DNA of 64,000 bases from Haloferax marinisediminis (lineage in GTDB: Archaea > Halobacteriota > Halobacteria > Halobacteriales > Haloferacaceae). The stretch lies in the NCBI RefSeq assembly GCF_009674585.1, contig NZ_WKJP01000001.1, forward strand, positions 2,542,001 to 2,606,000. The letters run 5' to 3'. This document shows, one piece after another, positions 1-64,000 of this stretch (positions are counted from its first letter, which is position 1; the number at the start of each line of letters is the position of its first letter). The notes below the pieces were generated by a model. The model was not told the origin of the DNA. It saw only the letters and a list, made by a program, of their open reading frames with translations, and made no database searches. The position numbers and the translations under genes are program-made.

Positions 1-1
1 A

Positions 2-1459
2 GTGCTGTGGTTCACGTTCGTCACGTCGTACACAGGGAGTCGACCGATGCCATTAGGTGTGTGGGCGGTGGGACTCATCGTCTCGACAGGCTACGTTATG
101 GGTGCGCTGTTGTGGCCCGAGACGACACTGGTCTGGACGGACGTCACCGTCGTCCCACTCGGCGAAATGGAGACGTTATCTCTCGAAAAGGGACCGGTGT
201 TTTACATATTCTTCGCGTATAGCTACCTCCTCTTCGTCTGGGGGCTCGTCAGACTCAGTCGAAGCGGCATCACGAATCGGGGGACGCTCCGTAACCAACA
301 CCGTGCCATTGGACTCGCACTCTTCGTCGTTCTGGTCCCGAACGTGGCGTACAACGTCGGACTCGCGCCCTTCGAGTTCGACCCGACCCCGTTCGCGTTC
401 ACGGTTGCAATGCTCCTGTTCGTCGTTGCAGACTCGCAGTACGGGTTGTTCAGGGCCCATCCTCTGGCCCGTGATATCGCCCGTGAACACGTTATCGAGG
501 AGATGGTTGACGGCGTCTTCGTCATCGACAGGTCGAACGTCGTCACCGACATCAACCCCGCGGCAGCAGAGGCGCTCGGGGTGTCTTCACAGCAGATCGT
601 GGGCCGCCAACTCGACGACGTGCTGCCCGACCTCGCTGTCCCAACCGGGGCGACACAGATGGAACAACCGACCAGCTACCGCGCACCAGACGACCAGAGA
701 TACGACGTGAGGGTGTCGCCGCTTTCAGACTCCAGAAACGGGATTCAAGGGTCAATCGTCACGCTCCACAACGTCACCGACGCGCGGCAACGAGAGGAAC
801 GCCTCGCCGTACTCAACCGAATCCTCCGACACGACATCCGAAATGGCCTCAACGTCGTTGGAGGATACGCAGAACTCATGACCGAACCGGACGCCGACGA
901 AGAGACGAAGGAGATGGCGGGAACTCGTGTCAAGAACCGCACCAACGAACTACTGGAACTGGCCGAGAAGATTCGCGCAATCGAGAAGGGACTCGACCGA
1001 CACGCAGAGCGGCAGACCGTCGAGTTGATGCATATCTTGCGAACAGTCGTCGACAGGGTCGCCCGTGACTGGCCCGACGCCTCGCTCTCGCTGTCCGGTC
1101 CCGACGAAGTTGCTGTCGTCGCCACGCCCATCGTGGAAGTGCTCTTCGACAACCTCGTCGAAAACGCGGCAGAACATTGTGGGGCGGCACCGAACATCGA
1201 CGTGCAGGTGACGGCCGCCGACGAGTGGGTCATCATTGATATCGCCGACGATGGCCCCGGTGTCCCCCCCGAAGAGCTATCAGTCATCGAAGCGGGCGAG
1301 ACACAACTCCACCACACAAGCGGAATCGGACTGTGGTTGGTTACGTGGCTCGTCAGGCAGTCGAACGGGTCTATCGACTTCGACGTGACCGACGCCGGAA
1401 CGACCGTCAATGTTCGTCTGAAGCCTGCTAGTGAAGACGCTGTGGTGGTTCCCGCGTAG
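2..1459 (+). CDS. Sensor histidine kinase, multi-pass membrane sensor + PAS + kinase core (5' end cut)
   Basis: Membrane-bound sensor kinase that would autophosphorylate on His and pass the phosphate to a response regulator. About the first 150 visible residues are hydrophobic helices. Residues ~165-260 look like a PAS domain (EEMVDGVFVIDRSNVVTDIN). The phospho-accepting His is H277 in LNRILRHDIRNGLN. The N box (LFDNLVENAAEHC, near residue 381) and G boxes (DIADDGPGVP, GIGLWLV) follow. The frame is open to the left edge and the GTG at position 2 lies in a hydrophobic run, so I treat the 5' end as missing. The ligand and partner regulator are not visible. It converges with the peptidase gene downstream, 31 bp away. 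Confidence 0.88.
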   Translation: MLWFTFVTSYTGSRPMPLGVWAVGLIVSTGYVMGALLWPETTLVWTDVTVVPLGEMETLSLEKGPVFYIFFAYSYLLFVWGLVRLSRSGITNRGTLRNQHRAIGLALFVVLVPNVAYNVGLAPFEFDPTPFAFTVAMLLFVVADSQYGLFRAHPLARDIAREHVIEEMVDGVFVIDRSNVVTDINPAAAEALGVSSQQIVGRQLDDVLPDLAVPTGATQMEQPTSYRAPDDQRYDVRVSPLSDSRNGIQGSIVTLHNVTDARQREERLAVLNRILRHDIRNGLNVVGGYAELMTEPDADEETKEMAGTRVKNRTNELLELAEKIRAIEKGLDRHAERQTVELMHILRTVVDRVARDWPDASLSLSGPDEVAVVATPIVEVLFDNLVENAAEHCGAAPNIDVQVTAADEWVIIDIADDGPGVPPEELSVIEAGETQLHHTSGIGLWLVTWLVRQSNGSIDFDVTDAGTTVNVRLKPASEDAVVVPA

Positions 1460-1490
1460 CGCTGGCGGAGGACCGACCACCAGCGGCCGT

Positions 1491-2597
1491 TCAAATCTGC
1501 CAGTGCCGGTCGGTGTCGTTCAACAGCTCCGCGCCGTCTTCGGTGACCACCACGAGGTCCTCGATTCGAACACCAAACTCGTCGGGAAGGTAGACACCGG
1601 GCTCGATGCTGAAGACGTTTCCAACGTCGAGTTCACGGTCGCTTCCGGCGACGATGTACGGTTCTTCGTGGACATCGAGGCCGACCCCGTGGCCGGTTCG
1701 GTGGATGAATCGGTCGCCGTAGCCGGCGTCTTCGATGACCTCGCGGGCCGCCCAGTCGATTTCGCCCGCGGTGACACCAGGTTCGACGGCCTCGAACGCG
1801 GCCGTTCGGGCCGCTTGGACGACTTCGTGAACGCGCTCGAACTCGACGGGTGGGTCGCCGCCGAAGACGACTGTTCTCGTCTGGTCGCTCGGATAGTGGT
1901 CTACTCGGGTCCCGAAGTCGAGGACGACAGGGTCACCGGATTCGATGATTCGGTCGCCGTAGGTGTGGTGCGGCATCGCCCCGTTCGGTCCCGACCCGAC
2001 GATTGGGCCAAAGGCGACACCCTCGCCGCCCTCTTCGGCGAGCAGTTGCTCGATTTCGCCGGCGAGTTCCGTCTCCGTCATCCCGACACACTGGTCGCCC
2101 ATGTCGCGGAGACGGTCGACGACGCGGTCTGCGACTGCCCCCGCACGGCGGAGCGCATCGAGTTCGGCATCGTCTTTTTTCGCACGAAGCGGAGCGATGA
2201 CCTCGCTCGCGAGCCCGAATTCGACGTCGGGGAGGACAGACTGGAGGTCCTGCGTGAACTGCGCCCACATCGTGTCGTCGACGAGGATGCGGCCGTCACC
2301 GAGGTCGAGGTCCGAGACGACTTCTCTGACGGCGGCGACTGGGTCTTCGTCGTCACTCCACGTCTCGACGTTCGCGACCCACGACTCGGCGCGGACCTGC
2401 GTTTCGTAGAGGTCCGGGACGAGAAACACTGGCGTCCCTTCTCGTGGGACGAACAAGAAGAGGTGGCGCTCGGCCGGTTCCTCCTCGAATCCAGCGAGGT
2501 AGAGGAGGTTCCGACTCGGGAACAAGACGGCGGCCGACGCATCGACCGTAGCCAATCGCTCTTGGCACGCGTGGGTACGTCGTTCGAAGGGAGTCAT
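1491..2597 (-). CDS. M24 family Xaa-Pro peptidase
   Basis: Cytoplasmic metallopeptidase of the creatinase/prolidase (M24) family, expected to cleave Xaa-Pro peptide bonds. Residues 1-~135 form the creatinase-like N-terminal domain. The C-terminal pita-bread domain carries the five usual metal ligands: D227 (VLDFGT), D238 (SDQTRT), H303 (TGHGVGLDVHE), E332 (SIEPGVY) and E346 (RIEDLVVV). The 368-residue length is normal for archaeal members. The ATG at 2597 opens directly on a typical N-terminus. It is a single gene. Aminopeptidase P versus prolidase specificity cannot be settled by reading. Confidence 0.92.
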   Translation of the reverse strand: MTPFERRTHACQERLATVDASAAVLFPSRNLLYLAGFEEEPAERHLFLFVPREGTPVFLVPDLYETQVRAESWVANVETWSDDEDPVAAVREVVSDLDLGDGRILVDDTMWAQFTQDLQSVLPDVEFGLASEVIAPLRAKKDDAELDALRRAGAVADRVVDRLRDMGDQCVGMTETELAGEIEQLLAEEGGEGVAFGPIVGSGPNGAMPHHTYGDRIIESGDPVVLDFGTRVDHYPSDQTRTVVFGGDPPVEFERVHEVVQAARTAAFEAVEPGVTAGEIDWAAREVIEDAGYGDRFIHRTGHGVGLDVHEEPYIVAGSDRELDVGNVFSIEPGVYLPDEFGVRIEDLVVVTEDGAELLNDTDRHWQI

Positions 2598-2666
2598 GAC
2601 CGTCGGTACGCAGGGCGACAGAAAAGTGTGGGCGGTCGCCAGTGCGTTCGTCGTCCCGTCCCGAAG

Positions 2667-3755
2667 TTAGGCACCGAGGTCGAGCGGGTCGTACAACTGA
2701 CCCGTAATCGACTCGAACGCGTCGGAGGCGGTGACGAGACCCACCACCTCGTCGGTGTCGGGGTCTCGAACCATCGCCAGTTCCTGATTTTCTTCCTGCA
2801 GGCGGTCGATGAGGTCGCTGACCGGTAGGTCCGCCGAGACAGAGAGTGGCGGGGCAGCGATGTCTTCGAGCGTTCGGTCGCCCGACTGGAGCCGGTCGAT
2901 AGACGCGAGGACGGTCGGCGCGTAGACGACGCCACGAACGTCGTCTAACGACTCACCGACGAGTGGGAACCGCGAGTGCTGTGGGTTCGTCCGAATTCGG
3001 TCGAGGTTCTCGTCGGTCGTCGCTGCCGTGGTGAGTGCGACGACGTCGTCTTCTGGGACCATCACTCGTCGAACGGACAACTGGCCGATTCGGAGGGCGT
3101 TGAGAACCTCTTCACGGCGGTCCTCGGGAAGCGATCCACGGGAGAGGATATCGCCCATCTGGCTCCGGACCTCTCCGCGACTGAGGCGCCCACCCTCGCC
3201 GTCTTCGTCTTCGTGGTCGAGTTCTGCTTCTTGCCACGACCGGGTTATCTCCACACCGCCGAGCGACAACAACCGCTTTGCGAACCAGTCGGCGACGACG
3301 ATGACTGGGTACATGAGTTTCGTCCACGCGTACAACACGGGAGCAGTGTACTTCGCCACGAACCGAGACCGCTCGACGCCGAGGTACGTGGGAACCTGCT
3401 CACCGAGGACGACGTGGGCGAGGTTGATGACCGACAGTGACAGAATGACCGACAGCGACGTGTGCGCGCCCGCACCACCGCCGAGGAGTGCGCCGAAGAC
3501 GGCGGCGACGGCCGGTTCGGCGACGACGCCGAGGCCGACACTGGAGATGGTAATACCGACCTGACACCCCGAGAGATAGACCTCTAACCGTTCGGTCATC
3601 TTCCACGCGCGTTCGAGTCCACGCGACCCTTCGAACGCCGACCGCTCGAACTGTGGGACGCGAGTCATCGCGAACTCAGAGACGACGAAGAATGCGTTCG
3701 CGAACAACAGTACGAGACCACCGAAGAGACGGACCGCAGTCTCGACACCGACCAT
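2667..3755 (-). CDS. CNNM-type DUF21 membrane protein with CBS pair
   Basis: Integral membrane protein of the CNNM/CorC (DUF21) family; members are linked to divalent cation (Mg2+) transport or homeostasis. Residues 1-~175 are the DUF21 transmembrane domain, with the family-typical GEQVPT segment. Residues ~225-350 are a CBS pair, a likely nucleotide-sensing module (RVMVPEDDVVALTTAA, ELAMVRDPDTDEVVGLVTASD). The usual C-terminal CorC_HlyC domain is absent, since the protein ends shortly after the second CBS. An acidic linker (ELDHEDEDGEGG) joins the domains. 'Hemolysin' labels for this family are historical and I do not use them. Confidence 0.85.
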   Translation of the reverse strand: MVGVETAVRLFGGLVLLFANAFFVVSEFAMTRVPQFERSAFEGSRGLERAWKMTERLEVYLSGCQVGITISSVGLGVVAEPAVAAVFGALLGGGAGAHTSLSVILSLSVINLAHVVLGEQVPTYLGVERSRFVAKYTAPVLYAWTKLMYPVIVVADWFAKRLLSLGGVEITRSWQEAELDHEDEDGEGGRLSRGEVRSQMGDILSRGSLPEDRREEVLNALRIGQLSVRRVMVPEDDVVALTTAATTDENLDRIRTNPQHSRFPLVGESLDDVRGVVYAPTVLASIDRLQSGDRTLEDIAAPPLSVSADLPVSDLIDRLQEENQELAMVRDPDTDEVVGLVTASDAFESITGQLYDPLDLGA

Positions 3756-4047
3756 ACAGCGTCGCGTTTGAACTGGACTCCCCTGATATTTGTGGCTTAG
3801 AAGCGGGGAGAGAGTTGGTCACATGTCTGTTTGGTTGCCTGTTTCAGAGCGACGCTGTTTGGACTCACGAACCGAGGGTAGCCATCGAAGGGGTCGGACG
3901 CGACGCCACACCGGTCACGACAGATGTCGGTGTCCCGCTCGACTGTATTCGAAACCGCACGCCGAGACTGCCGTTCACCGAACCTGACCTGTGCTATCAC
4001 TTAAACTCTCGGACACCTTTATCGCCTGAGGCATCCAATCTCCAGCC
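3756..4047. other. Divergent intergenic region (292 bp)
   Basis: This lies between the start of the DUF21/CBS gene on the minus strand and a membrane protein on the plus strand. Near the right end a TATA-like ctttatcg (4017-4024) sits about 28 nt from the next ATG, with a second AT-rich ttaaac just before it. Near the left end, an AT-rich aatatc/ttcaaac stretch on the minus strand may serve the leftward gene. I see no convincing gene inside; the 67-codon minus-strand frame here has no recognisable protein character. Confidence 0.5.
4017..4024 (+). promoter_or_regulatory. TATA box for the gene at 4048 (leaderless spacing)
   Basis: ctttatcg is centred about 28 nt before the ATG at 4048. That spacing puts the transcription start at or very near the start codon, and no Shine-Dalgarno site is present. 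This supports 4048 as the start. Confidence 0.6.
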
Positions 4048-5100
4048 ATGAGTTGGAAAGCAATCGACGCCCTCGACGACGCTCGTGACGCCACGGGGTC
4101 GCTCCTCCTCCCCTTCGACGCAGGTCGGTGGGCACGCCTCGCGCTCATCGCCCTCTTCGTCGGTGGTATCGGCAGCGGTGGTGGTACGGCTGGCAACGCA
4201 GGGAACACCGGGTTCACCTTCCCCGCAGATGGCGGGGTCCCGCCGACTGACATCCCGATCGACACCTTCCCGGGATTCGTCACGCCGGGTCGTATCCTCG
4301 CGCTCATCATCGCGCTGGCAGCAATCGCCATCCTCCTCGGCATCATCTGGTCGATTATCGGGTCCGTGATGCAGTTCGTCTTCGTCGATGCCGTCATCTC
4401 GAAAGACGTACGCATCAGAACGCCATTCCGCGAACGGCTCGGCCTCGGCCTCAGACTGTTCGTCTTCCAGGTTGGCCTCGTCGTCGCGGTCATGCTGTTG
4501 CTCGGTCTCCCCCTCGCAGCAGTCGTCCTCGGCGGCATCAACCTCGATGGGTCGGTGTTCCTCCTCGCGATACCGCTGGTGTTCATCGCCATATTGGTGT
4601 TCTTAGTGCTCGCCATCGCCCTCCAGTTGACCACCGACTTCGTCGTCCCGACGATGATTGCCGAAGACCGGCGCGTCATCGACTCGTGGCGTCGTGTCGC
4701 CCCTGTGTTCCGCGCCGAGTTCTCGGAGTTCGGTCTCTACGTCCTCATCAGGTTCGTCCTCGGCATCCTCGCGGGCATCGCCATCGGCGTCGCCACCGCG
4801 TTGGTCCTGCTCGTAGTCGCGATTCCGTTTGCGATCGTCGGCGGCGGAATCCTCCTGGTTCTCACCGGAGCGCAAGTCAGCGCGTTCTCCACCGCTGGGC
4901 TGGTGCTGTTCGGTGGCCTCGGGCTTCTGTTCGTCTTCACTGCAATCGCCGTGGGCGCACTCGTTCAGATGCCCGTCGTGACGTTCTTCCGGTACTACTC
5001 GCTGTTCCTCCTCGGAAGCACGGACGAGTCACTCGACCTCGTCTCTGGATTCCGTACCGAAGACGACACGCCGGCACCGGAAGGCCCGACGCCCGCCTGA
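4048..5100 (+). CDS. Haloarchaeal multi-pass membrane protein of unknown function
   Basis: I do not know its function. The 350-residue protein starts with a soluble stretch (MSWKAIDALDDARDATGSLLLP) followed by about six hydrophobic segments: residues ~30-40, ~85-115, ~135-165, ~170-190, ~230-265 and ~285-315. A Gly/Thr-rich loop (GGGTAGNAGNTG) follows the first helix. The segment QLTTDFVVPTMIAEDRRVIDSWRRV, read here only for its charge pattern, resembles the inter-helix region of membrane-domain families found widely in haloarchaea as conserved uncharacterised proteins. The C-terminus is acidic and Pro-rich. Its own promoter and the convergent MFS gene beyond suggest a single-gene unit. Confidence 0.7.
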   Translation: MSWKAIDALDDARDATGSLLLPFDAGRWARLALIALFVGGIGSGGGTAGNAGNTGFTFPADGGVPPTDIPIDTFPGFVTPGRILALIIALAAIAILLGIIWSIIGSVMQFVFVDAVISKDVRIRTPFRERLGLGLRLFVFQVGLVVAVMLLLGLPLAAVVLGGINLDGSVFLLAIPLVFIAILVFLVLAIALQLTTDFVVPTMIAEDRRVIDSWRRVAPVFRAEFSEFGLYVLIRFVLGILAGIAIGVATALVLLVVAIPFAIVGGGILLVLTGAQVSAFSTAGLVLFGGLGLLFVFTAIAVGALVQMPVVTFFRYYSLFLLGSTDESLDLVSGFRTEDDTPAPEGPTPA

Positions 5101-5130
5101 GCACCGCCCAACGACGTTCGAACTCGATTT

Positions 5131-6438
5131 TTACGCCGTCACCGACGCGATGACCTCACGGTCCAGTCGGCCCAGAAGGAAGAGAATGGGAATCATCAGC
5201 AACCCGCCCGCGACGAACGGTGCCCAGAACGCGATGCCGGTGTAGAGTCCGCCTGCGAGTGCTGGTCCGAAGGTACGGGCGAGACTCCCGGCACTCTGGG
5301 TGAGGCCGAACGCACCGCCCTGCTCGTCGTCGCCGGCAGAGCGAGAGACGAGCGTGTTCAACGAGACGTTCGTCAGGGCGTTTCCGACCGAAAGCGGAGT
5401 CATCACGGCGAGCAGTGCGAGCACACCCGGCGGAAGCGTGGGTCCGATGGGAACCAGCGCACCGACGGTGGGAATGTACGTGCCGAACACCGGCGAGAAC
5501 GGCACCGCAGCGAGCATGACGACCTGAATGGCCGCACCAGCGACGGCCAATCGGTACTCTCCGAATCGGTCGGTCAAGGGGCCGACGAGGCCACCTTGAA
5601 CGACGGCGAGAACGAGGCCGACGTACGTGAGGATAATCGCGTTCTCGGTCGCGCCGTACCCGTACTGGTCGTTCGTGAGGAAGATGAACTGGCTCTCCAG
5701 CGCGGAAAAGGCGAAGGAGACGAGGAAGAACGACGCGACGAGGGCACCGAGGCCGTGCGTTCTGAGTGCCGTCAGGAGTTGGTCGATGCGTGACTCGCGT
5801 TCGGTGGCCTCCGAACCGCGTTCTTCCGGCGGGCGCGACTCGGGGAGGACGAAGAACGCCACGACGAGATTCGTGCCGGTGATGACGGCGGCGGCGAAAC
5901 TGGGAAGCGAGAACTCCGAGACTGGAACGATTGCTGGAAAGATGTCGCGGGCGGCGGCCACGACGGGATCGCTGGCGAAGAACCCACCGAGCGCCGGGCC
6001 GAAGACGAACCCGAGACCGAACGCGGCGCCGAGGAGTCCGAGTCCTTTCGCGCGGTCTTCGGGCGGCGTGATGTCGGCGATGTACGCCTGCGCGGTGGCG
6101 ATGTTGCCACCCATCGCCCCCGCGAGCATGCGCGCGGCGAACAGAACTGCGAGCGACCCCGCGATACCGAACAGCATCCACGCGATGACACTGCCGGTGA
6201 GCGAGAGCAAGAGAACCGGACGCCGACCTCGAGCGTCGGAGAGACGGCCCAGAAGTGGTGCGGCGAGGAACTGCATCGCAGAGTACGATGCGATGAGGAG
6301 ACTCCCAACGAACTCTGTCGCCCCGAACGACAGCGCGTACAACGGAATCACGGGAATGAGGATTCCGAACCCGAGGAGGTCAACGAAGACGATGAAGAAG
6401 ACCACCCCGAGGGCGCGACGTGGGTTTTCGACAGTCAT
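5131..6438 (-). CDS. MFS transporter (TetA-like drug/metabolite exporter)
   Basis: Major facilitator superfamily permease of 435 residues with about 12 hydrophobic helices. The motif A loop between helices 2 and 3 is clear (GRLSDARGRRPVLLLS), and helices 4-5 carry GAMGGNIATAQAYIADI and GLGFVFGPALGG, typical of the 12-helix tetracycline-resistance-like group. The substrate is unknown. I start at the ATG at 6438 (MTVENPRRALGVVF); the frame is open 22 codons further up, but that extension has no MFS character. It converges with the upstream membrane gene and diverges from the zinc-ribbon microprotein gene. Confidence 0.88.
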   Translation of the reverse strand: MTVENPRRALGVVFFIVFVDLLGFGILIPVIPLYALSFGATEFVGSLLIASYSAMQFLAAPLLGRLSDARGRRPVLLLSLTGSVIAWMLFGIAGSLAVLFAARMLAGAMGGNIATAQAYIADITPPEDRAKGLGLLGAAFGLGFVFGPALGGFFASDPVVAAARDIFPAIVPVSEFSLPSFAAAVITGTNLVVAFFVLPESRPPEERGSEATERESRIDQLLTALRTHGLGALVASFFLVSFAFSALESQFIFLTNDQYGYGATENAIILTYVGLVLAVVQGGLVGPLTDRFGEYRLAVAGAAIQVVMLAAVPFSPVFGTYIPTVGALVPIGPTLPPGVLALLAVMTPLSVGNALTNVSLNTLVSRSAGDDEQGGAFGLTQSAGSLARTFGPALAGGLYTGIAFWAPFVAGGLLMIPILFLLGRLDREVIASVTA

Positions 6439-6572
6439 CGTCTGCCCCTTGGCTGGTTGGCAGAAAACCACGTCGATACCGGTTTCTGACCAGTCGTTAT
6501 CCACGACAATATTTGGTTCTGACCTGTAGTAATCGGTGATTAATTAATACTCTGACACTCGTTGGACCCAGT

Positions 6573-6746
6573 ATGGCCTTCGAATGGGTGTCGTATTTTA
6601 CGTGCAACAACTGCGGGCTCGAAAAGCCATCTCCTGAGGTCCCGTACGACTGGCTTGGCTACGCAGTGTGCCCTGCCTGTGGCGTCGAGACGAGGCCTGC
6701 CTGTGTCGAACCAGCGAAAGTTCCGACACTTGCAGATGGGTACTGA
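6573..6746 (+). CDS. 57-residue zinc-ribbon microprotein
   Basis: ATG at 6573 to TGA at 6746 encodes 57 residues, with two CxxC pairs 19 residues apart: CNNCGLEK near the N-terminus and CPACGVET in the middle. This is the layout of a treble-clef or zinc-ribbon one-domain protein. A third Cys lies in RPACVEP. Such small CPxCG-type proteins are common in haloarchaea and mostly uncharacterised; nucleic-acid or protein binding is the usual guess. The gene lies 27 bp before another small ORF on the same strand, so the two may be co-transcribed. Confidence 0.75.
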   Translation: MAFEWVSYFTCNNCGLEKPSPEVPYDWLGYAVCPACGVETRPACVEPAKVPTLADGY

Positions 6747-6773
6747 CTTCGACTCGGAGCACGTTTCCCCGGT

Positions 6774-7004
6774 ATGAGTTGGACGGAAGTCCGCCGTGAC
6801 GAGCGTATCGTCGAGTGGGAACGAAGCGACGGGCACGCGACGCTTCGACTTCGGCACGGGCCGAACGCGTGGCACGTCAGATTCGACCGCCTCCACCAGT
6901 CGCCGGAGGGTCGTGGCTACGAAAGTCGCCGTTTCGACGACGAAGCCGCTGCGCGTGAGACGCTCGACGAGTGGAAAGCAGCGTACGACGTCGACGAGTC
7001 CTGA
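6774..7004 (+). CDS. Small conserved haloarchaeal protein (76 aa)
   Basis: A 76-residue soluble protein rich in charged residues and aromatics (MSWTEVRRDERIVEWERSDG... AWHVRFDRL... YESRRFDDEAAARETLDEWKAAYDVDES). The N-terminal half reads as beta-strands and the C-terminal part as a helix, like a small alpha/beta fold. I recognise it as the sort of haloarchaeal protein that recurs as a conserved hypothetical, but I know no function. It follows the zinc-ribbon gene by 27 bp on the same strand and converges with the ABC permease gene. Confidence 0.65.
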   Translation: MSWTEVRRDERIVEWERSDGHATLRLRHGPNAWHVRFDRLHQSPEGRGYESRRFDDEAAARETLDEWKAAYDVDES

Positions 7005-7070
7005 CTGCACGCGAACGACGTTCTGCACACGACGTTGGAAGGCCCGCGAAGGGCACTGTTTGTACTACCG

Positions 7071-7862
7071 TCAGTAGTGTCCGAGGACACCCCGTTGCCG
7101 AGCGCGACGCGTGAGGACGCTGAACACGAGATATCCGACGACAGCGTATCCGACCCCGACGGCGACCAGAACGGCGATGTCGGACATCGGGAACTCCCAG
7201 AGCCTGACGCCACCAGTCATCGCTCGTTGTAACATGAAACTCCCCTGTGCGAGTGGCAACAGCTTGAGCAACGGCGCTTGTTCGACGGGTGCGGCGGCGA
7301 GGCCGATGAAGCCGAACTGCAGTAACCCGAAGATACTGTTGACACGCTTGTAGAGAAGCGCGAGACCGGCCATCACGAATCCGACGCCGACGACTGACGC
7401 GAGCGCGAAGACGCCGATTGGGACGACCGTCAGGAGGTCGACAGTGAGCGAGCGGCCGGTCGTCACGAGCATCAACACGAGTGTCGCGCCGCCCCAGAGG
7501 AAGCTAAACGCGACGTTTACGACCGTCTTCGCCGCCATGACGCGGCCGAATCCGAGCGGTGCCATGTAGAGTTGTTCGAGGGTGCCCCACTGTGCTTCGG
7601 TCATGACGTTCCCTGCGAGGTCCTGATACGCCGAGAACGCCATCGTCACGAGGAAGTAGCCGACGATGAGCGAATCGAGCGAATCGTCGAACGCGGGGCC
7701 AGCGACGGCACGTCCGCCGAAGAAGATAAGCGCGAAGAACACGTAGATGGCGAGCAGTCCACCGACGGTGTTCACGGGATACCGCCGAAGCAAGATGTAC
7801 TGTTTTCGCGCCACTGCACCGAGGAGCGTCAGCAGTTCGCGTGTCGACGTCGTCGTACTCAT
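7071..7862 (-). CDS. ABC-2 type transporter permease
   Basis: Membrane subunit of an ABC exporter. It has 263 residues with about six hydrophobic segments and the layout of ABC-2 permeases (NodJ/DrrB-like): a short cytoplasmic start (RKQYILLRRYPVNTVGG), an amphipathic MTEAQWGTLEQLYMAPLG segment typical of the family, and a C-terminal helix. Its start overlaps the ATPase stop by 4 nt (ATGA at 7859-7862), so the two are translationally coupled. It is the last gene of a three-gene operon headed by a CBS-ParB protein. The substrate is unknown. Confidence 0.87.
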   Translation of the reverse strand: MSTTTSTRELLTLLGAVARKQYILLRRYPVNTVGGLLAIYVFFALIFFGGRAVAGPAFDDSLDSLIVGYFLVTMAFSAYQDLAGNVMTEAQWGTLEQLYMAPLGFGRVMAAKTVVNVAFSFLWGGATLVLMLVTTGRSLTVDLLTVVPIGVFALASVVGVGFVMAGLALLYKRVNSIFGLLQFGFIGLAAAPVEQAPLLKLLPLAQGSFMLQRAMTGGVRLWEFPMSDIAVLVAVGVGYAVVGYLVFSVLTRRARQRGVLGHY

Positions 7863-8896
7863 CGTTCCTCACCACCGGTCAACTGCAAGAACGCCTCCGT
7901 CAGGTCGGGTTCGACGGTGTTCACCGACACGAGTCGCCCACCGTCTTCGACGAACCGCGCCGACAACGCGGGGAGGTCGTTCGCGTCTTCGAGGGCGACG
8001 AGGACGCGCGTCCGGTCGCCGTCGGTCTCCCACGACTCGACGGTGTACGCCGCACGAATCGACCGTTCCGTCTCGACCGACAGCGGTCCATCGACGACGA
8101 GACGAACCGCGCTCGTTCGGAACAGTTCGACGAGTGAAGTCACGCCGTCGTCGGCGACGAGGTGGCCGTGGTTCACGACGAGGACGCGGTCACACAGGTC
8201 TTCGACGACGCTCATGTCGTGACTCGTGAGGACGACAGTGAGTCCGCGTTCGTCGGCCAGTCGGCGGAGTTCTCGCCGCAGGTCGACCGAACTCTCCACG
8301 TCGAGTCCGAGCGTCGGTTCGTCGAGAAAGGCGACTTCGACGTCGCGGGCGAGGGCACACGCGAGGGCGACTTTCTGTTTCATCCCCCGAGAGAGTTCGT
8401 TCACCACGTCGTCGGCCCTGTCGAGGAGGCCCAGTTGGTCCAAAAGTGAGTCGTGACGCTCTCTGACCGCCGGGTCCCGGGCAGACTCACCAGCGAGTCC
8501 AGCGAAGAACGCGAGGTTCTCGCGGACCGTCAGTCGCCAGTAGATGTTTCGTGCGCCCTCTAACGTGGCGCCGACCCGTCGGTACGCACGCGCCGGTTCG
8601 TCGTGAACGTCGATTCCGCAGACTCGGACCGTGCCGTCGGATGGGACCAGTAGGCCGAGCATCGCTTTCAGCATCGTCGTCTTGCCCGCGCCGTTCGGGC
8701 CGAGGACACCGAGGATAGTGCCTTGTTCGACCGAAAAGGAGACGTCGTCGACGGCAGCAACCTCGCCGTACCGTTTGGTCAGATTCGAGACTTCGATGAC
8801 CGGTGGGTCTGTGTGTTCGGCGCGACGAGGACTTCGGTCGGTGTGGGTCGTTCGCGCCTGTTCGCGTGCCGTCGCCGAGACGGCAGCGGACCTCAT
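7859..8896 (-). CDS. ABC transporter ATP-binding subunit
   Basis: ATPase of the ABC-2 exporter encoded next to it. Walker A is GPNGAGKTT (near residue 75), the signature is LSRGMKQKVALA and Walker B is VAFLDEPTLGLD, followed by the H-loop LTSHD. After the ~230-residue nucleotide-binding domain comes a ~90-residue C-terminal extension (RLVVDGPLSVETERSIRAAYTV...), common in DrrA/NatA-type ATPases. An Arg-rich N-terminal tail of about 30 residues precedes the core; translation from an internal start is possible, but the ATGA overlap with the upstream CBS gene (8893-8896) supports 8896. Confidence 0.9.
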   Translation of the reverse strand: MRSAAVSATAREQARTTHTDRSPRRAEHTDPPVIEVSNLTKRYGEVAAVDDVSFSVEQGTILGVLGPNGAGKTTMLKAMLGLLVPSDGTVRVCGIDVHDEPARAYRRVGATLEGARNIYWRLTVRENLAFFAGLAGESARDPAVRERHDSLLDQLGLLDRADDVVNELSRGMKQKVALACALARDVEVAFLDEPTLGLDVESSVDLRRELRRLADERGLTVVLTSHDMSVVEDLCDRVLVVNHGHLVADDGVTSLVELFRTSAVRLVVDGPLSVETERSIRAAYTVESWETDGDRTRVLVALEDANDLPALSARFVEDGGRLVSVNTVEPDLTEAFLQLTGGEER

Positions 8897-9675
8897 TGCA
8901 GTCGCCGCGTGCTCTCGACGAGCGGATGCCGGGCGTAGTCGACGATGTCGATGTCGTCGATAGAGCGGAGTCCTTCCTTCTCGGCGGTGCGTTGCATCCC
9001 GAGTTCGACGGGGTCGTCGATGACGATGACGTACGCGTCCATCTCGTCCATGTCGATGCTGTCGGCAGCCAGTGCACGGTGGTGACCGTCGGCCAACAGC
9101 ATCGTGCCGTTGTTGTCGATGACGACGAGTGGTTCTGCGAGACCGCGTACGAGTTCGTACTTCCGCCCTTCCAACTCGTCGGCGTACACTCGCGCTTGCG
9201 TCGGAATGAGGCCAGAGATGGTAATCTTCCGTCGTTCTTGATGGACGGTGATGCCGTGAATCTGTTCGAGCGTCCGCATGAGTTTCCCGACCTTCTCGGG
9301 CGTCGCGCGCTCGATTTGACTTCGAATGACGTCGGTGTTCGAGATGATACCGACGAGATTGCCGGCGTCGTCGACGACCGGCAGTTTCTGGATGCCCGAG
9401 CGGAGGATGACCCGGGCGGCGTCGTTGATGTCCATCTCGGGGTGTGCGACGACGAGGTCTGTCGCCATCACGGTCTCGATTGGTTCGTCGTCGTCCGCGA
9501 GGAGGATATCGCGAGCAGTGACGAAGCCTTCGACTTTGCGGCCTTCACAGACAGGAAACCCGTTGTGGCCGTCGCTTTCGGCGATGCGGCGGGCCACGTC
9601 TGCGACCGTGTTGCTCGGAGAGACGGTCTGAACCTCGCGAGTCATGTACTCTTTGACGGTCGCTTTTGTACTCAT
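8893..9675 (-). CDS. CBS-domain pair fused to ParB-like domain
   Basis: A 260-residue soluble protein. Residues ~1-120 are two CBS repeats (VKEYMTREVQTVSPSNTVADVARRI; METDLV-like VMATDLVVAHPEMDINDAA), an adenosine-nucleotide-sensing module. Residues ~150-235 resemble the ParB/Srx fold, with LLADGHHRALAA in the position of the ParB catalytic box. There is no helix-turn-helix DNA-binding domain, so chromosome partition is unlikely; an enzymatic or regulatory role is more plausible. It is the first gene of an operon whose stop overlaps the ABC ATPase start (ATGA), suggesting it senses something for the transporter. That link is inference. Confidence 0.82.
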   Translation of the reverse strand: MSTKATVKEYMTREVQTVSPSNTVADVARRIAESDGHNGFPVCEGRKVEGFVTARDILLADDDEPIETVMATDLVVAHPEMDINDAARVILRSGIQKLPVVDDAGNLVGIISNTDVIRSQIERATPEKVGKLMRTLEQIHGITVHQERRKITISGLIPTQARVYADELEGRKYELVRGLAEPLVVIDNNGTMLLADGHHRALAADSIDMDEMDAYVIVIDDPVELGMQRTAEKEGLRSIDDIDIVDYARHPLVESTRRLQ

Positions 9676-9765
9676 CCCTCCGACGTAGGGCGACCGGCGG
9701 CAAAAGCGTGGTGGGGGATAGTGGGTGATTCGCCGTCAGACACACGGACACTCGGGGAGCGTCGA

Positions 9766-11223
9766 CTACTCGTCCAATGGGTACTCGAACGTGACGTCCA
9801 CGTCCAGACGCGGGGTAGAGGGTGGGTGTTCGAGTGTCTCGTAGATGCGTCCAGCGACGATTTCCGTGACGATCGTTGCGAGCGACTCCCGAGAGTCGTC
9901 GCCGACGTCGGCTAAGATGCCGAGTGGAATCTGCGCGCCCGCCATATCTGCGTGCCCACCGGCGCTTCCGATGGGGCCGAGTGCGTCACGGAACATCTCG
10001 CCGAGGTCGACACGGCCACCCTGTGCGCGCCCGGAGACGTACACCGTCCCATCCATCACACCGTAGACGATGGTGACGTCGATGCCGTCCATCCCAAGCA
10101 GGTGGTCGGCGGCCTGTGCGAGCGCATCTCGCTCCCGGATGTCGCCCACGTTCGACGTGAGTATCTCGCCACGAACGTCTCGGTTCGAGATGCTGCGCGC
10201 GAGCGTCATCATCGTGTCGGAGGTCATACTCGGCGTCTCGACCCGTTCTAAGAGGTCGGTGTCGACCTGTGGGAAGAGGTACGCGGCGGCCTCGAAGTCG
10301 GCGGTCGAGACCTCTCGTGTGAAGTCGTCGGTGTCGACGCGAATCCCGAACAGGAGTGCTGTCGCGACCTGTCTGTCAGGGACGATGCCGAGTCGCTCGA
10401 GATACTCCGTGAGGAGTGTACTCGTCGCGCCGGCACCGCTTCTGAGGTCGACGTAGGTGGCTTCGACCGGTGCCCGTGGTGGGTGGTGGTCGACGACGAT
10501 GTCTATCGTCGTCTCCGTCGGCAGGCGGTCGTTGACACCGGGGCGCGAGTGGTCGACGAGGGCGTACCCTGCGTACCGCCCCGGTGGTGGTGCCTCGTCG
10601 AGGACGCGAAGGTTGATGTCGAGGAGATTCACCAACGCTCGGTTCTCCTGGTGAGAGATATCCCCGAAGTAACAGATGTCGGCTTCGACGTTCGCGCGTT
10701 CCGCAATCGACTGTAACGCTAACCCGGAGGCGATTGCGTCGGGGTCAGGGTTGTCGTGCATCACGATTGCGAGTGGGCCGTCGAGACCCCGGAGAACCCG
10801 CATCAAACGAGCGAGTCGTTCGCTGTGGGCCGTCCCGGCGGCGTCGTAGATGCGGTCTGCGACGGTTCGGGTTGGGTCGATGAGTTCGTCGGCGACGCGT
10901 TCGATAGCCGCACGGGCCGCCTCGCTCGGGTCGTTCCCGAGGGAGACGACGAGTGACGCGTCGGGGAAGTGCTCACGTGCCACCGTCGCAATCTCTCGGT
11001 TCTCGTCTGCAGAGTCTGCAGCGACGACAACTACGTCGGCGTACTCCGGATAGTTCGTCGGGTCTTTCGGGTCGCCTGCTGTCGCCGCAATGCCGTCGGC
11101 ACGGAAATCGTCGGCCAGCCCTTTCCGGTCGGTGACGACGATAACTGAACCGGACTTGTCGGCGAGTTTCTCGACGAGGGTTCCACCGACAGACCCACAG
11201 CCGAGAACCAGGCGACGTACCAT
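9766..11223 (-). CDS. TrkA-N / DHH-DHHA1 phosphoesterase fusion
   Basis: A two-part soluble protein of 485 residues. Residues 1-~135 are a TrkA-N/RCK Rossmann domain (VLGCGSVGGTLVEKL at the very start, then VIVVTDRKG). Residues ~165-480 are a DHH phosphoesterase: MHDNPDPDAIASG, ALVDHSRPG, the diagnostic DHHP in DIVVDHHPP, and a DHHA1 module with GGHADMAGA. Relatives cleave nucleotide phosphodiesters such as nanoRNA, pAp or cyclic di-AMP. The start at 11223 opens the Rossmann fold immediately. The RCK-like half would fit a nucleotide- or K+-linked signalling role, which is inferred. Confidence 0.88.
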   Translation of the reverse strand: MVRRLVLGCGSVGGTLVEKLADKSGSVIVVTDRKGLADDFRADGIAATAGDPKDPTNYPEYADVVVVAADSADENREIATVAREHFPDASLVVSLGNDPSEAARAAIERVADELIDPTRTVADRIYDAAGTAHSERLARLMRVLRGLDGPLAIVMHDNPDPDAIASGLALQSIAERANVEADICYFGDISHQENRALVNLLDINLRVLDEAPPPGRYAGYALVDHSRPGVNDRLPTETTIDIVVDHHPPRAPVEATYVDLRSGAGATSTLLTEYLERLGIVPDRQVATALLFGIRVDTDDFTREVSTADFEAAAYLFPQVDTDLLERVETPSMTSDTMMTLARSISNRDVRGEILTSNVGDIRERDALAQAADHLLGMDGIDVTIVYGVMDGTVYVSGRAQGGRVDLGEMFRDALGPIGSAGGHADMAGAQIPLGILADVGDDSRESLATIVTEIVAGRIYETLEHPPSTPRLDVDVTFEYPLDE

Positions 11224-11313
11224 ACTAGCACGGTGGCCGTCCGCCCGCAAAACCCTACCGTCATCCGATTCGGCGATGATATTATGTTATGTCGTACCAT
11301 GGCGCACAATACG

Positions 11314-11697
11314 ATGGAACTCGAATCACAACTCGTCCCCGAATCTCGCGCTGAAGCCATCGTCCGGACCTGCCGAACCGTCGTCGGTGACGACCTCCGA
11401 AGTGTCACCTACTTCACGCACGACCGTTGTGAGCAGATTTACCTCCGGTCGGACCTCGAAGCAGATGCAGACTTGACCGGGTTCGTCGAACACGAGACCG
11501 ACGGGTTCCAAGCACGGACCGCCTACCGAGGGTCTGAACTCGGCAACTACCGCTACACGGTTCGTGCGTTCGAACACGGGTACTTGACGCGTGTCACGGT
11601 AGCCAACAAGGGCGTGTTCGTCACCACCGATGGACTCACGCTCCGACGCTCGGAAGAACTCGCGTCGGCACTCTCAGAGCTGTTGCGTCCGAAATAA
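11314..11697 (+). CDS. Small conserved haloarchaeal protein (127 aa)
   Basis: A soluble protein of unknown function (MELESQLVPESRAEAIVRTCR... TYFTHDRCEQIYLRSDLEADADL... LRRSEELASALSELL). The alternation of predicted strands (RYTVRAFEHGYLTRVTV, GVFVTTDGL) and flanking helices suggests a compact alpha/beta domain. Two in-frame ATGs are possible: 11299 and 11314. The TATA-like element at 11279-11288 is ~30 nt from 11314 but only ~15 nt from 11299, so 11314 fits leaderless initiation better. It diverges from the TrkA/DHH gene and converges on nuoN. Confidence 0.65.
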   Translation: MELESQLVPESRAEAIVRTCRTVVGDDLRSVTYFTHDRCEQIYLRSDLEADADLTGFVEHETDGFQARTAYRGSELGNYRYTVRAFEHGYLTRVTVANKGVFVTTDGLTLRRSEELASALSELLRPK

Positions 11698-11732
11698 GAG
11701 AATAAAATCGGGTTTTCAGGCCGTCAGTGCGC

Positions 11733-13253
11733 TCAGAAGAGCGCCGCAGCGACGGTCTGTGCCGTCTCGATGACGGGCTGGAAGCCGGGCAGCAGGAGGA
11801 CCGTACCGACCGCGGCGAAGATGACCGCGACGTACAGACCGACTGGCTGGCTTCCGATTTCGAGCGGCTTCGACGGCTCTTCGATCCACATCGCCTTGAC
11901 GACGCGACTGTAGTAGAACAGCGACAGTGCGCTGTTCACGGCGCCGACGGCGGCGAGCCACCAGAAGCCGGACTCGATGGCCGAGTAGAACAGGGCGTAC
12001 TTCGAGACGAAGCCACCGAACGGTGGGAGCCCTGCCAGCGAGAACATGAAGATGGTCATCGCCGTCGCGGCGATTGGCACCTTCGTCGCGAGACCGTTGT
12101 AGTCCTCGAAGGTTCGGCCGATGCCCCACTTCTCGACCATGGCGATGAACAGGAACGCACCCGTGTTCATGAAGCCGTAGACGAGCAGGTGGGCCATACT
12201 CGCGCCGAGAACGTCGCCGTTTGCGACACCACCGTCGACGGTGATGGCCGCGAGGCCGATGAGCGCGTAGCCAGCGTGTCCAATCGAGGAGTACGCGAGC
12301 ATGCGCTTGACGTTCTCTTGGGTCGCGGCCGCGAAGTTACCGAGCGTCATCGTGACGACGGCGAGGATCGCGAACAGAATCGACCAATCGACGCCACCGC
12401 CACCGAGCGAGGCGACGATGTCGAGGGGGAACGCGACGGTGAAGACGCGGAAGGCGACGGCGAAACCGGCAGCCTTCGACGCCGACGAGAGGAACGCACT
12501 GACGGGTGCGGGCGCGCCCTCGTAGGCCTCCGGCGCCCAGAAGTGGAACGGCACGGAGGCGGTCTTGAAGGCGAATCCACCAGCGATCATCAGCACGCCG
12601 AGTCCGAGCACACCGACGAGTTGGTCGGCGTCAGACAGACCGGCCGCGACGTCCGGGAGGACGAGCGAGCCGGTGACGGCGAACACGAGGCTGATACCGA
12701 ACGCGAACACCGCGGACGACACAGCACCGATGAGGAAGTACTTCAGACCCGCTTCGATGCTGCCGCGGTCCTTCTTGAGGAACGCGACGAGTGCGTACGA
12801 CGGCAGCGAGGCGAGTTCGAGGCTGACGAAGACCGTCGCCAGCGAGTTCGACATCGCCATGAGCGTCATCCCGGTCGCAGCGAACATCACGAGCGAGTAG
12901 AACTCGCCCTGATAGCGCTGGTCCGAGAGGTAGTCGTACGAGGCGACAGAGACCATCGCGGCGACACTCGTGAAGATGAGCGTGAAGAACAGGCTCATCC
13001 CGTCGACGACGAGTGCATCGCCGTACAGCGAGATGGCGCCACCGGTCTCTTCCATGCCGGTTCCTGCGAGGAGGAACCAGGCAGCGATGCCGCCAGCGGC
13101 GAGCGAACCGAGCGTCGCCGTGCCGGCGAGCAGACTGTTGTTCGACGTGTCCGGGTCGATGGTGTCGATGAGCAGCAAGAGGAGACCCGTCAGCGCGAGC
13201 ACGATGGCGGGTGCCGTCGCCGCCCAGTCAGGGAGCGTCTGCAGTGGCGTCAT
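11733..13253 (-). CDS. nuoN: NADH-quinone oxidoreductase-like complex I, subunit N
   Basis: One of three antiporter-like proton-pumping subunits of the complex I membrane arm, 506 residues and about 14 helices. The conserved features include FASLELASLPSYALVAF (helix 5 Glu), FKTASVPFHFWAPEAYEGAPAPVSAFLSSASKAAGF (helix 7-8 region with Lys) and MLAYSSIGHAGYALIG. It is the last gene of the nuo operon; its ATG directly abuts the nuoM stop (13253/13254). The haloarchaeal complex works without NuoEFG, so the electron input is not NADH via the usual module. Confidence 0.95.
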   Translation of the reverse strand: MTPLQTLPDWAATAPAIVLALTGLLLLLIDTIDPDTSNNSLLAGTATLGSLAAGGIAAWFLLAGTGMEETGGAISLYGDALVVDGMSLFFTLIFTSVAAMVSVASYDYLSDQRYQGEFYSLVMFAATGMTLMAMSNSLATVFVSLELASLPSYALVAFLKKDRGSIEAGLKYFLIGAVSSAVFAFGISLVFAVTGSLVLPDVAAGLSDADQLVGVLGLGVLMIAGGFAFKTASVPFHFWAPEAYEGAPAPVSAFLSSASKAAGFAVAFRVFTVAFPLDIVASLGGGGVDWSILFAILAVVTMTLGNFAAATQENVKRMLAYSSIGHAGYALIGLAAITVDGGVANGDVLGASMAHLLVYGFMNTGAFLFIAMVEKWGIGRTFEDYNGLATKVPIAATAMTIFMFSLAGLPPFGGFVSKYALFYSAIESGFWWLAAVGAVNSALSLFYYSRVVKAMWIEEPSKPLEIGSQPVGLYVAVIFAAVGTVLLLPGFQPVIETAQTVAAALF

Positions 13254-14783
13254 TTAGAACGCACCTCCCAGTTCGAGAATCGGATTAACCGCCTCCTGAA
13301 TCATGGTGAAGAAGATGTCGGGCTGGACACCGAGCACGATGGTCAGAAGCAGCAGCACCGCGAGCGGTGCCACGTCGTGGAACGGCGCTTCGGTGATTTC
13401 GTAGTCACCATCGAACTCGAAGGGTCCGAAGAGAGTCCGCTGCATCGCGAACAGCAGGTAGCCCGCGACGATGACGATACCAAACATCGCCGCACCGGTG
13501 AACAGCGGCATCGCCGCCATCACCGTGGACTCGAACGCGCCCTTGAAGATGAAGAACTCGGCGGCGAATCCGGCCATGAGCGGGAGGCCCATGTAACCGA
13601 ACGCACCGGCGACGAAGATCCCCGCCGTGACGGGCATCTTGTCCGCCATCCCGGACATGTCCGTGACCATCCGCGTGTGCGTCGTGTTGTAGATGACACC
13701 GACGGCCATGAACATCAGGCCGGAGATGAGGCCGTGGGCGACCATCTGGAAGGTCGCACCGCCGACACCGTAGGTGGTGTAGGCGATGAGACCGAGGATG
13801 ACGTACCCCATCGACGACACGGAGGAGTACGCGACGATGCGCTTGAGGTCCTGTTGTGCCAGCGCGAGGAGTGCGCCGTAGATGACGCTTGCGACGGCAA
13901 CCAGAGCGATAGGCAGCGCGAAGCTACGCGCCGTCTCCGGCAGCATCGTGAAGTTGAACCGAAGCAGGGCGTACGTACCCATCTTCAGGAGCACACCAGC
14001 CAGCATGACCGACGCCGGCGTGGGTGCTTCGACGTGAGCGTCCGGCAGCCACGTGTGGAACGGGACGACCGGGACCTTGACCGCGAATCCGAGGAACATC
14101 GCGATGAACGCGACCGACGCCAGCGCGCTCGCCGAGAGACCGGCGAAACCGCTGAGTTGGCCGGCCTGCAGTGCCTGGGCAATCTCGGGGAGGCGGAGCG
14201 AGGAGATGGAGTCTCCCAGACCGAACACCAGCGAGATGAACCCGATGAACATCACGAGCGACGCGATGTTGGTGTAGACGAAGAACTTGATTGCCGCGTA
14301 CTTGCGGCGGGGGCCGCCCCAGACACCGATGAGGAAGTACATCGGGACGAGGACAGCCTCCCAGAAGACGAACCAGACGAAGAAGTCGAGCGCCGTGAAG
14401 ACGCCGAGGAGGTTCGCCTCCATCAGGAGCATGAGTCCGTAGAACTGCGACTCACGCTCCGAAATGGGGGTCCACGAGCTCAGGATAGCGAGCGTGGTCA
14501 GGATGGTCGTGAGCACGACGAGCGGAAGGCTAATTCCGTCGACGCCGACCATCCAGTGGAGGTCGTACTGACCGAGTTGCAGCCAGACGACGTCTGTCTC
14601 GAACGCGATGTTCCCGCCAAGTAAGGCGTTCCCGCTCGCGTCGTACTGTTGCCACATCAGAAGGCTCCCGAGGACGGGAACCAGACTCAGCGCGAAGGCC
14701 GCCTTGCCGGCATAACGGTCCGGCAGGACGAATGTGACCAGCGCGGCGAGGAACGTGACTGCGATGAGCGCTTCGATTATCAT
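13254..14783 (-). CDS. nuoM: Complex I subunit M
   Basis: Antiporter-like proton-pumping subunit, 509 residues. Family features: FFVWFVFWEAVLVPMYFLIGVWGG (helix 5 Glu), KVPVVPFHTWLPDAHVEAPTPASVMLAGVLLKMG (helix 7-8 Lys residues), IVAYSSVSSMGYVILG and the C-terminal half FFIFKGAF. I choose the ATG at 14783 because it overlaps the nuoL stop as ATGA (14780-14783), the coupling pattern used elsewhere in this operon; an ATG three codons upstream is also open. The gene acts in the membrane arm next to NuoL and NuoN. Confidence 0.95.
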   Translation of the reverse strand: MIIEALIAVTFLAALVTFVLPDRYAGKAAFALSLVPVLGSLLMWQQYDASGNALLGGNIAFETDVVWLQLGQYDLHWMVGVDGISLPLVVLTTILTTLAILSSWTPISERESQFYGLMLLMEANLLGVFTALDFFVWFVFWEAVLVPMYFLIGVWGGPRRKYAAIKFFVYTNIASLVMFIGFISLVFGLGDSISSLRLPEIAQALQAGQLSGFAGLSASALASVAFIAMFLGFAVKVPVVPFHTWLPDAHVEAPTPASVMLAGVLLKMGTYALLRFNFTMLPETARSFALPIALVAVASVIYGALLALAQQDLKRIVAYSSVSSMGYVILGLIAYTTYGVGGATFQMVAHGLISGLMFMAVGVIYNTTHTRMVTDMSGMADKMPVTAGIFVAGAFGYMGLPLMAGFAAEFFIFKGAFESTVMAAMPLFTGAAMFGIVIVAGYLLFAMQRTLFGPFEFDGDYEITEAPFHDVAPLAVLLLLTIVLGVQPDIFFTMIQEAVNPILELGGAF

Positions 14784-16801
14784 GCGAACCAACCTCCAAT
14801 GAGGCCAAGACCAAGCAGCAGGGCCGTCAGACCGAGCGTCAGGAGTGCCGCGTAGTTGCTCACCACACCGGTCTGGATGCGCTTCATACGCGAACCGATG
14901 AACAGGCTGACGCTGGAGACGCCGTTAACGACGCCGTCGATGACGCCCTGGTCGAACTTGTCGAGGACGCGCGAGATGGGCTGGACGACGCCAGTGGCGA
15001 TCCAGACCTGGTACTCGTCTTGGTAGTAGTTGTTGTACAGTACGGTCTTGATGCTCCCGAGCTTCTCCGTGTGTTCGACGGGTTCGGGGACGTTGTACAG
15101 CACGTACGCGAGCGCGGCACCGCCGAGTGCGAGGCCGAGCGAGACAGCGGCACCGATGGCCACCGTCGTCGCCTCACCACCGATGTAGCTCGAACTGTAC
15201 GGGAGGAGTTCGGCGTAGTGGTGCGCGTTCAGCGAGTCGAAGCTTCCGTCGAGGAACTGGTGCAGGAAGTCGATTCCCTTGATGCCGAGGAGCTTCTCGA
15301 CGGGAACCATGTTGACCAGCCCGGCCGTCGTGGCGAGCACGCCGAGGACGACGAGCGGGGCTTTGACGTTCCAGTGAACACCGTGTGGGTCCCGTGCCGT
15401 CTCGGACCGGGGCTCACCGTGGAAGGTGAGGAACACCATCCGGAAGGTGTAGAAGCCGGTGAAGAAGACGGCGAGCAGGCCCATCGCGTAGGCGGCCAGC
15501 AGAATCGGACTGCCGCCGAGCCCGTGGATGAGCGTCTCGTACAGCACCTCGTCCTTCGACCAGAAGCCGGCGAACGGGACGATACCCGCGAGCGCGAGCG
15601 ACCCGGCGAGGAACGTGTAGTAGGTCACGGGCATCTTCTTCTTCAGACCGCCCATGTCCCACATGTTCTCGTTGTGGTGCATCGCGATGATGACCGACCC
15701 TGCGCCAAGGAACAGGAGCGCCTTGAAGAAGGCGTGGGTCATGAGGTGGAACGTCGCGGCGACGTAGCCACCGGCACCGAGGCCGAGCATCATGTAGCCG
15801 TACTGGCTGATGGTCGAGTACGCGAGCACCTGCTTGATTTCTTTCTTGACGACACCCATCGTCGCCGCGAAGAGGGCGGTGAAGCCCCCGATGAGGGCGA
15901 TGATGGCGAGCGTCGTCGGGGTCAGCGCGTAGAACCCGTACATCCGGGCGACGAGGTAGACACCGGCCGCAACCATCGTCGCTGCGTGGATGAGTGCGGA
16001 GACCGGGGTCGGACCTTCCATCGCGTCCGGAAGCCACGTGTGCAGGGGGAACTGCGCGGACTTGCCGACGACGCCTCCGAGAACGAGGAGGCCGACGACG
16101 GTGAACCACGCCTGTTCGCCCATGCCGAGGAACGTGTTGACCGAGTGTTCGCCAGCGAGCGCTTCCTCGGCGAGTACCGGGAACGCTTCGGGGCCGGCGA
16201 AGGCCGCAGAGCCGAACGTCGCGAAGACCGCGACGACACCGATGAGGAAGAAGTAGTCACCAAAGCGGGTGACGAGGAACGCCTTCTTCGCTGCACTCGG
16301 TGGGCCGTCCTGGCGGAACCAGAAGCCGATGAGCAGGTAGGAACACAGTCCCACGAGCTCGAAGAACATGAACGCCATGAGCAGGTTGTCTGCGACGACG
16401 AACCCGAGCATGGAGGCGGTGAACAGGCCGAGACCGGCGTAGTAGCGCGGGAGGCCCGTCTCGCCTTCGTCGTTCATGTAGCCGAGACTGAAGACGTGGA
16501 CGAGGAACGCGATGAGCGTCACGATGACCAGCATCATCGACGACAGCGGGTCGATGAGGAGGCCGAACGTGAGGTTGACCGCGTCTAACCCCTCGGCCCA
16601 CGTGTAGATTGTCTGATTGTACGTCTGTCCTCCACTGACGGCGAAGAACGTCGCGACTGCGAGCAGGAACGACCCTGCCGTCGCGCCGATACCCGCCAGT
16701 GCGCCTCCCTTCGGCATGTACCGCCCCGCTCCGAGTGCGATCAGGAACGAGAGGAACGGGAGGAGGACGATGGCCGGAGCGAATTCGAGTATGCCTGCCA
16801 T
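14780..16801 (-). CDS. nuoL: Complex I subunit L
   Basis: Distal proton-pumping subunit, 673 residues. It has the key channel residues E148 (MFFELVGLCSYLLIGFW), K247 (VVGKSAQFPLHTWLP) and a Lys in the helix-12 region (MTHAFFKALLFLGAGSV), plus the long C-terminal extension (~residues 480-673) that contains the lateral helix typical of true NuoL. It starts 4 bp after the nuoK stop. It is a useful comparison for the NuoL-like DabB at 48182-49669, which lacks two of these residues and the long C-terminal arm. Confidence 0.96.
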   Translation of the reverse strand: MAGILEFAPAIVLLPFLSFLIALGAGRYMPKGGALAGIGATAGSFLLAVATFFAVSGGQTYNQTIYTWAEGLDAVNLTFGLLIDPLSSMMLVIVTLIAFLVHVFSLGYMNDEGETGLPRYYAGLGLFTASMLGFVVADNLLMAFMFFELVGLCSYLLIGFWFRQDGPPSAAKKAFLVTRFGDYFFLIGVVAVFATFGSAAFAGPEAFPVLAEEALAGEHSVNTFLGMGEQAWFTVVGLLVLGGVVGKSAQFPLHTWLPDAMEGPTPVSALIHAATMVAAGVYLVARMYGFYALTPTTLAIIALIGGFTALFAATMGVVKKEIKQVLAYSTISQYGYMMLGLGAGGYVAATFHLMTHAFFKALLFLGAGSVIIAMHHNENMWDMGGLKKKMPVTYYTFLAGSLALAGIVPFAGFWSKDEVLYETLIHGLGGSPILLAAYAMGLLAVFFTGFYTFRMVFLTFHGEPRSETARDPHGVHWNVKAPLVVLGVLATTAGLVNMVPVEKLLGIKGIDFLHQFLDGSFDSLNAHHYAELLPYSSSYIGGEATTVAIGAAVSLGLALGGAALAYVLYNVPEPVEHTEKLGSIKTVLYNNYYQDEYQVWIATGVVQPISRVLDKFDQGVIDGVVNGVSSVSLFIGSRMKRIQTGVVSNYAALLTLGLTALLLGLGLIGGWFA

Positions 16802-16805
16802 AGAT

Positions 16806-17108
16806 TTACCACCTCATCGTCGTTGCTTCGGTGACGTCGACGCCGTCGAAGTTGCGGTACAGCACGAGGATGATGCCGATACCGACTGCGACTTCAGCGG
16901 CGGCGAGCGCCATCGTGAAGAGGCCGAACGTCTGGCCCGTCACGTTGCCCCAGTAGTAGGAGAACGCGACGAGGTTGATGTTGGCTGCGTTCAGCATCAG
17001 TTCGACCGACATCAGGAACAACAGCGCGTTGCGCCGGGTGAGCAGGCCGAAGAGGCCGATGCAGAACACCGCGGCCGACAGAACGAGGTAGTACTGTCCG
17101 GGTACCAT
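16806..17108 (-). CDS. nuoK: Complex I subunit K
   Basis: Small 100-residue membrane subunit with three helices. It has the two conserved buried acidic residues expected in NuoK: one in LLFLMSVELMLNAANINLVAF (helix 2) and one in LFTMALAAAEVAVGIGIILVLY (helix 3). It forms part of the proton path next to NuoA and NuoJ. Its ATG overlaps the end of nuoJ2 by one nucleotide. Confidence 0.95.
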   Translation of the reverse strand: MVPGQYYLVLSAAVFCIGLFGLLTRRNALLFLMSVELMLNAANINLVAFSYYWGNVTGQTFGLFTMALAAAEVAVGIGIILVLYRNFDGVDVTEATTMRW

Positions 17109-17479
17109 TACTGGTCACCCTCCTCGTCGTTGTCGAACAGCGTGCACTTCAGTTCTTGACCACCGTCGGCCAGAATCGTCCGCATCTCGCCGCTCTCTCC
17201 CTCGCGACGTGCGAGGAGGACAGCGCCAACGAGTGCGGCGACGAGCACGAGGTCGATAATCTCGAACGCGACGAGCATGCTCTCGCCCTCGACGCTGCCG
17301 AAGCCGAGGTTGAACATCGTGTAGCCGATGCTCGCGGTCAGATTAGCGCCCTCTGCGAATCCCTGTGGGTTCGGGAACGACGCACCGAGGAACACGACTG
17401 CCATCACGACGAACAGTGCGACGGCAGCGAGTCCAGGTACGAGGTGCGAACCGAGCTTCAACTGCGGTTTCGTGGTCAT
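17108..17479 (-). CDS. nuoJ2: Complex I subunit J, C-terminal half (J2)
   Basis: NuoJ is normally one protein of about 170-200 residues; here it is encoded by two adjacent genes. This 123-residue protein supplies the C-terminal part, with helices at ~15-35 (LVPGLAAVALFVVMAVVFLGA) and ~70-90 (MLVAFEIIDLVLVAALVGAVLLAR). It overlaps nuoJ1 by 4 nt (ATGA at 17476-17479). The split is known from haloarchaea, so it is not a frameshift artefact. Confidence 0.9.
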   Translation of the reverse strand: MTTKPQLKLGSHLVPGLAAVALFVVMAVVFLGASFPNPQGFAEGANLTASIGYTMFNLGFGSVEGESMLVAFEIIDLVLVAALVGAVLLARREGESGEMRTILADGGQELKCTLFDNDEEGDQ

Positions 17480-17736
17480 GTGCGACTCACCTCCGGATTG
17501 ATACGCGTCAGCATCACGGCGAACGTGATGAGAATCAGCACCCCGCCGACGTAGACGAGGATCTGCATGGCGGCGAGGAACTCCGCCTGCAGCATCACGT
17601 AATGCACCGCGACGCTCAAGAGCGCGCCCCCGAGCAGGAGTGCGGAATGCCAGATGTCCCGCACGAGGACGACGCCCAGGCTGCAGCCCACGGTGATGAG
17701 GGCGAACAGCGCGAACGCGATGGTTTCATAAACCAT
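17476..17736 (-). CDS. nuoJ1: Complex I subunit J, N-terminal half (J1)
   Basis: The 86-residue N-terminal half of NuoJ, with three helices (ETIAFALFALITVGCSLGVVLV; LGGALLSVAVHYVMLQAEFLAAMQILVYVGGVLILITFAVML). The conserved Y-V-G-G segment of NuoJ helix 3 is present (ILVYVGGVLILI). It is the first gene after a 105-bp gap in the operon and has a clear Shine-Dalgarno site (AAGGAG at 17745-17750), 8 nt before the ATG, unlike most genes here. Confidence 0.9.
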   Translation of the reverse strand: MVYETIAFALFALITVGCSLGVVLVRDIWHSALLLGGALLSVAVHYVMLQAEFLAAMQILVYVGGVLILITFAVMLTRINPEVSRT

Positions 17737-17744
17737 TGTGTGTG

Positions 17745-17750
17745 TCTCCT
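17745..17750 (-). promoter_or_regulatory. Shine-Dalgarno site for nuoJ1
   Basis: AAGGAG, read on the minus strand, lies 8 nt before the nuoJ1 ATG (17736). After the 105-bp nuoI-nuoJ1 gap, translation cannot be coupled by overlap, and a genuine ribosome site reappears here. I see no strong TATA box in the gap, so continuous transcription from nuoA is likely. Confidence 0.65.
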
Positions 17751-17841
17751 TGAGATATCCCTTTGAACATTTCGAGAACGTCCTCAGCGCCCCGTAGCGG
17801 ACGCAGGCTGACGGTACTCGAACGATTCTCTCGCGGTCATG

Positions 17842-18303
17842 TTACTGATAGTCGACCTCTCCTTCGCCCTCGCCAATCCACGCGTTGCGGTCGGGGTTGC
17901 GAGAGTTGAGCGGGTCGATATCCTTGTACCACGGGACGTTCTTGAGCTGTTCTTTGTTGTAGACGAAGTCGTTCTTCGTGTCTGCAGTGAACTCGAAGTT
18001 CTGCGTGAGCAGAATCGCGTCGACGGGGCAGACCTCCTCACACAGTCGGCAGTAGATACACTGGCCGATGTGCAGGTTGTACTGCTCGCCGTTGCGCTTG
18101 TCGTCCTGAACGATCTGAATCGTGTCGTTCGGACAGACGTTCTCACACTGACGACACCAGATACAGCGCTCTTGGCTGAACTTGTGGACACCGCGGAAGC
18201 GCGGACTGACTTCGGGCGCTTCTTCGGGGTACTCGACCGTGAACGTCTGGCCGTCGAGTGCGTGCTTCAGCGTCACTGCCATGCCCTTCAGAATTCCAAT
18301 CAT
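17842..18303 (-). CDS. nuoI: Complex I subunit I, 2x[4Fe-4S] ferredoxin-like
   Basis: Peripheral-arm iron-sulfur subunit, 153 residues. Two classic cluster motifs are complete: CIWCRQCENVCP and CIYCRLCEEVCP, which bind clusters N6a and N6b and pass electrons to NuoB. I start at the ATG at 18303 (MIGILKGMAVTLKHALDG), which overlaps the nuoH stop as ATGA (18300-18303). The frame is open further upstream but only as the shadow of nuoH. It is followed by a 105-bp non-coding gap before nuoJ1. Confidence 0.95.
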   Translation of the reverse strand: MIGILKGMAVTLKHALDGQTFTVEYPEEAPEVSPRFRGVHKFSQERCIWCRQCENVCPNDTIQIVQDDKRNGEQYNLHIGQCIYCRLCEEVCPVDAILLTQNFEFTADTKNDFVYNKEQLKNVPWYKDIDPLNSRNPDRNAWIGEGEGEVDYQ

Positions 18304-19358
18304 GCAATCACCCCCACGATAATGGCCGTGAGAACCAGGTTGGCGAAGGACAGGACGAGCATGCCTTTCCAACCAATTTCGAGGAACTGGTCGACGCGGA
18401 GACGCGGCACTGCGGAGCGCGCCCACTGGGTGAACAGGAAGAACGCCCAGATTTTGATGGTGAACCAGATGAACCCGGGCAGGACCGGACCTGCTGGGCC
18501 ACCGAGGAACAACGTTGCCGCGATAGCGCCACCGAGGAAGATGTGGATGAACTCACCGAGGTAGATGAGGACGAAGTAGATAGAGGAGTACTCCGTCTGG
18601 TACCCGGCGACAATCTCGGTCGGCGCTTCGGGGATGTCGAACGGGTTGCGGCCAATCTCCGCGAGGTTCGCGATGATGAACAGCGCGAACGCGAACGGGT
18701 TGACGAACGCGAACCACGTCGGAATCGACACACCGGCGACGGTGAGCAGTGGTTCTGCCTGCACGGCGACGATTTCGCTCATGCGGAGCGACCCGGCGAA
18801 GATGACGACCGAGGCCGCGGTGATGACGAGCGGAATCTCGTACGCGATGTTCGCCGCGACGGCGCGAAGTGCGCCGATGAGCGAGAACTTGTTGTTCGAC
18901 GCGTAGCCAGACATGACGAGACCGAGCGAGGCAATCGACGCCGCCGCGAAGGCGAACGCGAGGCCAGTCTCGGGGTCTGCGAGCTGGATACCGCTACCCA
19001 TCGGGATGACGGCGAACCCAAGCAGCGCAGAAAACGGAATGATCATCGGTGCGAGGTCCCACGCGGGACGGTCGACACCTTCGGGAACGATGAGTTCCTT
19101 AGACATCAGACGGACAGCGTCCGGGATGATGACGAGCAACCCGAACGGCCCGATACGGTTGACCGCGATGCGGTCACCGAACGCGGCCGTAATCTTCCGT
19201 TTTGCCCATGGGCCGGCGATTGCCGTCGTGATGAGCATGATGTTGGCGATGATGAACGCGCCGATGAGTCCACCGACGACGTCACCGAGGACGCCTTCGA
19301 GGCCGAGAAGGCCACTGATGGTGTCCGGAAGGGTCGTTGCTTGCAGCGTTGTCGTCAT
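18300..19358 (-). CDS. nuoH: Complex I subunit H
   Basis: Membrane subunit at the junction with the peripheral arm, 352 residues and about eight helices. It has the conserved loop LAEIGRNPFDIPEAPTEIVAGY and RIGPFGLL, and the quinone-site region is typical (GPWAKRKITAAFGDRIAVNRIGP). The ATG at 19358 overlaps the last base of nuoCD. Length and motifs are normal for the family. Confidence 0.95.
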   Translation of the reverse strand: MTTTLQATTLPDTISGLLGLEGVLGDVVGGLIGAFIIANIMLITTAIAGPWAKRKITAAFGDRIAVNRIGPFGLLVIIPDAVRLMSKELIVPEGVDRPAWDLAPMIIPFSALLGFAVIPMGSGIQLADPETGLAFAFAAASIASLGLVMSGYASNNKFSLIGALRAVAANIAYEIPLVITAASVVIFAGSLRMSEIVAVQAEPLLTVAGVSIPTWFAFVNPFAFALFIIANLAEIGRNPFDIPEAPTEIVAGYQTEYSSIYFVLIYLGEFIHIFLGGAIAATLFLGGPAGPVLPGFIWFTIKIWAFFLFTQWARSAVPRLRVDQFLEIGWKGMLVLSFANLVLTAIIVGVIA

Positions 19359-21025
19359 TACCGGTCCACCTCACCGAGAACGATGTCGAGGCTACCGAGC
19401 GATGCGATCATGTCCGGGATGTACTCGCCTTCAGACATCTCGGGGAGCGTCTGGAGGTTCGAGAAACACGGACTGCGAATCTTGAAGCGTGCCGGTTTGT
19501 CGGTGCCGTCGGCGCGGATGTAGATACCGAGTTCGCCTTTCGCACCTTCGACAGCGCGGTAGATTTCCGTGTCTTCGTCCGGTTTGAGGGTGCGCGGAAC
19601 GTTCGCCTGGATGTTCCGCTCGTCTTCTGGCCAGTCTTCCAGCAGGTCGACACACTGCTGGATAATCTTGGCCGACTCCTCCACTTCGCGCATGCGCACG
19701 AGCAGGCGCGAGAAGTTGTCGCACCCGTCTTCGACGACGACGTCCCAGTCGAGTTTGTCGTAGTAGCCGTAGGGGTCGTCGCGGCGGAGGTCGTAGTCGA
19801 TGCCAGAGCCACGGGCGACCGGTCCGGTCGCACCGTAGGACTTGGCGACTTCCGGCGGCAGGACGCCAGTTCCGACCGTACGCGCCTGGAGAATCTCGTT
19901 CGAGGTGATCATGTCGTGGTACTCCTCGAGCGCCTCCGGCAGGTCGTCGATGAAGTCACGAATCTTCTCGAAGAACTCCTCGCGTGGTTCGGGGAGGTCC
20001 CAGACGACGCCACCGAGACGGAAGTAGTTGAACATCATCCGCTGCCCGGTGAGGTCTTCGAGGATGTTCTGGACGATTTCACGGTCCCGCATGGCGTACA
20101 TGAAGATCGCCGTGAAGTCGCCGTAGACGTCGAGCGCGAACGTGCCGAGCGCAATCATGTGCGACGCGATGCGGCACAGTTCGGCACCCATCGTCCGGAT
20201 AATCTGTGCGTACTCCGGCACCTCGATGTCCGCGAGGTCCTCCGCGGTGCGGGCGTAAGCCCACTCGTTCAGGAGGCCCGCCGAGATGTAGTCCCAGCGG
20301 TCGGGGTACGGCATAATCTGGTGACGGTAGGTCCCCTGCTGACAGATCTGCTCTTCGCAGCGGTGCAGGTAGCCGATGTCGGGTTCGAGGTCGACGACCT
20401 GCTCACCGTCGACGACCGTCTCGACGTGAAGCACGCCGTGGGTCGCCGGGTGGTGCGGTCCGATGTTGATGTACATCGTGTTGCCCTCGTCGCCGCGACT
20501 GTCCTGTTCGAGCGGGTTCGCGTGCTCGGTGAGGGTCGCAATCTGTGGGCGGTCCTGGTCGTAGTCGAGGCCCAGCGGGTGTCCCTGCCACGTCTCGGGG
20601 AGGAGGATGCGGCGGAGGTCCGGGTGGTCTTCGTACTGGATACCGACGAGGTCGTACGCCTCACGCTCGTGCCAGTCGGCCGTGCGGAACACGGGTTCTG
20701 CGGACTGGCTGACCGGGTTGTCTTTCGACGTCGGAACGACGATGCTCACTTCGTCAGTGCGCTCGTCGTACTTCGTCAGGTGGTAGATGGACTCGTAGCG
20801 GTCCTCGTACTCCTGTGCGGTCACACACGAGAGGTGATCGAATCCAGCCTCGTCGCGGAGTTTGAACAGGGTCTCTTGGACCTGGTCGGGGCGGATGACG
20901 AAGCCCGGTGCGTTGAGGTGCTCTTCGCGGCTCAAGACGAGGTCGCCGAGCAGGTCGGCGAGTTCGTCACCGCGGGAGCGCTCCTGAATGGCGTCTTCCG
21001 AGGGTTCCTGTTCTTCCAAGCTCAT
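19358..21025 (-). CDS. nuoCD: Complex I subunits C and D, fused
   Basis: Fused NuoC-NuoD subunit of the quinone-reducing module, 555 residues. Residues ~25-150 match NuoC (ECDR-like stretch DWHEREAYDLVGIQYEDHPDLRRILLPETWQGHPL). Residues ~180-555 match NuoD, with NIGPHHPATHGVLHVETVVDGEQVVDLEPDIGYLHR and the C-terminal PKGE-like VEGAKGELGIYI and DPVLGEVDR-like end. The fusion also occurs in other prokaryotes. ATGA-type overlaps occur on both sides (nuoB end 21022, nuoH start 19358). Confidence 0.94.
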   Translation of the reverse strand: MSLEEQEPSEDAIQERSRGDELADLLGDLVLSREEHLNAPGFVIRPDQVQETLFKLRDEAGFDHLSCVTAQEYEDRYESIYHLTKYDERTDEVSIVVPTSKDNPVSQSAEPVFRTADWHEREAYDLVGIQYEDHPDLRRILLPETWQGHPLGLDYDQDRPQIATLTEHANPLEQDSRGDEGNTMYINIGPHHPATHGVLHVETVVDGEQVVDLEPDIGYLHRCEEQICQQGTYRHQIMPYPDRWDYISAGLLNEWAYARTAEDLADIEVPEYAQIIRTMGAELCRIASHMIALGTFALDVYGDFTAIFMYAMRDREIVQNILEDLTGQRMMFNYFRLGGVVWDLPEPREEFFEKIRDFIDDLPEALEEYHDMITSNEILQARTVGTGVLPPEVAKSYGATGPVARGSGIDYDLRRDDPYGYYDKLDWDVVVEDGCDNFSRLLVRMREVEESAKIIQQCVDLLEDWPEDERNIQANVPRTLKPDEDTEIYRAVEGAKGELGIYIRADGTDKPARFKIRSPCFSNLQTLPEMSEGEYIPDMIASLGSLDIVLGEVDR

Positions 21026-21723
21026 GGTGAATCAGCCCAGTTATACCGCATGACGAGGTCGTCCTCGTCGATCTGTTCGGCGAGTTTGTCGACGATTTCG
21101 TCGCGCGGAAGGTCACCGAACTGCTCCAGCTCGTACGGCTTGACCGTGACGGGGCTCGACTCACCGTTCGCGATGCGCTCTTGGAGCTTCGCGATACCGT
21201 AGATGAGCGCCTCCGGGCGCGGCGGGCAACCGGGGATGTGGATGTCCACCGGGATGACCTCTTCTGCGCCCTTGATGACGTTGTAGCCCTCGTGGAACGG
21301 GCCGCCCGAGATGGTACACGACCCCATGCCGACGACGAACTTCGGTTCGGGCATCTGGTCGTACACACGCTTCATACGCGGGGCGAACTTCGAGACGATC
21401 GTCCCGGGCACGATAATGACGTCCGCTTGTCGCGGGGACGCACGCGGCACACCGGCCGCGAAGCGGTCCAGGTCGTGCTTGATGGCGTACGTGTGCATCA
21501 TCTCGATACTGCAGCATGCGATACCGAACTGCAGCATGAACATCGAGGACCCACGGACCCAGTTCATGAACTTGTCGAACTTCGTGAGGATGAACGGCGA
21601 CGAGCCGAACGCCTCCCGAAGCTTCGAGTTGAACCGGTCGTCCGCACCCGACATGCGGGCGTCGCGGGTCTCGGTCTGTACCTGTGTATCGTCCGTGACG
21701 AATGGTTTTTGTTCGCTACTCAT
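21022..21723 (-). CDS. nuoB: Complex I subunit B, N2 cluster
   Basis: Iron-sulfur subunit with the terminal N2 [4Fe-4S] cluster, 233 residues. Ligand motifs are complete: tandem Cys in FGIACCSIEMMH, then VGMGSCTISGGPF and PGCPPRPEALIYG. The N-terminal ~45 residues are an acidic extension before RFNSKLREAFG, as often seen in haloarchaeal NuoB. It overlaps nuoA by 4 nt (21720-21723) and nuoCD by 4 nt. Confidence 0.95.
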   Translation of the reverse strand: MSSEQKPFVTDDTQVQTETRDARMSGADDRFNSKLREAFGSSPFILTKFDKFMNWVRGSSMFMLQFGIACCSIEMMHTYAIKHDLDRFAAGVPRASPRQADVIIVPGTIVSKFAPRMKRVYDQMPEPKFVVGMGSCTISGGPFHEGYNVIKGAEEVIPVDIHIPGCPPRPEALIYGIAKLQERIANGESSPVTVKPYELEQFGDLPRDEIVDKLAEQIDEDDLVMRYNWADSP

Positions 21724-22136
21724 GCGTCTTGTCTCTCTGTCTTACGACGGTTCGCCTGCGGGCTTTTGACCCACTTGACGGCGCCGTTGCGCCACGCCCA
21801 GACGAGTCCGACGACGAGCACACCGATGAAAACGAGCATCGGCGTCAGAATCGTCCCCAGAGACGCGCCCTGTTCGAGAGCGGAGCGGTAGATGACTGTC
21901 CACGGGAAAATCAGGACAGTCTCGATGTCGAACACGACGAACAGCAACGCGACCATGTAGTACTGTATGTTAAACTGGACGCGTGCCGTGCCGGTCGGCA
22001 CCTCACCACTCTCGTACGTGGCACTCTTTCCTTGTTCCGGTACGCTTGGGCGCAGCATCGCCGACATTGCCATCATGACTAATGGTAAGCCGACAGCGAC
22101 GACACCCATCGCACCGATTGCAATCCAATCACTCAT
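21720..22136 (-). CDS. nuoA: Complex I subunit A
   Basis: First gene of the nuo operon, a 138-residue membrane subunit with three helices. Family features are YESGEVPTGTARVQFNIQYYMVALLFVVFDIETVLIFPW, including the conserved acidic FDIE. NuoA lines the junction of membrane and peripheral arms. The upstream region has a minus-strand TATA-like element at 22176-22183 and a GGGAG site at 22144-22148, implying a short 5' leader. Confidence 0.95.
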   Translation of the reverse strand: MSDWIAIGAMGVVAVGLPLVMMAMSAMLRPSVPEQGKSATYESGEVPTGTARVQFNIQYYMVALLFVVFDIETVLIFPWTVIYRSALEQGASLGTILTPMLVFIGVLVVGLVWAWRNGAVKWVKSPQANRRKTERQDA

Positions 22137-22143
22137 GCGGTGT

Positions 22144-22183
22144 CTCCCTGACGTGCGGCGGTTAGAAGCGCTCCCCTATAAAC
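22144..22183 (-). promoter_or_regulatory. nuo operon promoter and ribosome site
   Basis: On the minus strand a TATA-like gtttatag (22176-22183) is centred ~44 nt before the nuoA ATG at 22136. This predicts a transcription start near 22153 and a leader of about 17 nt. That leader contains GGGAG (22144-22148), 7-8 nt before the ATG. It is the only obvious promoter for the 11-gene nuo operon. Confidence 0.55.
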
Positions 22184-22295
22184 ATTGATTTGTGTGTTTC
22201 GGGCGCGAGAGCGCTTCTATTCGTAAAATACGCGAGAGACGCCCGGAACCGCGCTCCGGGGGCGTTTTGGCCGAGTCAGCGGTCCGAGACCACGG

Positions 22296-22302
22296 AAAAA
22301 AA
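22296..22302 (-). terminator. Oligo-T terminator after purE
   Basis: A run of seven T on the minus strand, about 25 nt past the purE stop. Oligo-T tracts are the usual intrinsic termination signal in archaea. Between it and the nuo promoter lies an inverted repeat, CCCGGA(7 nt)TCCGGG, near 22238-22256, of unknown role. Confidence 0.55.
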
Positions 22303-22327
22303 CCCCTACGAATCGAGGAGGGTCAGA

Positions 22328-22942
22328 TTACTGTGACGATTCGCGGAACCCGGCGACACCGAGGTCGTGGAGCGCGGCCGACGTTTCGGCCACGTCGGCG
22401 ACGAGGTCCTCGTGGTAGTCGACGAGTCGGTCTTCGAGTTCGGGGGAGCCACGCGCGAGCATCTGGACGGCCGACAGCGCCGCGTTGAACGACTTTCCAG
22501 CGTCGACGGCGACGATGGGCGCACCCGTGGGCATGCCGATGACGGAGTCGACGGACTTCTCTTGGACGGGGACGCCGACGACGGGGAGTGGATACGCGAT
22601 GGACGCGGTCATGTTCGGAAGGTCCGCGGACTTGCCGCCCGCGCCCGCGATGATAACTTCGATGCCGCGCGCTTTGGCCGTCTCACCGTAGGCGTACATC
22701 AGGTCCGGCGTCCGGTGCGCGGAGACGACGTACGTCTCGTAGGTGAAGCGCTCGTCGGGCGCGTCGTGGAAGTCGGTCTGTTCGCCGAACCCGAGCGTGT
22801 CCAGCGCCTCGTGCGCGCCGGACATCACGTCGAGGTCAGAGTCCGACCCCATGATGATGCCAACGTCGGGCGTCGTCTCGGGGTCGATGTCTGCGTCGGC
22901 CTGTGCGTGGAGTTCGTCGATGAGGTCCTGTTCGGTCGTCAT
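22328..22942 (-). CDS. purE: N5-carboxyaminoimidazole ribonucleotide mutase
   Basis: Class I PurE: converts N5-CAIR to CAIR in de novo purine synthesis, taking over the product of PurK, which is encoded just upstream on the same strand (90 bp). The diagnostic nucleotide/phosphate motif GIIMGSDSDLDVM and SAHRTPDLMYAY are present, with AGAGGKSADLPNMTAS and PLPVVGVPVQ. The 204-residue length is above the ~165 of bacterial PurE because of ~25-residue extensions at both ends, common in haloarchaea. Confidence 0.95.
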   Translation of the reverse strand: MTTEQDLIDELHAQADADIDPETTPDVGIIMGSDSDLDVMSGAHEALDTLGFGEQTDFHDAPDERFTYETYVVSAHRTPDLMYAYGETAKARGIEVIIAGAGGKSADLPNMTASIAYPLPVVGVPVQEKSVDSVIGMPTGAPIVAVDAGKSFNAALSAVQMLARGSPELEDRLVDYHEDLVADVAETSAALHDLGVAGFRESSQ

Positions 22943-23032
22943 AGTCTGTGAAGTCGTGTGTGGAAGGGGTGGTTCAGTTCGGTTCTGTGGTGCCTGAAGG
23001 ATGGTTAGTCCGGGGACCGTTCGTCCGAGTGG

Positions 23033-24259
23033 TCAGTCGAAGGAGAGACCGTCTCGAAGGGCTCGCGCGCGTTCGAGAAGCTCTTCGACGGTCGCACCGT
23101 CGTCACCAGAACGTTCTGCGTTCTGGTTAGCTGCCGGACTGTGTCCGGCAACCTCGCCGACGGCCGTGAGATGTCCCATCTTGCGGAGTGGGCGCACCTC
23201 GTCTTTGCCGTACCAGTGGAGCGAGACGCCCGGCTCGGACAGTGGTGCTTCGACGCCCGACAGTCGAGCAGGTTGCGACTCCTCGACGGTTCCGAGGATG
23301 TTCGCGCTCACCGTCGGAGCGCGCCGAGTGGTCGCACCGAGTGGCCATCCGAGGACAGCGCGGACGTGCTGTTCGAACTGCGAACAGAGCGCCCCTTCGA
23401 TGGTCCAGTGGCCCGAGTTGTGTGGGCGTGGTGCGACTTCGTTCACGAGCACCTCGCCGTCGCTCGTCTCGAAGAGTTCGATGCCGAAGACGCCGCGACC
23501 GGGCAGGTGCGAGAGAACCTCGCGGGCCACGCGGTTAGCCTCCTCGCGGACCTCGTCTGTCGTCCGGGCCGGGACGATGGTCTCGCGTAGAATCTCGTCC
23601 TCGTGGACGTTCTCGCCGACGGGGAAGGTACGAATCTCACCCTCGCCGCGGACGCCGATGACGGAGAGTTCGCGTTCGAAGTCGACGAACGCTTCGGCCA
23701 TCGCCGGGCCGCCGACCGCTTCGATTGCCGCTTCGGCCTCGGCGGGGTCGGTCACGGGGACGTTCCCGCGGCCGTCGTAGCCACCGGTTCGGGCCTTGAG
23801 CATGACTGAACCGAACTCGTCGAGGGCGGCACGCAGGTCGTCTGCGTCGTCCACGCGGTGGAACGGTGGAATCGGGATGTCCGCGTCACCGAAGGTCCGC
23901 TTCTGGACGAGTTTATCTTCGATGGTGCGGAGCGCGTCGGGCGACGGGTGGACCGCGATTCCCTCCTTGTCGGCGAGTTCGTCGAGGAGGTCCGGGTCTG
24001 CGAGTTCGATTTCGAACGTCAGCGCGTCGGCCCGAGCGGCGAGTTCCGCCATCGCGTCGGGGTCGTCGAAGTCCCCGACTATCTGGTCGGCAACCGCTGC
24101 AGCGGGACAGTCGGGAGTCGGGTCGAGAACGACGATGTCGACGCCGAGCGGCGAGGCGGCCTCGGCGAGCATACGCCCGAGTTGGCCCCCGCCGACGACG
24201 CCGAGCGTGGGTCCGGGTACGGTGACGGTCACAGTCGCCGGTTCAGTATGTCGGTGCAT
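23033..24259 (-). CDS. purK: N5-carboxyaminoimidazole ribonucleotide synthase
   Basis: ATP-grasp ligase that makes N5-CAIR from AIR, ATP and bicarbonate. The N-terminal Rossmann-like segment PTLGVVGGGQLGRMLAEAASPLG, the ATP-grasp core VMLKARTGGYDGRGNVPV and the FVDFERELSVIGVRG and NEVAPRPHNSGHWTIEG motifs are all typical. I use the ATG at 24259 because a TATA-like element (24283-24290) is ~27 nt upstream, fitting a leaderless transcript, and the alternative start at 24292 would lie on that element. Together with purE it forms a two-gene operon and is one of the bicarbonate-using enzymes in this window. Confidence 0.95.
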   Translation of the reverse strand: MHRHTEPATVTVTVPGPTLGVVGGGQLGRMLAEAASPLGVDIVVLDPTPDCPAAAVADQIVGDFDDPDAMAELAARADALTFEIELADPDLLDELADKEGIAVHPSPDALRTIEDKLVQKRTFGDADIPIPPFHRVDDADDLRAALDEFGSVMLKARTGGYDGRGNVPVTDPAEAEAAIEAVGGPAMAEAFVDFERELSVIGVRGEGEIRTFPVGENVHEDEILRETIVPARTTDEVREEANRVAREVLSHLPGRGVFGIELFETSDGEVLVNEVAPRPHNSGHWTIEGALCSQFEQHVRAVLGWPLGATTRRAPTVSANILGTVEESQPARLSGVEAPLSEPGVSLHWYGKDEVRPLRKMGHLTAVGEVAGHSPAANQNAERSGDDGATVEELLERARALRDGLSFD

Positions 24260-24282
24260 AAATGTTGCCACCTCGGGCGGTG

Positions 24283-24290
24283 AAATATGC
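24283..24290 (-). promoter_or_regulatory. TATA box for purKE
   Basis: gcatattt on the minus strand is centred ~27 nt before the purK ATG at 24259. This is leaderless spacing and it decides between two in-frame starts. Confidence 0.6.
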
Positions 24291-24370
24291 ACATCCGTGA
24301 GTAAAACAGTGGTCGTCCGCGTGCCCTCTCCTGCAACCGAACTGACCGCTTCGGCGACGGAGTTCCGCGT

Positions 24371-26119
24371 TCAGACAGCCGTCTGGTTCGCTCTGTCGAG
24401 CGCGTCTTCGTCGATGAAGACGACGATGTCCTCGTTCCAGAGTTTGAACGCGTGCTGTCGGACGACGTAGCCGTCGAGTTCAGACTCGAGTTCGTCACGG
24501 TCCCACTCGTAGGCGACGACGACCGGCGGGGCGTCCGCCGTCACGTTTTCGACGCCGGCGTTGGGTGGGCTACTCGTTCGGACCACGTCTGCGCCTTCGA
24601 AGTACCACGGGAGCGGGAGGCGACTGTGCCACGACGGCCCGCCGAGCGGATTCGACTCGTTTGTCACGTAGAAGTGCGTCTCGTCGCTGTTCGGTGGGTG
24701 GGTCCCGTAGAGCAGCACGTCGGTGCCGTCGTTGGTCGCGGCGACTCGCTCGACGTCGCCGAGCGTGCCTTTGAGGTCGTTTTCGGGTTGTGCCCACTGG
24801 AGGACGACTTTATCTTCGTCGGTCGATGCGTTCCAGTAGTCGACGTTGGCGGCGACGACGCCGCCGACAGACGCGAAGAGGATGAGTGCAGCGAGGCCGA
24901 CCCCGACCGTATCACGGGTTTCGAACGCCTGATACCCGGCGCGGAAGACGAACGCAGCACCGACTGCGGCGGGAATCGCAAGCGGGACGACTGCGTGGAC
25001 GACGACCCACGGCGCTTGGATGTCCGTCGCCAGCGGGTAGCCGAAGATGCTCACCACGCCCCAGTACGTCGCGAAGGCGACGAGCCATCGCATTCGCCCA
25101 GCGACGACCCCGTAGCGGTCGACGACGATGCCGACGAGTGCGAAGACGATGAGCACCGGCGCGCCGTAGACGAAGGTTTCGAGGAAGTCCTTGAGATAAG
25201 GCAGATACTCGTGTGATTGGTGGCCCCCGCCAATCCAACTGTCCACCATCTCGGTGACAGCGCCAACCGTGCCGGCTTGGACGACACCGGGGAACGCCGA
25301 CGGGTTCCCAAAGGCGTTCCAGAGGTCTGGACGTGGCGCGTAGAAGAACAGGAAAACGGCGAGGAACGCGACGAGTCCGGCGAGGACGCCGACGCCGTAG
25401 CGGACTGCACCAGAACCGAGGCTTCCGGCACCGCGCGTGCGGAGTCGGTCGGCGATGCTCTCGGGTACCTCCGCGAAGAGAATCGCACGCGACGAGTCTC
25501 CAGTCGACGTGCGCGCGAGGAGTCGGTGGTCGAAGACGAGGAACGCAGCGCCGAGGAAACAGAGCAGGTAGACGACGTAGTTCTCCTTCGCGGCCGCACC
25601 GGTTGCGAACGACGCACCGGCGGGAATCAGGTACGCGAGCCGGCCAGTGTCGTACGCGCGGACCACGAATCCGAGCGCGATGAACGAGAACGCCGCGACG
25701 AGCACGTCGTTGCGCATGAACCGCGAGTAGTAGACGAGAAGCGGGTTCACTGCGAGGAAGAGGGCGAGTGCTACCGTCTCGTCGCGCCGGAGGTGTTCGC
25801 GGAAGAGCCACGCCGAAAGCGGGAGGAGTGCGCCGACGACGGCGACGGGGAGGCGAGCGGTGAAGTCCGACGCGGGGAGAATCGCGAAGAGGTAGTCGTT
25901 GACGATTGGTAAGAACGGTCCGTGGATGATGGGCCGATAGCTGAACTCGCCCGTCTCGTGGTAGCGAAGAATCCAGTACCCGACGCGGCCTTCGTCCCAG
26001 TGGAAGATGCGTCCACCGAGGTCCACGAGGCGGACGACGAGGGCGACGACGGCGACGCCGATAATCGCGAGGAGGGCACGAGACCGAGAGAGTAGTTCGG
26101 TCTCACTGTCTGCGCTCAT
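24371..26119 (-). CDS. GT-C fold membrane protein, TIGR03663/Agl23-like
   Basis: A 582-residue multi-pass membrane protein of the GT39/PMT-like glycosyltransferase superfamily, in the haloarchaeal group named after Agl23 (flippase-activity associated). The start MSADSETELLSRSRALLAIIG leads to the first helix. The first outer loop has FHWDEGRVGYWILRYHETG, with the acidic DE pair in the place of the GT-C catalytic or lipid-phosphate binding site, and a second loop has IHGPFLPIVNDYL. About 10-12 helices follow, then a soluble C-terminal ~110 residues (TYGTHPPNSDETHFYV...). A role in N-glycan or other lipid-linked sugar chemistry is likely but unproven. Confidence 0.8.
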   Translation of the reverse strand: MSADSETELLSRSRALLAIIGVAVVALVVRLVDLGGRIFHWDEGRVGYWILRYHETGEFSYRPIIHGPFLPIVNDYLFAILPASDFTARLPVAVVGALLPLSAWLFREHLRRDETVALALFLAVNPLLVYYSRFMRNDVLVAAFSFIALGFVVRAYDTGRLAYLIPAGASFATGAAAKENYVVYLLCFLGAAFLVFDHRLLARTSTGDSSRAILFAEVPESIADRLRTRGAGSLGSGAVRYGVGVLAGLVAFLAVFLFFYAPRPDLWNAFGNPSAFPGVVQAGTVGAVTEMVDSWIGGGHQSHEYLPYLKDFLETFVYGAPVLIVFALVGIVVDRYGVVAGRMRWLVAFATYWGVVSIFGYPLATDIQAPWVVVHAVVPLAIPAAVGAAFVFRAGYQAFETRDTVGVGLAALILFASVGGVVAANVDYWNASTDEDKVVLQWAQPENDLKGTLGDVERVAATNDGTDVLLYGTHPPNSDETHFYVTNESNPLGGPSWHSRLPLPWYFEGADVVRTSSPPNAGVENVTADAPPVVVAYEWDRDELESELDGYVVRQHAFKLWNEDIVVFIDEDALDRANQTAV

Positions 26120-26202
26120 ACGAACTCATCCTTACGCCGACAATACAACTGTTATGTTTACGAGTCGCGCGCACGGCCAAATTCGGTGGGTGTCGGTAGT
26201 TC

Positions 26203-26209
26203 TTTTATC
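26203..26209 (+). promoter_or_regulatory. TATA box for ribH operon
   Basis: ttttatc is centred ~24 nt before the ribH ATG at 26230, with no ribosome-binding site between, so the transcript is probably leaderless. The remaining ~70 bp toward the divergent GT-C gene are AT-rich (acaatacaactgttatgttt) and probably hold that gene's promoter. Confidence 0.6.
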
Positions 26210-26229
26210 TGCCACGGGAAGGGTCGGCT

Positions 26230-26634
26230 ATGGTCTCTCTCGGACTCGTAGTGGCCCGATTCAACTCGTCGGTCACCGAACAGATGGAGGATGCGGCACA
26301 CGACGCCGCCGCCGAGCGCGACGCGGAGATCGCCGAGACGATTCAGGTCCCCGGCGCGTACGACTCGCCCCTCGCGGCCGACCGCCTCGCCCGCCGCGAC
26401 GACATCGACGCCGTCGCCGTCATCGGTGCAATCGTCACCGGCGACACCGACCACGACCGAGTCATCGCCGACGCGACGGCACAGTCGCTGACCGACGTGT
26501 CGCTCGACCGTGACAAACCCGTCACGTTCGGCGTCTCCGGTCCCGGAATGAGCGGTGCCGAAGCGCGAGAGCGTATCAGCAAAGGTGCGGAAGCGGTTTA
26601 CGCTGCGACCGATATGGTGGAGGCGTTGGCATGA
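26230..26634 (+). CDS. ribH: 6,7-dimethyl-8-ribityllumazine synthase
   Basis: Penultimate enzyme of riboflavin synthesis: condenses 5-amino-6-ribitylaminouracil with a four-carbon phosphate. The 134-residue length is right for the short archaeal form. Visible features are LVVARFNSSVTEQM (substrate loop), IQVPGAYDSPLAA, VAVIGAIVTGDTDHDRVIA (catalytic His region) and PVTFGVSGPGMSGAEARER. Its stop overlaps the aminotransferase ATG (26631-26634), so the two are coupled, although the functional link is not obvious. Confidence 0.93.
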   Translation: MVSLGLVVARFNSSVTEQMEDAAHDAAAERDAEIAETIQVPGAYDSPLAADRLARRDDIDAVAVIGAIVTGDTDHDRVIADATAQSLTDVSLDRDKPVTFGVSGPGMSGAEARERISKGAEAVYAATDMVEALA

Positions 26635-27785
26635 ACTTCGACTTCAGCGAGCGCGTGGGACGCGTGGAACCGAGCGCCACCCTCGCCATCTCGAACCTCG
26701 CGAGCGAACTGGAAGCACAGGGCGAAGACGTGGTCGACCTCTCGGTCGGCGCACCGGACTTCCCCACGCCGGAAAACATCGTCCAGGCTGCCAAGGACGC
26801 GATGGACGCCGGTCACACCGGCTACACCTCGTCGAACGGCATCCCGGAACTCAAGGAAGCCATCGCGGCGAAACTCCGCGGCAACGGCGTCGACGCCGAG
26901 GCCGACGAAATCATCGTCACGCCCGGCGGCAAGCAGGCGCTCTACGAGACGTTCCAGACGCTCATCGACGACGGCGACGAAGTCGTCTTGCTCGACCCCG
27001 CGTGGGTGTCCTACGAAGCGATGGTCAAACTCGCAAACGGGTCGCTGAAGCGCGTCGACCTCGCACAGCACGACTTCCGTCTCGAACCCGCCCTCGACGA
27101 ACTCGCAGCCACCGTCTCCGACGACACCGAACTCCTCGTCGTCAACACGCCGTCGAACCCGACGGGTGGCGTCTTCTCCGACGCGGCACTCGAAGGCGTC
27201 CGTGACCTCGCCGTCGAACACGACTTCGCGGTCATCTCCGACGAAATCTACGAGCGCATCACGTACGACGGCTTCGAGCACACCTCGCTCGGCTCGCTCG
27301 ACGGCATGGAAGACCGTACCATCACCATCAACGGCTTCTCGAAGGCATTCTCGATGACCGGCTGGCGGCTTGGCTACCTCCACGCCCCCTCGGACTTCAT
27401 CGGACAGGCTGGCAAGCTTCACTCGCACTCAGTCTCGTGTGCCGTCAACTTCGTCCAGCACGCCGGCGTCGAGGCGCTCTCTGAGCGCACCGACGACACC
27501 GTCGAAGAGATGCGCGAAGCGTTCGAAGGTCGCCGCGACATGCTCGTCGACCTCCTCGCCGAACACGACGTGGACGTCGCCGTCCCGAAGGGTGCGTTCT
27601 ACATGATGCTCCCCGTCGACGACGACGACCAGGCGTGGTGTGAAGGTGCAATTCAGGACGCGAAGGTCGCAACCGTCCCCGGAAGCGCCTTCAACGCGCC
27701 GGGCTACGCCCGCATCTCCTACGCTGCAAGTGAAGAGCGACTCCGCGAGGCCGTCGAGCGTCTCGCCGAACACGACTACATCTAA
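26631..27785 (+). CDS. PLP-dependent class I aminotransferase
   Basis: A 384-residue fold type I aminotransferase, closest in character to archaeal aspartate/aromatic aminotransferases. Features: VVDLSVGAPDFPTPENIVQAA at the N-terminus, VTPGGKQALYETFQTL (PLP phosphate), VNTPSNPTGGVF, SDEIYERITYDG, the Schiff-base lysine K238 in INGFSKAFSMTGWRLGY, and a C-terminal GYARISYA with the carboxylate-binding Arg. The substrate cannot be fixed by reading. It is coupled to ribH by a 4-nt overlap and converges with the ABC permease gene. Confidence 0.92.
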   Translation: MNFDFSERVGRVEPSATLAISNLASELEAQGEDVVDLSVGAPDFPTPENIVQAAKDAMDAGHTGYTSSNGIPELKEAIAAKLRGNGVDAEADEIIVTPGGKQALYETFQTLIDDGDEVVLLDPAWVSYEAMVKLANGSLKRVDLAQHDFRLEPALDELAATVSDDTELLVVNTPSNPTGGVFSDAALEGVRDLAVEHDFAVISDEIYERITYDGFEHTSLGSLDGMEDRTITINGFSKAFSMTGWRLGYLHAPSDFIGQAGKLHSHSVSCAVNFVQHAGVEALSERTDDTVEEMREAFEGRRDMLVDLLAEHDVDVAVPKGAFYMMLPVDDDDQAWCEGAIQDAKVATVPGSAFNAPGYARISYAASEERLREAVERLAEHDYI

Positions 27786-27848
27786 GCCTTCGACTCTCGT
27801 TTTCTTTCAGCGACCCGCGAGCCAAAAGCGGACGCGCCGGATTCGTTC
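27786..27848. terminator. Convergent T-rich spacer (63 bp)
   Basis: Between the converging aminotransferase and ABC permease genes. It holds ttttcttt in the plus direction, and on the minus strand the permease end is followed by an A/T-rich stretch (ttcttattttcg on plus). It may serve as a terminator in both directions. Confidence 0.4.
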
Positions 27849-28994
27849 TTATTTTCGTAACGCCTCGACCGGACGCTCGTTTGCTGCTTTCCACGCCGGG
27901 TAGAGCCCCGAGAGGATGCTCGTTCCGATACCGAATCCGACGGCGAGCGCGATGTAGAGGAAGTTTATCAGTTGGAACGTCGCCAGCGGGTCGTTCAGGA
28001 CGAACGAGTTGAGCGCGATGCCGGCGACGACTGCGAGGACCGCGCCGATAAGCCCACCCGTGACACCGAGCAATCCTGCCTCGGCGAGAATCATCCTGAC
28101 GACGTCACCACGCTGGACGCCGACAGCACGAAGCACGCCAATCTCCTGCCGCCGTTCGATGGTGCTCATGAGCATGACGTTCAGAATGCTCACGCCGGCG
28201 ACGACGAGCGAGATGGAGCCAATGCCGATGAGAAACGCGTTGAGGATGCCGAAGAACTGGTTGATTCCTTCGGTGATGGCCTGCAGTTCGAACACGTTCA
28301 CTCGCTCTTCTCGTTCGTTCAGTGACTCGCGAATTGCGACGGCCGACTCGTTCGCCGCCTGCCCGGACTCCGAACTCACGATGACCTGCGAGTAGCCAGT
28401 TCCGTTGACGTCTTCGACTGGGACGATGACCGCACTGTTCGGGTTGACGAGCGAGATACCCTGTTCTTCGGCGAGGACTGCAGAGACGCGGTAGGTCTGT
28501 CCTTCGATAGAGATGGTGTTGCCAGGTTCGACTTCGAGAATCTCGGCCGTGCCCGACCCGACGAGCGCACCCTGTCGGAGGCGGTCGGGGATGCGGCCTT
28601 CCTCCGCTTCGTACAGCGCAGCGGGATTTTCCATCCCGTATATCGTCACGACTGTCTGTTGTTGCCCCCGAGACACCACCCCCGTCTCAGAGCGAATCGG
28701 GACGACGTCACCGTCGCTGACCGCCCGCCGTATCTCGTCGACGTCGCGTTCGCTCAACTCCTCGATGCCCTCCTGAAAGTTCGGTGTGATGGTTATCTCG
28801 TTCCCAATCTCGCCGAGTTGCTGACTGGCGCCGGTGCGAAGCGTCGTCCCGAACATCCCGAGCGACGCGATTGCGAGGACTCCGATGATGATGCCGAGGA
28901 CGGCGAGCCCCGACCGAATTCGGTTTCGTGAGAGGTTTCGACGTGCCATCAACAGCGCGGGGACACGCCGGAAGATGTCGTCGAACATACTCAC
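27849..28994 (-). CDS. ABC transporter permease, MacB/FtsX type
   Basis: Membrane subunit of a MacB-like ABC system, 381 residues. One helix is near the N-terminus (LAVLGIIIGVLAIASLGMFG, ~residues 29-50). A large extracellular MacB-PCD domain (~residues 55-245) follows, and three C-terminal helices (FLIGIGSISLVVAGVSILNVMLM, GVTGGLIGAVLAVVAGIALN, LYIALAVGFGIGTSILSGLYPAWKAANERPVEALR) carry the FtsX signature. The ATG at 28994 overlaps the ATPase stop by 4 nt. Such systems use ATP hydrolysis for mechanical work on extracytoplasmic proteins or lipids; the substrate is unknown. Confidence 0.9.
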   Translation of the reverse strand: MSMFDDIFRRVPALLMARRNLSRNRIRSGLAVLGIIIGVLAIASLGMFGTTLRTGASQQLGEIGNEITITPNFQEGIEELSERDVDEIRRAVSDGDVVPIRSETGVVSRGQQQTVVTIYGMENPAALYEAEEGRIPDRLRQGALVGSGTAEILEVEPGNTISIEGQTYRVSAVLAEEQGISLVNPNSAVIVPVEDVNGTGYSQVIVSSESGQAANESAVAIRESLNEREERVNVFELQAITEGINQFFGILNAFLIGIGSISLVVAGVSILNVMLMSTIERRQEIGVLRAVGVQRGDVVRMILAEAGLLGVTGGLIGAVLAVVAGIALNSFVLNDPLATFQLINFLYIALAVGFGIGTSILSGLYPAWKAANERPVEALRK

Positions 28995-29656
28995 TGAATC
29001 CTCCCGTCGACGAGTTGCACCGTCCGGTCTGCGTACTCACCGAGTTGCGGGTCGTGGGTGACTGCGATGACGGCGACGTCGTCTTCGCGACGAATCTCGT
29101 CGAAGAGGTCGAGGACGCTCCGCCCGGTCTTTCGGTCGAGGTTCCCCGTCGGTTCGTCGGCGAGGAGGATTCGCGGTTCGTTGACGAGTGCGCGGGCTAC
29201 GGCGACACGCTGTTTCTGCCCGCCGGACAGTTGGTCAGGCCGGTAGTGGAGACGGTCTCCGAGTCCCACGCGTTCGAGAAGGTCGGTTGCTCGCTCCCGC
29301 GCCGTCGGGTCCTCGCCGAAGAGGGTCGGCACTTCGACGTTCTCCAGCGCCGAGAGGGTCGGAATCAGGTGGAAGCTCTGGAAGATGAACCCGATGAACT
29401 GCTTGCGCTGGGTGGTCATCTCCTGGTCCGTGAGGTCGGTCACGTCCTTTCCATCGAGGAGGACGGTCCCCTCAGTGGGCGTGTCCAGTAACCCGAGGAC
29501 GTTGAGCATCGTGGACTTCCCACTCCCAGACGGCCCCATGACGGAGACGAACTCGCCGGGGTCTGCGTAGAAGTCGACGTCTTTCAACGCCTCGACGACC
29601 TCGCCACCCGTGTCGTATCGTTTCCAGACGTGTTGGAGTTCGATGATGTGTGTCAT
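28991..29656 (-). CDS. ABC transporter ATPase, MacB/LolD type
   Basis: A 221-residue nucleotide-binding subunit. Walker A is GPSGSGKSTMLN, the signature is LSGGQKQRVAVA, Walker B is ILLADEPTGNLD with the LolD/MacB-typical TGNLD, and the H-loop is AVTHD. The N-terminus ITHIIELQHVWKRYDTGG matches the family's short A-loop. It sits between the secreted CARDB-like gene (6 bp upstream) and the permease (4-nt overlap), so the three genes probably form one system. Confidence 0.93.
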   Translation of the reverse strand: MTHIIELQHVWKRYDTGGEVVEALKDVDFYADPGEFVSVMGPSGSGKSTMLNVLGLLDTPTEGTVLLDGKDVTDLTDQEMTTQRKQFIGFIFQSFHLIPTLSALENVEVPTLFGEDPTARERATDLLERVGLGDRLHYRPDQLSGGQKQRVAVARALVNEPRILLADEPTGNLDRKTGRSVLDLFDEIRREDDVAVIAVTHDPQLGEYADRTVQLVDGRIQ

Positions 29657-29662
29657 CTCGAA

Positions 29663-31102
29663 TCAGCGCCGCCGATACGCGTAGATGCCGACGCCGACCA
29701 CGACGAGGAGTGCGACGACTCCACCGGCGATGAGCAGCGTGGAGTCGAGACCGAACCCGCCGTTCTGTTCAGTCGGGTCCGAGACGCCGGTGACGTCGAC
29801 CTCGGTCTGGACCGTTTGCTCGCGGCCGTCAGCGAGGTACGAGACTTCTACGGGGACGGTGGTCACCCCCTCGTCGACAGTGGCGTAGAGGTCGAACGAC
29901 GCGAAGTCGCTCGCGGGGACGCTCCCGACGAAGTACTCCTTGTACGGTCGCGCTGGAACCACGCCATCGCTCGGGACGACACGGACGACGACGCTCTGTG
30001 CGTCGCTGAGGCCGACGTTGCTCGCACTCCCCGAGATGTGGACGTTTCCGTCTTCGAGTTCGACGTCGATGCCGGTGAGTTCTATCTCGCCGGGGGACGC
30101 GACGTAGTCGATAGTGGTCGAAACGGTTCCGTCCCGTCCGCCAGTCTCGTACGCGGCGACGACGTCGAGGGTCGCACGGTCGACCGACGTGAGGTTCAGT
30201 TGAATCGTCTGTTCGGACTCTGCAGCGACCGAGTCGACCGGTTTTCTGAGGACGACGGAGTCACCGTCACGAACCGTGAGAACGAGGTCTTCGAGTGGTG
30301 CGTTTCCGAGGTTCGTCACGTCGACTACGATTGGTGGACGGGCACCATCGCCGAGTGAGGCGTCGAGACGAACCTCTTCACGGAGTTCGTCTGCGGCGAG
30401 TAGTGCGGATGCCGTCGTCGTCCTCGCGTTCCCGTCGCTCGTCGTATACTGCACACTCGCGACCAGTTCGGACGTCTCTGTCGACGGGGTCACGCTGAAC
30501 TGGAATGTTCTGGTTTCGCCCGACTCCAGTCTCGGAACGACACGCGTGTCGTTGGTAATCGTCGCGCTGTCTGCCGAGAGCGAGAGTTTGACGTTTCGAG
30601 CGACGTCGTCTTCACCGTTCGAGACGGTCACGTTGACCGGTGTCTCGGTGCCGATGACGGCGTCACCGACTTCGACGGAGACCTGCGGGCCGCCCTCGCG
30701 GACGCGAACGACGACAGGGTACTGAAGTCGCTGGGTCTGGCCGTCACTTCGACCGACGACGTTCACGCGGAGGTCGTAGGTTCCTTCGTCTCGGAGGCGG
30801 ACGGAAAGTGGGATACGGAGGTCACTTCCGGGGGGGATGGTCCCGAGCTCTTCGACGCGGGCGAGGTCGGTCGTTCCGCCGGCAGTCCGGACGTACACGT
30901 CGGTTATCTCGAGATTCGTGGGGCTGTTCTGTGCGTTCTGAACGACGGTCGTCATCGTGAATCGCTCACCGGGTGTCGGCTGGGCGGGGGAGACGACGAC
31001 GTCGTCGATGTAGGCGGTCGCCTCTTGGCCGAGTGCCGGAGATGGGAGTCCGGCCAACACGACGATGAGGAGGAGTGCGACCGGGAGGGCGCGTCGGCTC
31101 AT
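29663..31102 (-). CDS. Secreted/cell-surface CARDB-like protein with C-terminal anchor helix
   Basis: A 479-residue exported protein. A Sec-type signal peptide (RRALPVALLLIVVLAGLPSPALG) precedes repeated beta-sandwich domains with the YxxDVVVSPAQPTPGERFTMT-type opening (about four CARDB/NEW3-like repeats over ~residues 25-440). A single C-terminal helix (LLIAGGVVALLVVVGVGIYAYRRR, residues ~455-479) anchors it with a basic cytoplasmic tail. I start at ATG 31102; an upstream TTG at 31111 is open but adds only three residues. It heads the operon with the MacB-like ABC pair and may be its periplasm-side partner, an inference from position. Confidence 0.82.
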   Translation of the reverse strand: MSRRALPVALLLIVVLAGLPSPALGQEATAYIDDVVVSPAQPTPGERFTMTTVVQNAQNSPTNLEITDVYVRTAGGTTDLARVEELGTIPPGSDLRIPLSVRLRDEGTYDLRVNVVGRSDGQTQRLQYPVVVRVREGGPQVSVEVGDAVIGTETPVNVTVSNGEDDVARNVKLSLSADSATITNDTRVVPRLESGETRTFQFSVTPSTETSELVASVQYTTSDGNARTTTASALLAADELREEVRLDASLGDGARPPIVVDVTNLGNAPLEDLVLTVRDGDSVVLRKPVDSVAAESEQTIQLNLTSVDRATLDVVAAYETGGRDGTVSTTIDYVASPGEIELTGIDVELEDGNVHISGSASNVGLSDAQSVVVRVVPSDGVVPARPYKEYFVGSVPASDFASFDLYATVDEGVTTVPVEVSYLADGREQTVQTEVDVTGVSDPTEQNGGFGLDSTLLIAGGVVALLVVVGVGIYAYRRR

Positions 31103-31227
31103 GTTACTCAACTCACCTATCGCACAGGCGACGGAAATATCTGCCGAGCAATACAGTCACACGAGAGCGACTTCACTGGTTTAAGACTCGAACTACCACC
31201 GAACAGATGTGTTCTCGTTCGGCGAAG

Positions 31228-31236
31228 ATATTTAAG
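31228..31236 (+). promoter_or_regulatory. TATA box for the helicase gene
   Basis: atatttaag is centred ~30 nt before the ATG at 31262, again close to leaderless spacing. On the minus strand of the same 150-bp divergent spacer, agatattt near 31134-31142 may serve the CARDB-like gene. Confidence 0.55.
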
Positions 31237-31261
31237 TGAGTCCGGGACCAGTGTGTGACAG

Positions 31262-33181
31262 ATGCGCGTGCGTGACCTCCCGCTGTCGGCGACCCTGGTC
31301 TCCCACTACGAGTCGAACGGTATCGAGGAGTTGTATCCGCCGCAGGTCGCCGCGGTGGAGGCCGGCATCGCCGACGGTGGACGCGTCGTCGCCGCGATTC
31401 CGACTGCCAGTGGCAAGACGTTCATCGCCGAGTTGGCGATGCTCACTGCCGACGGACCGGGACTCTACATCGTCCCGCTTCGCGCGCTCGCCCGCGAGAA
31501 GTACGAGACGTTTTCGCAACTTCCCGGCGTCAGCGTCGGTATCTCGACCGGCGACTTCGACGCCGCCGAAGAGGACCTCGGCGACTACGACATCGTCGTC
31601 GCGACCAGCGAGAAGGTCGACTCCGCGATACGAAACGGGGCGTCGTGGGTCGAACAACTCGCGTGTGTCGTCGTCGACGAGGTCCACCTGCTGGGCGCAC
31701 CGGGTCGGGGGCCGACGCTCGAAATTACATTGGCGACGCTCCAGCGACGCGTTCCGGACCTGCAGCTCGTCGCGCTCTCGGCGACAGTCGACAACCCGGA
31801 GACCATCGCCCACTGGTTGAACGCCGAACTGGTCGAGAGCACGTGGCGACCTGTCTCGCTTCGAACCGGCGTGTACGCCGACGGCACTGTCGAGTTCGAC
31901 GACGAGTCGACACTCACGGTCGACGTGCCACCGATTGGGCCGAACGAAGACGGCGCGACTGAAGCGACCGTCTCACTCGTCGCCGACGCCATCGAGAACG
32001 GTGGACAGTGCCTCGCATTCGTCCGTTCTCGCCGCGAAGCCGAGTCACTCGCCGACCGACTGGCCGACGAAGACCTCTCTCCCGCCCCTGACCTCGGTGA
32101 CGAACTCGCCGAACTGGGTGGAACGACGACAGGGCAGCGACTGGCCGAGTGCGCACGAACTGGCGTCGGATTCCACCACGCAGGGTTACGAAGCACACAT
32201 CGGGTGGCCGTCGAGAACGCGTTCCGCGACCGACGACTCGCCGTCATCTGCGCGACGCCAACGCTCGCGGCAGGGGTGAACGTCCCGGCGCGACGAGTCG
32301 TCATCCGTGACCAGAAACGCTACACTGGCGACTCGATGGCGTGGATTCCCGTCCTCGACGTTCACCAGATGTGTGGGAGAGCGGGCCGCCCACATCTCGA
32401 CCCCTACGGCGAGGCAGTGCTCGTCGGTGACGAGTCGGTCACAGACGAACTCGTCGAGCGATACGTGACGGCAGACGCCGAAGCAGTCGACTCACAGTTC
32501 GCCGACAAAGAAGCGCTTCGAACGCACGTCCTCTCGGTCGTCGCGTCTGGCTTCGCCAACTCACTCGATGGCATCGCCGACGTGTTCTCCGCGACGTACT
32601 ACGCACACCAGCATCCGAACGTCGACCTCACAGAACTCGTCAGCGACGTGGTCTCCGACCTCGAAGCGATGGAGATGCTCACCGTCGATGGCGAGTCGCT
32701 GTCGGCGACGACACTCGGCGCACAGACCTCCAGACAGTACGTCTCGCCGGCCACCGGAGCGCGAATCGTCTCGGGCGTCCGAACCATCTCCACGATGGCC
32801 GACGAGAACGTGACCGCACGGACCGCCCTCGAAGTCGTCTGCGATACGCCAGACATGCTCGACACGTACCTCGGAAACCGTGAGCGGGCCATGATATACC
32901 AGTACGCCCGGACGCACGCCGCCGAGTTCACCACCGCGATGCACGACGCAGACCCCTTCGAAGACTGGTTGACCGCGGTCAAGACCGCCCGAATCCTCCA
33001 CGAATGGTCCGAGGGAGCGGACATCGAGGACCTCGTCGACCGCTACCGAATCGGACCGGGTGACCTCGAATCGCGCGTCGAACGCGCCGAGTGGCTCTTG
33101 GGGGCCGCGGACGCCCTCTGTGCCGCCCTCGACACCGACGTTCCAGAGTTCCGTGAGGTTCGGGCACTGCTGACTCCCTGA
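31262..33181 (+). CDS. Ski2/Hel308-family superfamily 2 helicase
   Basis: A 639-residue ATP-dependent helicase of the Ski2/Hel308 group. The Q-like motif is LYPPQVAAVEAG; Walker A is AAIPTASGKTFIAELA (K52); the DEAH-box position reads DEVH (VVVDEVHLLG, ~residue 139); motif III is LSATVDN; HHAGLRSTHR and ATPTLAAGVNVPARRV lie in RecA2; motif VI is QMCGRAGRP. A winged-helix and ratchet region follow. Archaeal Hel308 is usually ~700-830 residues, so this is a short paralogue, missing part of the C-terminal helix-loop-helix autoinhibitory region. Likely roles are fork repair or RNA processing; which one is not settled. Confidence 0.88.
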   Translation: MRVRDLPLSATLVSHYESNGIEELYPPQVAAVEAGIADGGRVVAAIPTASGKTFIAELAMLTADGPGLYIVPLRALAREKYETFSQLPGVSVGISTGDFDAAEEDLGDYDIVVATSEKVDSAIRNGASWVEQLACVVVDEVHLLGAPGRGPTLEITLATLQRRVPDLQLVALSATVDNPETIAHWLNAELVESTWRPVSLRTGVYADGTVEFDDESTLTVDVPPIGPNEDGATEATVSLVADAIENGGQCLAFVRSRREAESLADRLADEDLSPAPDLGDELAELGGTTTGQRLAECARTGVGFHHAGLRSTHRVAVENAFRDRRLAVICATPTLAAGVNVPARRVVIRDQKRYTGDSMAWIPVLDVHQMCGRAGRPHLDPYGEAVLVGDESVTDELVERYVTADAEAVDSQFADKEALRTHVLSVVASGFANSLDGIADVFSATYYAHQHPNVDLTELVSDVVSDLEAMEMLTVDGESLSATTLGAQTSRQYVSPATGARIVSGVRTISTMADENVTARTALEVVCDTPDMLDTYLGNRERAMIYQYARTHAAEFTTAMHDADPFEDWLTAVKTARILHEWSEGADIEDLVDRYRIGPGDLESRVERAEWLLGAADALCAALDTDVPEFREVRALLTP

Positions 33182-33253
33182 ACGGTCGGCCCAACTCCCA
33201 CCCGGTTCGACCCGACAGTTTACGTCGTCTCACTGAGACGTTCGTGCAACGAG

Positions 33254-34171
33254 ATGATAGTCGAGGCCACACTGTTCATCACTGGTCTCGCCGCTCTCGT
33301 CTTCGGAGCCAACCGAGCAGTGACCGCCGCGGCCGAAGTCGCACGGTTCTACGGCGTCTCGCAGTTCTTCATCGGCGTGACGCTCATCTCCATCGGCACG
33401 TCGATTCCGGAGATGACGACTTCCATCTACGCGGCGTACTACGGCGCTGGTGACATCGTCGTCGGGAACATCGTCGGGTCCGAAACCTCACAGATTACCC
33501 TCGCAATCGGCATCGTCGCACTCATCGCCCCTATCGTGGCGAAGCGACGCGAGGTGATGGTCTACGGCGGGGCGATGACGCTCGCGATGATTATCATGCT
33601 CTTGACGCTCGAAGACGGAATCATACAGCGTTCGGAGGGGTTTCTGATGATGCTCGCGTACGTGAACTTCATCTACATCCTCTACACGAACGAGGGAGGC
33701 GCCGAAATCGCCAAAGAGGTCGTCGAAGAACGACCACCAGAGCGAAGCGTCCCACGGGTCGCACTCGGCCTCCTCTTGGTCGTCATCGGTGGACAGGTGA
33801 TGGTGACGAACGGCATCGCCCTCGCTCGACTGGTCGGCGTCTCCGAGTACGTCGTCGGGTTGTTCACCGGTCTCGGGACGACTGCCCCGGAGATCGTCGT
33901 CGCCGGCATCGCCGCCAAGGAGGGTCACGGCGGTATCTCGGTCGGGTCGATTCTCGGCAGTAACATCACCGACCCCGTCTTCTCGCTCGGCATCGGTGCG
34001 TTAGTGGCCGACGTCGTCGTCTCCGACCTCGCGTCGGTGACGCTGTCGGGAGTCTACATGCTCGTCGTCTCGTTGCTCGTGTTAGCGCTGCTCTACTGGC
34101 GTGAAGGAATCGATCGCCCGTCGGCGCTCGTCTGTATCGGTCTGTACCTCCCGACGTTCGTCGTGCTGTGA
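33254..34171 (+). CDS. CaCA-family sodium/calcium antiporter
   Basis: Calcium/cation antiporter of the YrbG type, 305 residues with ten predicted helices. The two alpha-repeats that bind the ion are clear: SIGTSIPEMTTSIYAAYYGAGDIVVGNIVGSE (first) and GLGTTAPEIVVAGIAAKEG...SVGSILGSNITDP (second), each with the conserved acidic residue in (P)E. A short cytoplasmic loop (EGGAEIAKEVVEERPPERSVPR) separates the halves. It exports Ca2+ or similar in exchange for Na+ or H+. No partner is encoded next to it. Confidence 0.9.
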   Translation: MIVEATLFITGLAALVFGANRAVTAAAEVARFYGVSQFFIGVTLISIGTSIPEMTTSIYAAYYGAGDIVVGNIVGSETSQITLAIGIVALIAPIVAKRREVMVYGGAMTLAMIIMLLTLEDGIIQRSEGFLMMLAYVNFIYILYTNEGGAEIAKEVVEERPPERSVPRVALGLLLVVIGGQVMVTNGIALARLVGVSEYVVGLFTGLGTTAPEIVVAGIAAKEGHGGISVGSILGSNITDPVFSLGIGALVADVVVSDLASVTLSGVYMLVVSLLVLALLYWREGIDRPSALVCIGLYLPTFVVL

Positions 34172-34254
34172 CGTCGCATCCTGTCACCGAGTCGTAGCCA
34201 CCTGCAAAGCCATACTGATACGTCCCCGCCCCTGAAAGTCCCATCGGGATGACG

Positions 34255-34285
34255 TTTTAAGCTTCGCGGGGCCGTAGACGAAGCT
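34255..34285 (+). promoter_or_regulatory. rbcL promoter: TATA box plus inverted repeat abutting the ATG
   Basis: ttttaa (34255-34260) is centred ~28 nt before the ATG at 34286, so the transcript is probably leaderless. A perfect inverted repeat, agcttcg (34260-34266) and cgaagct (34279-34285) with 12 nt between, fills the space from the TATA box to the last base before the start codon. It would be well placed for a repressor that blocks RNA polymerase or initiation; as RNA only its right half would be transcribed, which argues for a DNA site. Confidence 0.55.
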
Positions 34286-35530
34286 ATGGGCATCACATAC
34301 GAGGACTTCCTCGCTCTCGACTACGAACCGTCCGACGAGGAACTCGTCTGCACCTTCCGAATCGACCCCGCGACCGGAATGTCGCCCGAGGCGGCCGCGA
34401 GTCGTGTGGCCTCCGAGTCCTCCAACGGAACGTGGGCCGCGCTCCAGACCGGTGAAGACTTCACCGACATGGGCGCGACGGCGTTCTCCATCGACGGCGA
34501 TATCATTAAAGTCGCGTACCCCGCCGGTCTGTTCGAACCCGGCAACATGCCACAGGTCCTCTCCTGCATCGCCGGCAACATCATGGGGATGAAAGCGGTC
34601 GACACGATTCGACTCGTGGACTGCGAGTGGCCCGAGTCCGTCGTCTCGTCGTACCCCGGCCCCCTCTACGGGTCGTCCGTCAGAGAAGAGATATTCGGCG
34701 TCAGCGACCGCCCCATCACGGCGACGGTCCCCAAGCCGAAAGTCGGGCTCTCGACGGCGGCCCACGCGCAAGTCGGCTACGACGCGTGGGTCGGCGGCGT
34801 CGACCTCCTGAAGGACGACGAGAACCTCACCGACCAGGCGTTCAACCCCTTCTCCGACCGCCTCACCGAGTCGCTGTCGCTCCGTGACGACGCACAGGAC
34901 GAGACGGGCGAGACGAAGTCGTACCTCATCAACGTGACCGCCGACACCCAGACGATGCTGGACCGTGTGGACGAGGTGGCCGCACAGGGTGGCGAGTACG
35001 TCATGGTCGACATCATCACCGCTGGGTGGGCAGGCCTCCAGACCGTCCGTGAGCGGACCGAAAAACACGGTATCGCGATTCACGCCCACCGCGCCATGCA
35101 CGCCGCATTCGACCGGCTGCCGAGTCACGGTGTCTCCATGCGCGTCCTCGCACAGGTGTCCCGCCTCTGCGGTGTCGACCAGCTCCACACCGGGACTGCA
35201 GGTCTCGGTAAACTCGCCAACGAGGACACTGTCGGTATCAACGAGTGGATGCGCAGCGACCTCTACGGGATGAACGACGTGCTTCCGGTCGCATCTGGCG
35301 GCCTCCACCCCGGTCTGCTTCCAGACCTCCTCGACGCGACGGGAACGAACGTCTGTGTCCAACTCGGTGGCGGTATCCACGGCCACCCTGACGGCACCCG
35401 CGCCGGTGCAGTCGCGCTTCGAGCGGCCATCGACGCCTACGTCGACGGGCGACCGATTTCAGAAGCTGCAGAAGAGACGCCCGAACTCGCCGTCGCCCTC
35501 GACAAGTGGGGCACCGAGACGCCGCGATAA
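34286..35530 (+). CDS. rbcL: Type III ribulose-bisphosphate carboxylase, large subunit
   Basis: Archaeal (type III) RuBisCO, 414 residues. It carboxylates ribulose-1,5-bisphosphate to two 3-phosphoglycerates, here as the last step of AMP/nucleoside salvage. Catalytic residues are in place: K150 in TVPKPKVG, carbamylated K176 with D178-E179 in GGVDLLKDDENL, H266 in AIHAHRAMHA, loop-6 K309 in HTGTAGLGKL, and ASGGLHPG near the end. The other two enzymes of the route follow within 2.6 kb: R15P isomerase and AMP phosphorylase. No phosphoribulokinase is visible, so a Calvin cycle is not implied. Confidence 0.96.
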   Translation: MGITYEDFLALDYEPSDEELVCTFRIDPATGMSPEAAASRVASESSNGTWAALQTGEDFTDMGATAFSIDGDIIKVAYPAGLFEPGNMPQVLSCIAGNIMGMKAVDTIRLVDCEWPESVVSSYPGPLYGSSVREEIFGVSDRPITATVPKPKVGLSTAAHAQVGYDAWVGGVDLLKDDENLTDQAFNPFSDRLTESLSLRDDAQDETGETKSYLINVTADTQTMLDRVDEVAAQGGEYVMVDIITAGWAGLQTVRERTEKHGIAIHAHRAMHAAFDRLPSHGVSMRVLAQVSRLCGVDQLHTGTAGLGKLANEDTVGINEWMRSDLYGMNDVLPVASGGLHPGLLPDLLDATGTNVCVQLGGGIHGHPDGTRAGAVALRAAIDAYVDGRPISEAAEETPELAVALDKWGTETPR

Positions 35531-35554
35531 GTTAGATAGAATTCAGCTCAGTTC

Positions 35555-36508
35555 TCAGGGTTCGACCCACGGTTCGGTCGTCCCTTCGCCGAACAGTTCA
35601 CGCATCAAGATGACGATGCTCTCGGGCGGGAACTGCCCCCGTTCCGTGACGATTGCGTCGACGTAGCGAGGCGGCGTCACGTCGAACGCCGGATTCTTCA
35701 CCGTCGGATTGCCGAGTTCTGCGAGCGTCTCGTCGTCGATTATCTCCTCAGTGTCGCGCATCTCGATATCGACGGTGTGGCCCGTCATCGTCCCCGGGTG
35801 GAGTTTGAGCGTCTGCGCAGCGACCATGATTGGCGTGCCTCTGTCGCGGGCGTTGACCGCGAGACCACTCGTGCCAATCTTGTTGATGACGCTCCCGTCG
35901 GCCGCGACGGCGTCCGCACCGACCAACACGTGGTCGACGTCGTTGAGGTACCGTCGGGCCGCCGAATCGACGATGAGCGTGACGGGGACGCCCATCTCGT
36001 GAAGTTCTCGCGCAGTGATGTGGCCCTGATTCCGCGGGCGCGTCTCTTTGACGATGGCCTCGATGTGTTTTCCCTGTTCGACCGCCGCTTCGACACACGC
36101 GAGCGCGTCCGTCGAGTGGCAGTGTGTCATGATGACGTCGCCGTCGCGGAGGCGATTCGCACCGACCTGCCCGAGGTCTGACTGTGCGCGTTCGAGGCGA
36201 GCGCAGAACTCGTCCGCCGAATCGACGACGTTCTGCCGGAGTCCCTCGACGGTCGTACTCGACATCCCACGGAGCACGTACCGAAGTGCGTTGGGGAGGC
36301 TCACAGCGGTCGGTCGGGTCTCGTAGAGCGTCCGGGCCGCGGCCCGAAGTTCACCCCGAAACGTCTCCGGGTCAGTGGCATCGCTCTCTTGGGCCTGTGT
36401 CCGGAGGGCACGGGCGACTGCGTCCGCGATGGTCGCCGCCCCGCGGATCTCCATCGTGTCGATTTCGTCCGCGATGCGCCGCACCTCGGGGTGTACGCGC
36501 TCGTCCAT
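35555..36508 (-). CDS. Ribose-1,5-bisphosphate isomerase
   Basis: Converts ribose-1,5-bisphosphate to ribulose-1,5-bisphosphate, the RuBisCO III substrate. It belongs to the eIF2B-alpha/MtnA-like fold and is often mis-annotated as a translation factor. The 317-residue protein has the two catalytic residues of the Thermococcus enzyme's layout: C130 in IMTHCHSTD and D199 in VLVGADAV, with TRPRNQGH and INKIGTSGLA typical of the isomerase group. It lies 75 bp after the AMP phosphorylase gene on the same strand and converges with rbcL (24 bp). Confidence 0.93.
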   Translation of the reverse strand: MDERVHPEVRRIADEIDTMEIRGAATIADAVARALRTQAQESDATDPETFRGELRAAARTLYETRPTAVSLPNALRYVLRGMSSTTVEGLRQNVVDSADEFCARLERAQSDLGQVGANRLRDGDVIMTHCHSTDALACVEAAVEQGKHIEAIVKETRPRNQGHITARELHEMGVPVTLIVDSAARRYLNDVDHVLVGADAVAADGSVINKIGTSGLAVNARDRGTPIMVAAQTLKLHPGTMTGHTVDIEMRDTEEIIDDETLAELGNPTVKNPAFDVTPPRYVDAIVTERGQFPPESIVILMRELFGEGTTEPWVEP

Positions 36509-36583
36509 ACCCTCAATTAGGTTGTTCGAATGAAAAAAGGTCGCTGCAGTGGGGTGGTGTCGAAACGCGTCGGTCGGTCCGTC
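36509..36583 (-). promoter_or_regulatory. Spacer between AMP phosphorylase and R15P isomerase
   Basis: A 75-bp spacer with a T-rich tract (ctttttt on the minus strand near 36532) centred ~28 nt before the isomerase ATG. It can act as a weak TATA-like element for the isomerase and also as an oligo-T end for the upstream AMP phosphorylase transcript. Which of the two it is cannot be told from sequence. Confidence 0.4.
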
Positions 36584-38062
36584 TCACATCCGGTCGACGA
36601 TGGCCTCGTCTGGGTGACGGACACGAACCATCTCGACGCGACCCACGAGGTCGACGGCGTCGGCCAGTTTGTCCGGTGATTCCGCGTGAATCGTGTAGAG
36701 TGATTCACCGGTAGCCGCCACGTCGCCGACGCGGTGATGGAGTTCGATTCCTGCGGCGGGGTCTCTCGGTGCGCCTGCGCGTCTCGCAATCTCGTTCACG
36801 AGGCGGTTGTTGATGTGTGTGACCACGCCGTCTCGGTCGGCGCGGACAGTGTGGGTGTGACGCCCGGGAACGAGGTCCGCAGCCTCGACGTCCGGGTCGC
36901 CGTTCTGTGCCACGATAATCTCTCGGAACGTCTCGCGGGCGGCCCCAGAGTCGAGTATCTCGGCGGCGTCGGCGTCGACACCGGCAGACTCGAAGAGGAG
37001 GTCTGCGAGACGAATCGCCTTCACTCGAAGGTCGTTCGGTCCCCCACCAGCGAGCGTCGCGAGGACCTCACGGGCCTCCAAAATCGGGCCAACGCCCCTG
37101 CCGACCGGTGCGCCCCCGTTGGTGATTGCACACTCGAGAGACATCCCGAGGTGGGACCCGACTCTCCCGAAATCCTCGGCGAGTTCGCGTGCCTCTGGGA
37201 GGCTTTCTACTTTCGCTCCCTCGCCGTACGGGATGTCGACGACGACGTGTGTCGACCCGGCGCTCTTCTTCTTCGAGAGGACCGAGGCGATGAGTTGCCC
37301 GCGTGGGTCGATAGAAAGCGGCGTCTCGGCCCGGATGATTCGGTCGTCGACCGGCGATAAGTTCACTGCGCCACCCCAGACGAGACACCCGCCAGTCTCG
37401 CCGACGATGTCACGAATCTCTTCGACAGAGAACTCCACGTCGCAGAGGACTTCCATCGTGTCTGCAGTGCCTGCGGCGGAGGTGACCGCTCGTGAGGACG
37501 TCTTTGGAATCTTCAGTCCCGCGGCGGCGACGATGGGGACGAGAATCGGCGTGACACGGTTGCCGGCGACACCGCCGATAGAGTGCTTGTCGGCGATTAT
37601 CGGCTCGTCCCACGTGATCGACTCACCGACGTCGGCCATACACTCCGTGAGGTGCAGCGTCTCTTCCATCGAGAGGCCGTTCGTGTACGTCGCAGAGACG
37701 TACGCACCGAGTTCGATGTCGGCCAGTCGCTCTTCGTAGATGTCGTGGACGATACGGGCGAGTTCGTGGCGCTCGAGTTCGATGTCGTTGAGTTTCTTGC
37801 GGATGTAGTAGACGGATTTCGGCTGTGGCGCGACCGACACGTCGATGCTGCCTTCGATGTGGCCGAGTCGGCGCGTCACGCCGAGTGTCCCCTCCGAGAC
37901 GAGTTCGTCGGTCAGCTCCACGATGCCAATCGTCGTTCGATTGTCGTGGCGAAGTTGGACGCGTTCGAGCGCGTGGACGCCGAGTTCGGCCGCATCTGCT
38001 TCGTTGAGAATGACGGTCGGCGACCGAGTCCCGATATCGATGGGTTCGGCGACGAGTTGCAT
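36584..38062 (-). CDS. deoA: AMP phosphorylase
   Basis: Splits AMP with phosphate into adenine and ribose-1,5-bisphosphate, the first step of the archaeal AMP pathway. A 492-residue member of the thymidine phosphorylase family, extended at the N-terminus by ~85 residues (MQLVAEPIDIGTRSPTVILNE...) as in archaeal AMPpase. Features: SMEETLHLTECMADVGE, ADKHSIGGVAGNRVTPILVPIVAAAGLKIPKTSSRAVTSAAGTADTMEV, and a C-terminal RNA-binding-like domain. The start at 38062 fits a TATA-like element at 38086-38092 (27 nt, leaderless). Confidence 0.95.
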   Translation of the reverse strand: MQLVAEPIDIGTRSPTVILNEADAAELGVHALERVQLRHDNRTTIGIVELTDELVSEGTLGVTRRLGHIEGSIDVSVAPQPKSVYYIRKKLNDIELERHELARIVHDIYEERLADIELGAYVSATYTNGLSMEETLHLTECMADVGESITWDEPIIADKHSIGGVAGNRVTPILVPIVAAAGLKIPKTSSRAVTSAAGTADTMEVLCDVEFSVEEIRDIVGETGGCLVWGGAVNLSPVDDRIIRAETPLSIDPRGQLIASVLSKKKSAGSTHVVVDIPYGEGAKVESLPEARELAEDFGRVGSHLGMSLECAITNGGAPVGRGVGPILEAREVLATLAGGGPNDLRVKAIRLADLLFESAGVDADAAEILDSGAARETFREIIVAQNGDPDVEAADLVPGRHTHTVRADRDGVVTHINNRLVNEIARRAGAPRDPAAGIELHHRVGDVAATGESLYTIHAESPDKLADAVDLVGRVEMVRVRHPDEAIVDRM

Positions 38063-38085
38063 AGGAGAACTTCGACGGAGAGTGA

Positions 38086-38092
38086 CATAAAC
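38086..38092 (-). promoter_or_regulatory. TATA box for AMP phosphorylase
   Basis: gtttatg on the minus strand is centred ~27 nt before the ATG at 38062, which settles the start against an open upstream frame at 38107. Confidence 0.6.
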
Positions 38093-38112
38093 CGACCTCG
38101 CCGACACGCAAC

Positions 38113-38160
38113 TGATATATCATGATTCCACAGTTCCGGGAACTACGTCTCTGGTATATC
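38113..38160. promoter_or_regulatory. Two palindromes in the deoA-doxX divergent spacer
   Basis: tgatatatca (38113-38122) is a perfect 10-bp palindrome, and agttcc-g-ggaact (38132-38144) is a 6-bp-arm inverted repeat. A TATA-like tatatc (38155-38160) that could serve the DoxX gene follows. They lie between the AMP phosphorylase promoter and the DoxX gene, positions suitable for a regulator acting on either. Confidence 0.45.
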
Positions 38161-38192
38161 GGATTTCCGAGCGTCTACTCGACTAGAGGTGC

Positions 38193-38738
38193 ATGAGTAT
38201 GGCTACGAACGATTTCGAGAGCACCGTCGCGGGGGTGACGGTTCACGCGGAAGCACACCCGCTCAGTGTGTGGTTCGTCTTCGCGCTCAGAGTCATTATG
38301 GGAATCACATTCGCCATCGCAGGCGTCGAGAACATCGCTACTGGCTTCGACGCGCGGGCGTATCTCTTGTACTCCGCTCTGTTACACGGGAGTCCCGCCG
38401 CCGACCTGTTCACTGCACTGGGGGGAAACGACCTGTTCGTCCAGTTCGTCAACGTCGCCGTCCCGTGGGGTGAGTTGTTCATCGGTCTCGGACTCGTCTT
38501 CGGCGTGTTGACCCGGCTGGCGGCGTTCTGGGGCGCGGCGATGATGTTCCTGTTCTACCTCGGGAACTGGAACGTCGAAAACGGCGCTGTCAACCTCACC
38601 TACATGGTTGTCCTCCTCACGATTGCTGCGTTCGGCGCAGGTCGTGTTCTTGGCCTCGACCCGTTCATCGAACGGTTCCGGGTCGGAGGCGTTCCGCTCG
38701 TCGAGCGCTATCCTGTACTCGAATACGTACTCGGATGA
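38193..38738 (+). CDS. DoxX family membrane protein
   Basis: A 181-residue membrane protein of the DoxX/DoxD family, which includes the thiosulfate:quinone oxidoreductase large subunit. About four helices follow a short polar start: VWFVFALRVIMGITFAIAGVENIA (residues ~28-52), VPWGELFIGLGLVFGVLTRLAAFWGAAMMFLFYLGNW, and MVVLLTIAAFGAGRVLGLDPF. The FAIAGVENIATGFDAR segment matches the DoxX pore-loop region. An in-frame ATG also lies at 38199. The quinone-linked substrate is unknown. A thioredoxin gene lies 215 bp downstream on the opposite strand. Confidence 0.82.
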   Translation: MSMATNDFESTVAGVTVHAEAHPLSVWFVFALRVIMGITFAIAGVENIATGFDARAYLLYSALLHGSPAADLFTALGGNDLFVQFVNVAVPWGELFIGLGLVFGVLTRLAAFWGAAMMFLFYLGNWNVENGAVNLTYMVVLLTIAAFGAGRVLGLDPFIERFRVGGVPLVERYPVLEYVLG

Positions 38739-38782
38739 GAGCGGACACGACCGGGTGTGGTCGTGTGAGTGGTGGGAGAGGA

Positions 38783-38856
38783 GGCGGCGTGGTTCGCCGC
38801 CCGCATGGTGATGGAAAAATCGAGGAGGTGGCGACCTGCATGGGAGGTGGTCGCCA
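38783..38856 (+). repeat. Two strong inverted repeats between doxX and trxA
   Basis: ggcggcg (38783-38789) and cgccgcc (38795-38801) form a 7-bp stem with a 5-nt loop. tggcgacc (38829-38836) and ggtcgcca (38849-38856) form an 8-bp stem with a 12-nt loop. Both lie in the 215-bp gap between the converging DoxX and thioredoxin genes, and a short A-run (gaaaaa) lies between them. They could be transcript ends or processing sites; I see no gene in the gap. Confidence 0.5.
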
Positions 38857-38953
38857 AACCGTTGCTGACGTGGCCGCTCGTCGACCGGGTGTGGTGATGG
38901 TGGGGTGCCTGTCGTCGGTCGGGCGTCGGCCTGTCAGGGGAGTGGTGGACTGC

Positions 38954-39379
38954 TTAGGCGAGGTGTGCGTCGATGAGGCCCTCGAGGTCGTCGTAGCCAC
39001 GGACACCGACGATTTGCTCTGCGGGTTCGCCGTCCGCGAAGAGAATCATCGTCGGAACGCCGCGAACCTGATACTGGGCGGCGAGTTGCTGATTCTTGTC
39101 CACGTCGACTTTCACCATCGCCGCGTCGGTGTTCTCGGCGAGTTTCTCGACGGTTGGTTCGAGCATCTTGCACGGACCACACCAATCTGCATAGAAGTCG
39201 ACGAGGACGACGTCGTACTTCGAGACGGTGTCGTTCAGCTCCGAAGCGCCGTTCACGTAGATTGGCTCTGCCGGCGTGGCTGCTACTTCTTCGGCAGTTC
39301 CACTTCCGTCGCCGCGAATCTTGGATTCGAGCTGGTCACGCTTTTTCTGGCGGATTTCGTTCAGTTCGTCGTCGGACAT
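38954..39379 (-). CDS. trxA: Thioredoxin
   Basis: A 141-residue thioredoxin with the active-site CGPC in DFYADWCGPCKMLEP and the cis-Pro loop RGVPTMILFADG. A charged N-terminal extension of ~45 residues (MSDDELNEIRQKKRDQLESK...) precedes the Trx fold, typical of some haloarchaeal thioredoxins. It reduces disulfides in cytoplasmic proteins. The spacer upstream has a TATA-like element near 39428-39436 and a 10-bp palindrome. Confidence 0.93.
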   Translation of the reverse strand: MSDDELNEIRQKKRDQLESKIRGDGSGTAEEVAATPAEPIYVNGASELNDTVSKYDVVLVDFYADWCGPCKMLEPTVEKLAENTDAAMVKVDVDKNQQLAAQYQVRGVPTMILFADGEPAEQIVGVRGYDDLEGLIDAHLA

Positions 39380-39532
39380 ACCTACTCATATCGTCCGAGA
39401 CCTAATAACGGTTTTGCACAATTTAGACAATATAAACTGTGGTACCACGCCACACTATTGGGTCGAGGAAAGTAGAGAACATCGAGAAACGCAGAGAACA
39501 GAAACGCTCGGCGTGTGGACGTGCGGCGACTG
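39380..39532 (-). promoter_or_regulatory. trxA upstream region with 10-bp palindrome
   Basis: On the minus strand, tttatatt (39428-39436) could be the trxA TATA box, giving a ~25-nt leader. gtggtaccac (39439-39448), a perfect palindrome, lies immediately upstream of it, where TFB binds, and might be an operator. The rest of the 153-bp spacer shows no gene. Confidence 0.45.
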
Positions 39533-39826
39533 CTACTCGACGTAGAGTGAGTAGGTGATGACCGCGAATCCGACGAGCGTCAGTATCGCATCGATGAGAA
39601 CGCCCGTCGCGAGGTCGACTTCGAGCAGGACGTCGAACGCGCCGGCGAGGAGTGCACCCGAGGTGACGATCCCAAAGCCGATTGCCAACGCTCGGAGTGC
39701 CTGTGACCGAGTTCGTCTGTACGCCTTGTAGCTGAAGTAGGTGATGAGGCCGCCGAGGACGAGAATGCCCGTCTTGACGACGATGATGAACGTCGTAATC
39801 GTCGGCGACGCGGTGAGGTGTCCCAT
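39533..39826 (-). CDS. Small membrane protein paired with wHTH regulator
   Basis: A 97-residue protein with about three helices: TITTFIIVVKTGILVLGGLITYFSYKAY (~residues 9-37), ALAIGFGIVTSGALLAGAF, and LATGVLIDAILTLVGFAVITYSLYV. A basic YKAYRRTRSQAL loop follows helix 1. I know no function. It starts 1 nt after the stop of the winged-helix gene on the same strand, and this regulator-membrane protein pairing recurs in haloarchaea. The start at 39826 is chosen because upstream frame residues are the shadow of the regulator gene. Confidence 0.72.
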   Translation of the reverse strand: MGHLTASPTITTFIIVVKTGILVLGGLITYFSYKAYRRTRSQALRALAIGFGIVTSGALLAGAFDVLLEVDLATGVLIDAILTLVGFAVITYSLYVE

Positions 39827-39827
39827 G

Positions 39828-40202
39828 TTACGTTTCCCTCCGGACCTGCGTCCAGATATCTGCAATCCGTTCTTCGGGCGTCCGTTCGGGCCGACCGACG
39901 GACACGTCGAAATATCGTTCCTCGTCGAGCGCAATTCTCACTTCGTCGAATGCCACCTCGTAGGTGGTCGCGTGATGACCGTCGGCCCGAATCTGCGTCC
40001 CTTCCGCGAGGAGCGCTGCCTCGGTGAGTAAGTCCAACTTCCGGTACGTGGTCGAAAGCGGGATGTCACACGTCTCAGATATTTCACTTGCCGTCATAGG
40101 TTCTTCGAGTCCTCTGATGATGGCTCGTGCGTCCGCGTCGTCGAGCGCGTCAAGCACCGCCGTTAGTTCGGCTGACTCCATCGCGGACCGGTCGCGCGCC
40201 AT
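39828..40202 (-). CDS. Winged helix-turn-helix transcription regulator (ArsR-like)
   Basis: A 124-residue DNA-binding protein. The winged-helix segment is TAVLDALDDADARAIIRGLEEPMTASEISETCDIPLSTTYRKLDLLTEAALLAEGTQIRADGHHATTYEVAF (residues ~12-85). The C-terminal ~35 residues (VRIALDEERYFDVSVGRPERTPEERIADIWTQVR) look like the usual sensing or dimer region. No metal-binding Cys is visible, so it is not a classical ArsR metal sensor. It is followed after 1 nt by a small membrane protein gene. A minus-strand TATA-like element, ttaataag near 40226-40233, is about 28 nt upstream. Confidence 0.8.
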   Translation of the reverse strand: MARDRSAMESAELTAVLDALDDADARAIIRGLEEPMTASEISETCDIPLSTTYRKLDLLTEAALLAEGTQIRADGHHATTYEVAFDEVRIALDEERYFDVSVGRPERTPEERIADIWTQVRRET

Positions 40203-40398
40203 TAACGTGACACTTCGCCGAGAGCCTTATTAACCCACCGGGTCATCGACGTCTCCTGTTCGGATTTTGGGGGCGCTGTCGTGTATTCCCTCCATTTTGT
40301 GGGTTCAACTGCCATCTTTTGAGGCACCAACTGTCAGCGGTGGACACGCACTCGCTCGCCAGTCAACCTTCTTACCTGTCCCTGCCGATAGCCCGTCC

Positions 40399-41427
40399 AT
40401 GGAGCCCAAACCGTTTCGCTACGATTCGGAGGTCCCGCCGGGCGAAGTTCGGCACCTCCGATACGAGATTAGCGAGACCTATCTCGGCGACCCAGTCGAA
40501 ATTCCCGTCACGATTATCAACGGGGAACACGCCGGCCCGTCGGTGTTCATGAACGCGGCACTCCACGGTGACGAACTCAACGGCGTGAAAGTGATGCAAG
40601 AGGTCGCAGGTCGGTACGACCCCTCAGAGATTCACGGCACGCTCGTCTGTGTCCACGTAGCGAACGTCCCCGGCTATCTCGCCCAACAACGCTACATTCC
40701 CATCTACGACCTCGACCTCAATCGGTCGTTCCCGGGGCGCGACGGCGCCAACACCGCAGAGCGCATGGCGAACCAGATATACCGGCGGTTCGTCGAACCG
40801 TGCGACATCGGCATCGACTTCCACACGTCGACGCGCAACCGAACGACGATGTATCACGTCCGCGCGGACATGTCCCGACCCGAAGTCGCGCGCCTCGCTC
40901 GTGCGTTCGGTGCCAATCTCATCCTCTCGGGAGAGGCCGAATCCAGTTCGCTCCGGACCGTCGCCACGAACGACGGCATTCCGACGATTACCGTCGAGAT
41001 GGGTCGCGCGCACCGATTCCAACCAGCACTGGTCGACCGTGCCCTCGACGGCGTCGAGAGCGTACTCGCAGAGTACGGCGTTCTGCCAGACGTGCCAGTG
41101 AGTTGGCCGGGATGGACCCGCATCATCGACTCGGCAACGGACAAGACGTGGCTTCGGGCAGACGTCGGTGGCCTCGTCGAGATGCAGTACGGTGAGGTCC
41201 CACTCGTCCACGAAGGCGACACCATCTGCACTATCTCTGACCACTTCAAGACGCGCGAGAAACGTGTCGCGGCACCCTTCACGGGCCTCGTCGTCGGCGT
41301 CCTCCAGAATCCGGTCGCGGCACCGGGACACCCACTGTGTCATCTAGTGAGTGTCGACGACGCGACGCTCCGCGAAATCGAACGTGAAATCGAGGCCGGG
41401 GAGTTCACCGAGCGTCCGTGGAGTTAG
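40399..41427 (+). CDS. Aspartoacylase / succinylglutamate desuccinylase family zinc hydrolase
   Basis: A 342-residue M14-like zinc hydrolase of the AstE/AspA group. Zinc ligands are H56 and E59 in MNAALHGDELNG and H142 in IGIDFHTST, with the family's RPWSR-like substrate region replaced by DLNRSFPGRDGANTAERMANQI. The C-terminal domain (~residues 270-342) is the beta-barrel lid. I start at 40399 because the frame upstream shows no hydrolase character. It would remove acyl groups from amino acids; the substrate is unknown. Its last 23 bp overlap a converging small gene. Confidence 0.83.
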   Translation: MEPKPFRYDSEVPPGEVRHLRYEISETYLGDPVEIPVTIINGEHAGPSVFMNAALHGDELNGVKVMQEVAGRYDPSEIHGTLVCVHVANVPGYLAQQRYIPIYDLDLNRSFPGRDGANTAERMANQIYRRFVEPCDIGIDFHTSTRNRTTMYHVRADMSRPEVARLARAFGANLILSGEAESSSLRTVATNDGIPTITVEMGRAHRFQPALVDRALDGVESVLAEYGVLPDVPVSWPGWTRIIDSATDKTWLRADVGGLVEMQYGEVPLVHEGDTICTISDHFKTREKRVAAPFTGLVVGVLQNPVAAPGHPLCHLVSVDDATLREIEREIEAGEFTERPWS

Positions 41428-41662
41428 GAGGAGAGACAGGCCGCGTTGACTCGTCAGCACCGACCTGCTCGTGCGTGTGGTGGAAGAACCGAACGTGTGG
41501 CCGACCGTCACGTTCGACCGGTTCGAAGCAGACGCGTCGGTAGCGGGCGTTGTCGAGCAAGTTGACGAGGAGGCCCCGGTCGTGAACCGACACGGAATCG
41601 TACGGGGTCGAACAGACGGGGCACCTCGCGGGTGTCTCTGAGTCGGTGTCGAACTGTCTCAC
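41405..41662 (-). CDS. Small CPxC protein with HHTHE motif
   Basis: An 85-residue protein from a GTG at 41662, inside a longer open frame whose upstream part is the shadow of the macro gene. It reads VRQFDTDSETPARCPVCSTPY, then SVHDRGLLVNLLDNARYRR and RPHVRFFHHTHEQV. A single CPVC pair with a downstream HHTHE cluster could bind zinc (C2H2-like) but is unverified. It begins 14 bp after the macro-domain stop on the same strand and overlaps the converging aspartoacylase tail by 23 bp. I know no function. Confidence 0.6.
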   Translation of the reverse strand: MRQFDTDSETPARCPVCSTPYDSVSVHDRGLLVNLLDNARYRRVCFEPVERDGRPHVRFFHHTHEQVGADESTRPVSPPNSTDAR

Positions 41663-41676
41663 AGCGACCCGTCCGT

Positions 41677-42180
41677 CTATTCGTCCTCGCTCGCGACACG
41701 AGAGAGGACGGCGAACTCGTCGTCGCTGTAGGCGATGAACCGAACGTCGTGGAGTGCGACAGGGTCGAACTCGCGAATCTCCTCGGCGATGAGTCGAGCG
41801 CCGTCTTCGAGGGCGAAGCCAGCGACACCACACCCCAGTGCAGGAAGGACAAGCGACTCGCAACCGAGGTCGTCAGCAGCCTGAAGTGCATTTTGCGTCG
41901 CGTCACGGATGCTCGCGTCGGTCGCTCTGCCATCGCCGTAGTGTGGCATCGCGGCGGCGTGAATCACGTAGTCGGCGTCGAGGGCGAACGCGTCGGTGAC
42001 GGCGACGTCACCGAGGTCGATTGGACCCTTCGCTATCGCGGCCTCGTTCAACTCGGGCCCACCGCGGCGACGAAGTGCGCCAGCGACGCCGGACCCCATG
42101 CGGAGACTCGTTCCTGCGGCGTTCACCAGTGCGTCTGCCGATTGGGTGGCGATGTCACCCTGTACGACGGTGAACTCCAT
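41677..42180 (-). CDS. Macro-domain protein (ADP-ribose binding/hydrolysing)
   Basis: A 167-residue stand-alone macro domain. It has the family core: VVQGDIATQSADALVNAAGTSLRMGSGVAGALRRRGG (ligand loop 1 with VNAA and the GSGVAGA loop), VIHAAAMPHYGD, and VLPALGCGVAGFALEDGA (loop 2). It probably binds or deacetylates O-acetyl-ADP-ribose or removes ADP-ribose. The ATG at 42180 gives the conventional N-terminus MEFTVVQGD; a GTG at 42186 overlapping the aldo/keto reductase stop is the alternative. It lies between that gene and the CPxC gene on the same strand. Confidence 0.88.
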   Translation of the reverse strand: MEFTVVQGDIATQSADALVNAAGTSLRMGSGVAGALRRRGGPELNEAAIAKGPIDLGDVAVTDAFALDADYVIHAAAMPHYGDGRATDASIRDATQNALQAADDLGCESLVLPALGCGVAGFALEDGARLIAEEIREFDPVALHDVRFIAYSDDEFAVLSRVASEDE

Positions 42181-42182
42181 GG

Positions 42183-43028
42183 TCACTCGTCGAGGCGGGT
42201 CATGTCTTCGTCGTCGAGGCCGATGTGCGATGCGGCGATGTTGTCCCGAAGGTGCGTCACGCTCGACGTTCCGGGGATGGGCAACATCACGTCAGACCGG
42301 TGGAGCAACCACGCGAGAGCGATTTGCTGGGGCGTACTGTCGTGTTTCGCCGCCACCGCAGAGACGGCGTCCGCCTTGTCGCCGAGGTCACCAGCACCGA
42401 GTGGGAACCACGGGATGTAGCCGATTCCGTAGCCTTCGCAGGCGGCGAGCACGCCCTCGTCCTCGCGGTGTGCGATGTTGTATCGATTCTGCACCGTGGC
42501 GATGTCGACGATATCGCGCGCCTCGTCGAGTTTCTCGACCGAGACGTTCGACAGACCCACCTGTCGAATCAGCCCTTCGTCTTTCATCTCTGCGAGTGCG
42601 TGAACGGAGTCCTCGAAGGGAACGTGGGGGTCCGGTCGGTGGAGTTGGTAGAGGTCGATGCTGTCGACGCGGAGACGGTCGAGACTCCCGAGAACTGCGT
42701 TCCGGAGATAATCTGGGTCGCCGTTCGGTTTCCAGTCGCCGTCGGTGTTTCGAAGGAGGCCACCTTTCGTCGCGACGACGAGATTGTCTGGGTACGGCGC
42801 GAGCGCCTCACCGATGAGGCGCTCAGAGACCGCCGGGCCGTACGAGTCTGCCGTGTCGATGAAGTCGACACCGTGTGCGATGGACTCGTGGAGGACCTTC
42901 TTCGCGTTGTCGACGTCGTCGGGTTCTCCGATGATGTTCTCGCCGGTGAGACGCATCGCTCCGAATCCGAGTCGGTGGACAGTCACCTCGCCGCCGATGT
43001 CGAATGTACCGCTGGCATTTTCGACCAT
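42183..43028 (-). CDS. Aldo/keto reductase
   Basis: A 281-residue NADPH-dependent aldo/keto reductase. The catalytic tetrad is visible: D and Y in DFIDTADSYGP, K in VVATKGGLL and H in DLYQLHRPDP. Coenzyme-binding features SNVSVEKLDEA and PWFPLGAG and the C-terminal PIPGTSSVTHLRDN are typical. I start at the ATG at 43028; the long upstream open frame overlaps the divergent DUF2071 gene. It heads a cluster with the macro-domain and CPxC genes. The substrate is unknown. Confidence 0.92.
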   Translation of the reverse strand: MVENASGTFDIGGEVTVHRLGFGAMRLTGENIIGEPDDVDNAKKVLHESIAHGVDFIDTADSYGPAVSERLIGEALAPYPDNLVVATKGGLLRNTDGDWKPNGDPDYLRNAVLGSLDRLRVDSIDLYQLHRPDPHVPFEDSVHALAEMKDEGLIRQVGLSNVSVEKLDEARDIVDIATVQNRYNIAHREDEGVLAACEGYGIGYIPWFPLGAGDLGDKADAVSAVAAKHDSTPQQIALAWLLHRSDVMLPIPGTSSVTHLRDNIAASHIGLDDEDMTRLDE

Positions 43029-43131
43029 GTGTACCTGATAGACGGCCAACAAAGTGGTCGTTTCGGCGGGTACGGTCGAAACTCGGCACGACCGCCGAAA
43101 TCGACTCACGTCGCCAGTTCCTACCTGTACT

Positions 43132-43818
43132 ATGGACCTCCTGTCGATGCGGTGGCGAGAGACGGTGTTCGCCCACTGGCCGGTGGACCCTGCTGTCGTC
43201 CGCCCCCACCTTCCAGACCGACTCTCCGTAGCCACTTACGACGGAACGGCGTGGCTCGGTGTCGTCGCGTTCGACATGGTGGACATCCGTCCACGAGGGG
43301 CACCGCTCGGTCTGTCGTTTCCCGAAGTGAACCTCCGAACCTACGTGGAACCTTCTGACGGCGGCGAGAGAGGTGTCTACTTCTTCACCCTCGAAGCGGC
43401 CGATACACTCGGCGTGTTGGCCGCCCGCATGGGCTATCGACTGCCCTACCATCACGCGACGATGGCCGTTCACTCCCGAGACGATGCGATCGAGTTCCAG
43501 AGTTACCGTCCAGCGTCCAGAGACGCACCTGCGGCGCACTTCGATGCGACCTATCGCCCCCTCGGAGAACCCAGCTCGCCCGAGTCGGGGTCACTCACCG
43601 AGTTCCTCGTCGAGAACTACCGCTTCTACACCGACGAGTGGCCAATCGTCGTCGGTGTCATCGACCACGACCCGTGGCCGATTCAGGACGTCGACGTGGA
43701 GATTCGGGCCAACACACTGTTCGACGCGTGTGGGTTCGACCACCCCGACGGCGAACCACTCGTCCACTACGCGAAGGAGATAGACGTGACTGCGGAACCG
43801 CCGACGATACTTCGGTGA
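43132..43818 (+). CDS. DUF2071 / YqjF family protein
   Basis: A 228-residue soluble protein of the DUF2071 (YqjF-like) family, related to acetoacetate decarboxylase by fold. The N-terminal MRWRETVFAHWPVDPAVVRPHLPDRLSVATYDGTAWLGVVAFDMVDIRPRG stretch and the central VNLRTYVEP...GVYFFTLEA are characteristic. The catalytic lysine of acetoacetate decarboxylase is not apparent, and no function is known. I start at ATG 43132; the upstream frame is non-coding. It diverges from the aldo/keto reductase gene. Confidence 0.8.
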   Translation: MDLLSMRWRETVFAHWPVDPAVVRPHLPDRLSVATYDGTAWLGVVAFDMVDIRPRGAPLGLSFPEVNLRTYVEPSDGGERGVYFFTLEAADTLGVLAARMGYRLPYHHATMAVHSRDDAIEFQSYRPASRDAPAAHFDATYRPLGEPSSPESGSLTEFLVENYRFYTDEWPIVVGVIDHDPWPIQDVDVEIRANTLFDACGFDHPDGEPLVHYAKEIDVTAEPPTILR

Positions 43819-43894
43819 GGGTCGTCGATGCGTCGAGGACTGTTTCTCGGCCGAAGGTGAAACCTTCAAGCATCGATGAACGAACGCCACTGAC

Positions 43895-44341
43895 ATGGCA
43901 CTCATCGACACTGTGATGGCAACGGTCCACCTGGTCGTCGGCGGACTCTGGACGGGGAGCGTCCTATTCTTCGGACTCGCCGTCCTGCCGACCGCTCGCG
44001 CAGGAAACATCCGCGCCACCGCGTTCGAATCTATCATCTCCCGCCTCACGATGGGGTCGCGCATCGCTGCGCTCCTCATGTTCGTCACCGGTGGTCACCT
44101 CGCTGGCACGCGCTACACGGTCGGGAGCCTCTTCGGGTCGGGTCGTGGCCACCTCGTGCTCGCGATGCTCGTACTCTGGTTGGTCCTGACGGCGCTCGTC
44201 GAAATCGGACGGAGCAGGGCGAAGGACGGACTCGTCGAAAAGAAGGTCCGGACGCCAGCAGAGAACGCCGCGCCGTTCTACCTCGGCGCCGCGCTCGTCG
44301 CCGTCTTGCTGCTCCTCGACGCCGGTCTCCTCCTCAACTGA
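43895..44341 (+). CDS. Four-helix membrane protein, CopD-like
   Basis: A 148-residue membrane protein with four hydrophobic helices: residues ~5-30, ~55-70, ~82-105 and ~128-147. A conserved H-x9-G-G pair in helix 1 (VHLVVGGLWTGSVLFFGLAVLP) and HLAGTRYTVGSLF after helix 2 resemble the CopD/TMEM copper-resistance or cytochrome-like fold, with His residues facing each other as possible heme or metal ligands. Function is not known. It ends with a helix and has no tail. The downstream gap of 129 bp holds the promoter of the PH-domain pair. Confidence 0.68.
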   Translation: MALIDTVMATVHLVVGGLWTGSVLFFGLAVLPTARAGNIRATAFESIISRLTMGSRIAALLMFVTGGHLAGTRYTVGSLFGSGRGHLVLAMLVLWLVLTALVEIGRSRAKDGLVEKKVRTPAENAAPFYLGAALVAVLLLLDAGLLLN

Positions 44342-44408
44342 GAAAGAGCGGGCGACCCGAGCGTAATCGACGCCTCACTTCGACACGGGAGGCTGTTTCT
44401 GGCCACAG

Positions 44409-44470
44409 ATATTTATCTCCTCACGGCCACCCCTGAACTATAGAATGCTTACGCCCGCGGAGGGGTTCCC
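44409..44470 (+). promoter_or_regulatory. Promoter and Shine-Dalgarno of the PH-domain operon
   Basis: A TATA-like gatatttatc (44409-44416) predicts a start near 44438. An SD-like GGAGG (44458-44462) sits 8-9 nt before the ATG at 44471. Between them a nine-codon ORF runs from ATG 44445 to a TGA at 44472-44474 that overlaps the gene's own ATG, so the leader may be translated. Confidence 0.5.
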
Positions 44471-44935
44471 ATGAATCGCCTCCACCCTCGTATTCGTCTT
44501 CTCTGGGTCGCTCGAGCAGTCATCTTCGCACTCGTCGCCGGGGGTGTGGCAGCCGCGGCGATGTTGTACACCTCACTCCCGATTCCGGTGTACCTCCCGG
44601 TGGCGATTAGCTTCGTGTTACTCGTCGTCGGCGTCGGCTACGCACTACTCCGCTACCAAGCGTGGGGATACGAGATTCGTGACGACTCGTTGTACCTCCA
44701 GCGCGGCGTCCTCACCAAAGTGTACACCGTCGTCCCGTACGTTCGCGTTCAACACGTCGACTCGGCGCGTGGCCCGCTCGAACGACTCATTGGACTGGCG
44801 TCCACCATCGTGTACACTGCTGGCTCGCGCGGTGCCGACGTGTCGATACCCGGGCTGACCCCCGACGGCGCAGAAGACCTCCAAGACCGGTTGAAACGAC
44901 TCGCAATCCGCGCCGAAGGCGACGACGCGGTATGA
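44471..44935 (+). CDS. PH-domain (bPH2) membrane protein, YdbS-like
   Basis: A 154-residue protein with two N-terminal helices (residues ~17-35, VIFALVAGGVAAAAMLY; and ~42-60, VYLPVAISFVLLVVGVGYALL) followed by a bacterial PH-like domain (YEIRDDSLYLQRGVLTKVYTVVPYVRVQHVDSARGPLERLIGLASTIVYTAGSRG...). It matches the YdbS protein. Its stop overlaps the next gene's ATG by 4 nt (44932-44935), so the pair is translated together. YdbS/YdbT pairs are membrane proteins of unknown role, linked in Bacillus to bacteriocin resistance. Confidence 0.85.
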   Translation: MNRLHPRIRLLWVARAVIFALVAGGVAAAAMLYTSLPIPVYLPVAISFVLLVVGVGYALLRYQAWGYEIRDDSLYLQRGVLTKVYTVVPYVRVQHVDSARGPLERLIGLASTIVYTAGSRGADVSIPGLTPDGAEDLQDRLKRLAIRAEGDDAV

Positions 44936-46809
44936 CACATCTCTCGCCCCTCTCGGTCCCGTACCGGGCGGCCCAGCGAAGCGTCAGCATCGTCTTCGCG
45001 CTCGTGTTCATCGCGTTCACGGGTGGCACCGCGTTCGGTGGATTCCTCGGTGGCCTCGGGGCAGTTGCACTCGTCGGATTCGCGGTGCTCGCCATCGCAG
45101 GATACGAATTCGCCTACTTCCAGCGGTTCGAGTACGAACTCACCACGGATACCCTCGACATTCGGTCGGGCGTCTTCTCGCGTCGCAACCGCGAGATTCC
45201 GTACCGACGCATCCAGAACGTCGATATCTCCCGAAACGTCGCCCAGCGACTCGTCGGGCTCGCGGCCGTCGACCTCGAAACCGCCGGTGGCGGTGGAACC
45301 GAAGGGAGTCTCCGTTTCGTCACCTACGAAGAGGCACTCCGCATCCAGAAGGAAGTCGCTCGACTGAAGCGCGGCGACACGGCACCGGACGCCCCCGAGC
45401 CGGACCGCGAAGTCCTGTTCGAGTTGACTCCTCGCGAACTCAGTATCGTCGGTGTACTCTCGTTCGACCTCCGCTTGCCCGGCATCATCTTCCTGTTCGG
45501 AACGAGTATCTTCCCTGTCGTCGCCTCCTTCGTCGACGTTCCCGTCCCCACACGGGGAATCGCTGCAGGCGTCGTCGGTCTCGTGATGCTCGCCCTCCTC
45601 GTCGCCGTCATCTCGTGGGTCGCTGGCTTCGCCTCGGCGGTGGTGAACTACTACGGCTTCCGGTTGACTCGCGTCGGCGACGAGCTCCAGTACGAGCGTG
45701 GTCTCATCCAGCACTACACCGGGTCGATACCGATCGACAAACTCCAGACGCTCACCATCGAGGACAATCCTCTGAAGCGCCGATTCGGCTACGCGACGCT
45801 CCTCGTCGAGACGGCGGGCTACACACCCGGTGCAGAGAATGGGGGCGGAGGGAACCGAGCACGTCGCGGGTCGGAGGCCGCGATTCCACTCGCGAAGCGT
45901 GACCGCGTTCGCGCCCTCGTCGAAGAGATAGAAGGCGTCGCCGAACCGGCGTTCGAACGCCCGCCGCGACGGATTCGTCGACGGTACGTCATCCGATATC
46001 TGCTGGCAACCGGTGCGCTCGTCGGTGCGCTGTACGGTGTGAACGTCGTCTTCGGTGGAATTCCGTGGTACAGCCCGCTGGTGCTCGTCCCCGTCGCCGC
46101 CGTGGCTGGCGTCTACCAGTGGCGTCATCGCGGGTACGCGCTCACGGAGAACCACTTCGTGACGCGAAACGGCTTCTGGAAGCGTGAGATGCGATTCGTC
46201 CCGTATTACCGCATCCAGACGGCTATCGAGACGCGGACCATCTTCCAGCGTCGCTGGCGGGTCTCGACCGTCACGGCTGACACCGCTGGAAGTCTCTCCA
46301 TCGTCGGCGGCGACGCAGCAGCAGTCGACATCGAAGATGGCGACGCCGCGACCCTCCGGACCGAACTCAGTGACCGCCTCCGGGATGCGCTCGCCGACCG
46401 GCGCGAAGAGCGACGACGTGCCCGGCAAGCGGCACTCGGCATCGATGTCGCAGAACCGGATGCCGAGAGAGGAGTCGCAGACGCCGTCGTAACTGCGGAA
46501 GACGGTCACAGCGCATCTGAATCGCTCGAGGAAGTAGGACCCAGAGCGGAGGCTCCATCGGGTCGGGAAGCCGAAACAGCGCCTGACGAGGCCGAGACCA
46601 GTAGTGAATCGTCATCCAACGACGTGCCCGACGAACCAACCGCTGAGGAGGAAGAGTCCTCCTGGGACGACACGTCTCCCGGCGGCGACGAGTCTGACGA
46701 GGAGCAGGACGACGAACGTAACGGCTTCATTTGGGGTGACCCAACCTCGACAGCAGCCGACGAGGATGATGCCGATACTGACGAGGGCGAATCTGCGGAC
46801 GAGCGTTAG
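44932..46809 (+). CDS. Triple PH-domain membrane protein, YdbT-like, with acidic tail
   Basis: A 625-residue membrane protein. There are six hydrophobic segments in three pairs, each followed by a PH-like domain: ~residues 80-140, ~245-330 and ~400-470 (each with a Y-E-L/RRNREIPYRRIQNVDI-type strand pattern). From about residue 500 to the end runs a disordered, highly acidic tail (EEEESSWDDTSPGGDESDEEQDD). Bacterial YdbT lacks such a tail. It overlaps the YdbS-like gene at its start and the VOC gene at its end by 4 nt. Function is unknown. Confidence 0.85.
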   Translation: MTHLSPLSVPYRAAQRSVSIVFALVFIAFTGGTAFGGFLGGLGAVALVGFAVLAIAGYEFAYFQRFEYELTTDTLDIRSGVFSRRNREIPYRRIQNVDISRNVAQRLVGLAAVDLETAGGGGTEGSLRFVTYEEALRIQKEVARLKRGDTAPDAPEPDREVLFELTPRELSIVGVLSFDLRLPGIIFLFGTSIFPVVASFVDVPVPTRGIAAGVVGLVMLALLVAVISWVAGFASAVVNYYGFRLTRVGDELQYERGLIQHYTGSIPIDKLQTLTIEDNPLKRRFGYATLLVETAGYTPGAENGGGGNRARRGSEAAIPLAKRDRVRALVEEIEGVAEPAFERPPRRIRRRYVIRYLLATGALVGALYGVNVVFGGIPWYSPLVLVPVAAVAGVYQWRHRGYALTENHFVTRNGFWKREMRFVPYYRIQTAIETRTIFQRRWRVSTVTADTAGSLSIVGGDAAAVDIEDGDAATLRTELSDRLRDALADRREERRRARQAALGIDVAEPDAERGVADAVVTAEDGHSASESLEEVGPRAEAPSGREAETAPDEAETSSESSSNDVPDEPTAEEEESSWDDTSPGGDESDEEQDDERNGFIWGDPTSTAADEDDADTDEGESADER

Positions 46810-47141
46810 TCGAGGAACATCTGAAACTCGGCGGCGCGGCCGTCGGGGTCGTCGGCGAAGAACTGGTAGATGTGGTAGGTGTCGTTCTCGTGCGGTTCGT
46901 CGCGTGCGACATCGTTCAGTGCATCGTGCATCTCGTCGACGGCCGTTCGCGACTCGTAGACGAACGTGAGGATGCCGCAGTCGTCCGTGTAGTCTCTGTC
47001 ACAGAAGCCGAACCGAAAGCCGTCGAAGTCGAGGATGGTACACCCGGGTTGTTCGAGCCACACGTCCGCGCCGACACGGTTCGTGTAGAACTCGACGACA
47101 GCGTCGTGCTGTTGGGTGGCGAAGAAGACGATTCCAGACAT
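46806..47141 (-). CDS. VOC superfamily / glyoxalase-like protein
   Basis: A 111-residue vicinal-oxygen-chelate fold protein (SGIVFFATQQHDAVVEFYTNRVGADVWLEQPGCTILDFDGFRFGFC ... YHIYQFFADDPDGRAAEFQMFLD). Members bind divalent metal and catalyse glyoxalase, ring-cleavage or resistance reactions; E/H ligands are suggested by the final AAEFQMF but the family member cannot be named. I start at ATG 47141; the frame upstream is the shadow of the spacer. It overlaps the converging PH-domain gene by 4 nt. Confidence 0.82.
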   Translation of the reverse strand: MSGIVFFATQQHDAVVEFYTNRVGADVWLEQPGCTILDFDGFRFGFCDRDYTDDCGILTFVYESRTAVDEMHDALNDVARDEPHENDTYHIYQFFADDPDGRAAEFQMFLD

Positions 47142-47323
47142 ACGGTTGCTGCGACGCTCGCGGCCAAAGTCGTTCTGGGCGCAGAGTGTCCAACGACCAC
47201 TTCGAAGGTGTCCGCGAGTCGCAGTCACCCTCGCGGTCTCGGTCAGTTGCTCCGATGCTCGGACCCCCGTTGAGTAACTCAGAGGAACACAATATCTTTC
47301 TCACATCCTCGAGACGTACAAAC
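47142..47323 (+). promoter_or_regulatory. lrp upstream region with palindrome and TATA box
   Basis: tgagt-a-actca (47271-47281) is a perfect inverted repeat with 5-bp arms. A TATA-like aatatctt follows at 47290-47297, ~30 nt before the Lrp ATG at 47324. An Lrp-family protein often regulates its own promoter, so this is a candidate autoregulatory site. Confidence 0.45.
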
Positions 47324-47806
47324 ATGGCTGACCACGGCATCGACGACGTGGACCGCGCGATTCTCCACGCCCTGCAGGAAGACGCGCGAAATCTGTCGTC
47401 GAGTGACATCGCAGAACGGTCTGGAACGTCCGACAGCACCGTTCGAAAGCGCATCAAGCGCCTCGAAGAGAAGGAAGTTATCAAAGGCTACCACGCCGCG
47501 ATCGACTACCAGAACTCGGGGTTTCCGTTCAAGATGCTCCTGTTTTGCACCGCACCGATTCCCAAGCGCGGGAAGATGATACAGGACATCTTGTCTATCA
47601 ACGGTGTCGTCTCCGTCCAGGAACTGGTCACCGGCGAGAAGAACCTCCTCGTCACAGTCGTCGGAAAAAACGACGACGACGTCACGCCGGTCGCACAGGA
47701 ACTACTCGACCTCGGACTGACCGTCGCCGACGAGGTGCTCGTTCGAACCCACAAGACGACGCCGTTCGGTGGATTCACGAGCGGCCAGTCCGAAGAACCC
47801 GAGTAA
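47324..47806 (+). CDS. Lrp/AsnC family transcription regulator
   Basis: A 160-residue DNA-binding regulator. The N-terminal helix-turn-helix is DDVDRAILHALQEDARNLSSSDIAERSGTSDSTVRKRIKRLEEKEVIKGYHAAID (residues ~7-62). The C-terminal RAM-like ligand/oligomerisation domain runs from ~75 to 150 (VVSVQELVTGEKNLLVTVVGKNDDDVTPVAQELLDLGLTVADEVLV). Family members respond to amino acids or other small molecules. It lies immediately before dabB-dabA on the same strand, with a 375-bp spacer and its own hairpin-oligoT end, so it may control them. That is inference from position. The start at 47324 matches the HTH register. Confidence 0.88.
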   Translation: MADHGIDDVDRAILHALQEDARNLSSSDIAERSGTSDSTVRKRIKRLEEKEVIKGYHAAIDYQNSGFPFKMLLFCTAPIPKRGKMIQDILSINGVVSVQELVTGEKNLLVTVVGKNDDDVTPVAQELLDLGLTVADEVLVRTHKTTPFGGFTSGQSEEPE

Positions 47807-47816
47807 CTGGCCTCTC

Positions 47817-47844
47817 GACACCGTAGCGAACACCGGTGTCTTTT
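47817..47844 (+). terminator. Hairpin plus T-run after lrp
   Basis: gacaccg (47817-47823) and cggtgtc (47834-47840) form a 7-bp stem with a 10-nt loop, immediately followed by tttt (47841-47844). It starts 10 nt past the lrp stop, so lrp is probably transcribed separately from dabB. Confidence 0.55.
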
Positions 47845-48181
47845 CTCACGCACCTGTGTCCGAAACAGAACGGTTCGTTCGGAAATACCCGCTACTCGAA
47901 CAGAGCGTGCGACGAGACAGGGAGATAGCTCTCGGAGACGAACTGCGGTGGAAACGGCGCTTACCCGGTTCAGAAGGGTGTTTTGTACGGGAGCGCCAGA
48001 TAGTCTGCCATTCGGTAACATATACTATAATGTTCTTTCATGCCCTTCTTTGAGAACAGTTTGTTCGAATAGGAGATTTTAATAATGAATACGTTCGTAC
48101 TATGGTCGTGAAGAGGACAGTCCGTGGGTGAGCCGCTCACGTCGAGCGGTGGACTGACGGACTGCCAATCGCTCACAAACG
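47845..48181 (+). promoter_or_regulatory. dabB upstream region: AT-rich promoter and structured leader
   Basis: A 337-bp gene-free stretch. An AT-rich block (near 48015-48090) contains TTTTAATAAT (48077-48086), which predicts a start near 48107 and a leader of ~75 nt before the ATG at 48182. The leader holds cagtccgt (48118-48125) pairing with acggactg (48157-48164) or, six bases, with ggactg (48151-48156); an inner hairpin ccgctc/gagcgg (48133-48138/48144-48149); and a competing gtgag/ctcac (48128-48132/48136-48140). gctcac recurs at 48171-48176, just before the ATG. Confidence 0.55.
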
Positions 48182-49669
48182 ATGACAGACGAGACGAGAT
48201 TACCCCGGGTCGGACCGCTTCCGAAGACGGCAACAGCGTCGCCATGGCTCCCGCTCGCCCTCACGCGAGTCGTGTGGTCCCTCTGGGTCGTGAGTCTCGT
48301 CGTGGCCATGCTCCGGCTCTCGAGTTCCGAGAGCTGGTCGCTGCTCGGACTGTTCTCAGTCGACGGTCTGACTGTCGTGATGTGGGTCGTCGTGACGTTC
48401 TTCAGCGGAATCGTCCACAGTTTTTCGCGGCGCTACATGGCCGGAGATAGCGGGCTCACCAGATTCTTCGGCAACGTGTTCACGTTCACGCTCGCCGTGA
48501 TGACGCTCGTCGCGGCAGATTCACTCGTCGTGTTCGTGGCACTATGGCTGACGATGGGTCTGGTGATGGCCAACCTCATCGGTCACGTCGACTCGTGGCA
48601 ACACGCGCGCACGGCTGCCACACACGCTCGTCGCTCCTTCGCGGCAAGCAGTGCCTTGCTGGCTGTCTCCTTCGCGGTGTTGTGGTGGCAGACCGGCGCG
48701 ACGACGGTTTCTGGTGTCGCCTCAGCGAATATCACACCCACTGGGACCATTCTGTTCGCGGCCGCGATGCTCCTGCTGGCGGCGATGATTCAGTCCGCAC
48801 TGCTCCCGTTCCACACGTGGTTACTCTCGTCGATGACCGCGCCGACGCCCGCGTCGGCACTGATGCACGCCGGGTTCGTCAACGCAGGCGGAATTCTGTT
48901 ACTCCGGTTCGCACCGGTCGTCACCGTCGACGGTGGCTTCATGCTGGCAATCGTGGTCGTGGGCGCGACGAGTGCCCTCCTCGGGAAGTTGCTGAAGACC
49001 GTCCAGACAGACGTCAAGAGTCAACTCGGCTGTTCGACCGTCGGACAGATGGGGTTCATGTTCATGCAAGCTGGACTCGGGTTCTTCGGTGCCGCGATTA
49101 CACACCTCATCTTGCACGGATTCTACAAAGCGTACCAGTTCCTCTCCTCGGGGAGCAGTGTCGAACAGACGGCACCCGGGAAAAAGCGTGACCTGACTCG
49201 GTCCTCGGGGCTTGCTGGTGTCGCCGTGACCGTGGCGACAGCACTCGCAGGTGGCGTCGTGTTCGCCGTCATCACCGGGAAGGGACTGGCGTTCGACACC
49301 GGACTGCTACTCGCAGGACTCGTCGTGCTGACCACGATGCACGCCGCCCGTGAGACAGTTCGGCACACAGAACTGCCATCGTTCCTTCGGTACGGTGCGG
49401 TTCCGCTGGTGTTCTTGCCAGCAATTGCCGTGTACGCGTCGGTGTACACGTTCATCGAGCACGCGTTGGTCGGGGTTCCGCTCGTCACGGTCCCCACCGA
49501 ACTGACACCCGTTCACCTCGCCGTCGCCGCGGCGTTCCTCCTCGCGTACGTCGTCATCGAGAGTGGAGTCTACCTCCGCAGCACTCACCTGTACGTGACA
49601 CTCGTGAACGCGACGCGCCCTGCGTCCGGAACCATCGTGACAACCAGAGAGGAGTACAATGAGCACTAA
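48182..49669 (+). CDS. dabB: Inorganic carbon uptake complex, membrane subunit DabB
   Basis: A 495-residue membrane protein related to NuoL/MrpA, about 13 helices. It couples an ion gradient to DabA in the vectorial CO2-hydration (DAB) complex. The core matches: LPFHTWLLSSMTAPTPASALMHAGFVNAGGILLLRF (residues ~208-242) and LILHGFYKAYQFLSSG with K316. Two channel residues of true NuoL are not conserved: the helix-5 Glu position falls in VALWLTMGLVMANLIG, and the helix-7 Lys position is Q204 (AAMIQSALLPFHTWL). The long lateral-helix tail of NuoL is absent. It overlaps dabA by 11 bp. Confidence 0.88.
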   Translation: MTDETRLPRVGPLPKTATASPWLPLALTRVVWSLWVVSLVVAMLRLSSSESWSLLGLFSVDGLTVVMWVVVTFFSGIVHSFSRRYMAGDSGLTRFFGNVFTFTLAVMTLVAADSLVVFVALWLTMGLVMANLIGHVDSWQHARTAATHARRSFAASSALLAVSFAVLWWQTGATTVSGVASANITPTGTILFAAAMLLLAAMIQSALLPFHTWLLSSMTAPTPASALMHAGFVNAGGILLLRFAPVVTVDGGFMLAIVVVGATSALLGKLLKTVQTDVKSQLGCSTVGQMGFMFMQAGLGFFGAAITHLILHGFYKAYQFLSSGSSVEQTAPGKKRDLTRSSGLAGVAVTVATALAGGVVFAVITGKGLAFDTGLLLAGLVVLTTMHAARETVRHTELPSFLRYGAVPLVFLPAIAVYASVYTFIEHALVGVPLVTVPTELTPVHLAVAAAFLLAYVVIESGVYLRSTHLYVTLVNATRPASGTIVTTREEYNEH

Positions 49670-52145
49670 CGAAACCATTCGCAACACCATCGAACAGGCT
49701 GCAACGAGCGTCGGGTCGGTCTGGCCGCTTCACTCCTTCGTGACGGCGAATCCACTCAGTGGCTTCGAAGACCGCCCGTTCAACGAGGCCGTCCAACAGG
49801 CCGAACGACTGTTCGGTGGTCGCGGCTACCCGAGCGCGGACGTGTTCCGCGCAGCGCTCGACACGGGCCAAATCGACCCGGAGACGCTTCGGACCGAACT
49901 GCGTGCACACGGATACGAGGCAGAGCCATCGGCCCTCTTGGAACACATGGAAGCCGAGGAGGTACAGGCCCCCGAGGACGACGAATCGAGTCCATACGAC
50001 GCCGTCGACGCGGTTCTGACGAAGTGGCTCGCTGCCTTCCTCGACGAAGGCCACGCGACGTGGTCGATGCCGAACCGTGAACGTGGGTTCTACGCCGCGT
50101 TTCGTTCTGTGGCGCGCCACGACCAGTCGCTCCCGGACCGGAACGCAGTTGCGGACCTTCCAGACGACCCGACCGAGGCTATCGAACAGGTCGTGTCGAC
50201 GTATCCACAGGAGCAGTTGACCGACCTCTTCGAGTTCCACCTCAGCAGACTTCCGGGGTGGACCGGGTTCATCAAACAGCGGGCCGCCAGCGGTGGAGAC
50301 TGGCAGACGACGTACCCCATCACGCTCACGGAGTATCTGGCCGTTCGGTTGGTTCTCACCGACCTCTTCGATGCACCACTCGGTCCGTCCACGTCCGAAG
50401 CGGAACCGACACGTCCCGAAGAGAGTCCACAGTCCGACGACGACGTTCCGCTTCCGGAACTCTGGTTGAACGCGTGGGAAGCTACGTATCGCTCCCAACT
50501 CGTCGACGCGATTACCGAACAGCGCCAGTCGACGGCCGCGACCGGAGGTAAGAGAGCAATCGCTCTCGAAGACGGTGGTCGCCCGGACGCACAACTCGTC
50601 TTCTGTATCGACACGCGCTCGGAGGTCATCCGCCGGCACATCGAGAAGACAGGTGCGTACGAGACCTTCGGTTACGCGGGCTTCTTCGGCATTCCGATGC
50701 GCTACGAGGGGTACGACTCCGGGGTCACAATCGACGCCTGCCCGCCGATTCTCGATGCCCAACACTACGTCGCCGACACCCCGGCCGAAGGATGTGACCA
50801 CGAACACGAGCGCTACGACACGTGGGCGAACAGCACGAGTGCTGCCACGAACGTCCTCAAATCGCTCAAATCGAACGCTTCGACCGTGTTTAGCTTCGTC
50901 GAGAGCGCTGGGAGTGGCTACGGTGTTGCACTCACCGCACGGACCCTCTTCCCGGCACGTGTGAACGACTTCCTGAGCGCCGTTTCCGAGCGGGTTCCAT
51001 CCCACGCAGAGTTCTGTGACCCAGCGCTCGACTACGACCCGAACGCCGACGGAGACCTGCCACACGGACTGTCCACCGAGGAGAAAGTCGAGTACGCCGC
51101 CACCGCGTTCGAACTGATGGGATGGGACGAGTTCGCGCGCGTCGTCGCGTTCGTCGGCCACGCCAGTCAGACCGCGAACAACCCGTTCGAGTCGAGTCTC
51201 GACTGTGGTGCCTGTGCCGGCAACGCCGGTGGCCCGAGTGCTCGTGTCCTCGCGGCCATCTGCAACGACGACGAGGTCAGGTCCGCACTCCACGACCGTG
51301 GATTCGACATCCCGTCGGACACCGTCTTCGTCGCTGGCGAACACAACACCACGACTGACGAAGTGACGCTCTTCACCGCGCCCGTCCCGGAGAGCCACGA
51401 GGACGACATCGAACAGCTTCGTTCGGACCTCGAAACTGCCCGCGCCGGTGCGGCCGCAGAACGGACCGAGTCGATGGACGTCACCGAACCGGGAATTCGT
51501 GAGACCGAACGCCGCGCCACAGACTGGGCCGAGACGCGGCCCGAGTGGGGTCTCGCAGGCAACGCAGGCTTCGTCGTCGGCCCCCGTTCGCTCACCGAGG
51601 GGCTCGACCTCGACGGCCGCTCGTTCCTCCACTCGTACGATTGGCAGGCCGACGAATCGGGCGAGGCGCTGGCAGCCATCGTGGGCGGACCGATGGTCGT
51701 CACCCAGTGGATAAACATGCAGTACTACTTCTCGACCGTGGACAACGCGGTCTTCGGCAGCGGGTCGAAAATCACGCACAACCCGGTCGGAAACGTCGGC
51801 GTCTACCAGGGGAACGGCGGCGACCTGATGACAGGACTGCCGCTCCAGTCGGTCATGGTGGCCGACGACGACCCACAACACCAACCACTGCGCCTCTCGG
51901 TCGTGATTCACGCACCGGTCGAACGGATGACCACTGTCCTCGCCGAGAACCCTGCGGTCACGGAACTGCTGGACAACGGCTGGCTCTCGCTGACCGTCGT
52001 CGACCCGACACAGAACGACACGTCGTTCGAGTACGACGGGAACCTCACGTGGGAGGCCGACGAGACGTATGACCGCCTCGACACGACCGATGAACCGGAA
52101 CAGACGGAGAAGCCGACGGCGCCACCGATGGCGGCCGACGACTGA
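49659..52145 (+). CDS. dabA: Inorganic carbon uptake complex, catalytic subunit DabA (DUF2309)
   Basis: An 828-residue soluble subunit (DUF2309) that, with DabB, takes up CO2/bicarbonate by one-way hydration. It uses a beta-carbonic-anhydrase-like zinc site. The residues matching the known DabA site are present: C316 and D318 in VFCIDTRSEVIRR, H501 in FVGHASQTANNPFESS, and C516 in LDCGACAGNAGG; the H-to-C spacing of 15 equals that I recall for Halothiobacillus DabA. The VWPLHSFVTANPLSGFEDRPF opening is family-typical. It overlaps dabB and is followed 95 bp on by a beta-carbonic anhydrase. Confidence 0.92.
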   Translation: MSTNETIRNTIEQAATSVGSVWPLHSFVTANPLSGFEDRPFNEAVQQAERLFGGRGYPSADVFRAALDTGQIDPETLRTELRAHGYEAEPSALLEHMEAEEVQAPEDDESSPYDAVDAVLTKWLAAFLDEGHATWSMPNRERGFYAAFRSVARHDQSLPDRNAVADLPDDPTEAIEQVVSTYPQEQLTDLFEFHLSRLPGWTGFIKQRAASGGDWQTTYPITLTEYLAVRLVLTDLFDAPLGPSTSEAEPTRPEESPQSDDDVPLPELWLNAWEATYRSQLVDAITEQRQSTAATGGKRAIALEDGGRPDAQLVFCIDTRSEVIRRHIEKTGAYETFGYAGFFGIPMRYEGYDSGVTIDACPPILDAQHYVADTPAEGCDHEHERYDTWANSTSAATNVLKSLKSNASTVFSFVESAGSGYGVALTARTLFPARVNDFLSAVSERVPSHAEFCDPALDYDPNADGDLPHGLSTEEKVEYAATAFELMGWDEFARVVAFVGHASQTANNPFESSLDCGACAGNAGGPSARVLAAICNDDEVRSALHDRGFDIPSDTVFVAGEHNTTTDEVTLFTAPVPESHEDDIEQLRSDLETARAGAAAERTESMDVTEPGIRETERRATDWAETRPEWGLAGNAGFVVGPRSLTEGLDLDGRSFLHSYDWQADESGEALAAIVGGPMVVTQWINMQYYFSTVDNAVFGSGSKITHNPVGNVGVYQGNGGDLMTGLPLQSVMVADDDPQHQPLRLSVVIHAPVERMTTVLAENPAVTELLDNGWLSLTVVDPTQNDTSFEYDGNLTWEADETYDRLDTTDEPEQTEKPTAPPMAADD

Positions 52146-52206
52146 GTCGACGGACCGCTTTTCTCGTCGGCAGTCCGTTCCAGTGGTGATTCTTCGTTCC
52201 GACCCC

Positions 52207-52216
52207 GGTATTTACC
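52207..52216 (+). promoter_or_regulatory. Promoter of the carbonic anhydrase gene
   Basis: ggtatttacc, itself an inverted repeat (ggta-tt-tacc), is centred ~30 nt before the ATG at 52241. The gene therefore probably has its own start and leaderless or near-leaderless transcript, besides any read-through from dabA. Confidence 0.5.
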
Positions 52217-52240
52217 ACTGATGAGCGATAGTTCAGCGCA

Positions 52241-52936
52241 ATGTCGAACTCGGTACTGGAGTCGCTCCTGACTGGAAACGAATACTACGTCGAACACCTC
52301 GACGCAGACCACTTCGAGGGGGTTCGAGACGTGCAAAAACCACCGGCCGTCTCCGTCGGGTGCTCGGACTCTCGCGTGCCAGTCGAAGCGCTCTGGAACA
52401 CCGACGAAGCGGGAAAACTCTTCAAATCGGTCAACATCGCGAATCAGGCGTGGACCGAAATCGACGGCGAACTCGTCGTCAACGACGTCGTCGGCTACGC
52501 TGTCACCGAACTCGGCGTCTCGGATGTCATCATCCTCGGACACACGGGGTGCGGCGGAGTCACGTCGGCCTACGAAGCCGTCGTCGGTGACGGAATGAAA
52601 GACCTCCCAGTGGCCGTCGAAGCGGCCATCTCACGACTCGTTCCGTTAGTCGAAGAAGCGCGGGAGTTGGGCATCTTCAGCGAGGAGACGCCAGCAGGCG
52701 AGGCCGTCAACCGACTGGTCGAGTATGCAGTCGTCCGACAAGTCGAATTCCTCGTCGAGAGCGACGAAGTGCCCGAGACCACCGACTGTTGGGGCTTCGT
52801 CTACGACTTCCAGCACACGTATGGAGTCGAAGACGGTGCGGCGTATCTCGTCTCAGCAAACGGCGAATCGAACCCAGACAAGCTCGAAGAGATGGTTCCC
52901 GCGCAGTTCCGAGAACGTGTCCGGTCGATTCGGTGA
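52241..52936 (+). CDS. Beta-class carbonic anhydrase
   Basis: A 231-residue enzyme that interconverts CO2 and bicarbonate. Beta-class zinc and catalytic residues are complete: C41, D43 and R45 in VGCSDSRVP and H101/C104 in LGHTGCGGV. There is no signal peptide, so it is cytoplasmic. It follows dabA by 95 bp with its own promoter. A carbonic anhydrase beside DabAB could either return DAB-derived bicarbonate to CO2 near the carboxylases or short-circuit the pump; which one depends on location and control, not visible here. Confidence 0.95.
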   Translation: MSNSVLESLLTGNEYYVEHLDADHFEGVRDVQKPPAVSVGCSDSRVPVEALWNTDEAGKLFKSVNIANQAWTEIDGELVVNDVVGYAVTELGVSDVIILGHTGCGGVTSAYEAVVGDGMKDLPVAVEAAISRLVPLVEEARELGIFSEETPAGEAVNRLVEYAVVRQVEFLVESDEVPETTDCWGFVYDFQHTYGVEDGAAYLVSANGESNPDKLEEMVPAQFRERVRSIR

Positions 52937-52969
52937 GCGGTCGATTCGGAGGCCGTCTGTTCGTGAGCG

Positions 52970-53629
52970 TCAGTCCTGTCGTGCGTCGTCGATAATCTGC
53001 GAGAACTCGCGGGCCGTCTCGGTGATGACGTCGAAGTCGCCGTTGGCGATTGCTTCGTCGTCCATGAGCGCACCACCAGCGCCGACGACGACAGCGCCTG
53101 CTTCGATGTAGTCCGCGGCGTTGTCGAGGCCGACGCCGCCGGTCGGCATCATCGGAATCTGCGGGAGCGGACCCTTCATACTCTTGAGGTGGCCCGGTCC
53201 GAGCGACGACGCCGGGAAGACCTTCACGAGGTCGGCACCTGTTTCGAAGGCGTTCACGGCCTCCGTCGGCGTCATGATGCCCGGTGCGACGAGCGTGCCG
53301 TAGCGGTTGCACGTCTCAACGACGCCTTCGTCGAAGTTCGGACCGACGACGAACTCTGCACCGGACTGGATGGCCGCGTTGGCAGTCGGTGCGTCGAGAA
53401 CCGTTCCCGCACCGACGATTGCTTCGCGGTCCGAGAACGATGCCGACACTTCGCTGATGAGGTCCATCGCGTCGGGGTTGTCGGCCGTAATCTCGTAGGC
53501 GGTGACGCCCCCCTCGTTCAGCGCGTCGGCGACGTCGATGATGGTGTCGGCGTCCGCCCCACGCATCACCGCGACGACGCCGCTGTCGGCCAGTCGTTGC
53601 ATGTTCTCGTGTACGTCGAGTGTGACCAT
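52970..53629 (-). CDS. KDPG/KHG aldolase family protein
   Basis: A 219-residue class I aldolase of the Eda family, which splits 2-keto-3-deoxy-6-phosphogluconate or 4-hydroxy-2-oxoglutarate to pyruvate plus an aldehyde. The catalytic residues are E46 (YEITADNP) and the Schiff-base K136 in LVKVFPASSLGPG; the phosphate region MMPTGGVGLDNAADYIEAGAVVVGAGGAL is typical. It completes an Entner-Doudoroff-like step, the semi-phosphorylative route used by haloarchaea. It converges with the carbonic anhydrase gene (33 bp). Confidence 0.92.
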   Translation of the reverse strand: MVTLDVHENMQRLADSGVVAVMRGADADTIIDVADALNEGGVTAYEITADNPDAMDLISEVSASFSDREAIVGAGTVLDAPTANAAIQSGAEFVVGPNFDEGVVETCNRYGTLVAPGIMTPTEAVNAFETGADLVKVFPASSLGPGHLKSMKGPLPQIPMMPTGGVGLDNAADYIEAGAVVVGAGGALMDDEAIANGDFDVITETAREFSQIIDDARQD

Positions 53630-53655
53630 TGCTGTCTCGATATTTACTACAGAAG

Positions 53656-53665
53656 TTATTAAATT
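53656..53665 (-). promoter_or_regulatory. TATA box for the aldolase gene
   Basis: On the minus strand aatttaataa (53656-53665) is centred ~31 nt before the ATG at 53629, giving a leaderless or near-leaderless transcript. Confidence 0.55.
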
Positions 53666-53797
53666 GAGGGTCCGATGCCGACCTGTCTACGGGATATCCT
53701 CGCGAAGTGTCATCACACGACATGCTCAAATCTGCTGGGCACTAACCCGAGGTAAGCGACGGTGGAGTGGCGTGTGCTGCCCCGCTGGCGCACCATC

Positions 53798-54823
53798 ATG
53801 TCCACCCACCTCGATTTCGAAGGACTGTACCGCGATGTCATCCCGTCGGTCGTCTCTGTCTACGTCGGCGGGCAACGTCGACCCGGCGGTGCCGGGAGTG
53901 CGTTCGTATACGACGACCAGCATCTCGTGACGAACGAACACGTCTCCAGACTCGCAGACAGCAACGACTCCAGCCGCGTCGAACTCCGTTTCGCAGACGG
54001 GTCGTGGCGCGTCGGCAACGTCGTCGGGTCAGACGCGTACACGGACCTCGCTGTCGTCGCCGTCGACGACTTGCCTGCCGACGCCGCGGCACTTCGACTC
54101 GCGACGCAAAACCCATCACCGGGCCGTCCAGTCGCTGCACTCGGCAATCCACTCGGTCTCGATGGCTCGATATCCGCAGGTATCGTCTCCGGTGCGAATC
54201 GCTCGCTCCCCACCTCGAACGGGTTCGCAATCCCGGACGTCGTCCAGACGGACGCTCCCATCAACCCCGGGAACTCTGGCGGGCCACTCGTCGGACTCAC
54301 TGCCGACAGCGACGACCCGGCCTACGAAGTCGTCGGCGTCAACCGTGCGAAACAGGGCGACAACATCGGCTTCGCCGTCTCTCCGGTCATCGCGAGTCGC
54401 ATCCTCCCAGACCTCGTCACCGATGGGCACTACCGGCACTCGTACCTCCGGGCACGCACCCTCGACGTGACGCCATCTATCGCCGAGGCGAACGGCCTCG
54501 ACGCCCCTCGCGGCGTCCTCATCGTCGGTTCGTCGGCCGGAGACACTGGCGACGAAGTGCTTCGCGGATGCACCGAGAAGACGCAGTTCCGTGGCTGGGA
54601 GATTCCAGTCGGTGGCGACGTCATCGTCGCAATCGAAGGCAACCCGGTGCGCACCCACGAGGAGTTGATGCGCTATCTCATCACCGAGACTCGCCCCGGT
54701 GAACCAGTCGCAGTCGACGTCCTCCGCGACGGTGGTCCGATGACGCTCGTCGTCGAACTCGACGAGCGACCATCTGCGACCCGTGACAGCCGCGGCGGCG
54801 GGAGCCAGATCCCCATCGAATAA
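53798..54823 (+). CDS. HtrA/DegP-like serine protease without signal peptide
   Basis: A 341-residue S1C protease. The triad is complete: H48 in LVTNEHVSR, D83 in SDAYTDLAVV and S160 in NPGNSGGPLVG. A C-terminal PDZ domain runs from ~residue 225 to 335, with RGVLIVGSSAGDTGDEVL and GWEIPVGGDVIVAIEGNPVRTHEEL. There is no signal peptide or membrane helix at either of the two possible starts (GTG 53762, ATG 53798), so it appears cytoplasmic, unlike bacterial DegP and most surface-facing HtrA. It is followed immediately by a convergent universal stress gene. Confidence 0.9.
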   Translation: MSTHLDFEGLYRDVIPSVVSVYVGGQRRPGGAGSAFVYDDQHLVTNEHVSRLADSNDSSRVELRFADGSWRVGNVVGSDAYTDLAVVAVDDLPADAAALRLATQNPSPGRPVAALGNPLGLDGSISAGIVSGANRSLPTSNGFAIPDVVQTDAPINPGNSGGPLVGLTADSDDPAYEVVGVNRAKQGDNIGFAVSPVIASRILPDLVTDGHYRHSYLRARTLDVTPSIAEANGLDAPRGVLIVGSSAGDTGDEVLRGCTEKTQFRGWEIPVGGDVIVAIEGNPVRTHEELMRYLITETRPGEPVAVDVLRDGGPMTLVVELDERPSATRDSRGGGSQIPIE

Positions 54824-55255
54824 TCACTCGTGGACAGTCAGTACTGGAACCTCTGAGAGGCGGACGATGCGCTCGGTTGTACTCCCCAAAATCGCGTGTT
54901 CGAGGCCAGTTCGGCCGTGTGTCGCCATCACGACGATATCAGCACCGACTTCGTCGGTGTAGTCGAGAATCTCTCGATGCGGGACACCGATTCGAATGGC
55001 AGTCTCACAGCGAACATCTGCCGCCGCTGCGAGTGATGTGACTTCGTCGATGGCCGCCTCGGCAGCGTCTCGGAGACTTGCTTCTACCCGCTCGACTGGG
55101 ATGTCGGCGGCCGTCCACAACCCGAGGTCACTGGCGTCGATGACAGACAGGACGTAAAGCGTCGCGTCGTAGGTGGCGGCGAGGTCGATTGCACGGCGGG
55201 CAGCAGCGACGGAGCGGGCACTCCCATCAGTGGGGACGAGGACGGCGTTGTACAT
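54824..55255 (-). CDS. Universal stress protein (UspA family)
   Basis: A 143-residue USP-fold protein: NAVLVPTDGSARSVAAARRAIDLA, and the nucleotide-binding G-2X-G-9X-G region VVMATHGRTGLEHAILGSTTERIVRLSEVPVLTV. The ATP-binding motif is intact, so it is of the ATP-binding type. Its gene abuts the end of the HtrA-like gene on the opposite strand, with no spacer. The role is general stress signalling, ligand unknown. Confidence 0.92.
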   Translation of the reverse strand: MYNAVLVPTDGSARSVAAARRAIDLAATYDATLYVLSVIDASDLGLWTAADIPVERVEASLRDAAEAAIDEVTSLAAAADVRCETAIRIGVPHREILDYTDEVGADIVVMATHGRTGLEHAILGSTTERIVRLSEVPVLTVHE

Positions 55256-55374
55256 GTCACACTATTGGCGTGCTGTCGCTATGGCTCTTCTCGTCGGGTC
55301 GTCTGTTAGTACGTCCGCACGGCTACAGCACGTGTGCTATCTGCCAGAGAATGGAGGCAACGGAGGTCGTCGCT

Positions 55375-55596
55375 TCAGACGCGAGTACGTGGCTTCGGAA
55401 CGGCCTTGCGGACTGCCGCGGCGGATACGACGAGGAGTCCACCGAACAGGATGGAGACGAACAGTTCGGGCGCAACAGTCAGTCCAGACACCCCACCGAC
55501 GGTCGCGAAGAGTGCGTACCCAGCGACTACCGTGAGGGTGATGCCGATGACGACTGCGAGGCCGATGCCGGCCTTCATCAGGTCAATCTTGCTCAT
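55375..55596 (-). CDS. Small two-helix membrane protein
   Basis: A 73-residue protein with two hydrophobic segments: KAGIGLAVVIGITLTVVAGYALF (residues ~7-30) and APELFVSILFGGLLVVSAAAV (~43-63), ending in a basic tail (RKAVPKPRTRV). I see no motif that names it. The start at 55596 gives a normal N-terminus (MSKIDLMKAG). The region upstream contains three inverted repeats and a minus-strand TATA-like tttatatg (55624-55631). Confidence 0.6.
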   Translation of the reverse strand: MSKIDLMKAGIGLAVVIGITLTVVAGYALFATVGGVSGLTVAPELFVSILFGGLLVVSAAAVRKAVPKPRTRV

Positions 55597-55608
55597 GGTC
55601 AACCACAT

Positions 55609-55790
55609 CTACGCCACAGAATCGCATATAAAGGCAGACTGGTTCCCAATCGCCGGGAACGTTTCGAGGTTCTGCCCCCAATTCTGGGGCGTTCGTTATG
55701 GGGTGAATCGGCGATTCAGGGACGTGACGGGTGTCGAAAAATGGTGTCCGCGAGCGATTCGAGACGGGTGTCGAAGCGTCGAGGTCGGAC
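55609..55790. repeat. Three inverted repeats between the small membrane protein and cbaC
   Basis: gttccc/gggaac (55642-55647 and 55655-55660), gcccc/ggggc (55674-55678 and 55686-55690) and tgaatcg/cgattca (55704-55710 and 55712-55718, 1-nt centre) lie within 77 bp. They follow the cba operon on the minus strand and precede the small membrane gene. They could end the oxidase transcript or act as operators. I see no gene here. Confidence 0.5.
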
Positions 55791-55985
55791 CTACGACGCC
55801 GTCTCGGACCCTTCGCCGTACAGCCCGTAGAGGACGAACATCAGACCGAGGAACAGGAACTCGATGACTGCCACTGCGAGCAGCGGGAGTTCGATGTTGA
55901 AGAACCCTGCCACGGTCCGGAGTTCGATGGCGACTGGGATACTGAACGCGATGATGACCAGTGCTCGGGCCTTAGTTAGTTTCAT
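55791..55985 (-). CDS. cbaC: CbaC-like small ba3 oxidase subunit
   Basis: A 64-residue protein with two hydrophobic stretches (ALVIIAFSIPVAIELRTVAGFFNIELPLLAVAVIEFLFLGLMFVLYGLYG). I start at ATG 55985 because a Shine-Dalgarno GGAGGT lies just upstream and the codons before it are the end of the 20-codon ORF. Small CbaC/CbaD proteins are part of the haloarchaeal ba3 oxidase operon first described in Natronomonas. The assignment rests on position, size and topology rather than on a diagnostic motif. Confidence 0.65.
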   Translation of the reverse strand: MKLTKARALVIIAFSIPVAIELRTVAGFFNIELPLLAVAVIEFLFLGLMFVLYGLYGEGSETAS

Positions 55986-56044
55986 GCGACCACCTCCAGA
56001 ACGCAGTTCTGGCATATTCGCATTCGCCGACGCTGCTGGCTCAT
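55982..56044 (-). CDS. 20-codon overlapping microORF between cbaA and cbaC
   Basis: ATG 56044 to TGA at 55982 encodes 20 residues beginning MSQQRRRMRICQNC, with one CxxC. Its ATG overlaps the cbaA stop (ATGA at 56041-56044) and its TGA overlaps the cbaC ATG (ATGA at 55982-55985). The last codons repeat the end of cbaA (LEVVA). It could be a real Cys-containing microprotein or a coupling relay that carries ribosomes from cbaA to cbaC. Confidence 0.4.
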   Translation of the reverse strand: MSQQRRRMRICQNCVLEVVA

Positions 56045-56058
56045 GCGACCACCTCCAG
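55982..56058 (-). repeat. Duplicated 18-nt coupling segment
   Basis: tcatgcgaccacctccag occurs at 55982-55999 and again at 56041-56058. Read on the minus strand, each copy provides a Shine-Dalgarno GGAGGT inside the codons for LEVVA, then an ATGA stop/start overlap. One copy couples cbaA to the 20-codon ORF and the other couples that ORF to cbaC. Confidence 0.7.
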
Positions 56059-57813
56059 CAGAGAGCTAACCGTCCCAGTGACCATCGTCGTCACGAAGTC
56101 GAGCCCTGCCGAGATAGTGACCGGAACGGGAAGGCCGCCGCCGAACAGGCCACCACCGTTCTGGATGATGCTCGCCACCGGGAGCGTGTAGGCGAGGATG
56201 ACGAGGACGACGGCGATACCGGTCCACAGACCGAGGTTGTCGAGGACGCGCGGACTACCCTCGGGGCCCGAGAGCGGTTCGGGAAGGTACTCGTCGACCG
56301 GGCGGTCGGACTCCTCTCCAAGCGACGTCAGGAGCATGTTGAACAGGAACAGCACCACCGACAGGAACAGGAGCGTCCCACCGAGGGCAATCTGCACGCG
56401 AAGTTCGAAGATACTCCCGATTGGCGTCACGAAGTCGAAGTTCTGGTACTGTGGCTCTGCGGTGCGGCGCGGAATGCCGGCGAGGCCAGCACGGTGCATC
56501 GCGTTCGACATGAACACCATGCCGATGAACCACATGATGACCTGCAGGAGGCCAATCGGTCGGCTGTAGAGTTTCGTCCCGGTGAGTTGCGGGACCAACC
56601 AGTACGACCCGGCCATCATCGTCAACGCGACGGCAGTCCCGACGGTGAGGTGGAAGTGACCGGGAACCCACAGCGTGTTGTGGATGAGGTAGTTGATGTT
56701 CATCCCGGCGTTGATCATGCCGGAGAAGCCACCAGCGGCGAACAGAATCCCAGCGAGCGCCATGCCGGTGAAGGCAGGGTCACGCCACGGGAGTGCGCCG
56801 AGCCAGCGGAGATAGCCTTCTCCACCGCGCTGTCGTGCGCCGTGTTCCATACTGGCGACGGCGGTGAACGCCGTGAGCAGCGACGGGAGTAGCAGGAACA
56901 TCGTGTTCGTCATCGCGATGAACTTGAAGCCCTCTGCGATACCCGGGTCGAGGTACTGGTGGTGAATCCCGACTGGGGTCGAAAGCAGGAGGAACAACAG
57001 GAATACGACGCGTGCGAGTGGGTCGCTGAACAGTCGTCCACCCGAGAGTTTCGGGAGGATGGTGTACCACATCATGTACGCCGGCATGAGCCAGAAGTAC
57101 ACGATCGGGTGTCCGAAGTACCAGAACAGCGTCCGCGTGAGAAGCGGGTTGACGCTCGGGATGAGGCCGAGCGACCACGGGATGAGGAAGAACACCACCG
57201 AGACGGCGATGCCGATGGTGGAGACGTACCACATAATCATGGTGGTCAGCACCATGAACGTCTGCAGCGGGATGCGCTCGCCCTTGTTGTCTCGCCGCCA
57301 CTCACGGTACGAGAGGAACCAGTCGGCGCCTGCGAGCCACGTTCCAACGATGAACATCGCCAGACCGATGTAGAATATCGGGTGCGCTTGCAGGGGCGCG
57401 TAGAACGTGAACAGGACGTCTGCGCTGATGCCGAGGTTGGGAACGAAGCCACCGAGAATCGCGATGGTGGCGAGAACCGTCCCGGTCGTCATCAGACCGA
57501 ACCACGCCCACGAGTACAGCGTACTCACGGCTGGTTGCTTCAAACTCCTCGCGGTGGCCCAATGGAAGAAGCCACAGAGGAAGAAGATGGTGAACACGAT
57601 GGCCAGAAGGACACCGTGTCCCGTCAGCATCGTGTAGTAGTCTGCAGAGTCGATGATGCGCAGGATGTCGGTCCGGTGGAGCGCCTGGACGAGTCCGAAG
57701 AACGCCCCGATTCCGAGTGCGACGAACGCGACGAGGAAGTTCGCTTTGACGATGCCCGCCTCGTCGGGATATCTATCGACGAACGTTCGTTTCTGTCCAG
57801 AAGCGGTCGCCAT
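56041..57813 (-). CDS. cbaA: ba3-type terminal oxidase subunit I
   Basis: Catalytic subunit of the B-type heme-copper oxygen reductase, 590 residues and about 13-14 helices. The low-spin heme His is in LTGHGVLLAIVFTIFF, the CuB His with its cross-linked Tyr in GHPIVYFWLMPAYM, the other CuB His in GIHHQYLDPG, and the two heme His in VPGHFHLTVG. It reduces O2 to water and pumps protons. I start at ATG 57813, which overlaps the cbaB stop as ATGA; the frame above it is the tail of cbaB. It ends with LEVVA inside a Shine-Dalgarno site. Confidence 0.95.
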   Translation of the reverse strand: MATASGQKRTFVDRYPDEAGIVKANFLVAFVALGIGAFFGLVQALHRTDILRIIDSADYYTMLTGHGVLLAIVFTIFFLCGFFHWATARSLKQPAVSTLYSWAWFGLMTTGTVLATIAILGGFVPNLGISADVLFTFYAPLQAHPIFYIGLAMFIVGTWLAGADWFLSYREWRRDNKGERIPLQTFMVLTTMIMWYVSTIGIAVSVVFFLIPWSLGLIPSVNPLLTRTLFWYFGHPIVYFWLMPAYMMWYTILPKLSGGRLFSDPLARVVFLLFLLLSTPVGIHHQYLDPGIAEGFKFIAMTNTMFLLLPSLLTAFTAVASMEHGARQRGGEGYLRWLGALPWRDPAFTGMALAGILFAAGGFSGMINAGMNINYLIHNTLWVPGHFHLTVGTAVALTMMAGSYWLVPQLTGTKLYSRPIGLLQVIMWFIGMVFMSNAMHRAGLAGIPRRTAEPQYQNFDFVTPIGSIFELRVQIALGGTLLFLSVVLFLFNMLLTSLGEESDRPVDEYLPEPLSGPEGSPRVLDNLGLWTGIAVVLVILAYTLPVASIIQNGGGLFGGGLPVPVTISAGLDFVTTMVTGTVSSLLEVVA

Positions 57814-58346
57814 CAGTTCTCCCCCTCCTGTTGTTGCTGTTCGTACCAACTGTCGAATTCACTCTGTTCCATGACGACGAGTTTTCCTTCCATCACGTGG
57901 TGGCCGGAGCCACAGTATTCGTTACAAAGCAGACCGTACTCACCGGGCTCGTCGAACTCGACGGTGAACTCGGCCACTTGCCCGGGAATCGCCATCGTGT
58001 TCGCGTTCGTGCCCACGACCTCGAAGCCGTGAATGACGTCCGATGCAGTCACGTGGAACGTGACAGTACTCCCTTCGGGGACGCGGATGGGTTCGGTCGT
58101 CCCGGGTTCGAAGACGAACTGTCGGGCGACGACGTACACGTCGTACTGATTTTCGCCCGTCTTTTCGACGCCGGGGTCACCGAACTTCGGATGTTCGTCG
58201 AGCGTTGCCGGGTCGACGGTGCCACCTTTGTCGTCGATCATCTCGATACCCACGCCGGCAGCGCCGTAGGTAATCGTGCCAATGAAGCCGACGATGAGTA
58301 CGAGTGCGAGTGCGAGCCAGAGTTTTTCGTAGGCGTGTATCTCCAT
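57813..58346 (-). CDS. cbaB: ba3-type terminal oxidase subunit II (CuA)
   Basis: A 177-residue subunit with one N-terminal helix (KLWLALALVLIVGFIGTITYGAAGV) and a cupredoxin domain carrying the CuA center: H in DVIHGFEVVG and the cluster CNEYCGSGHHVM (two Cys, Met, His). It accepts electrons from halocyanin or another small redox donor; none is encoded in the window. It overlaps cbaA by 1 nt (57813) and follows the small subunit after 1 nt. Confidence 0.95.
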   Translation of the reverse strand: MEIHAYEKLWLALALVLIVGFIGTITYGAAGVGIEMIDDKGGTVDPATLDEHPKFGDPGVEKTGENQYDVYVVARQFVFEPGTTEPIRVPEGSTVTFHVTASDVIHGFEVVGTNANTMAIPGQVAEFTVEFDEPGEYGLLCNEYCGSGHHVMEGKLVVMEQSEFDSWYEQQQQEGEN

Positions 58347-58347
58347 G

Positions 58348-58638
58348 TTAGCCCACCACCGTCAGTCCCCGCCCGAGGTACTCGATGAAGTACATGAACA
58401 CCCACATCGAGAGAAGGATGACCATGTAGATGAGAACGAGTATGAGCGTTCCAACTGGGTCGAAATCGTCGTGCCCAATCTGCCGGACGATACCGTCGTC
58501 GGCCGTCCCGACGATAGAATCTACAGGTGGGTCCGAAGACCCACCTTGAGTCGCCGCATCTGCTGGCACGTCCGCAGACTCTGCGGTCTGCGAGACAGGG
58601 GTCGCGGCGCTCCCCTCTGCTGTCGAATCAACGGCCAT
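58348..58638 (-). CDS. Small ba3 oxidase subunit, single C-terminal helix
   Basis: A 96-residue protein with an acidic, low-complexity N-terminal half (AVDSTAEGSAATPVSQTAES...) and one helix near the C-terminus (GTLILVLIYMVILLSMWVFMYFIEYLG, residues ~63-90). Its position, 1 bp before cbaB, and topology recall the single-helix subunit IIa of the Thermus ba3 oxidase. The assignment rests on context only. It diverges from a small membrane gene (99-bp spacer). Confidence 0.65.
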   Translation of the reverse strand: MAVDSTAEGSAATPVSQTAESADVPADAATQGGSSDPPVDSIVGTADDGIVRQIGHDDFDPVGTLILVLIYMVILLSMWVFMYFIEYLGRGLTVVG

Positions 58639-58737
58639 ACCCGGTCATGAGCAAGAACGTACCTTCAAAACCGAAGGCGATTCTCATCACGTTGGAATAA
58701 GCGAAATCCGAAACAATACGACCGCGTATCAACCGAT

Positions 58738-58950
58738 ATGGAACTCACTCCGCGTCGTGCCGGAACGGTCGCACTACTGGCACTCCTGCCGGCAATCGTC
58801 TTTGGACTGACGAAGAACCCGCTCGCGGGCGTCGTAACGGCGATTAACGTGCTTCTCATCTCCACCATCATCTACCTCCTGATGAGTCCGACCGAAGGTG
58901 GACACGATCACGAGTCCGACCACGAAGTAGAGCAAGAACAGGCCGTCTAA
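58738..58950 (+). CDS. Small two-helix protein linked to the ba3 oxidase
   Basis: A 70-residue protein with two helices (AGTVALLALLPAIVFGLT; VTAINVLLISTIIYLLMS) and a His/Glu-rich acidic tail (GGHDHESDHEVEQEQAV) that could bind metal. Such proteins are annotated in some haloarchaea as small ba3 oxidase subunits, but I cannot confirm that from sequence. It lies divergently from the oxidase operon and 1 bp before the TauE/SafE gene, so it may belong to oxidase assembly. Confidence 0.6.
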   Translation: MELTPRRAGTVALLALLPAIVFGLTKNPLAGVVTAINVLLISTIIYLLMSPTEGGHDHESDHEVEQEQAV

Positions 58951-58951
58951 G

Positions 58952-59746
58952 ATGGACGGTGGGATGACACCACCCGCCCTTCCCGCAAACTCACCCGAGG
59001 CCGCAGCCTTTCTCCTCGTCGGGCTCCTCGGTGGTGCACACTGTCTCGGAATGTGCGGACCGCTCGTGAGCGTCTACGCAGACCGACTGAGCGACCGCGC
59101 TGGGACCGAGTCGCTCACGCTGCTTCACGTGCGCCAGCACGCGCTGTTCAACGTCGGGCGGGCGCTGAGTTACGCCGTCATCGGCGCGCTCTTCGCCCTC
59201 GTCGGTGGCGTGTTCTTCGGCGCGTTCGACTCACTCGCGACCATCGGAAGTGGTGTCCGCGCGACGACTGGTCTTCTCGTCGGAACCGCAATCATCCTCA
59301 CCGGCGTCGGCTACCTCGTCGGCCGGTCGGCAGCACTCGACCGACTCACACCTGCACCCGTCACGCGCCTGTTCGGGCGCGTCAGTGGATGGGCGACGGC
59401 ACGGGTCGACAGACTCGTCGGAGGCCCTCGAATCCTCGGCCTTGGCGCAGTACACGGCCTCCTCCCGTGTCCCATCATCTATCCCGCGTACCTATACGCG
59501 TTCGCCACCGGTGACCCGATTCGAGCGGCCGCGTTGCTCGGTTTACTCGGACTCGGGACGATTCCGACGCTCTTCCTCTACGGAACGCTCCTCGGACAGG
59601 TGTCTGTGCGTCGGCGTGCAGTCCTTCACCGGGCGCTCGGTGCTGCATTCCTCGTCCTCGGATACATCCCGCTGTCACATGGCTTGATGCTACTCGGTGT
59701 CTCTGTCCCACACCTTCACGTCCCCTTCTACCAACCTTTGGGGTGA
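58952..59746 (+). CDS. TauE/SafE-family membrane protein (cytochrome oxidase assembly-like)
   Basis: A 264-residue membrane protein of the TauE/SafE (DsbD_2-like) family with six to seven helices. The first helix has LLGGAHCLGMCGPLVSVYADRL with the family's paired Cys. In bacteria the same protein sits next to CcoI copper ATPases in oxidase assembly operons. Here it overlaps, or nearly abuts, the CcoI-like P-type ATPase gene and starts 1 bp after the small ba3-linked gene. A role in copper loading of the oxidase is inferred from this order. Confidence 0.8.
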   Translation: MDGGMTPPALPANSPEAAAFLLVGLLGGAHCLGMCGPLVSVYADRLSDRAGTESLTLLHVRQHALFNVGRALSYAVIGALFALVGGVFFGAFDSLATIGSGVRATTGLLVGTAIILTGVGYLVGRSAALDRLTPAPVTRLFGRVSGWATARVDRLVGGPRILGLGAVHGLLPCPIIYPAYLYAFATGDPIRAAALLGLLGLGTIPTLFLYGTLLGQVSVRRRAVLHRALGAAFLVLGYIPLSHGLMLLGVSVPHLHVPFYQPLG

Positions 59747-59748
59747 GC

Positions 59749-62139
59749 ATGGCGACGAAGACGCAGTCCCGCGGCGAGGCTGACGGCGACACCAGTGGGT
59801 GTGACCTCTGTGGGTTGCCGACACCGACACCGCCCGTGACGGCCGACGACCCCGTCGGCGAGTTCTGCTGTCGTGGCTGCCTCGAAATCACTCGTACGCT
59901 CGGGGACGCGGCCACCGCCGACCCCGAGACAGTCGAGCAGGAACTCGCAGGCGAGGCAGAAGCCGTCCCCGATGGTGCCGAGCGAACCTACATGTCGGTC
60001 GAAGGGATGCACTGTGCCACCTGTGAGGCGTTCGTCTCCGGAACGGCGCGGTCCTGTGACGGCGTCTACGCCGCGGATGCGAGTTACGCCAACGATATGG
60101 TTCGCGTCACCTACGACCCGGAGACCGCAGACCTCGACGGCCTCTCGGGGACACTCTCGCGGTACGGGTACGGAACTCGTGACCCACACGAACGTGAGGC
60201 CGCAGAACGGACGGACAATCAGGTCGCACGGTTCGTCATCGGCGGCGGCGTCTTCGGAATGATGGTGATGCTGTGGTACATTCTGTTTCTGTACCCAACC
60301 TACGTCGGGTTCTCGCCAGTGGTCGAACTCGGCGTCTTCGACGGAATCTATATCCTCGGCAACATCTGGCTGATGACCTCCATCGTCCTGTTCTACACCG
60401 GATTCCCCATCCTTCGAGGGGCGGTCGTCAGCCTCCGTGCCGGCCAACCGAACATGGACCTTCTCGTCTCGCTCGCGGCGACGAGCGCGTACGTATACTC
60501 GACGGCTGCCGTCGTCGTTGGCGAGACACACGTCTACTTCGACGTGACCGTCGCCATCATCCTCGTCGTGACGCTCGGCAACTACTACGAAGACCGAATC
60601 AAGCGGAAAGCGGCCGGGATGCTCTCGGACCTCGCCGCCTCGCGCGTCTCGGAGGCCCGCCGCAGGACCGCCGACGGCGTCGAGACTGTCAGTGTCGAGG
60701 CCCTCGAAGCCGGCGACATCGTCGAAATCCGGCCGGGAGAACGGGTTCCCGTCGATGGACGAGTCCACGAAGGGACTGCAGCAGTCGACGAAGCACTCGT
60801 CACGGGAGAGTCGATGCCGCGGACGAAGCGCCCCGGCGACGACGTCCTCGGCGGCACCGTCGTCACAGACCGCCCCCTCGCCGTGGAAGTCGGTGAGGAC
60901 GCGACGAGTACGCTCGACCGACTCGTCGAACTCCTGTGGGACATCCAGAGCGCTCGCTCGGGTGTCCAGCGCCTCGCGGACAAACTCGCGACCATCTTCG
61001 TCCCCACCGTCCTCGTCCTCGCTGGAATCGCGTTTGGATGGACGCTCCTCCGTGGTGAGTCGGCGACGACGGCGCTCCTCGTCGGCCTCACGGTGCTCAT
61101 CGTCTCGTGTCCGTGCGCACTCGGTCTCGCCACGCCACTGGCCGTCGCGTCGGGTATCAAAGAGGCAGCGAGTCGCGGCATCGTCGTCGCCTCGGAAGCA
61201 GTCTTCGAAGCGGTCCCCGACGTGGACGTGGTCGTCTTCGACAAAACAGGGACACTCACCGACGGCGACATGGCCGTCCTCCGAATCGACGGTGACGAAT
61301 CCACGCTTCGGTCGGCCGCAGCGCTCGAACGGTTCTCTGCACATCCGCTCGCGTCGGCAACCGTCGCGGCCGCCGAAGACACCGGTGTCGAGATTCCGGA
61401 ACTCTCGGCAGACGACGCCCTCGTTCACGACCGAGGTGTCTCTGGCACCGTCGACGGCGAACGTGTCGTCGTCGGGCATCCGGCGCTCGTGCGCGACGAG
61501 GGGATGGTCGTCGGTGAAGACCTCGAAAACGCCATCGAGAACGCCCGTGACGAGGGTGCAGTCCCAGTTGTCGTTGGGCAGGGCGACCGCGCCCGAGCGG
61601 TACTCGTGGTCGGTGACGAACCCCGCGAGGCGTGGGACGACGTTGTCGCCGCAGTCGCCGACGACGGCAGACGAGACGTGGTCGTCCTCACTGGCGACTC
61701 GGAACGAGCAGCACGGCGTTTCCGCGACCACCCGGACGTGACGGACGTGTTCGCGGGCGTCCCCCCAGAGGCGAAAGCCGAGACAGTAGAACGCCTGCGG
61801 AGTCGTGGGACTGTCGCGATGGTCGGCGACGGGAGCAACGACGCGCCCGCGCTCGCGGCCGCAGACATCGGTATCGCACTCGGTACTGGAACCGACATCG
61901 CTGGCGACGCCGCAGACGCAGTTCTGGTCGGCCGCGACATCGACGCGATTCCGGAGGTGTTCTCGCTTTCGGCGGGTGTGAACCGACGCATCCGCGGCAA
62001 TCTGACGTGGGCGTTCGGCTACAACGCTGTCGCCATCCCACTGGCCGCACTGGGCGTCCTCAACCCCCTCTTCGCCGCGATTGCGATGGGAACGTCGAGC
62101 CTCCTCGTGGTCGCCAACTCGGCGCGGTCGGTGGAGTGA
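59749..62139 (+). CDS. Copper P1B-type ATPase, CcoI/FixI-like
   Basis: A 796-residue heavy-metal P-type ATPase. An N-terminal metal-binding region has CDLCG (C18, C21) and CCRGC (C40, C41, C44), characteristic of the CcoI/FixI branch, followed by an HMA-like GMHCATC (C89, C92). The ion site CPC is in LIVSCPCALGLATPLA (~residue 454), the phosphorylation site is DKTGTLTDGD (~residue 498) and the hinge is GDGSNDAPALAAAD. CcoI ATPases supply copper to oxidases. A GTG at 59743 overlapping the previous stop is an alternative start; I take ATG 59749. Confidence 0.93.
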   Translation: MATKTQSRGEADGDTSGCDLCGLPTPTPPVTADDPVGEFCCRGCLEITRTLGDAATADPETVEQELAGEAEAVPDGAERTYMSVEGMHCATCEAFVSGTARSCDGVYAADASYANDMVRVTYDPETADLDGLSGTLSRYGYGTRDPHEREAAERTDNQVARFVIGGGVFGMMVMLWYILFLYPTYVGFSPVVELGVFDGIYILGNIWLMTSIVLFYTGFPILRGAVVSLRAGQPNMDLLVSLAATSAYVYSTAAVVVGETHVYFDVTVAIILVVTLGNYYEDRIKRKAAGMLSDLAASRVSEARRRTADGVETVSVEALEAGDIVEIRPGERVPVDGRVHEGTAAVDEALVTGESMPRTKRPGDDVLGGTVVTDRPLAVEVGEDATSTLDRLVELLWDIQSARSGVQRLADKLATIFVPTVLVLAGIAFGWTLLRGESATTALLVGLTVLIVSCPCALGLATPLAVASGIKEAASRGIVVASEAVFEAVPDVDVVVFDKTGTLTDGDMAVLRIDGDESTLRSAAALERFSAHPLASATVAAAEDTGVEIPELSADDALVHDRGVSGTVDGERVVVGHPALVRDEGMVVGEDLENAIENARDEGAVPVVVGQGDRARAVLVVGDEPREAWDDVVAAVADDGRRDVVVLTGDSERAARRFRDHPDVTDVFAGVPPEAKAETVERLRSRGTVAMVGDGSNDAPALAAADIGIALGTGTDIAGDAADAVLVGRDIDAIPEVFSLSAGVNRRIRGNLTWAFGYNAVAIPLAALGVLNPLFAAIAMGTSSLLVVANSARSVE

Positions 62140-62238
62140 CCGCCGTGGTTCGACGGCAGCGCGTCCCGGGCTGGTGTGTCGTCCCAGACACTGCCGCGAG
62201 CGCACCAATCAAGGTGTTCCGCTTCGTCGTCCAATCCG

Positions 62239-62562
62239 ATGACTGACGACCCCTTCTCGCTCTCGGTTCCAGCAGGGTGGACCCTCGTCATCGACGAGGA
62301 CACCGACGACGCGAGCGCACAGGTCATCTACGAGTCTCCCGAGAGTAAGTACCGGGTCGTCATCACCGAGTTCGCACGAGGCCTCACGCTCTACTGGTGG
62401 GTCGATATCTACGCTCACGCGGGCGGTGAGTGGCATCGTCGTGAAGTCGGCCTCGGCGACTCGTACCGTGACCCAGGTGCCGTCGCCGACGCCGCCCAAG
62501 ACGCACTCGATGGACTCACAGAGACCGCATCGGAGAGTCTCGAAGCGTTACTCGAGGACTGA
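62239..62562 (+). CDS. Small conserved haloarchaeal protein (107 aa)
   Basis: A soluble 107-residue protein starting MTDDPFSLSVPAGWTLVID, with a Trp-rich middle (TLYWWVDIYAHAGGEWHRREVGLGDSYRD) and helical end (VADAAQDALDGLTETASESLEALLED). I do not recognise a family function. The frame upstream of 62239 (start 62176) is non-coding. It stands between the copper ATPase and the PPOX-like gene, 99 bp and 65 bp away. Confidence 0.6.
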   Translation: MTDDPFSLSVPAGWTLVIDEDTDDASAQVIYESPESKYRVVITEFARGLTLYWWVDIYAHAGGEWHRREVGLGDSYRDPGAVADAAQDALDGLTETASESLEALLED

Positions 62563-62627
62563 CCTGTGCCGAATCGCCCGACAGCACCGGGCAGCCATTT
62601 CATGTGTCGGCGGTGCGAAGAGACTGT

Positions 62628-63068
62628 ATGAGAGACATCAGGTACGTCTATACGGTGGGGATGGACGCTGCGGCCATCTCGAAGCGACTGGACGAGGCGT
62701 CGTCCGGCGTGTTGTCGCTGGCAGACGGGAATCGGTCGTACGCGATTCCCGTTCACGTCCACCTCGACGAACCGGCCGGGCGCCTCCTCTTTCGCTTGAC
62801 TGACGACGGCCACAGCAAGAAGTTAGACTACATCGAGAAGACCGACGAAGCGACGTTCATCTGTTACGAAGACGCCGGTAAGGACTCGTGGAGCATCATG
62901 GCCCGAGGGCCAATTCGTGTGCTTCCGGACGAAGACCTTCCAGACGAAACAACCATCAACAGGCTGTACGGTGGCGTCCGCGTGTTCGACGAAGACGTAG
63001 ACGACCTCAAACTCCACATCGTCGAACTCGTCTACGACGAGCTGACGGGACGCGAAACGGCACGATGA
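62628..63068 (+). CDS. Pyridoxamine 5'-phosphate oxidase-like (FMN-binding split barrel) protein
   Basis: A 146-residue split-barrel protein resembling the flavin-nucleotide-binding PPOX superfamily: SGVLSLADGNRSYAIPVHVHLDEPAGRLLFRLTDDGHSKKLDYIEKTDEATFICYEDAGKDSWSIMARGPIRVLPDED. It would bind FMN or a deazaflavin; the reaction is not clear. I start at ATG 62628 (MRDIRYVYTVG). Its stop overlaps the mobA ATG by 4 nt (63065-63068), so it is co-translated with mobA. Confidence 0.8.
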   Translation: MRDIRYVYTVGMDAAAISKRLDEASSGVLSLADGNRSYAIPVHVHLDEPAGRLLFRLTDDGHSKKLDYIEKTDEATFICYEDAGKDSWSIMARGPIRVLPDEDLPDETTINRLYGGVRVFDEDVDDLKLHIVELVYDELTGRETAR

Positions 63069-63700
63069 CTCGCGTCGCAGGCGTCATCCTCGCCGGTGGG
63101 CGTTCACGACGATTCGGCGAGATGGACAAAGCCCTCGCACGACTCGACGGCGTCCCACTCGTCTGCCGAACTGCTGGGCGAGTGACGAGCGTCACCGACG
63201 AACTCGTCTTCAACTGCCGGCGCGACCAAGCCAGCGCACTCGAATCGGCCTGTCCCGACCTCGATGCCACGATTGCTGTCGATACGGACCCAGACACCGG
63301 GCCACTCGGTGGTATCCGGACTGGTCTCGACGCGACCGACGCACCGCTCTCGGCCGTCGTCGCGTGCGACATGCCGTTCGTGGACCCGTCGCTCCTCACG
63401 TTCCTCGTCGCAGAAGCCACCGAGACGGGCGCTGATGTCGTCGTTCCACAGGTCGAAGACGGCTGGTTCCAGACGACACAGGCAGTCTACCGAACAGAGT
63501 CCGTCTCGGCGGCTGCCAACGCGGTTCTCGAACAGGGTGGCGGAAAGATACTCGATGCCTTCGACTCACTCGACGTTCGAACCGTCGGTCCGGAGACGTT
63601 GGCGCGGTTCGACCCGCGTACCTTCGAGAACATCAACACACGAGAAGAGTTCGCCGCAGCAGAGAGCGCGATTCGCGCGCGTCGAACGGAAGCAGAGTGA
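63065..63700 (+). CDS. mobA: Molybdenum cofactor guanylyltransferase
   Basis: A 211-residue nucleotidyltransferase of the MobA family, which adds GMP to molybdopterin. The GTP-binding motif is AGVILAGGRSRRFGEMDKALARLDG, and CDMPFVDPSLL is the Mg-binding acidic region. I start at the ATG at 63065, the 4-nt overlap with the PPOX-like gene; the longer upstream frame is a shadow. It converges with a YqeC-like gene, whose relatives serve molybdenum hydroxylases. Confidence 0.9.
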   Translation: MTRVAGVILAGGRSRRFGEMDKALARLDGVPLVCRTAGRVTSVTDELVFNCRRDQASALESACPDLDATIAVDTDPDTGPLGGIRTGLDATDAPLSAVVACDMPFVDPSLLTFLVAEATETGADVVVPQVEDGWFQTTQAVYRTESVSAAANAVLEQGGGKILDAFDSLDVRTVGPETLARFDPRTFENINTREEFAAAESAIRARRTEAE

Positions 63701-63735
63701 GCGAGTACAGTCAGTAGCGTCCGACCACTGCCACG

Positions 63736-64000
63736 TCAGTAGACAGCGACGACGGGATCGTCTGCGACGAGACGGGTCGCGACGACGCGGTCCACTCGGG
63801 GATGTTCGCGTACCCACCCGGCGATTTCTTCGGCGTTCGCTTCGTGTTTCTCCGTGTCGACCATGTTGAGCACAGGGACGACGCGGGCCGTCTCGGGGAC
63901 GTCTTTCAGTCCACCGCGGTCGCTCGTCAGTGTCGCGGCCACGTCCCACGCCGAGATGGGGTCACCGAGGTCCGTTCCGGTCACCTCCGAGACGAGTTCT
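63736..64000 (-). CDS. YqeC-like protein, C-terminal part (cut at right edge)
   Basis: The last 88 codons of a gene running out of the window to the right. The reading frame is open to the edge, with no start codon of its own. The segment GTDLGDPISAWDVAATLTSDRGGLKDVPETARVVPVLNMVDTEKHEANAEEIAGWV resembles the end of YqeC, a protein tied to selenium-dependent molybdenum hydroxylase maturation. Together with MobA it suggests a molybdenum enzyme nearby. The family assignment rests on a partial sequence. Confidence 0.65.
   Translation of the reverse strand, partial: ELVSEVTGTDLGDPISAWDVAATLTSDRGGLKDVPETARVVPVLNMVDTEKHEANAEEIAGWVREHPRVDRVVATRLVADDPVVAVY

Follow-up and report, generated by a model that had tools for sequence, protein, structure and literature searches.

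How do haloarchaea, a mostly heterotrophic lineage, obtain bicarbonate and control its supply? The question is raised by four genes in a 64,000-nucleotide stretch of the Haloferax marinisediminis genome (contig NZ_WKJP01000001.1; hereafter the window), listed in Table 1: an Lrp/AsnC-family regulator, dabB, dabA, and a beta-carbonic anhydrase (CA). An earlier note made from the sequence had described them as a self-contained, regulated island for carbon supply, an interpretation that is borne out in part. We favor, at a probability of roughly 0.76, a reading in which the locus encodes a vectorial carbonic anhydrase that is controlled by Lrp and supplies bicarbonate to ordinary carboxylases, with the CA a separate, partly interchangeable gene beside dab.

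Table 1. Features of the dab locus, with positions in the window.
Feature	Position	Strand	Evidence
Lrp/AsnC-family regulator, 160 aa	47324..47806	+	Pfam PF13404/PF13412; winged HTH and putative RAM-like domain
dabB, NuoL-like proton-conducting membrane subunit (predicted), 495 aa	48182..49669	+	PF00361 and PF00662; best PDB match 9rd0_B
dabA, zinc beta-CA-like subunit, 828 aa	49659..52145	+	PF10070, 885 bits; 9rd0_A (DabA2)
Beta-carbonic anhydrase (CA), 231 aa	52241..52936	+	PF00484; PDB beta-CAs; active-site alignment
Candidate operator 1, palindrome GAACGGTTCGTTC	47868..47880	no strand	Motif enrichment in Lrp-dabB spacers
Candidate operator 2, palindrome GAACAGTTTGTTC	48054..48066	no strand	Pattern matched at the same position in 6/6 aligned window-type Haloferax spacers
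TATA-like element TTTTAATA, putative dabBA promoter	48077..48084	+	About 10 bp 3' of palindrome 2
TATA-like TATTTA	52209..52214	+	32 bp 5' of CA start; kept in 6 Haloferax (dabA-CA gap alignment)

The DabA and DabB proteins

The open reading frames and coordinates given in the earlier note were reproduced exactly, and its description of an Lrp gene, an 11-bp dabB-dabA overlap (49659-49669), and a CA 95 bp farther on (gap 52146-52240) is correct to the base. The locus stands far above chance because DabA matches its family with E = 6e-266 and 147 of 149 other haloarchaeal loci show the Lrp-dabB-dabA order, Lrp lying on the same strand ahead of the other two genes. A scan of positions 47000-53000 against Rfam found no known RNA element.

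DabA covers the PF10070 profile over its full length (positions 1-747 of 747) and aligns end to end with the DabA2 subunit of DAB2 from Halothiobacillus neapolitanus (PDB 9rd0/9rd8/9rd9, PMC13144422; E = 8e-104 to 9rd0_A), and the closest PDB match of DabB is DabB2 of the same complex (E = 6e-38). The residues proposed earlier as the zinc site (C316, D318, H501, and C516) are present and align with C351, D353, H524, and C539 of DAB2. The zinc ligands C316, H501, and C516 and the Asp-Arg dyad D318/R320 are invariant among 150 haloarchaeal sequences, so that the loss of zinc residues in relatives, which the earlier note had held would count against carbon uptake, is seen in none of them. Equally invariant are the finger residue E415, W630, and L632, a hydrophobic leucine that replaces the Gln/His of beta-CAs; W630 and L632 correspond to the Trp/Leu pair close to the active site of DAB2. 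The proton-path residues of DabB (S225, H229, K279, S285, H308, H312, and K316) are retained in 149-150 of 150 sequences. In DAB2, whose residue numbers are taken from PMC13144422, mutants of these conserved residues fail (PMC13144422).

Haloarchaeal DabB differs from that of DAB2 in its ion pair: the residues Lys235/Asp185 and Arg182 of DabB2 are absent from the window protein (Q204, S157, and A154 instead), and across haloarchaea these positions hold Gln (in 147/150 at the Lys position), Ser, and Leu or Ala. Among the sampled bacterial DabB sequences that extend over these positions, all but the haloarchaeal-type L008 retain Lys together with Asp or Glu. Alanine mutants of the DAB2 ion pair have lowered, not abolished, activity (PMC13144422), and we treat the pair as a DAB2-like feature that does not define the family; because it is missing here, coupling may differ from that of DAB2. 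By their PF10070 DabA, zinc site, and adjacent DabB, the window and the other haloarchaeal loci are assigned, at the level of sequence, to the DAB or vectorial carbonic anhydrase family, and the best explanation of the Lrp-dabB-dabA unit is that it is a haloarchaeal form of the DAB/MpsAB system. DabA was found in 239 of the 391 genomes searched (Dab+; the other 152 are Dab-).

A dedicated Lrp and its candidate operators

The Lrp start is the ATG at 47324, whose M1 is invariant across 36 aligned relatives; a longer frame, from a GTG at 47186, is also available. The protein passes the cut-off for the PF13404 AsnC-type HTH (51.4 bits against 27) and matches solved Lrp/AsnC proteins in a profile search (E = 3e-15). 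Its AlphaFold model, which is of low confidence (pLDDT 60) and was used for topology only, has the Lrp topology with the expected strand-helix order, and Foldseek aligned it to Lrp proteins at E = 1e-7 over 140+ columns with an rmsd near 12 Å. The HTH and the Lrp-like overall topology are shared with PH0140 (7fby), LrpA (1i1g), and a halophilic Lrp (8q90), but the window Lrp differs in that it reaches no NCBIfam equivalog cut-off, leaves PF01037 (RAM) unmatched, and is tied to dab.

Amino acids are the usual signal for Lrp/AsnC proteins and occur as ligands in solved relatives, and one genome (G129) keeps the Lrp and lacks DabA; the gene could accordingly be a mere syntenic neighbor controlling amino-acid metabolism, with the palindromes belonging to another factor. 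We think this improbable in view of how closely the two genes keep company. An Lrp orthologue occurs in 234/239 Dab+ and 3/152 Dab- genomes, presence and absence agree near-perfectly with DabA over 54-55 genera, the linkage survives extensive rearrangement, and Lrp distances correlate with DabA distances (r = 0.705; permutation maximum 0.07).

The palindrome GAACRNNNYGTTC is likewise confined to the Lrp-dabB spacer. It occurs 69 times in 43 kb of these spacers and once in 159 kb of other spacers, counts that are to be read knowing that it was discovered on the very loci scored; the window spacer (47807-48181) carries two such palindromes. The strict form is missing from many loci (17/18 in g29, for example), and the bare 13-mer has at least 100 occurrences in the genome. 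An iterated weight matrix places sites in 136/147 loci and in some 1% of other spacers, but these loci were also its training set and the background spacers were shorter, so we rely on the strict pattern. Upstream of Lrp itself, 41 kb of sequence contain no copy, and autoregulation through the same palindrome was rejected on this ground; none precedes the unlinked CA of volcanii-type Haloferax. A hairpin in the dabB leader is unproven (covariation term just -0.18 kcal/mol), and a sigma-70 promoter scan was set aside as a model inapplicable to archaea.

The regulated part of the proposed island therefore stands for DabAB, which has a DabA-specific Lrp and a palindrome concentrated in the Lrp-dabB spacer. 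We infer from this that the adjacent Lrp is a dedicated regulator of the dab locus, and Lrp binding, the sign of regulation, and the ligand are all to be read as inferred. It might further be supposed, tentatively and with the odds against it, that the dab-linked Lrp family is an archaeal regulator devoted to inorganic carbon, which responds to CO2, to bicarbonate, or to an immediate product of carboxylation and controls dabBA by way of GAACRNNNYGTTC in most of the class Halobacteria; in some genera, CA-like proteins that lack the dyad would be additional partners. The AlphaFold model of a dyad-less CA is of low confidence (pLDDT 56; topology use only).

The carbonic anhydrase as a loose companion

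The window CA has a complete active site, with zinc ligands C41, H101, and C104, the dyad D43/R45, and Gln32 at the transition-state position, in agreement with the residues C41/D43/H101/C104 named beforehand; it lacks an obvious signal peptide and is predicted to be a beta-carbonic anhydrase that hydrates CO2. Each of the 15 Haloferax genomes searched has an orthologue. In 62/149 loci, where chance would give 0.75, a CA lies within 6 kb of dab, its arrangement varying from locus to locus; CA is the commonest recurring dab neighbor after Lrp. The co-directional Lrp-dabB-dabA-CA order, whose conservation across haloarchaea the earlier note had proposed to check, is found in only 6/149 loci, namely five window-type Haloferax, which with the window make up a single subclade of the genus, and L132, which is unrelated and carries a different CA. 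Volcanii-group Haloferax have the orthologous CA at this same chromosomal site but no Lrp-dabB-dabA beside it. A four-gene module conserved across the class is thus rejected, and the self-contained part of the island finds no support in the form proposed. The conserved TATTTA before the CA suggests that this gene may use its own promoter. On our best reading, the CA is a carbon-supply gene in its own right, in part interchangeable, and has repeatedly arrived beside dab.

Among the 40 genomes without a beta-CA, 36 are Dab+ (Fisher p = 3e-5; within-genus permutation p = 0.004), a bias that suggests that dab and beta-CA are interchangeable. MpsAB of Staphylococcus aureus, a DabAB homologue from a heterotrophic host, offers a parallel: either MpsAB or CA can substitute for the other in Staphylococcus and E. 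coli (PMC6689103, PMC8552792), and S. sciuri, B. subtilis, and B. anthracis have a CA directly downstream of it (PMC8552792). In Firmicutes, however, the two are rarely found together according to the authors, whereas 203/239 Dab+ haloarchaea (85%) also have a beta-CA. This coexistence is a counterpoint to carbon supply, since a cytosolic CA should dissipate DAB-made bicarbonate; co-expression of CA and MpsAB in Staphylococcus reduced growth (PMC8552792).

What DabAB may be for

DabAB could instead serve mainly pH or ion homeostasis, letting protons in and acidifying the cytoplasm through CO2 hydration, or transporting sodium, a role that has been claimed for MpsAB. In its favor are the membership of DabB in the Mrp/NuoL antiporter family, the published argument for sodium use by MpsAB (as cited in PMC13144422), and the lost NuoL-type ion pair, which could mean changed coupling. 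We regard this as unlikely: a plain ion leak would have no need of the zinc-site and dyad residues kept in 150/150 DabA sequences, complementarity with beta-CA points to carbon supply, and DAB2 failed to restore a mutant defective in sodium transport (PMC13144422).

Less likely still is that the four genes form one CO2-concentrating unit, in which DabAB loads bicarbonate and the CA makes CO2 for a RuBisCO III cluster: such a cluster lies 9-13 kb upstream (34286-38107), the window also has R15P-isomerase-like (IF-2B family) and AMP-phosphorylase-like genes, RuBisCO and dab are about 10-25 kb apart in window-type Haloferax, g3, and g23, and the CA is enriched beside dab, but RuBisCO is not associated with DabA across the class (88/239 Dab+ and 49/152 Dab- genomes; p = 0.39; 151 Dab+ genomes have none), and Haloferax and g3 share a single syntenic locus, which makes one inherited event the probable source of the proximity there. 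RuBisCO supply as a general use, one of the options raised earlier, finds no class-wide support for the same want of association.

In the Lrp-controlled carbon-supply reading, DabB would let in protons down the membrane gradient, and their entry would drive the one-way hydration of CO2 to bicarbonate by DabA, which would be attached to DabB through its membrane finger; hydration, coupling, and direction are all drawn by analogy with DAB2. The bicarbonate would stay available for ordinary carboxylation in a heterotroph, whereas the DAB2 host is a chemolithoautotroph. Lrp would act on dabBA by binding the palindromes just 5' of the dabB promoter.

Relation to known systems and significance

Haloarchaeal dabAB itself was known beforehand from reports of 2017 and 2021: COG3002-NuoL operons had been noted (PMC5700660), and HVO_2410/HVO_2411 of H. 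volcanii, the same two-gene unit as in the window, is a predicted CO2 transporter (PMC8305020). Volcanii-group DabA in the genomes searched is ~61-62% identical to the window protein and located elsewhere in the genome. Our literature search found no experiment on any archaeal DAB. Where bacterial forms are often accompanied by LysR or PII genes, as described in PMC5700660, the upstream gene here is Lrp. New here are the dedicated Lrp, the palindrome, the placement of the CA outside the conserved module, and the beta-CA/DAB complementarity; the relevant portions of PMC8305020 and PMC5700660 do not describe the Lrp, the palindrome, or the CA relation.

For the question of how bicarbonate is obtained and controlled in heterotrophic haloarchaea, these results provide an answer that is concrete and open to test. 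DabAB occurs in ~60% of the genomes searched, has its own regulator, and largely covers the genomes without beta-CA. That DAB and CA so often occur together departs from the Firmicutes pattern and makes one ask how the cells escape futile cycling, and the genetic tractability of Haloferax lets the Lrp and the palindrome be tested directly.

A conserved Lrp-dabB-dabA unit

In this 3.49 Mb Haloferax genome, the Lrp regulator, dabB, dabA, and beta-carbonic anhydrase (CA) genes lie where the earlier note placed them, with the spacing and residues that it named. In our DabA scan its closest named relatives, 81-86% identical in this protein, are H. profundi, H. marinum, H. mucosum, H. larsenii, and H. 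elongans. We found DabA in 239 of 391 Halobacteria genomes, representing 55 of 86 genera, and compared 149 of these dab loci with about 6 kb of each flank. In 128 of them dabB and dabA overlap by exactly 11 bp, and 147 have a window-like Lrp gene 5' of dabB in the same orientation, the exceptions being a contig edge (L191) and a genome with Lrp about 54 kb off (G037). The proposed four-gene module holds as Lrp-dabB-dabA only: CA placement varies, and the window's co-directional order is confined to one Haloferax subclade (window-type) and a single further locus (L132).

Features of the dab locus and residues matched to the bacterial DAB2 system (numbering from PMC13144422)
Feature	Window	DAB2
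RuBisCO large chain, IF-2B-family (R15P-isomerase-like), and AMP-phosphorylase-like genes	34286-38107	
Lrp (+)	47324-47806	
Palindrome copy 1	47868-47880	
Palindrome copy 2, then TTTTAATA 10 bp on	48054-48066	
Possible hairpin	48117-48170	
dabB (+)	48182-49669	
dabA (+)	49659-52145	
TATA-like element	52209	
CA (+)	52241-52936	
DabA zinc ligands	C316/H501/C516	C351/H524/C539
DabA dyad	D318/R320	D353/R355
DabA finger Glu	E415	E444
DabA Trp/Leu	W630/L632	W656/L658

In a class-wide search (E <= 1e-45), Lrp was present in 234 of 239 genomes with DabA versus 3 of 152 without, counts that ignore shared ancestry. Two of those three matches are the weakest of those listed, and in two of the five DabA genomes lacking Lrp (G206, G273) the DabA matches themselves are just fragments. 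Lrp and DabA pairwise distances correlate at 0.705 (permutation maximum 0.07), and in same-genus pairs divergent DabA is accompanied by divergent Lrp, as expected if both genes travel together. One genome, G129, has an Lrp orthologue (L223, 68% identity) although Pfam finds no DabA or beta-CA in it.

An inverted-repeat search near dabB turned up GAAC-N5-GTTC forms in many genera. The strict palindrome GAACRNNNYGTTC has 69 matches in Lrp-dabB spacers totaling 43 kb, at 59 loci from 23 genera, versus 1 in 159 kb of other spacers at the same loci; the regions upstream of Lrp contain none. Although we scored the motif on the very loci that yielded it, the contrast is too large to be explained that way. 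It occurs in all 13 Haloferax loci, with both DabA types; the strict form was not found in several genera among the compared loci. The 13-mer alone lacks specificity within the genome (at least 100 sites). We infer that Lrp may bind this candidate operator; our search of the open-access literature found no publication on the dab-linked Lrp or the palindrome. The dabB leader also contains a possible short hairpin, kept in seven Haloferax, with covariation too slight to judge. Haloarchaeal DabAB operons themselves were noted in 2017, their function then not known (PMC5700660), and a 2021 paper assigned HVO_2410/2411 as dabAB (PMC8305020).

Conservation of DabA and DabB

PF10070 covers the entire length of DabA (885 bits), which aligns with DabA2 of the solved Halothiobacillus neapolitanus DAB2 system (9rd0_A, E 8e-104). 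All DabA residues in the table are invariant in 150 haloarchaeal sequences (the window and 149 others), so the zinc residues on which the earlier note relied are lost in none of these relatives. The top match of DabB is DabB2 (9rd0_B, E 6e-38), and its proton-path residues are retained in 149-150 of 150 haloarchaeal sequences. The sampled bacterial DabB sequences covering the ion-pair site have Lys with Asp or Glu, whereas haloarchaea lack this pair class-wide: Gln, Ser, and Ala replace K235, D185, and R182 in the window, and Gln is found in 147 of 150. Since mutations there lower DAB2 activity without abolishing it (PMC13144422), the loss marks a variant rather than a broken system. The one bacterial exception is L008, a contig labeled as a Bradymonadaceae MAG; its Lrp-dabB-dabA is of the haloarchaeal type, including the Ser/Gln pair of haloarchaeal DabB, through either mis-binning or transfer.

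Carbonic anhydrase as a mobile neighbor

After Lrp, CA is the most recurrent dab neighbor: 62 of 149 loci (23 genera) have a beta-CA or CA-like gene no more than 6 kb away, versus about 0.75 expected by chance. In 37 loci this gene is downstream and convergent; in 9 it falls between Lrp and dabB, in 7 it is upstream divergent, in 6 downstream co-directional, and in 4 upstream co-directional (one locus, with two CA genes, is counted twice). Linkage changed at least 13 times on the FastTree DabA tree, a minimum that depends on the tree. CA adjoining MpsAB, the Staphylococcus homologue, is known from Bacillus and S. sciuri (PMC8552792).

The window CA has an orthologue in all 15 Haloferax genomes. 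In eight volcanii-group genomes (L212-L219), it occupies the same site, between bacterial-PH-domain and KDPG-aldolase genes, without Lrp-dabB-dabA, and a different dab (~61%) lies elsewhere; in genomes of the Halobellus clavatus type (g3), the site holds an inverted Lrp-dabB-dabA and no CA. Therefore, whether by loss, gain, or replacement, dab has changed at this site independently of CA.

Two other neighbors recur. A CA-like protein of ~230 aa is encoded on the dab strand between Lrp and dabB in L066, L107, L108, L119, L122 (a fragment only), L128, L133, L154, L197, and L224-L227; the copies read keep the zinc Cys and His-x-x-Cys, the catalytic CxDxR Asp-Arg dyad is replaced (CSMS, CPMx, and similar), and all 13 strong class-wide matches are in genomes with DabA. 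An opposite-strand amidohydrolase (PF01979, ~338 aa; e.g., L160:3147-4163 (-)) lies upstream of dab in about 28 loci from 13 genera, often between Lrp and dabB.

Possible role in carboxylation

DabA is found in 36 of 40 genomes without PF00484 versus 203 of 351 with it (p = 3e-5; CA scored by PF00484 only). Within-genus permutation gives p = 0.004, mainly from two genera (g26 and g35), so this complementarity is real but modest once kinship is considered. DabA showed no class-wide association with RuBisCO (p = 0.39); in the window, a RuBisCO gene cluster lies 9-13 kb upstream of dab. DAB and CA frequently coexist; the separate TATA-like element of the window CA, together with the frequent opposite orientation elsewhere, would allow CA expression under conditions other than those of dab. 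Given the CA complementarity, the lack of association with RuBisCO, and the published ability of MpsAB and DAB2 to complement CA mutants (PMC6689103, PMC8552792, PMC13144422), haloarchaeal DabAB would most likely supply bicarbonate for general carboxylation.
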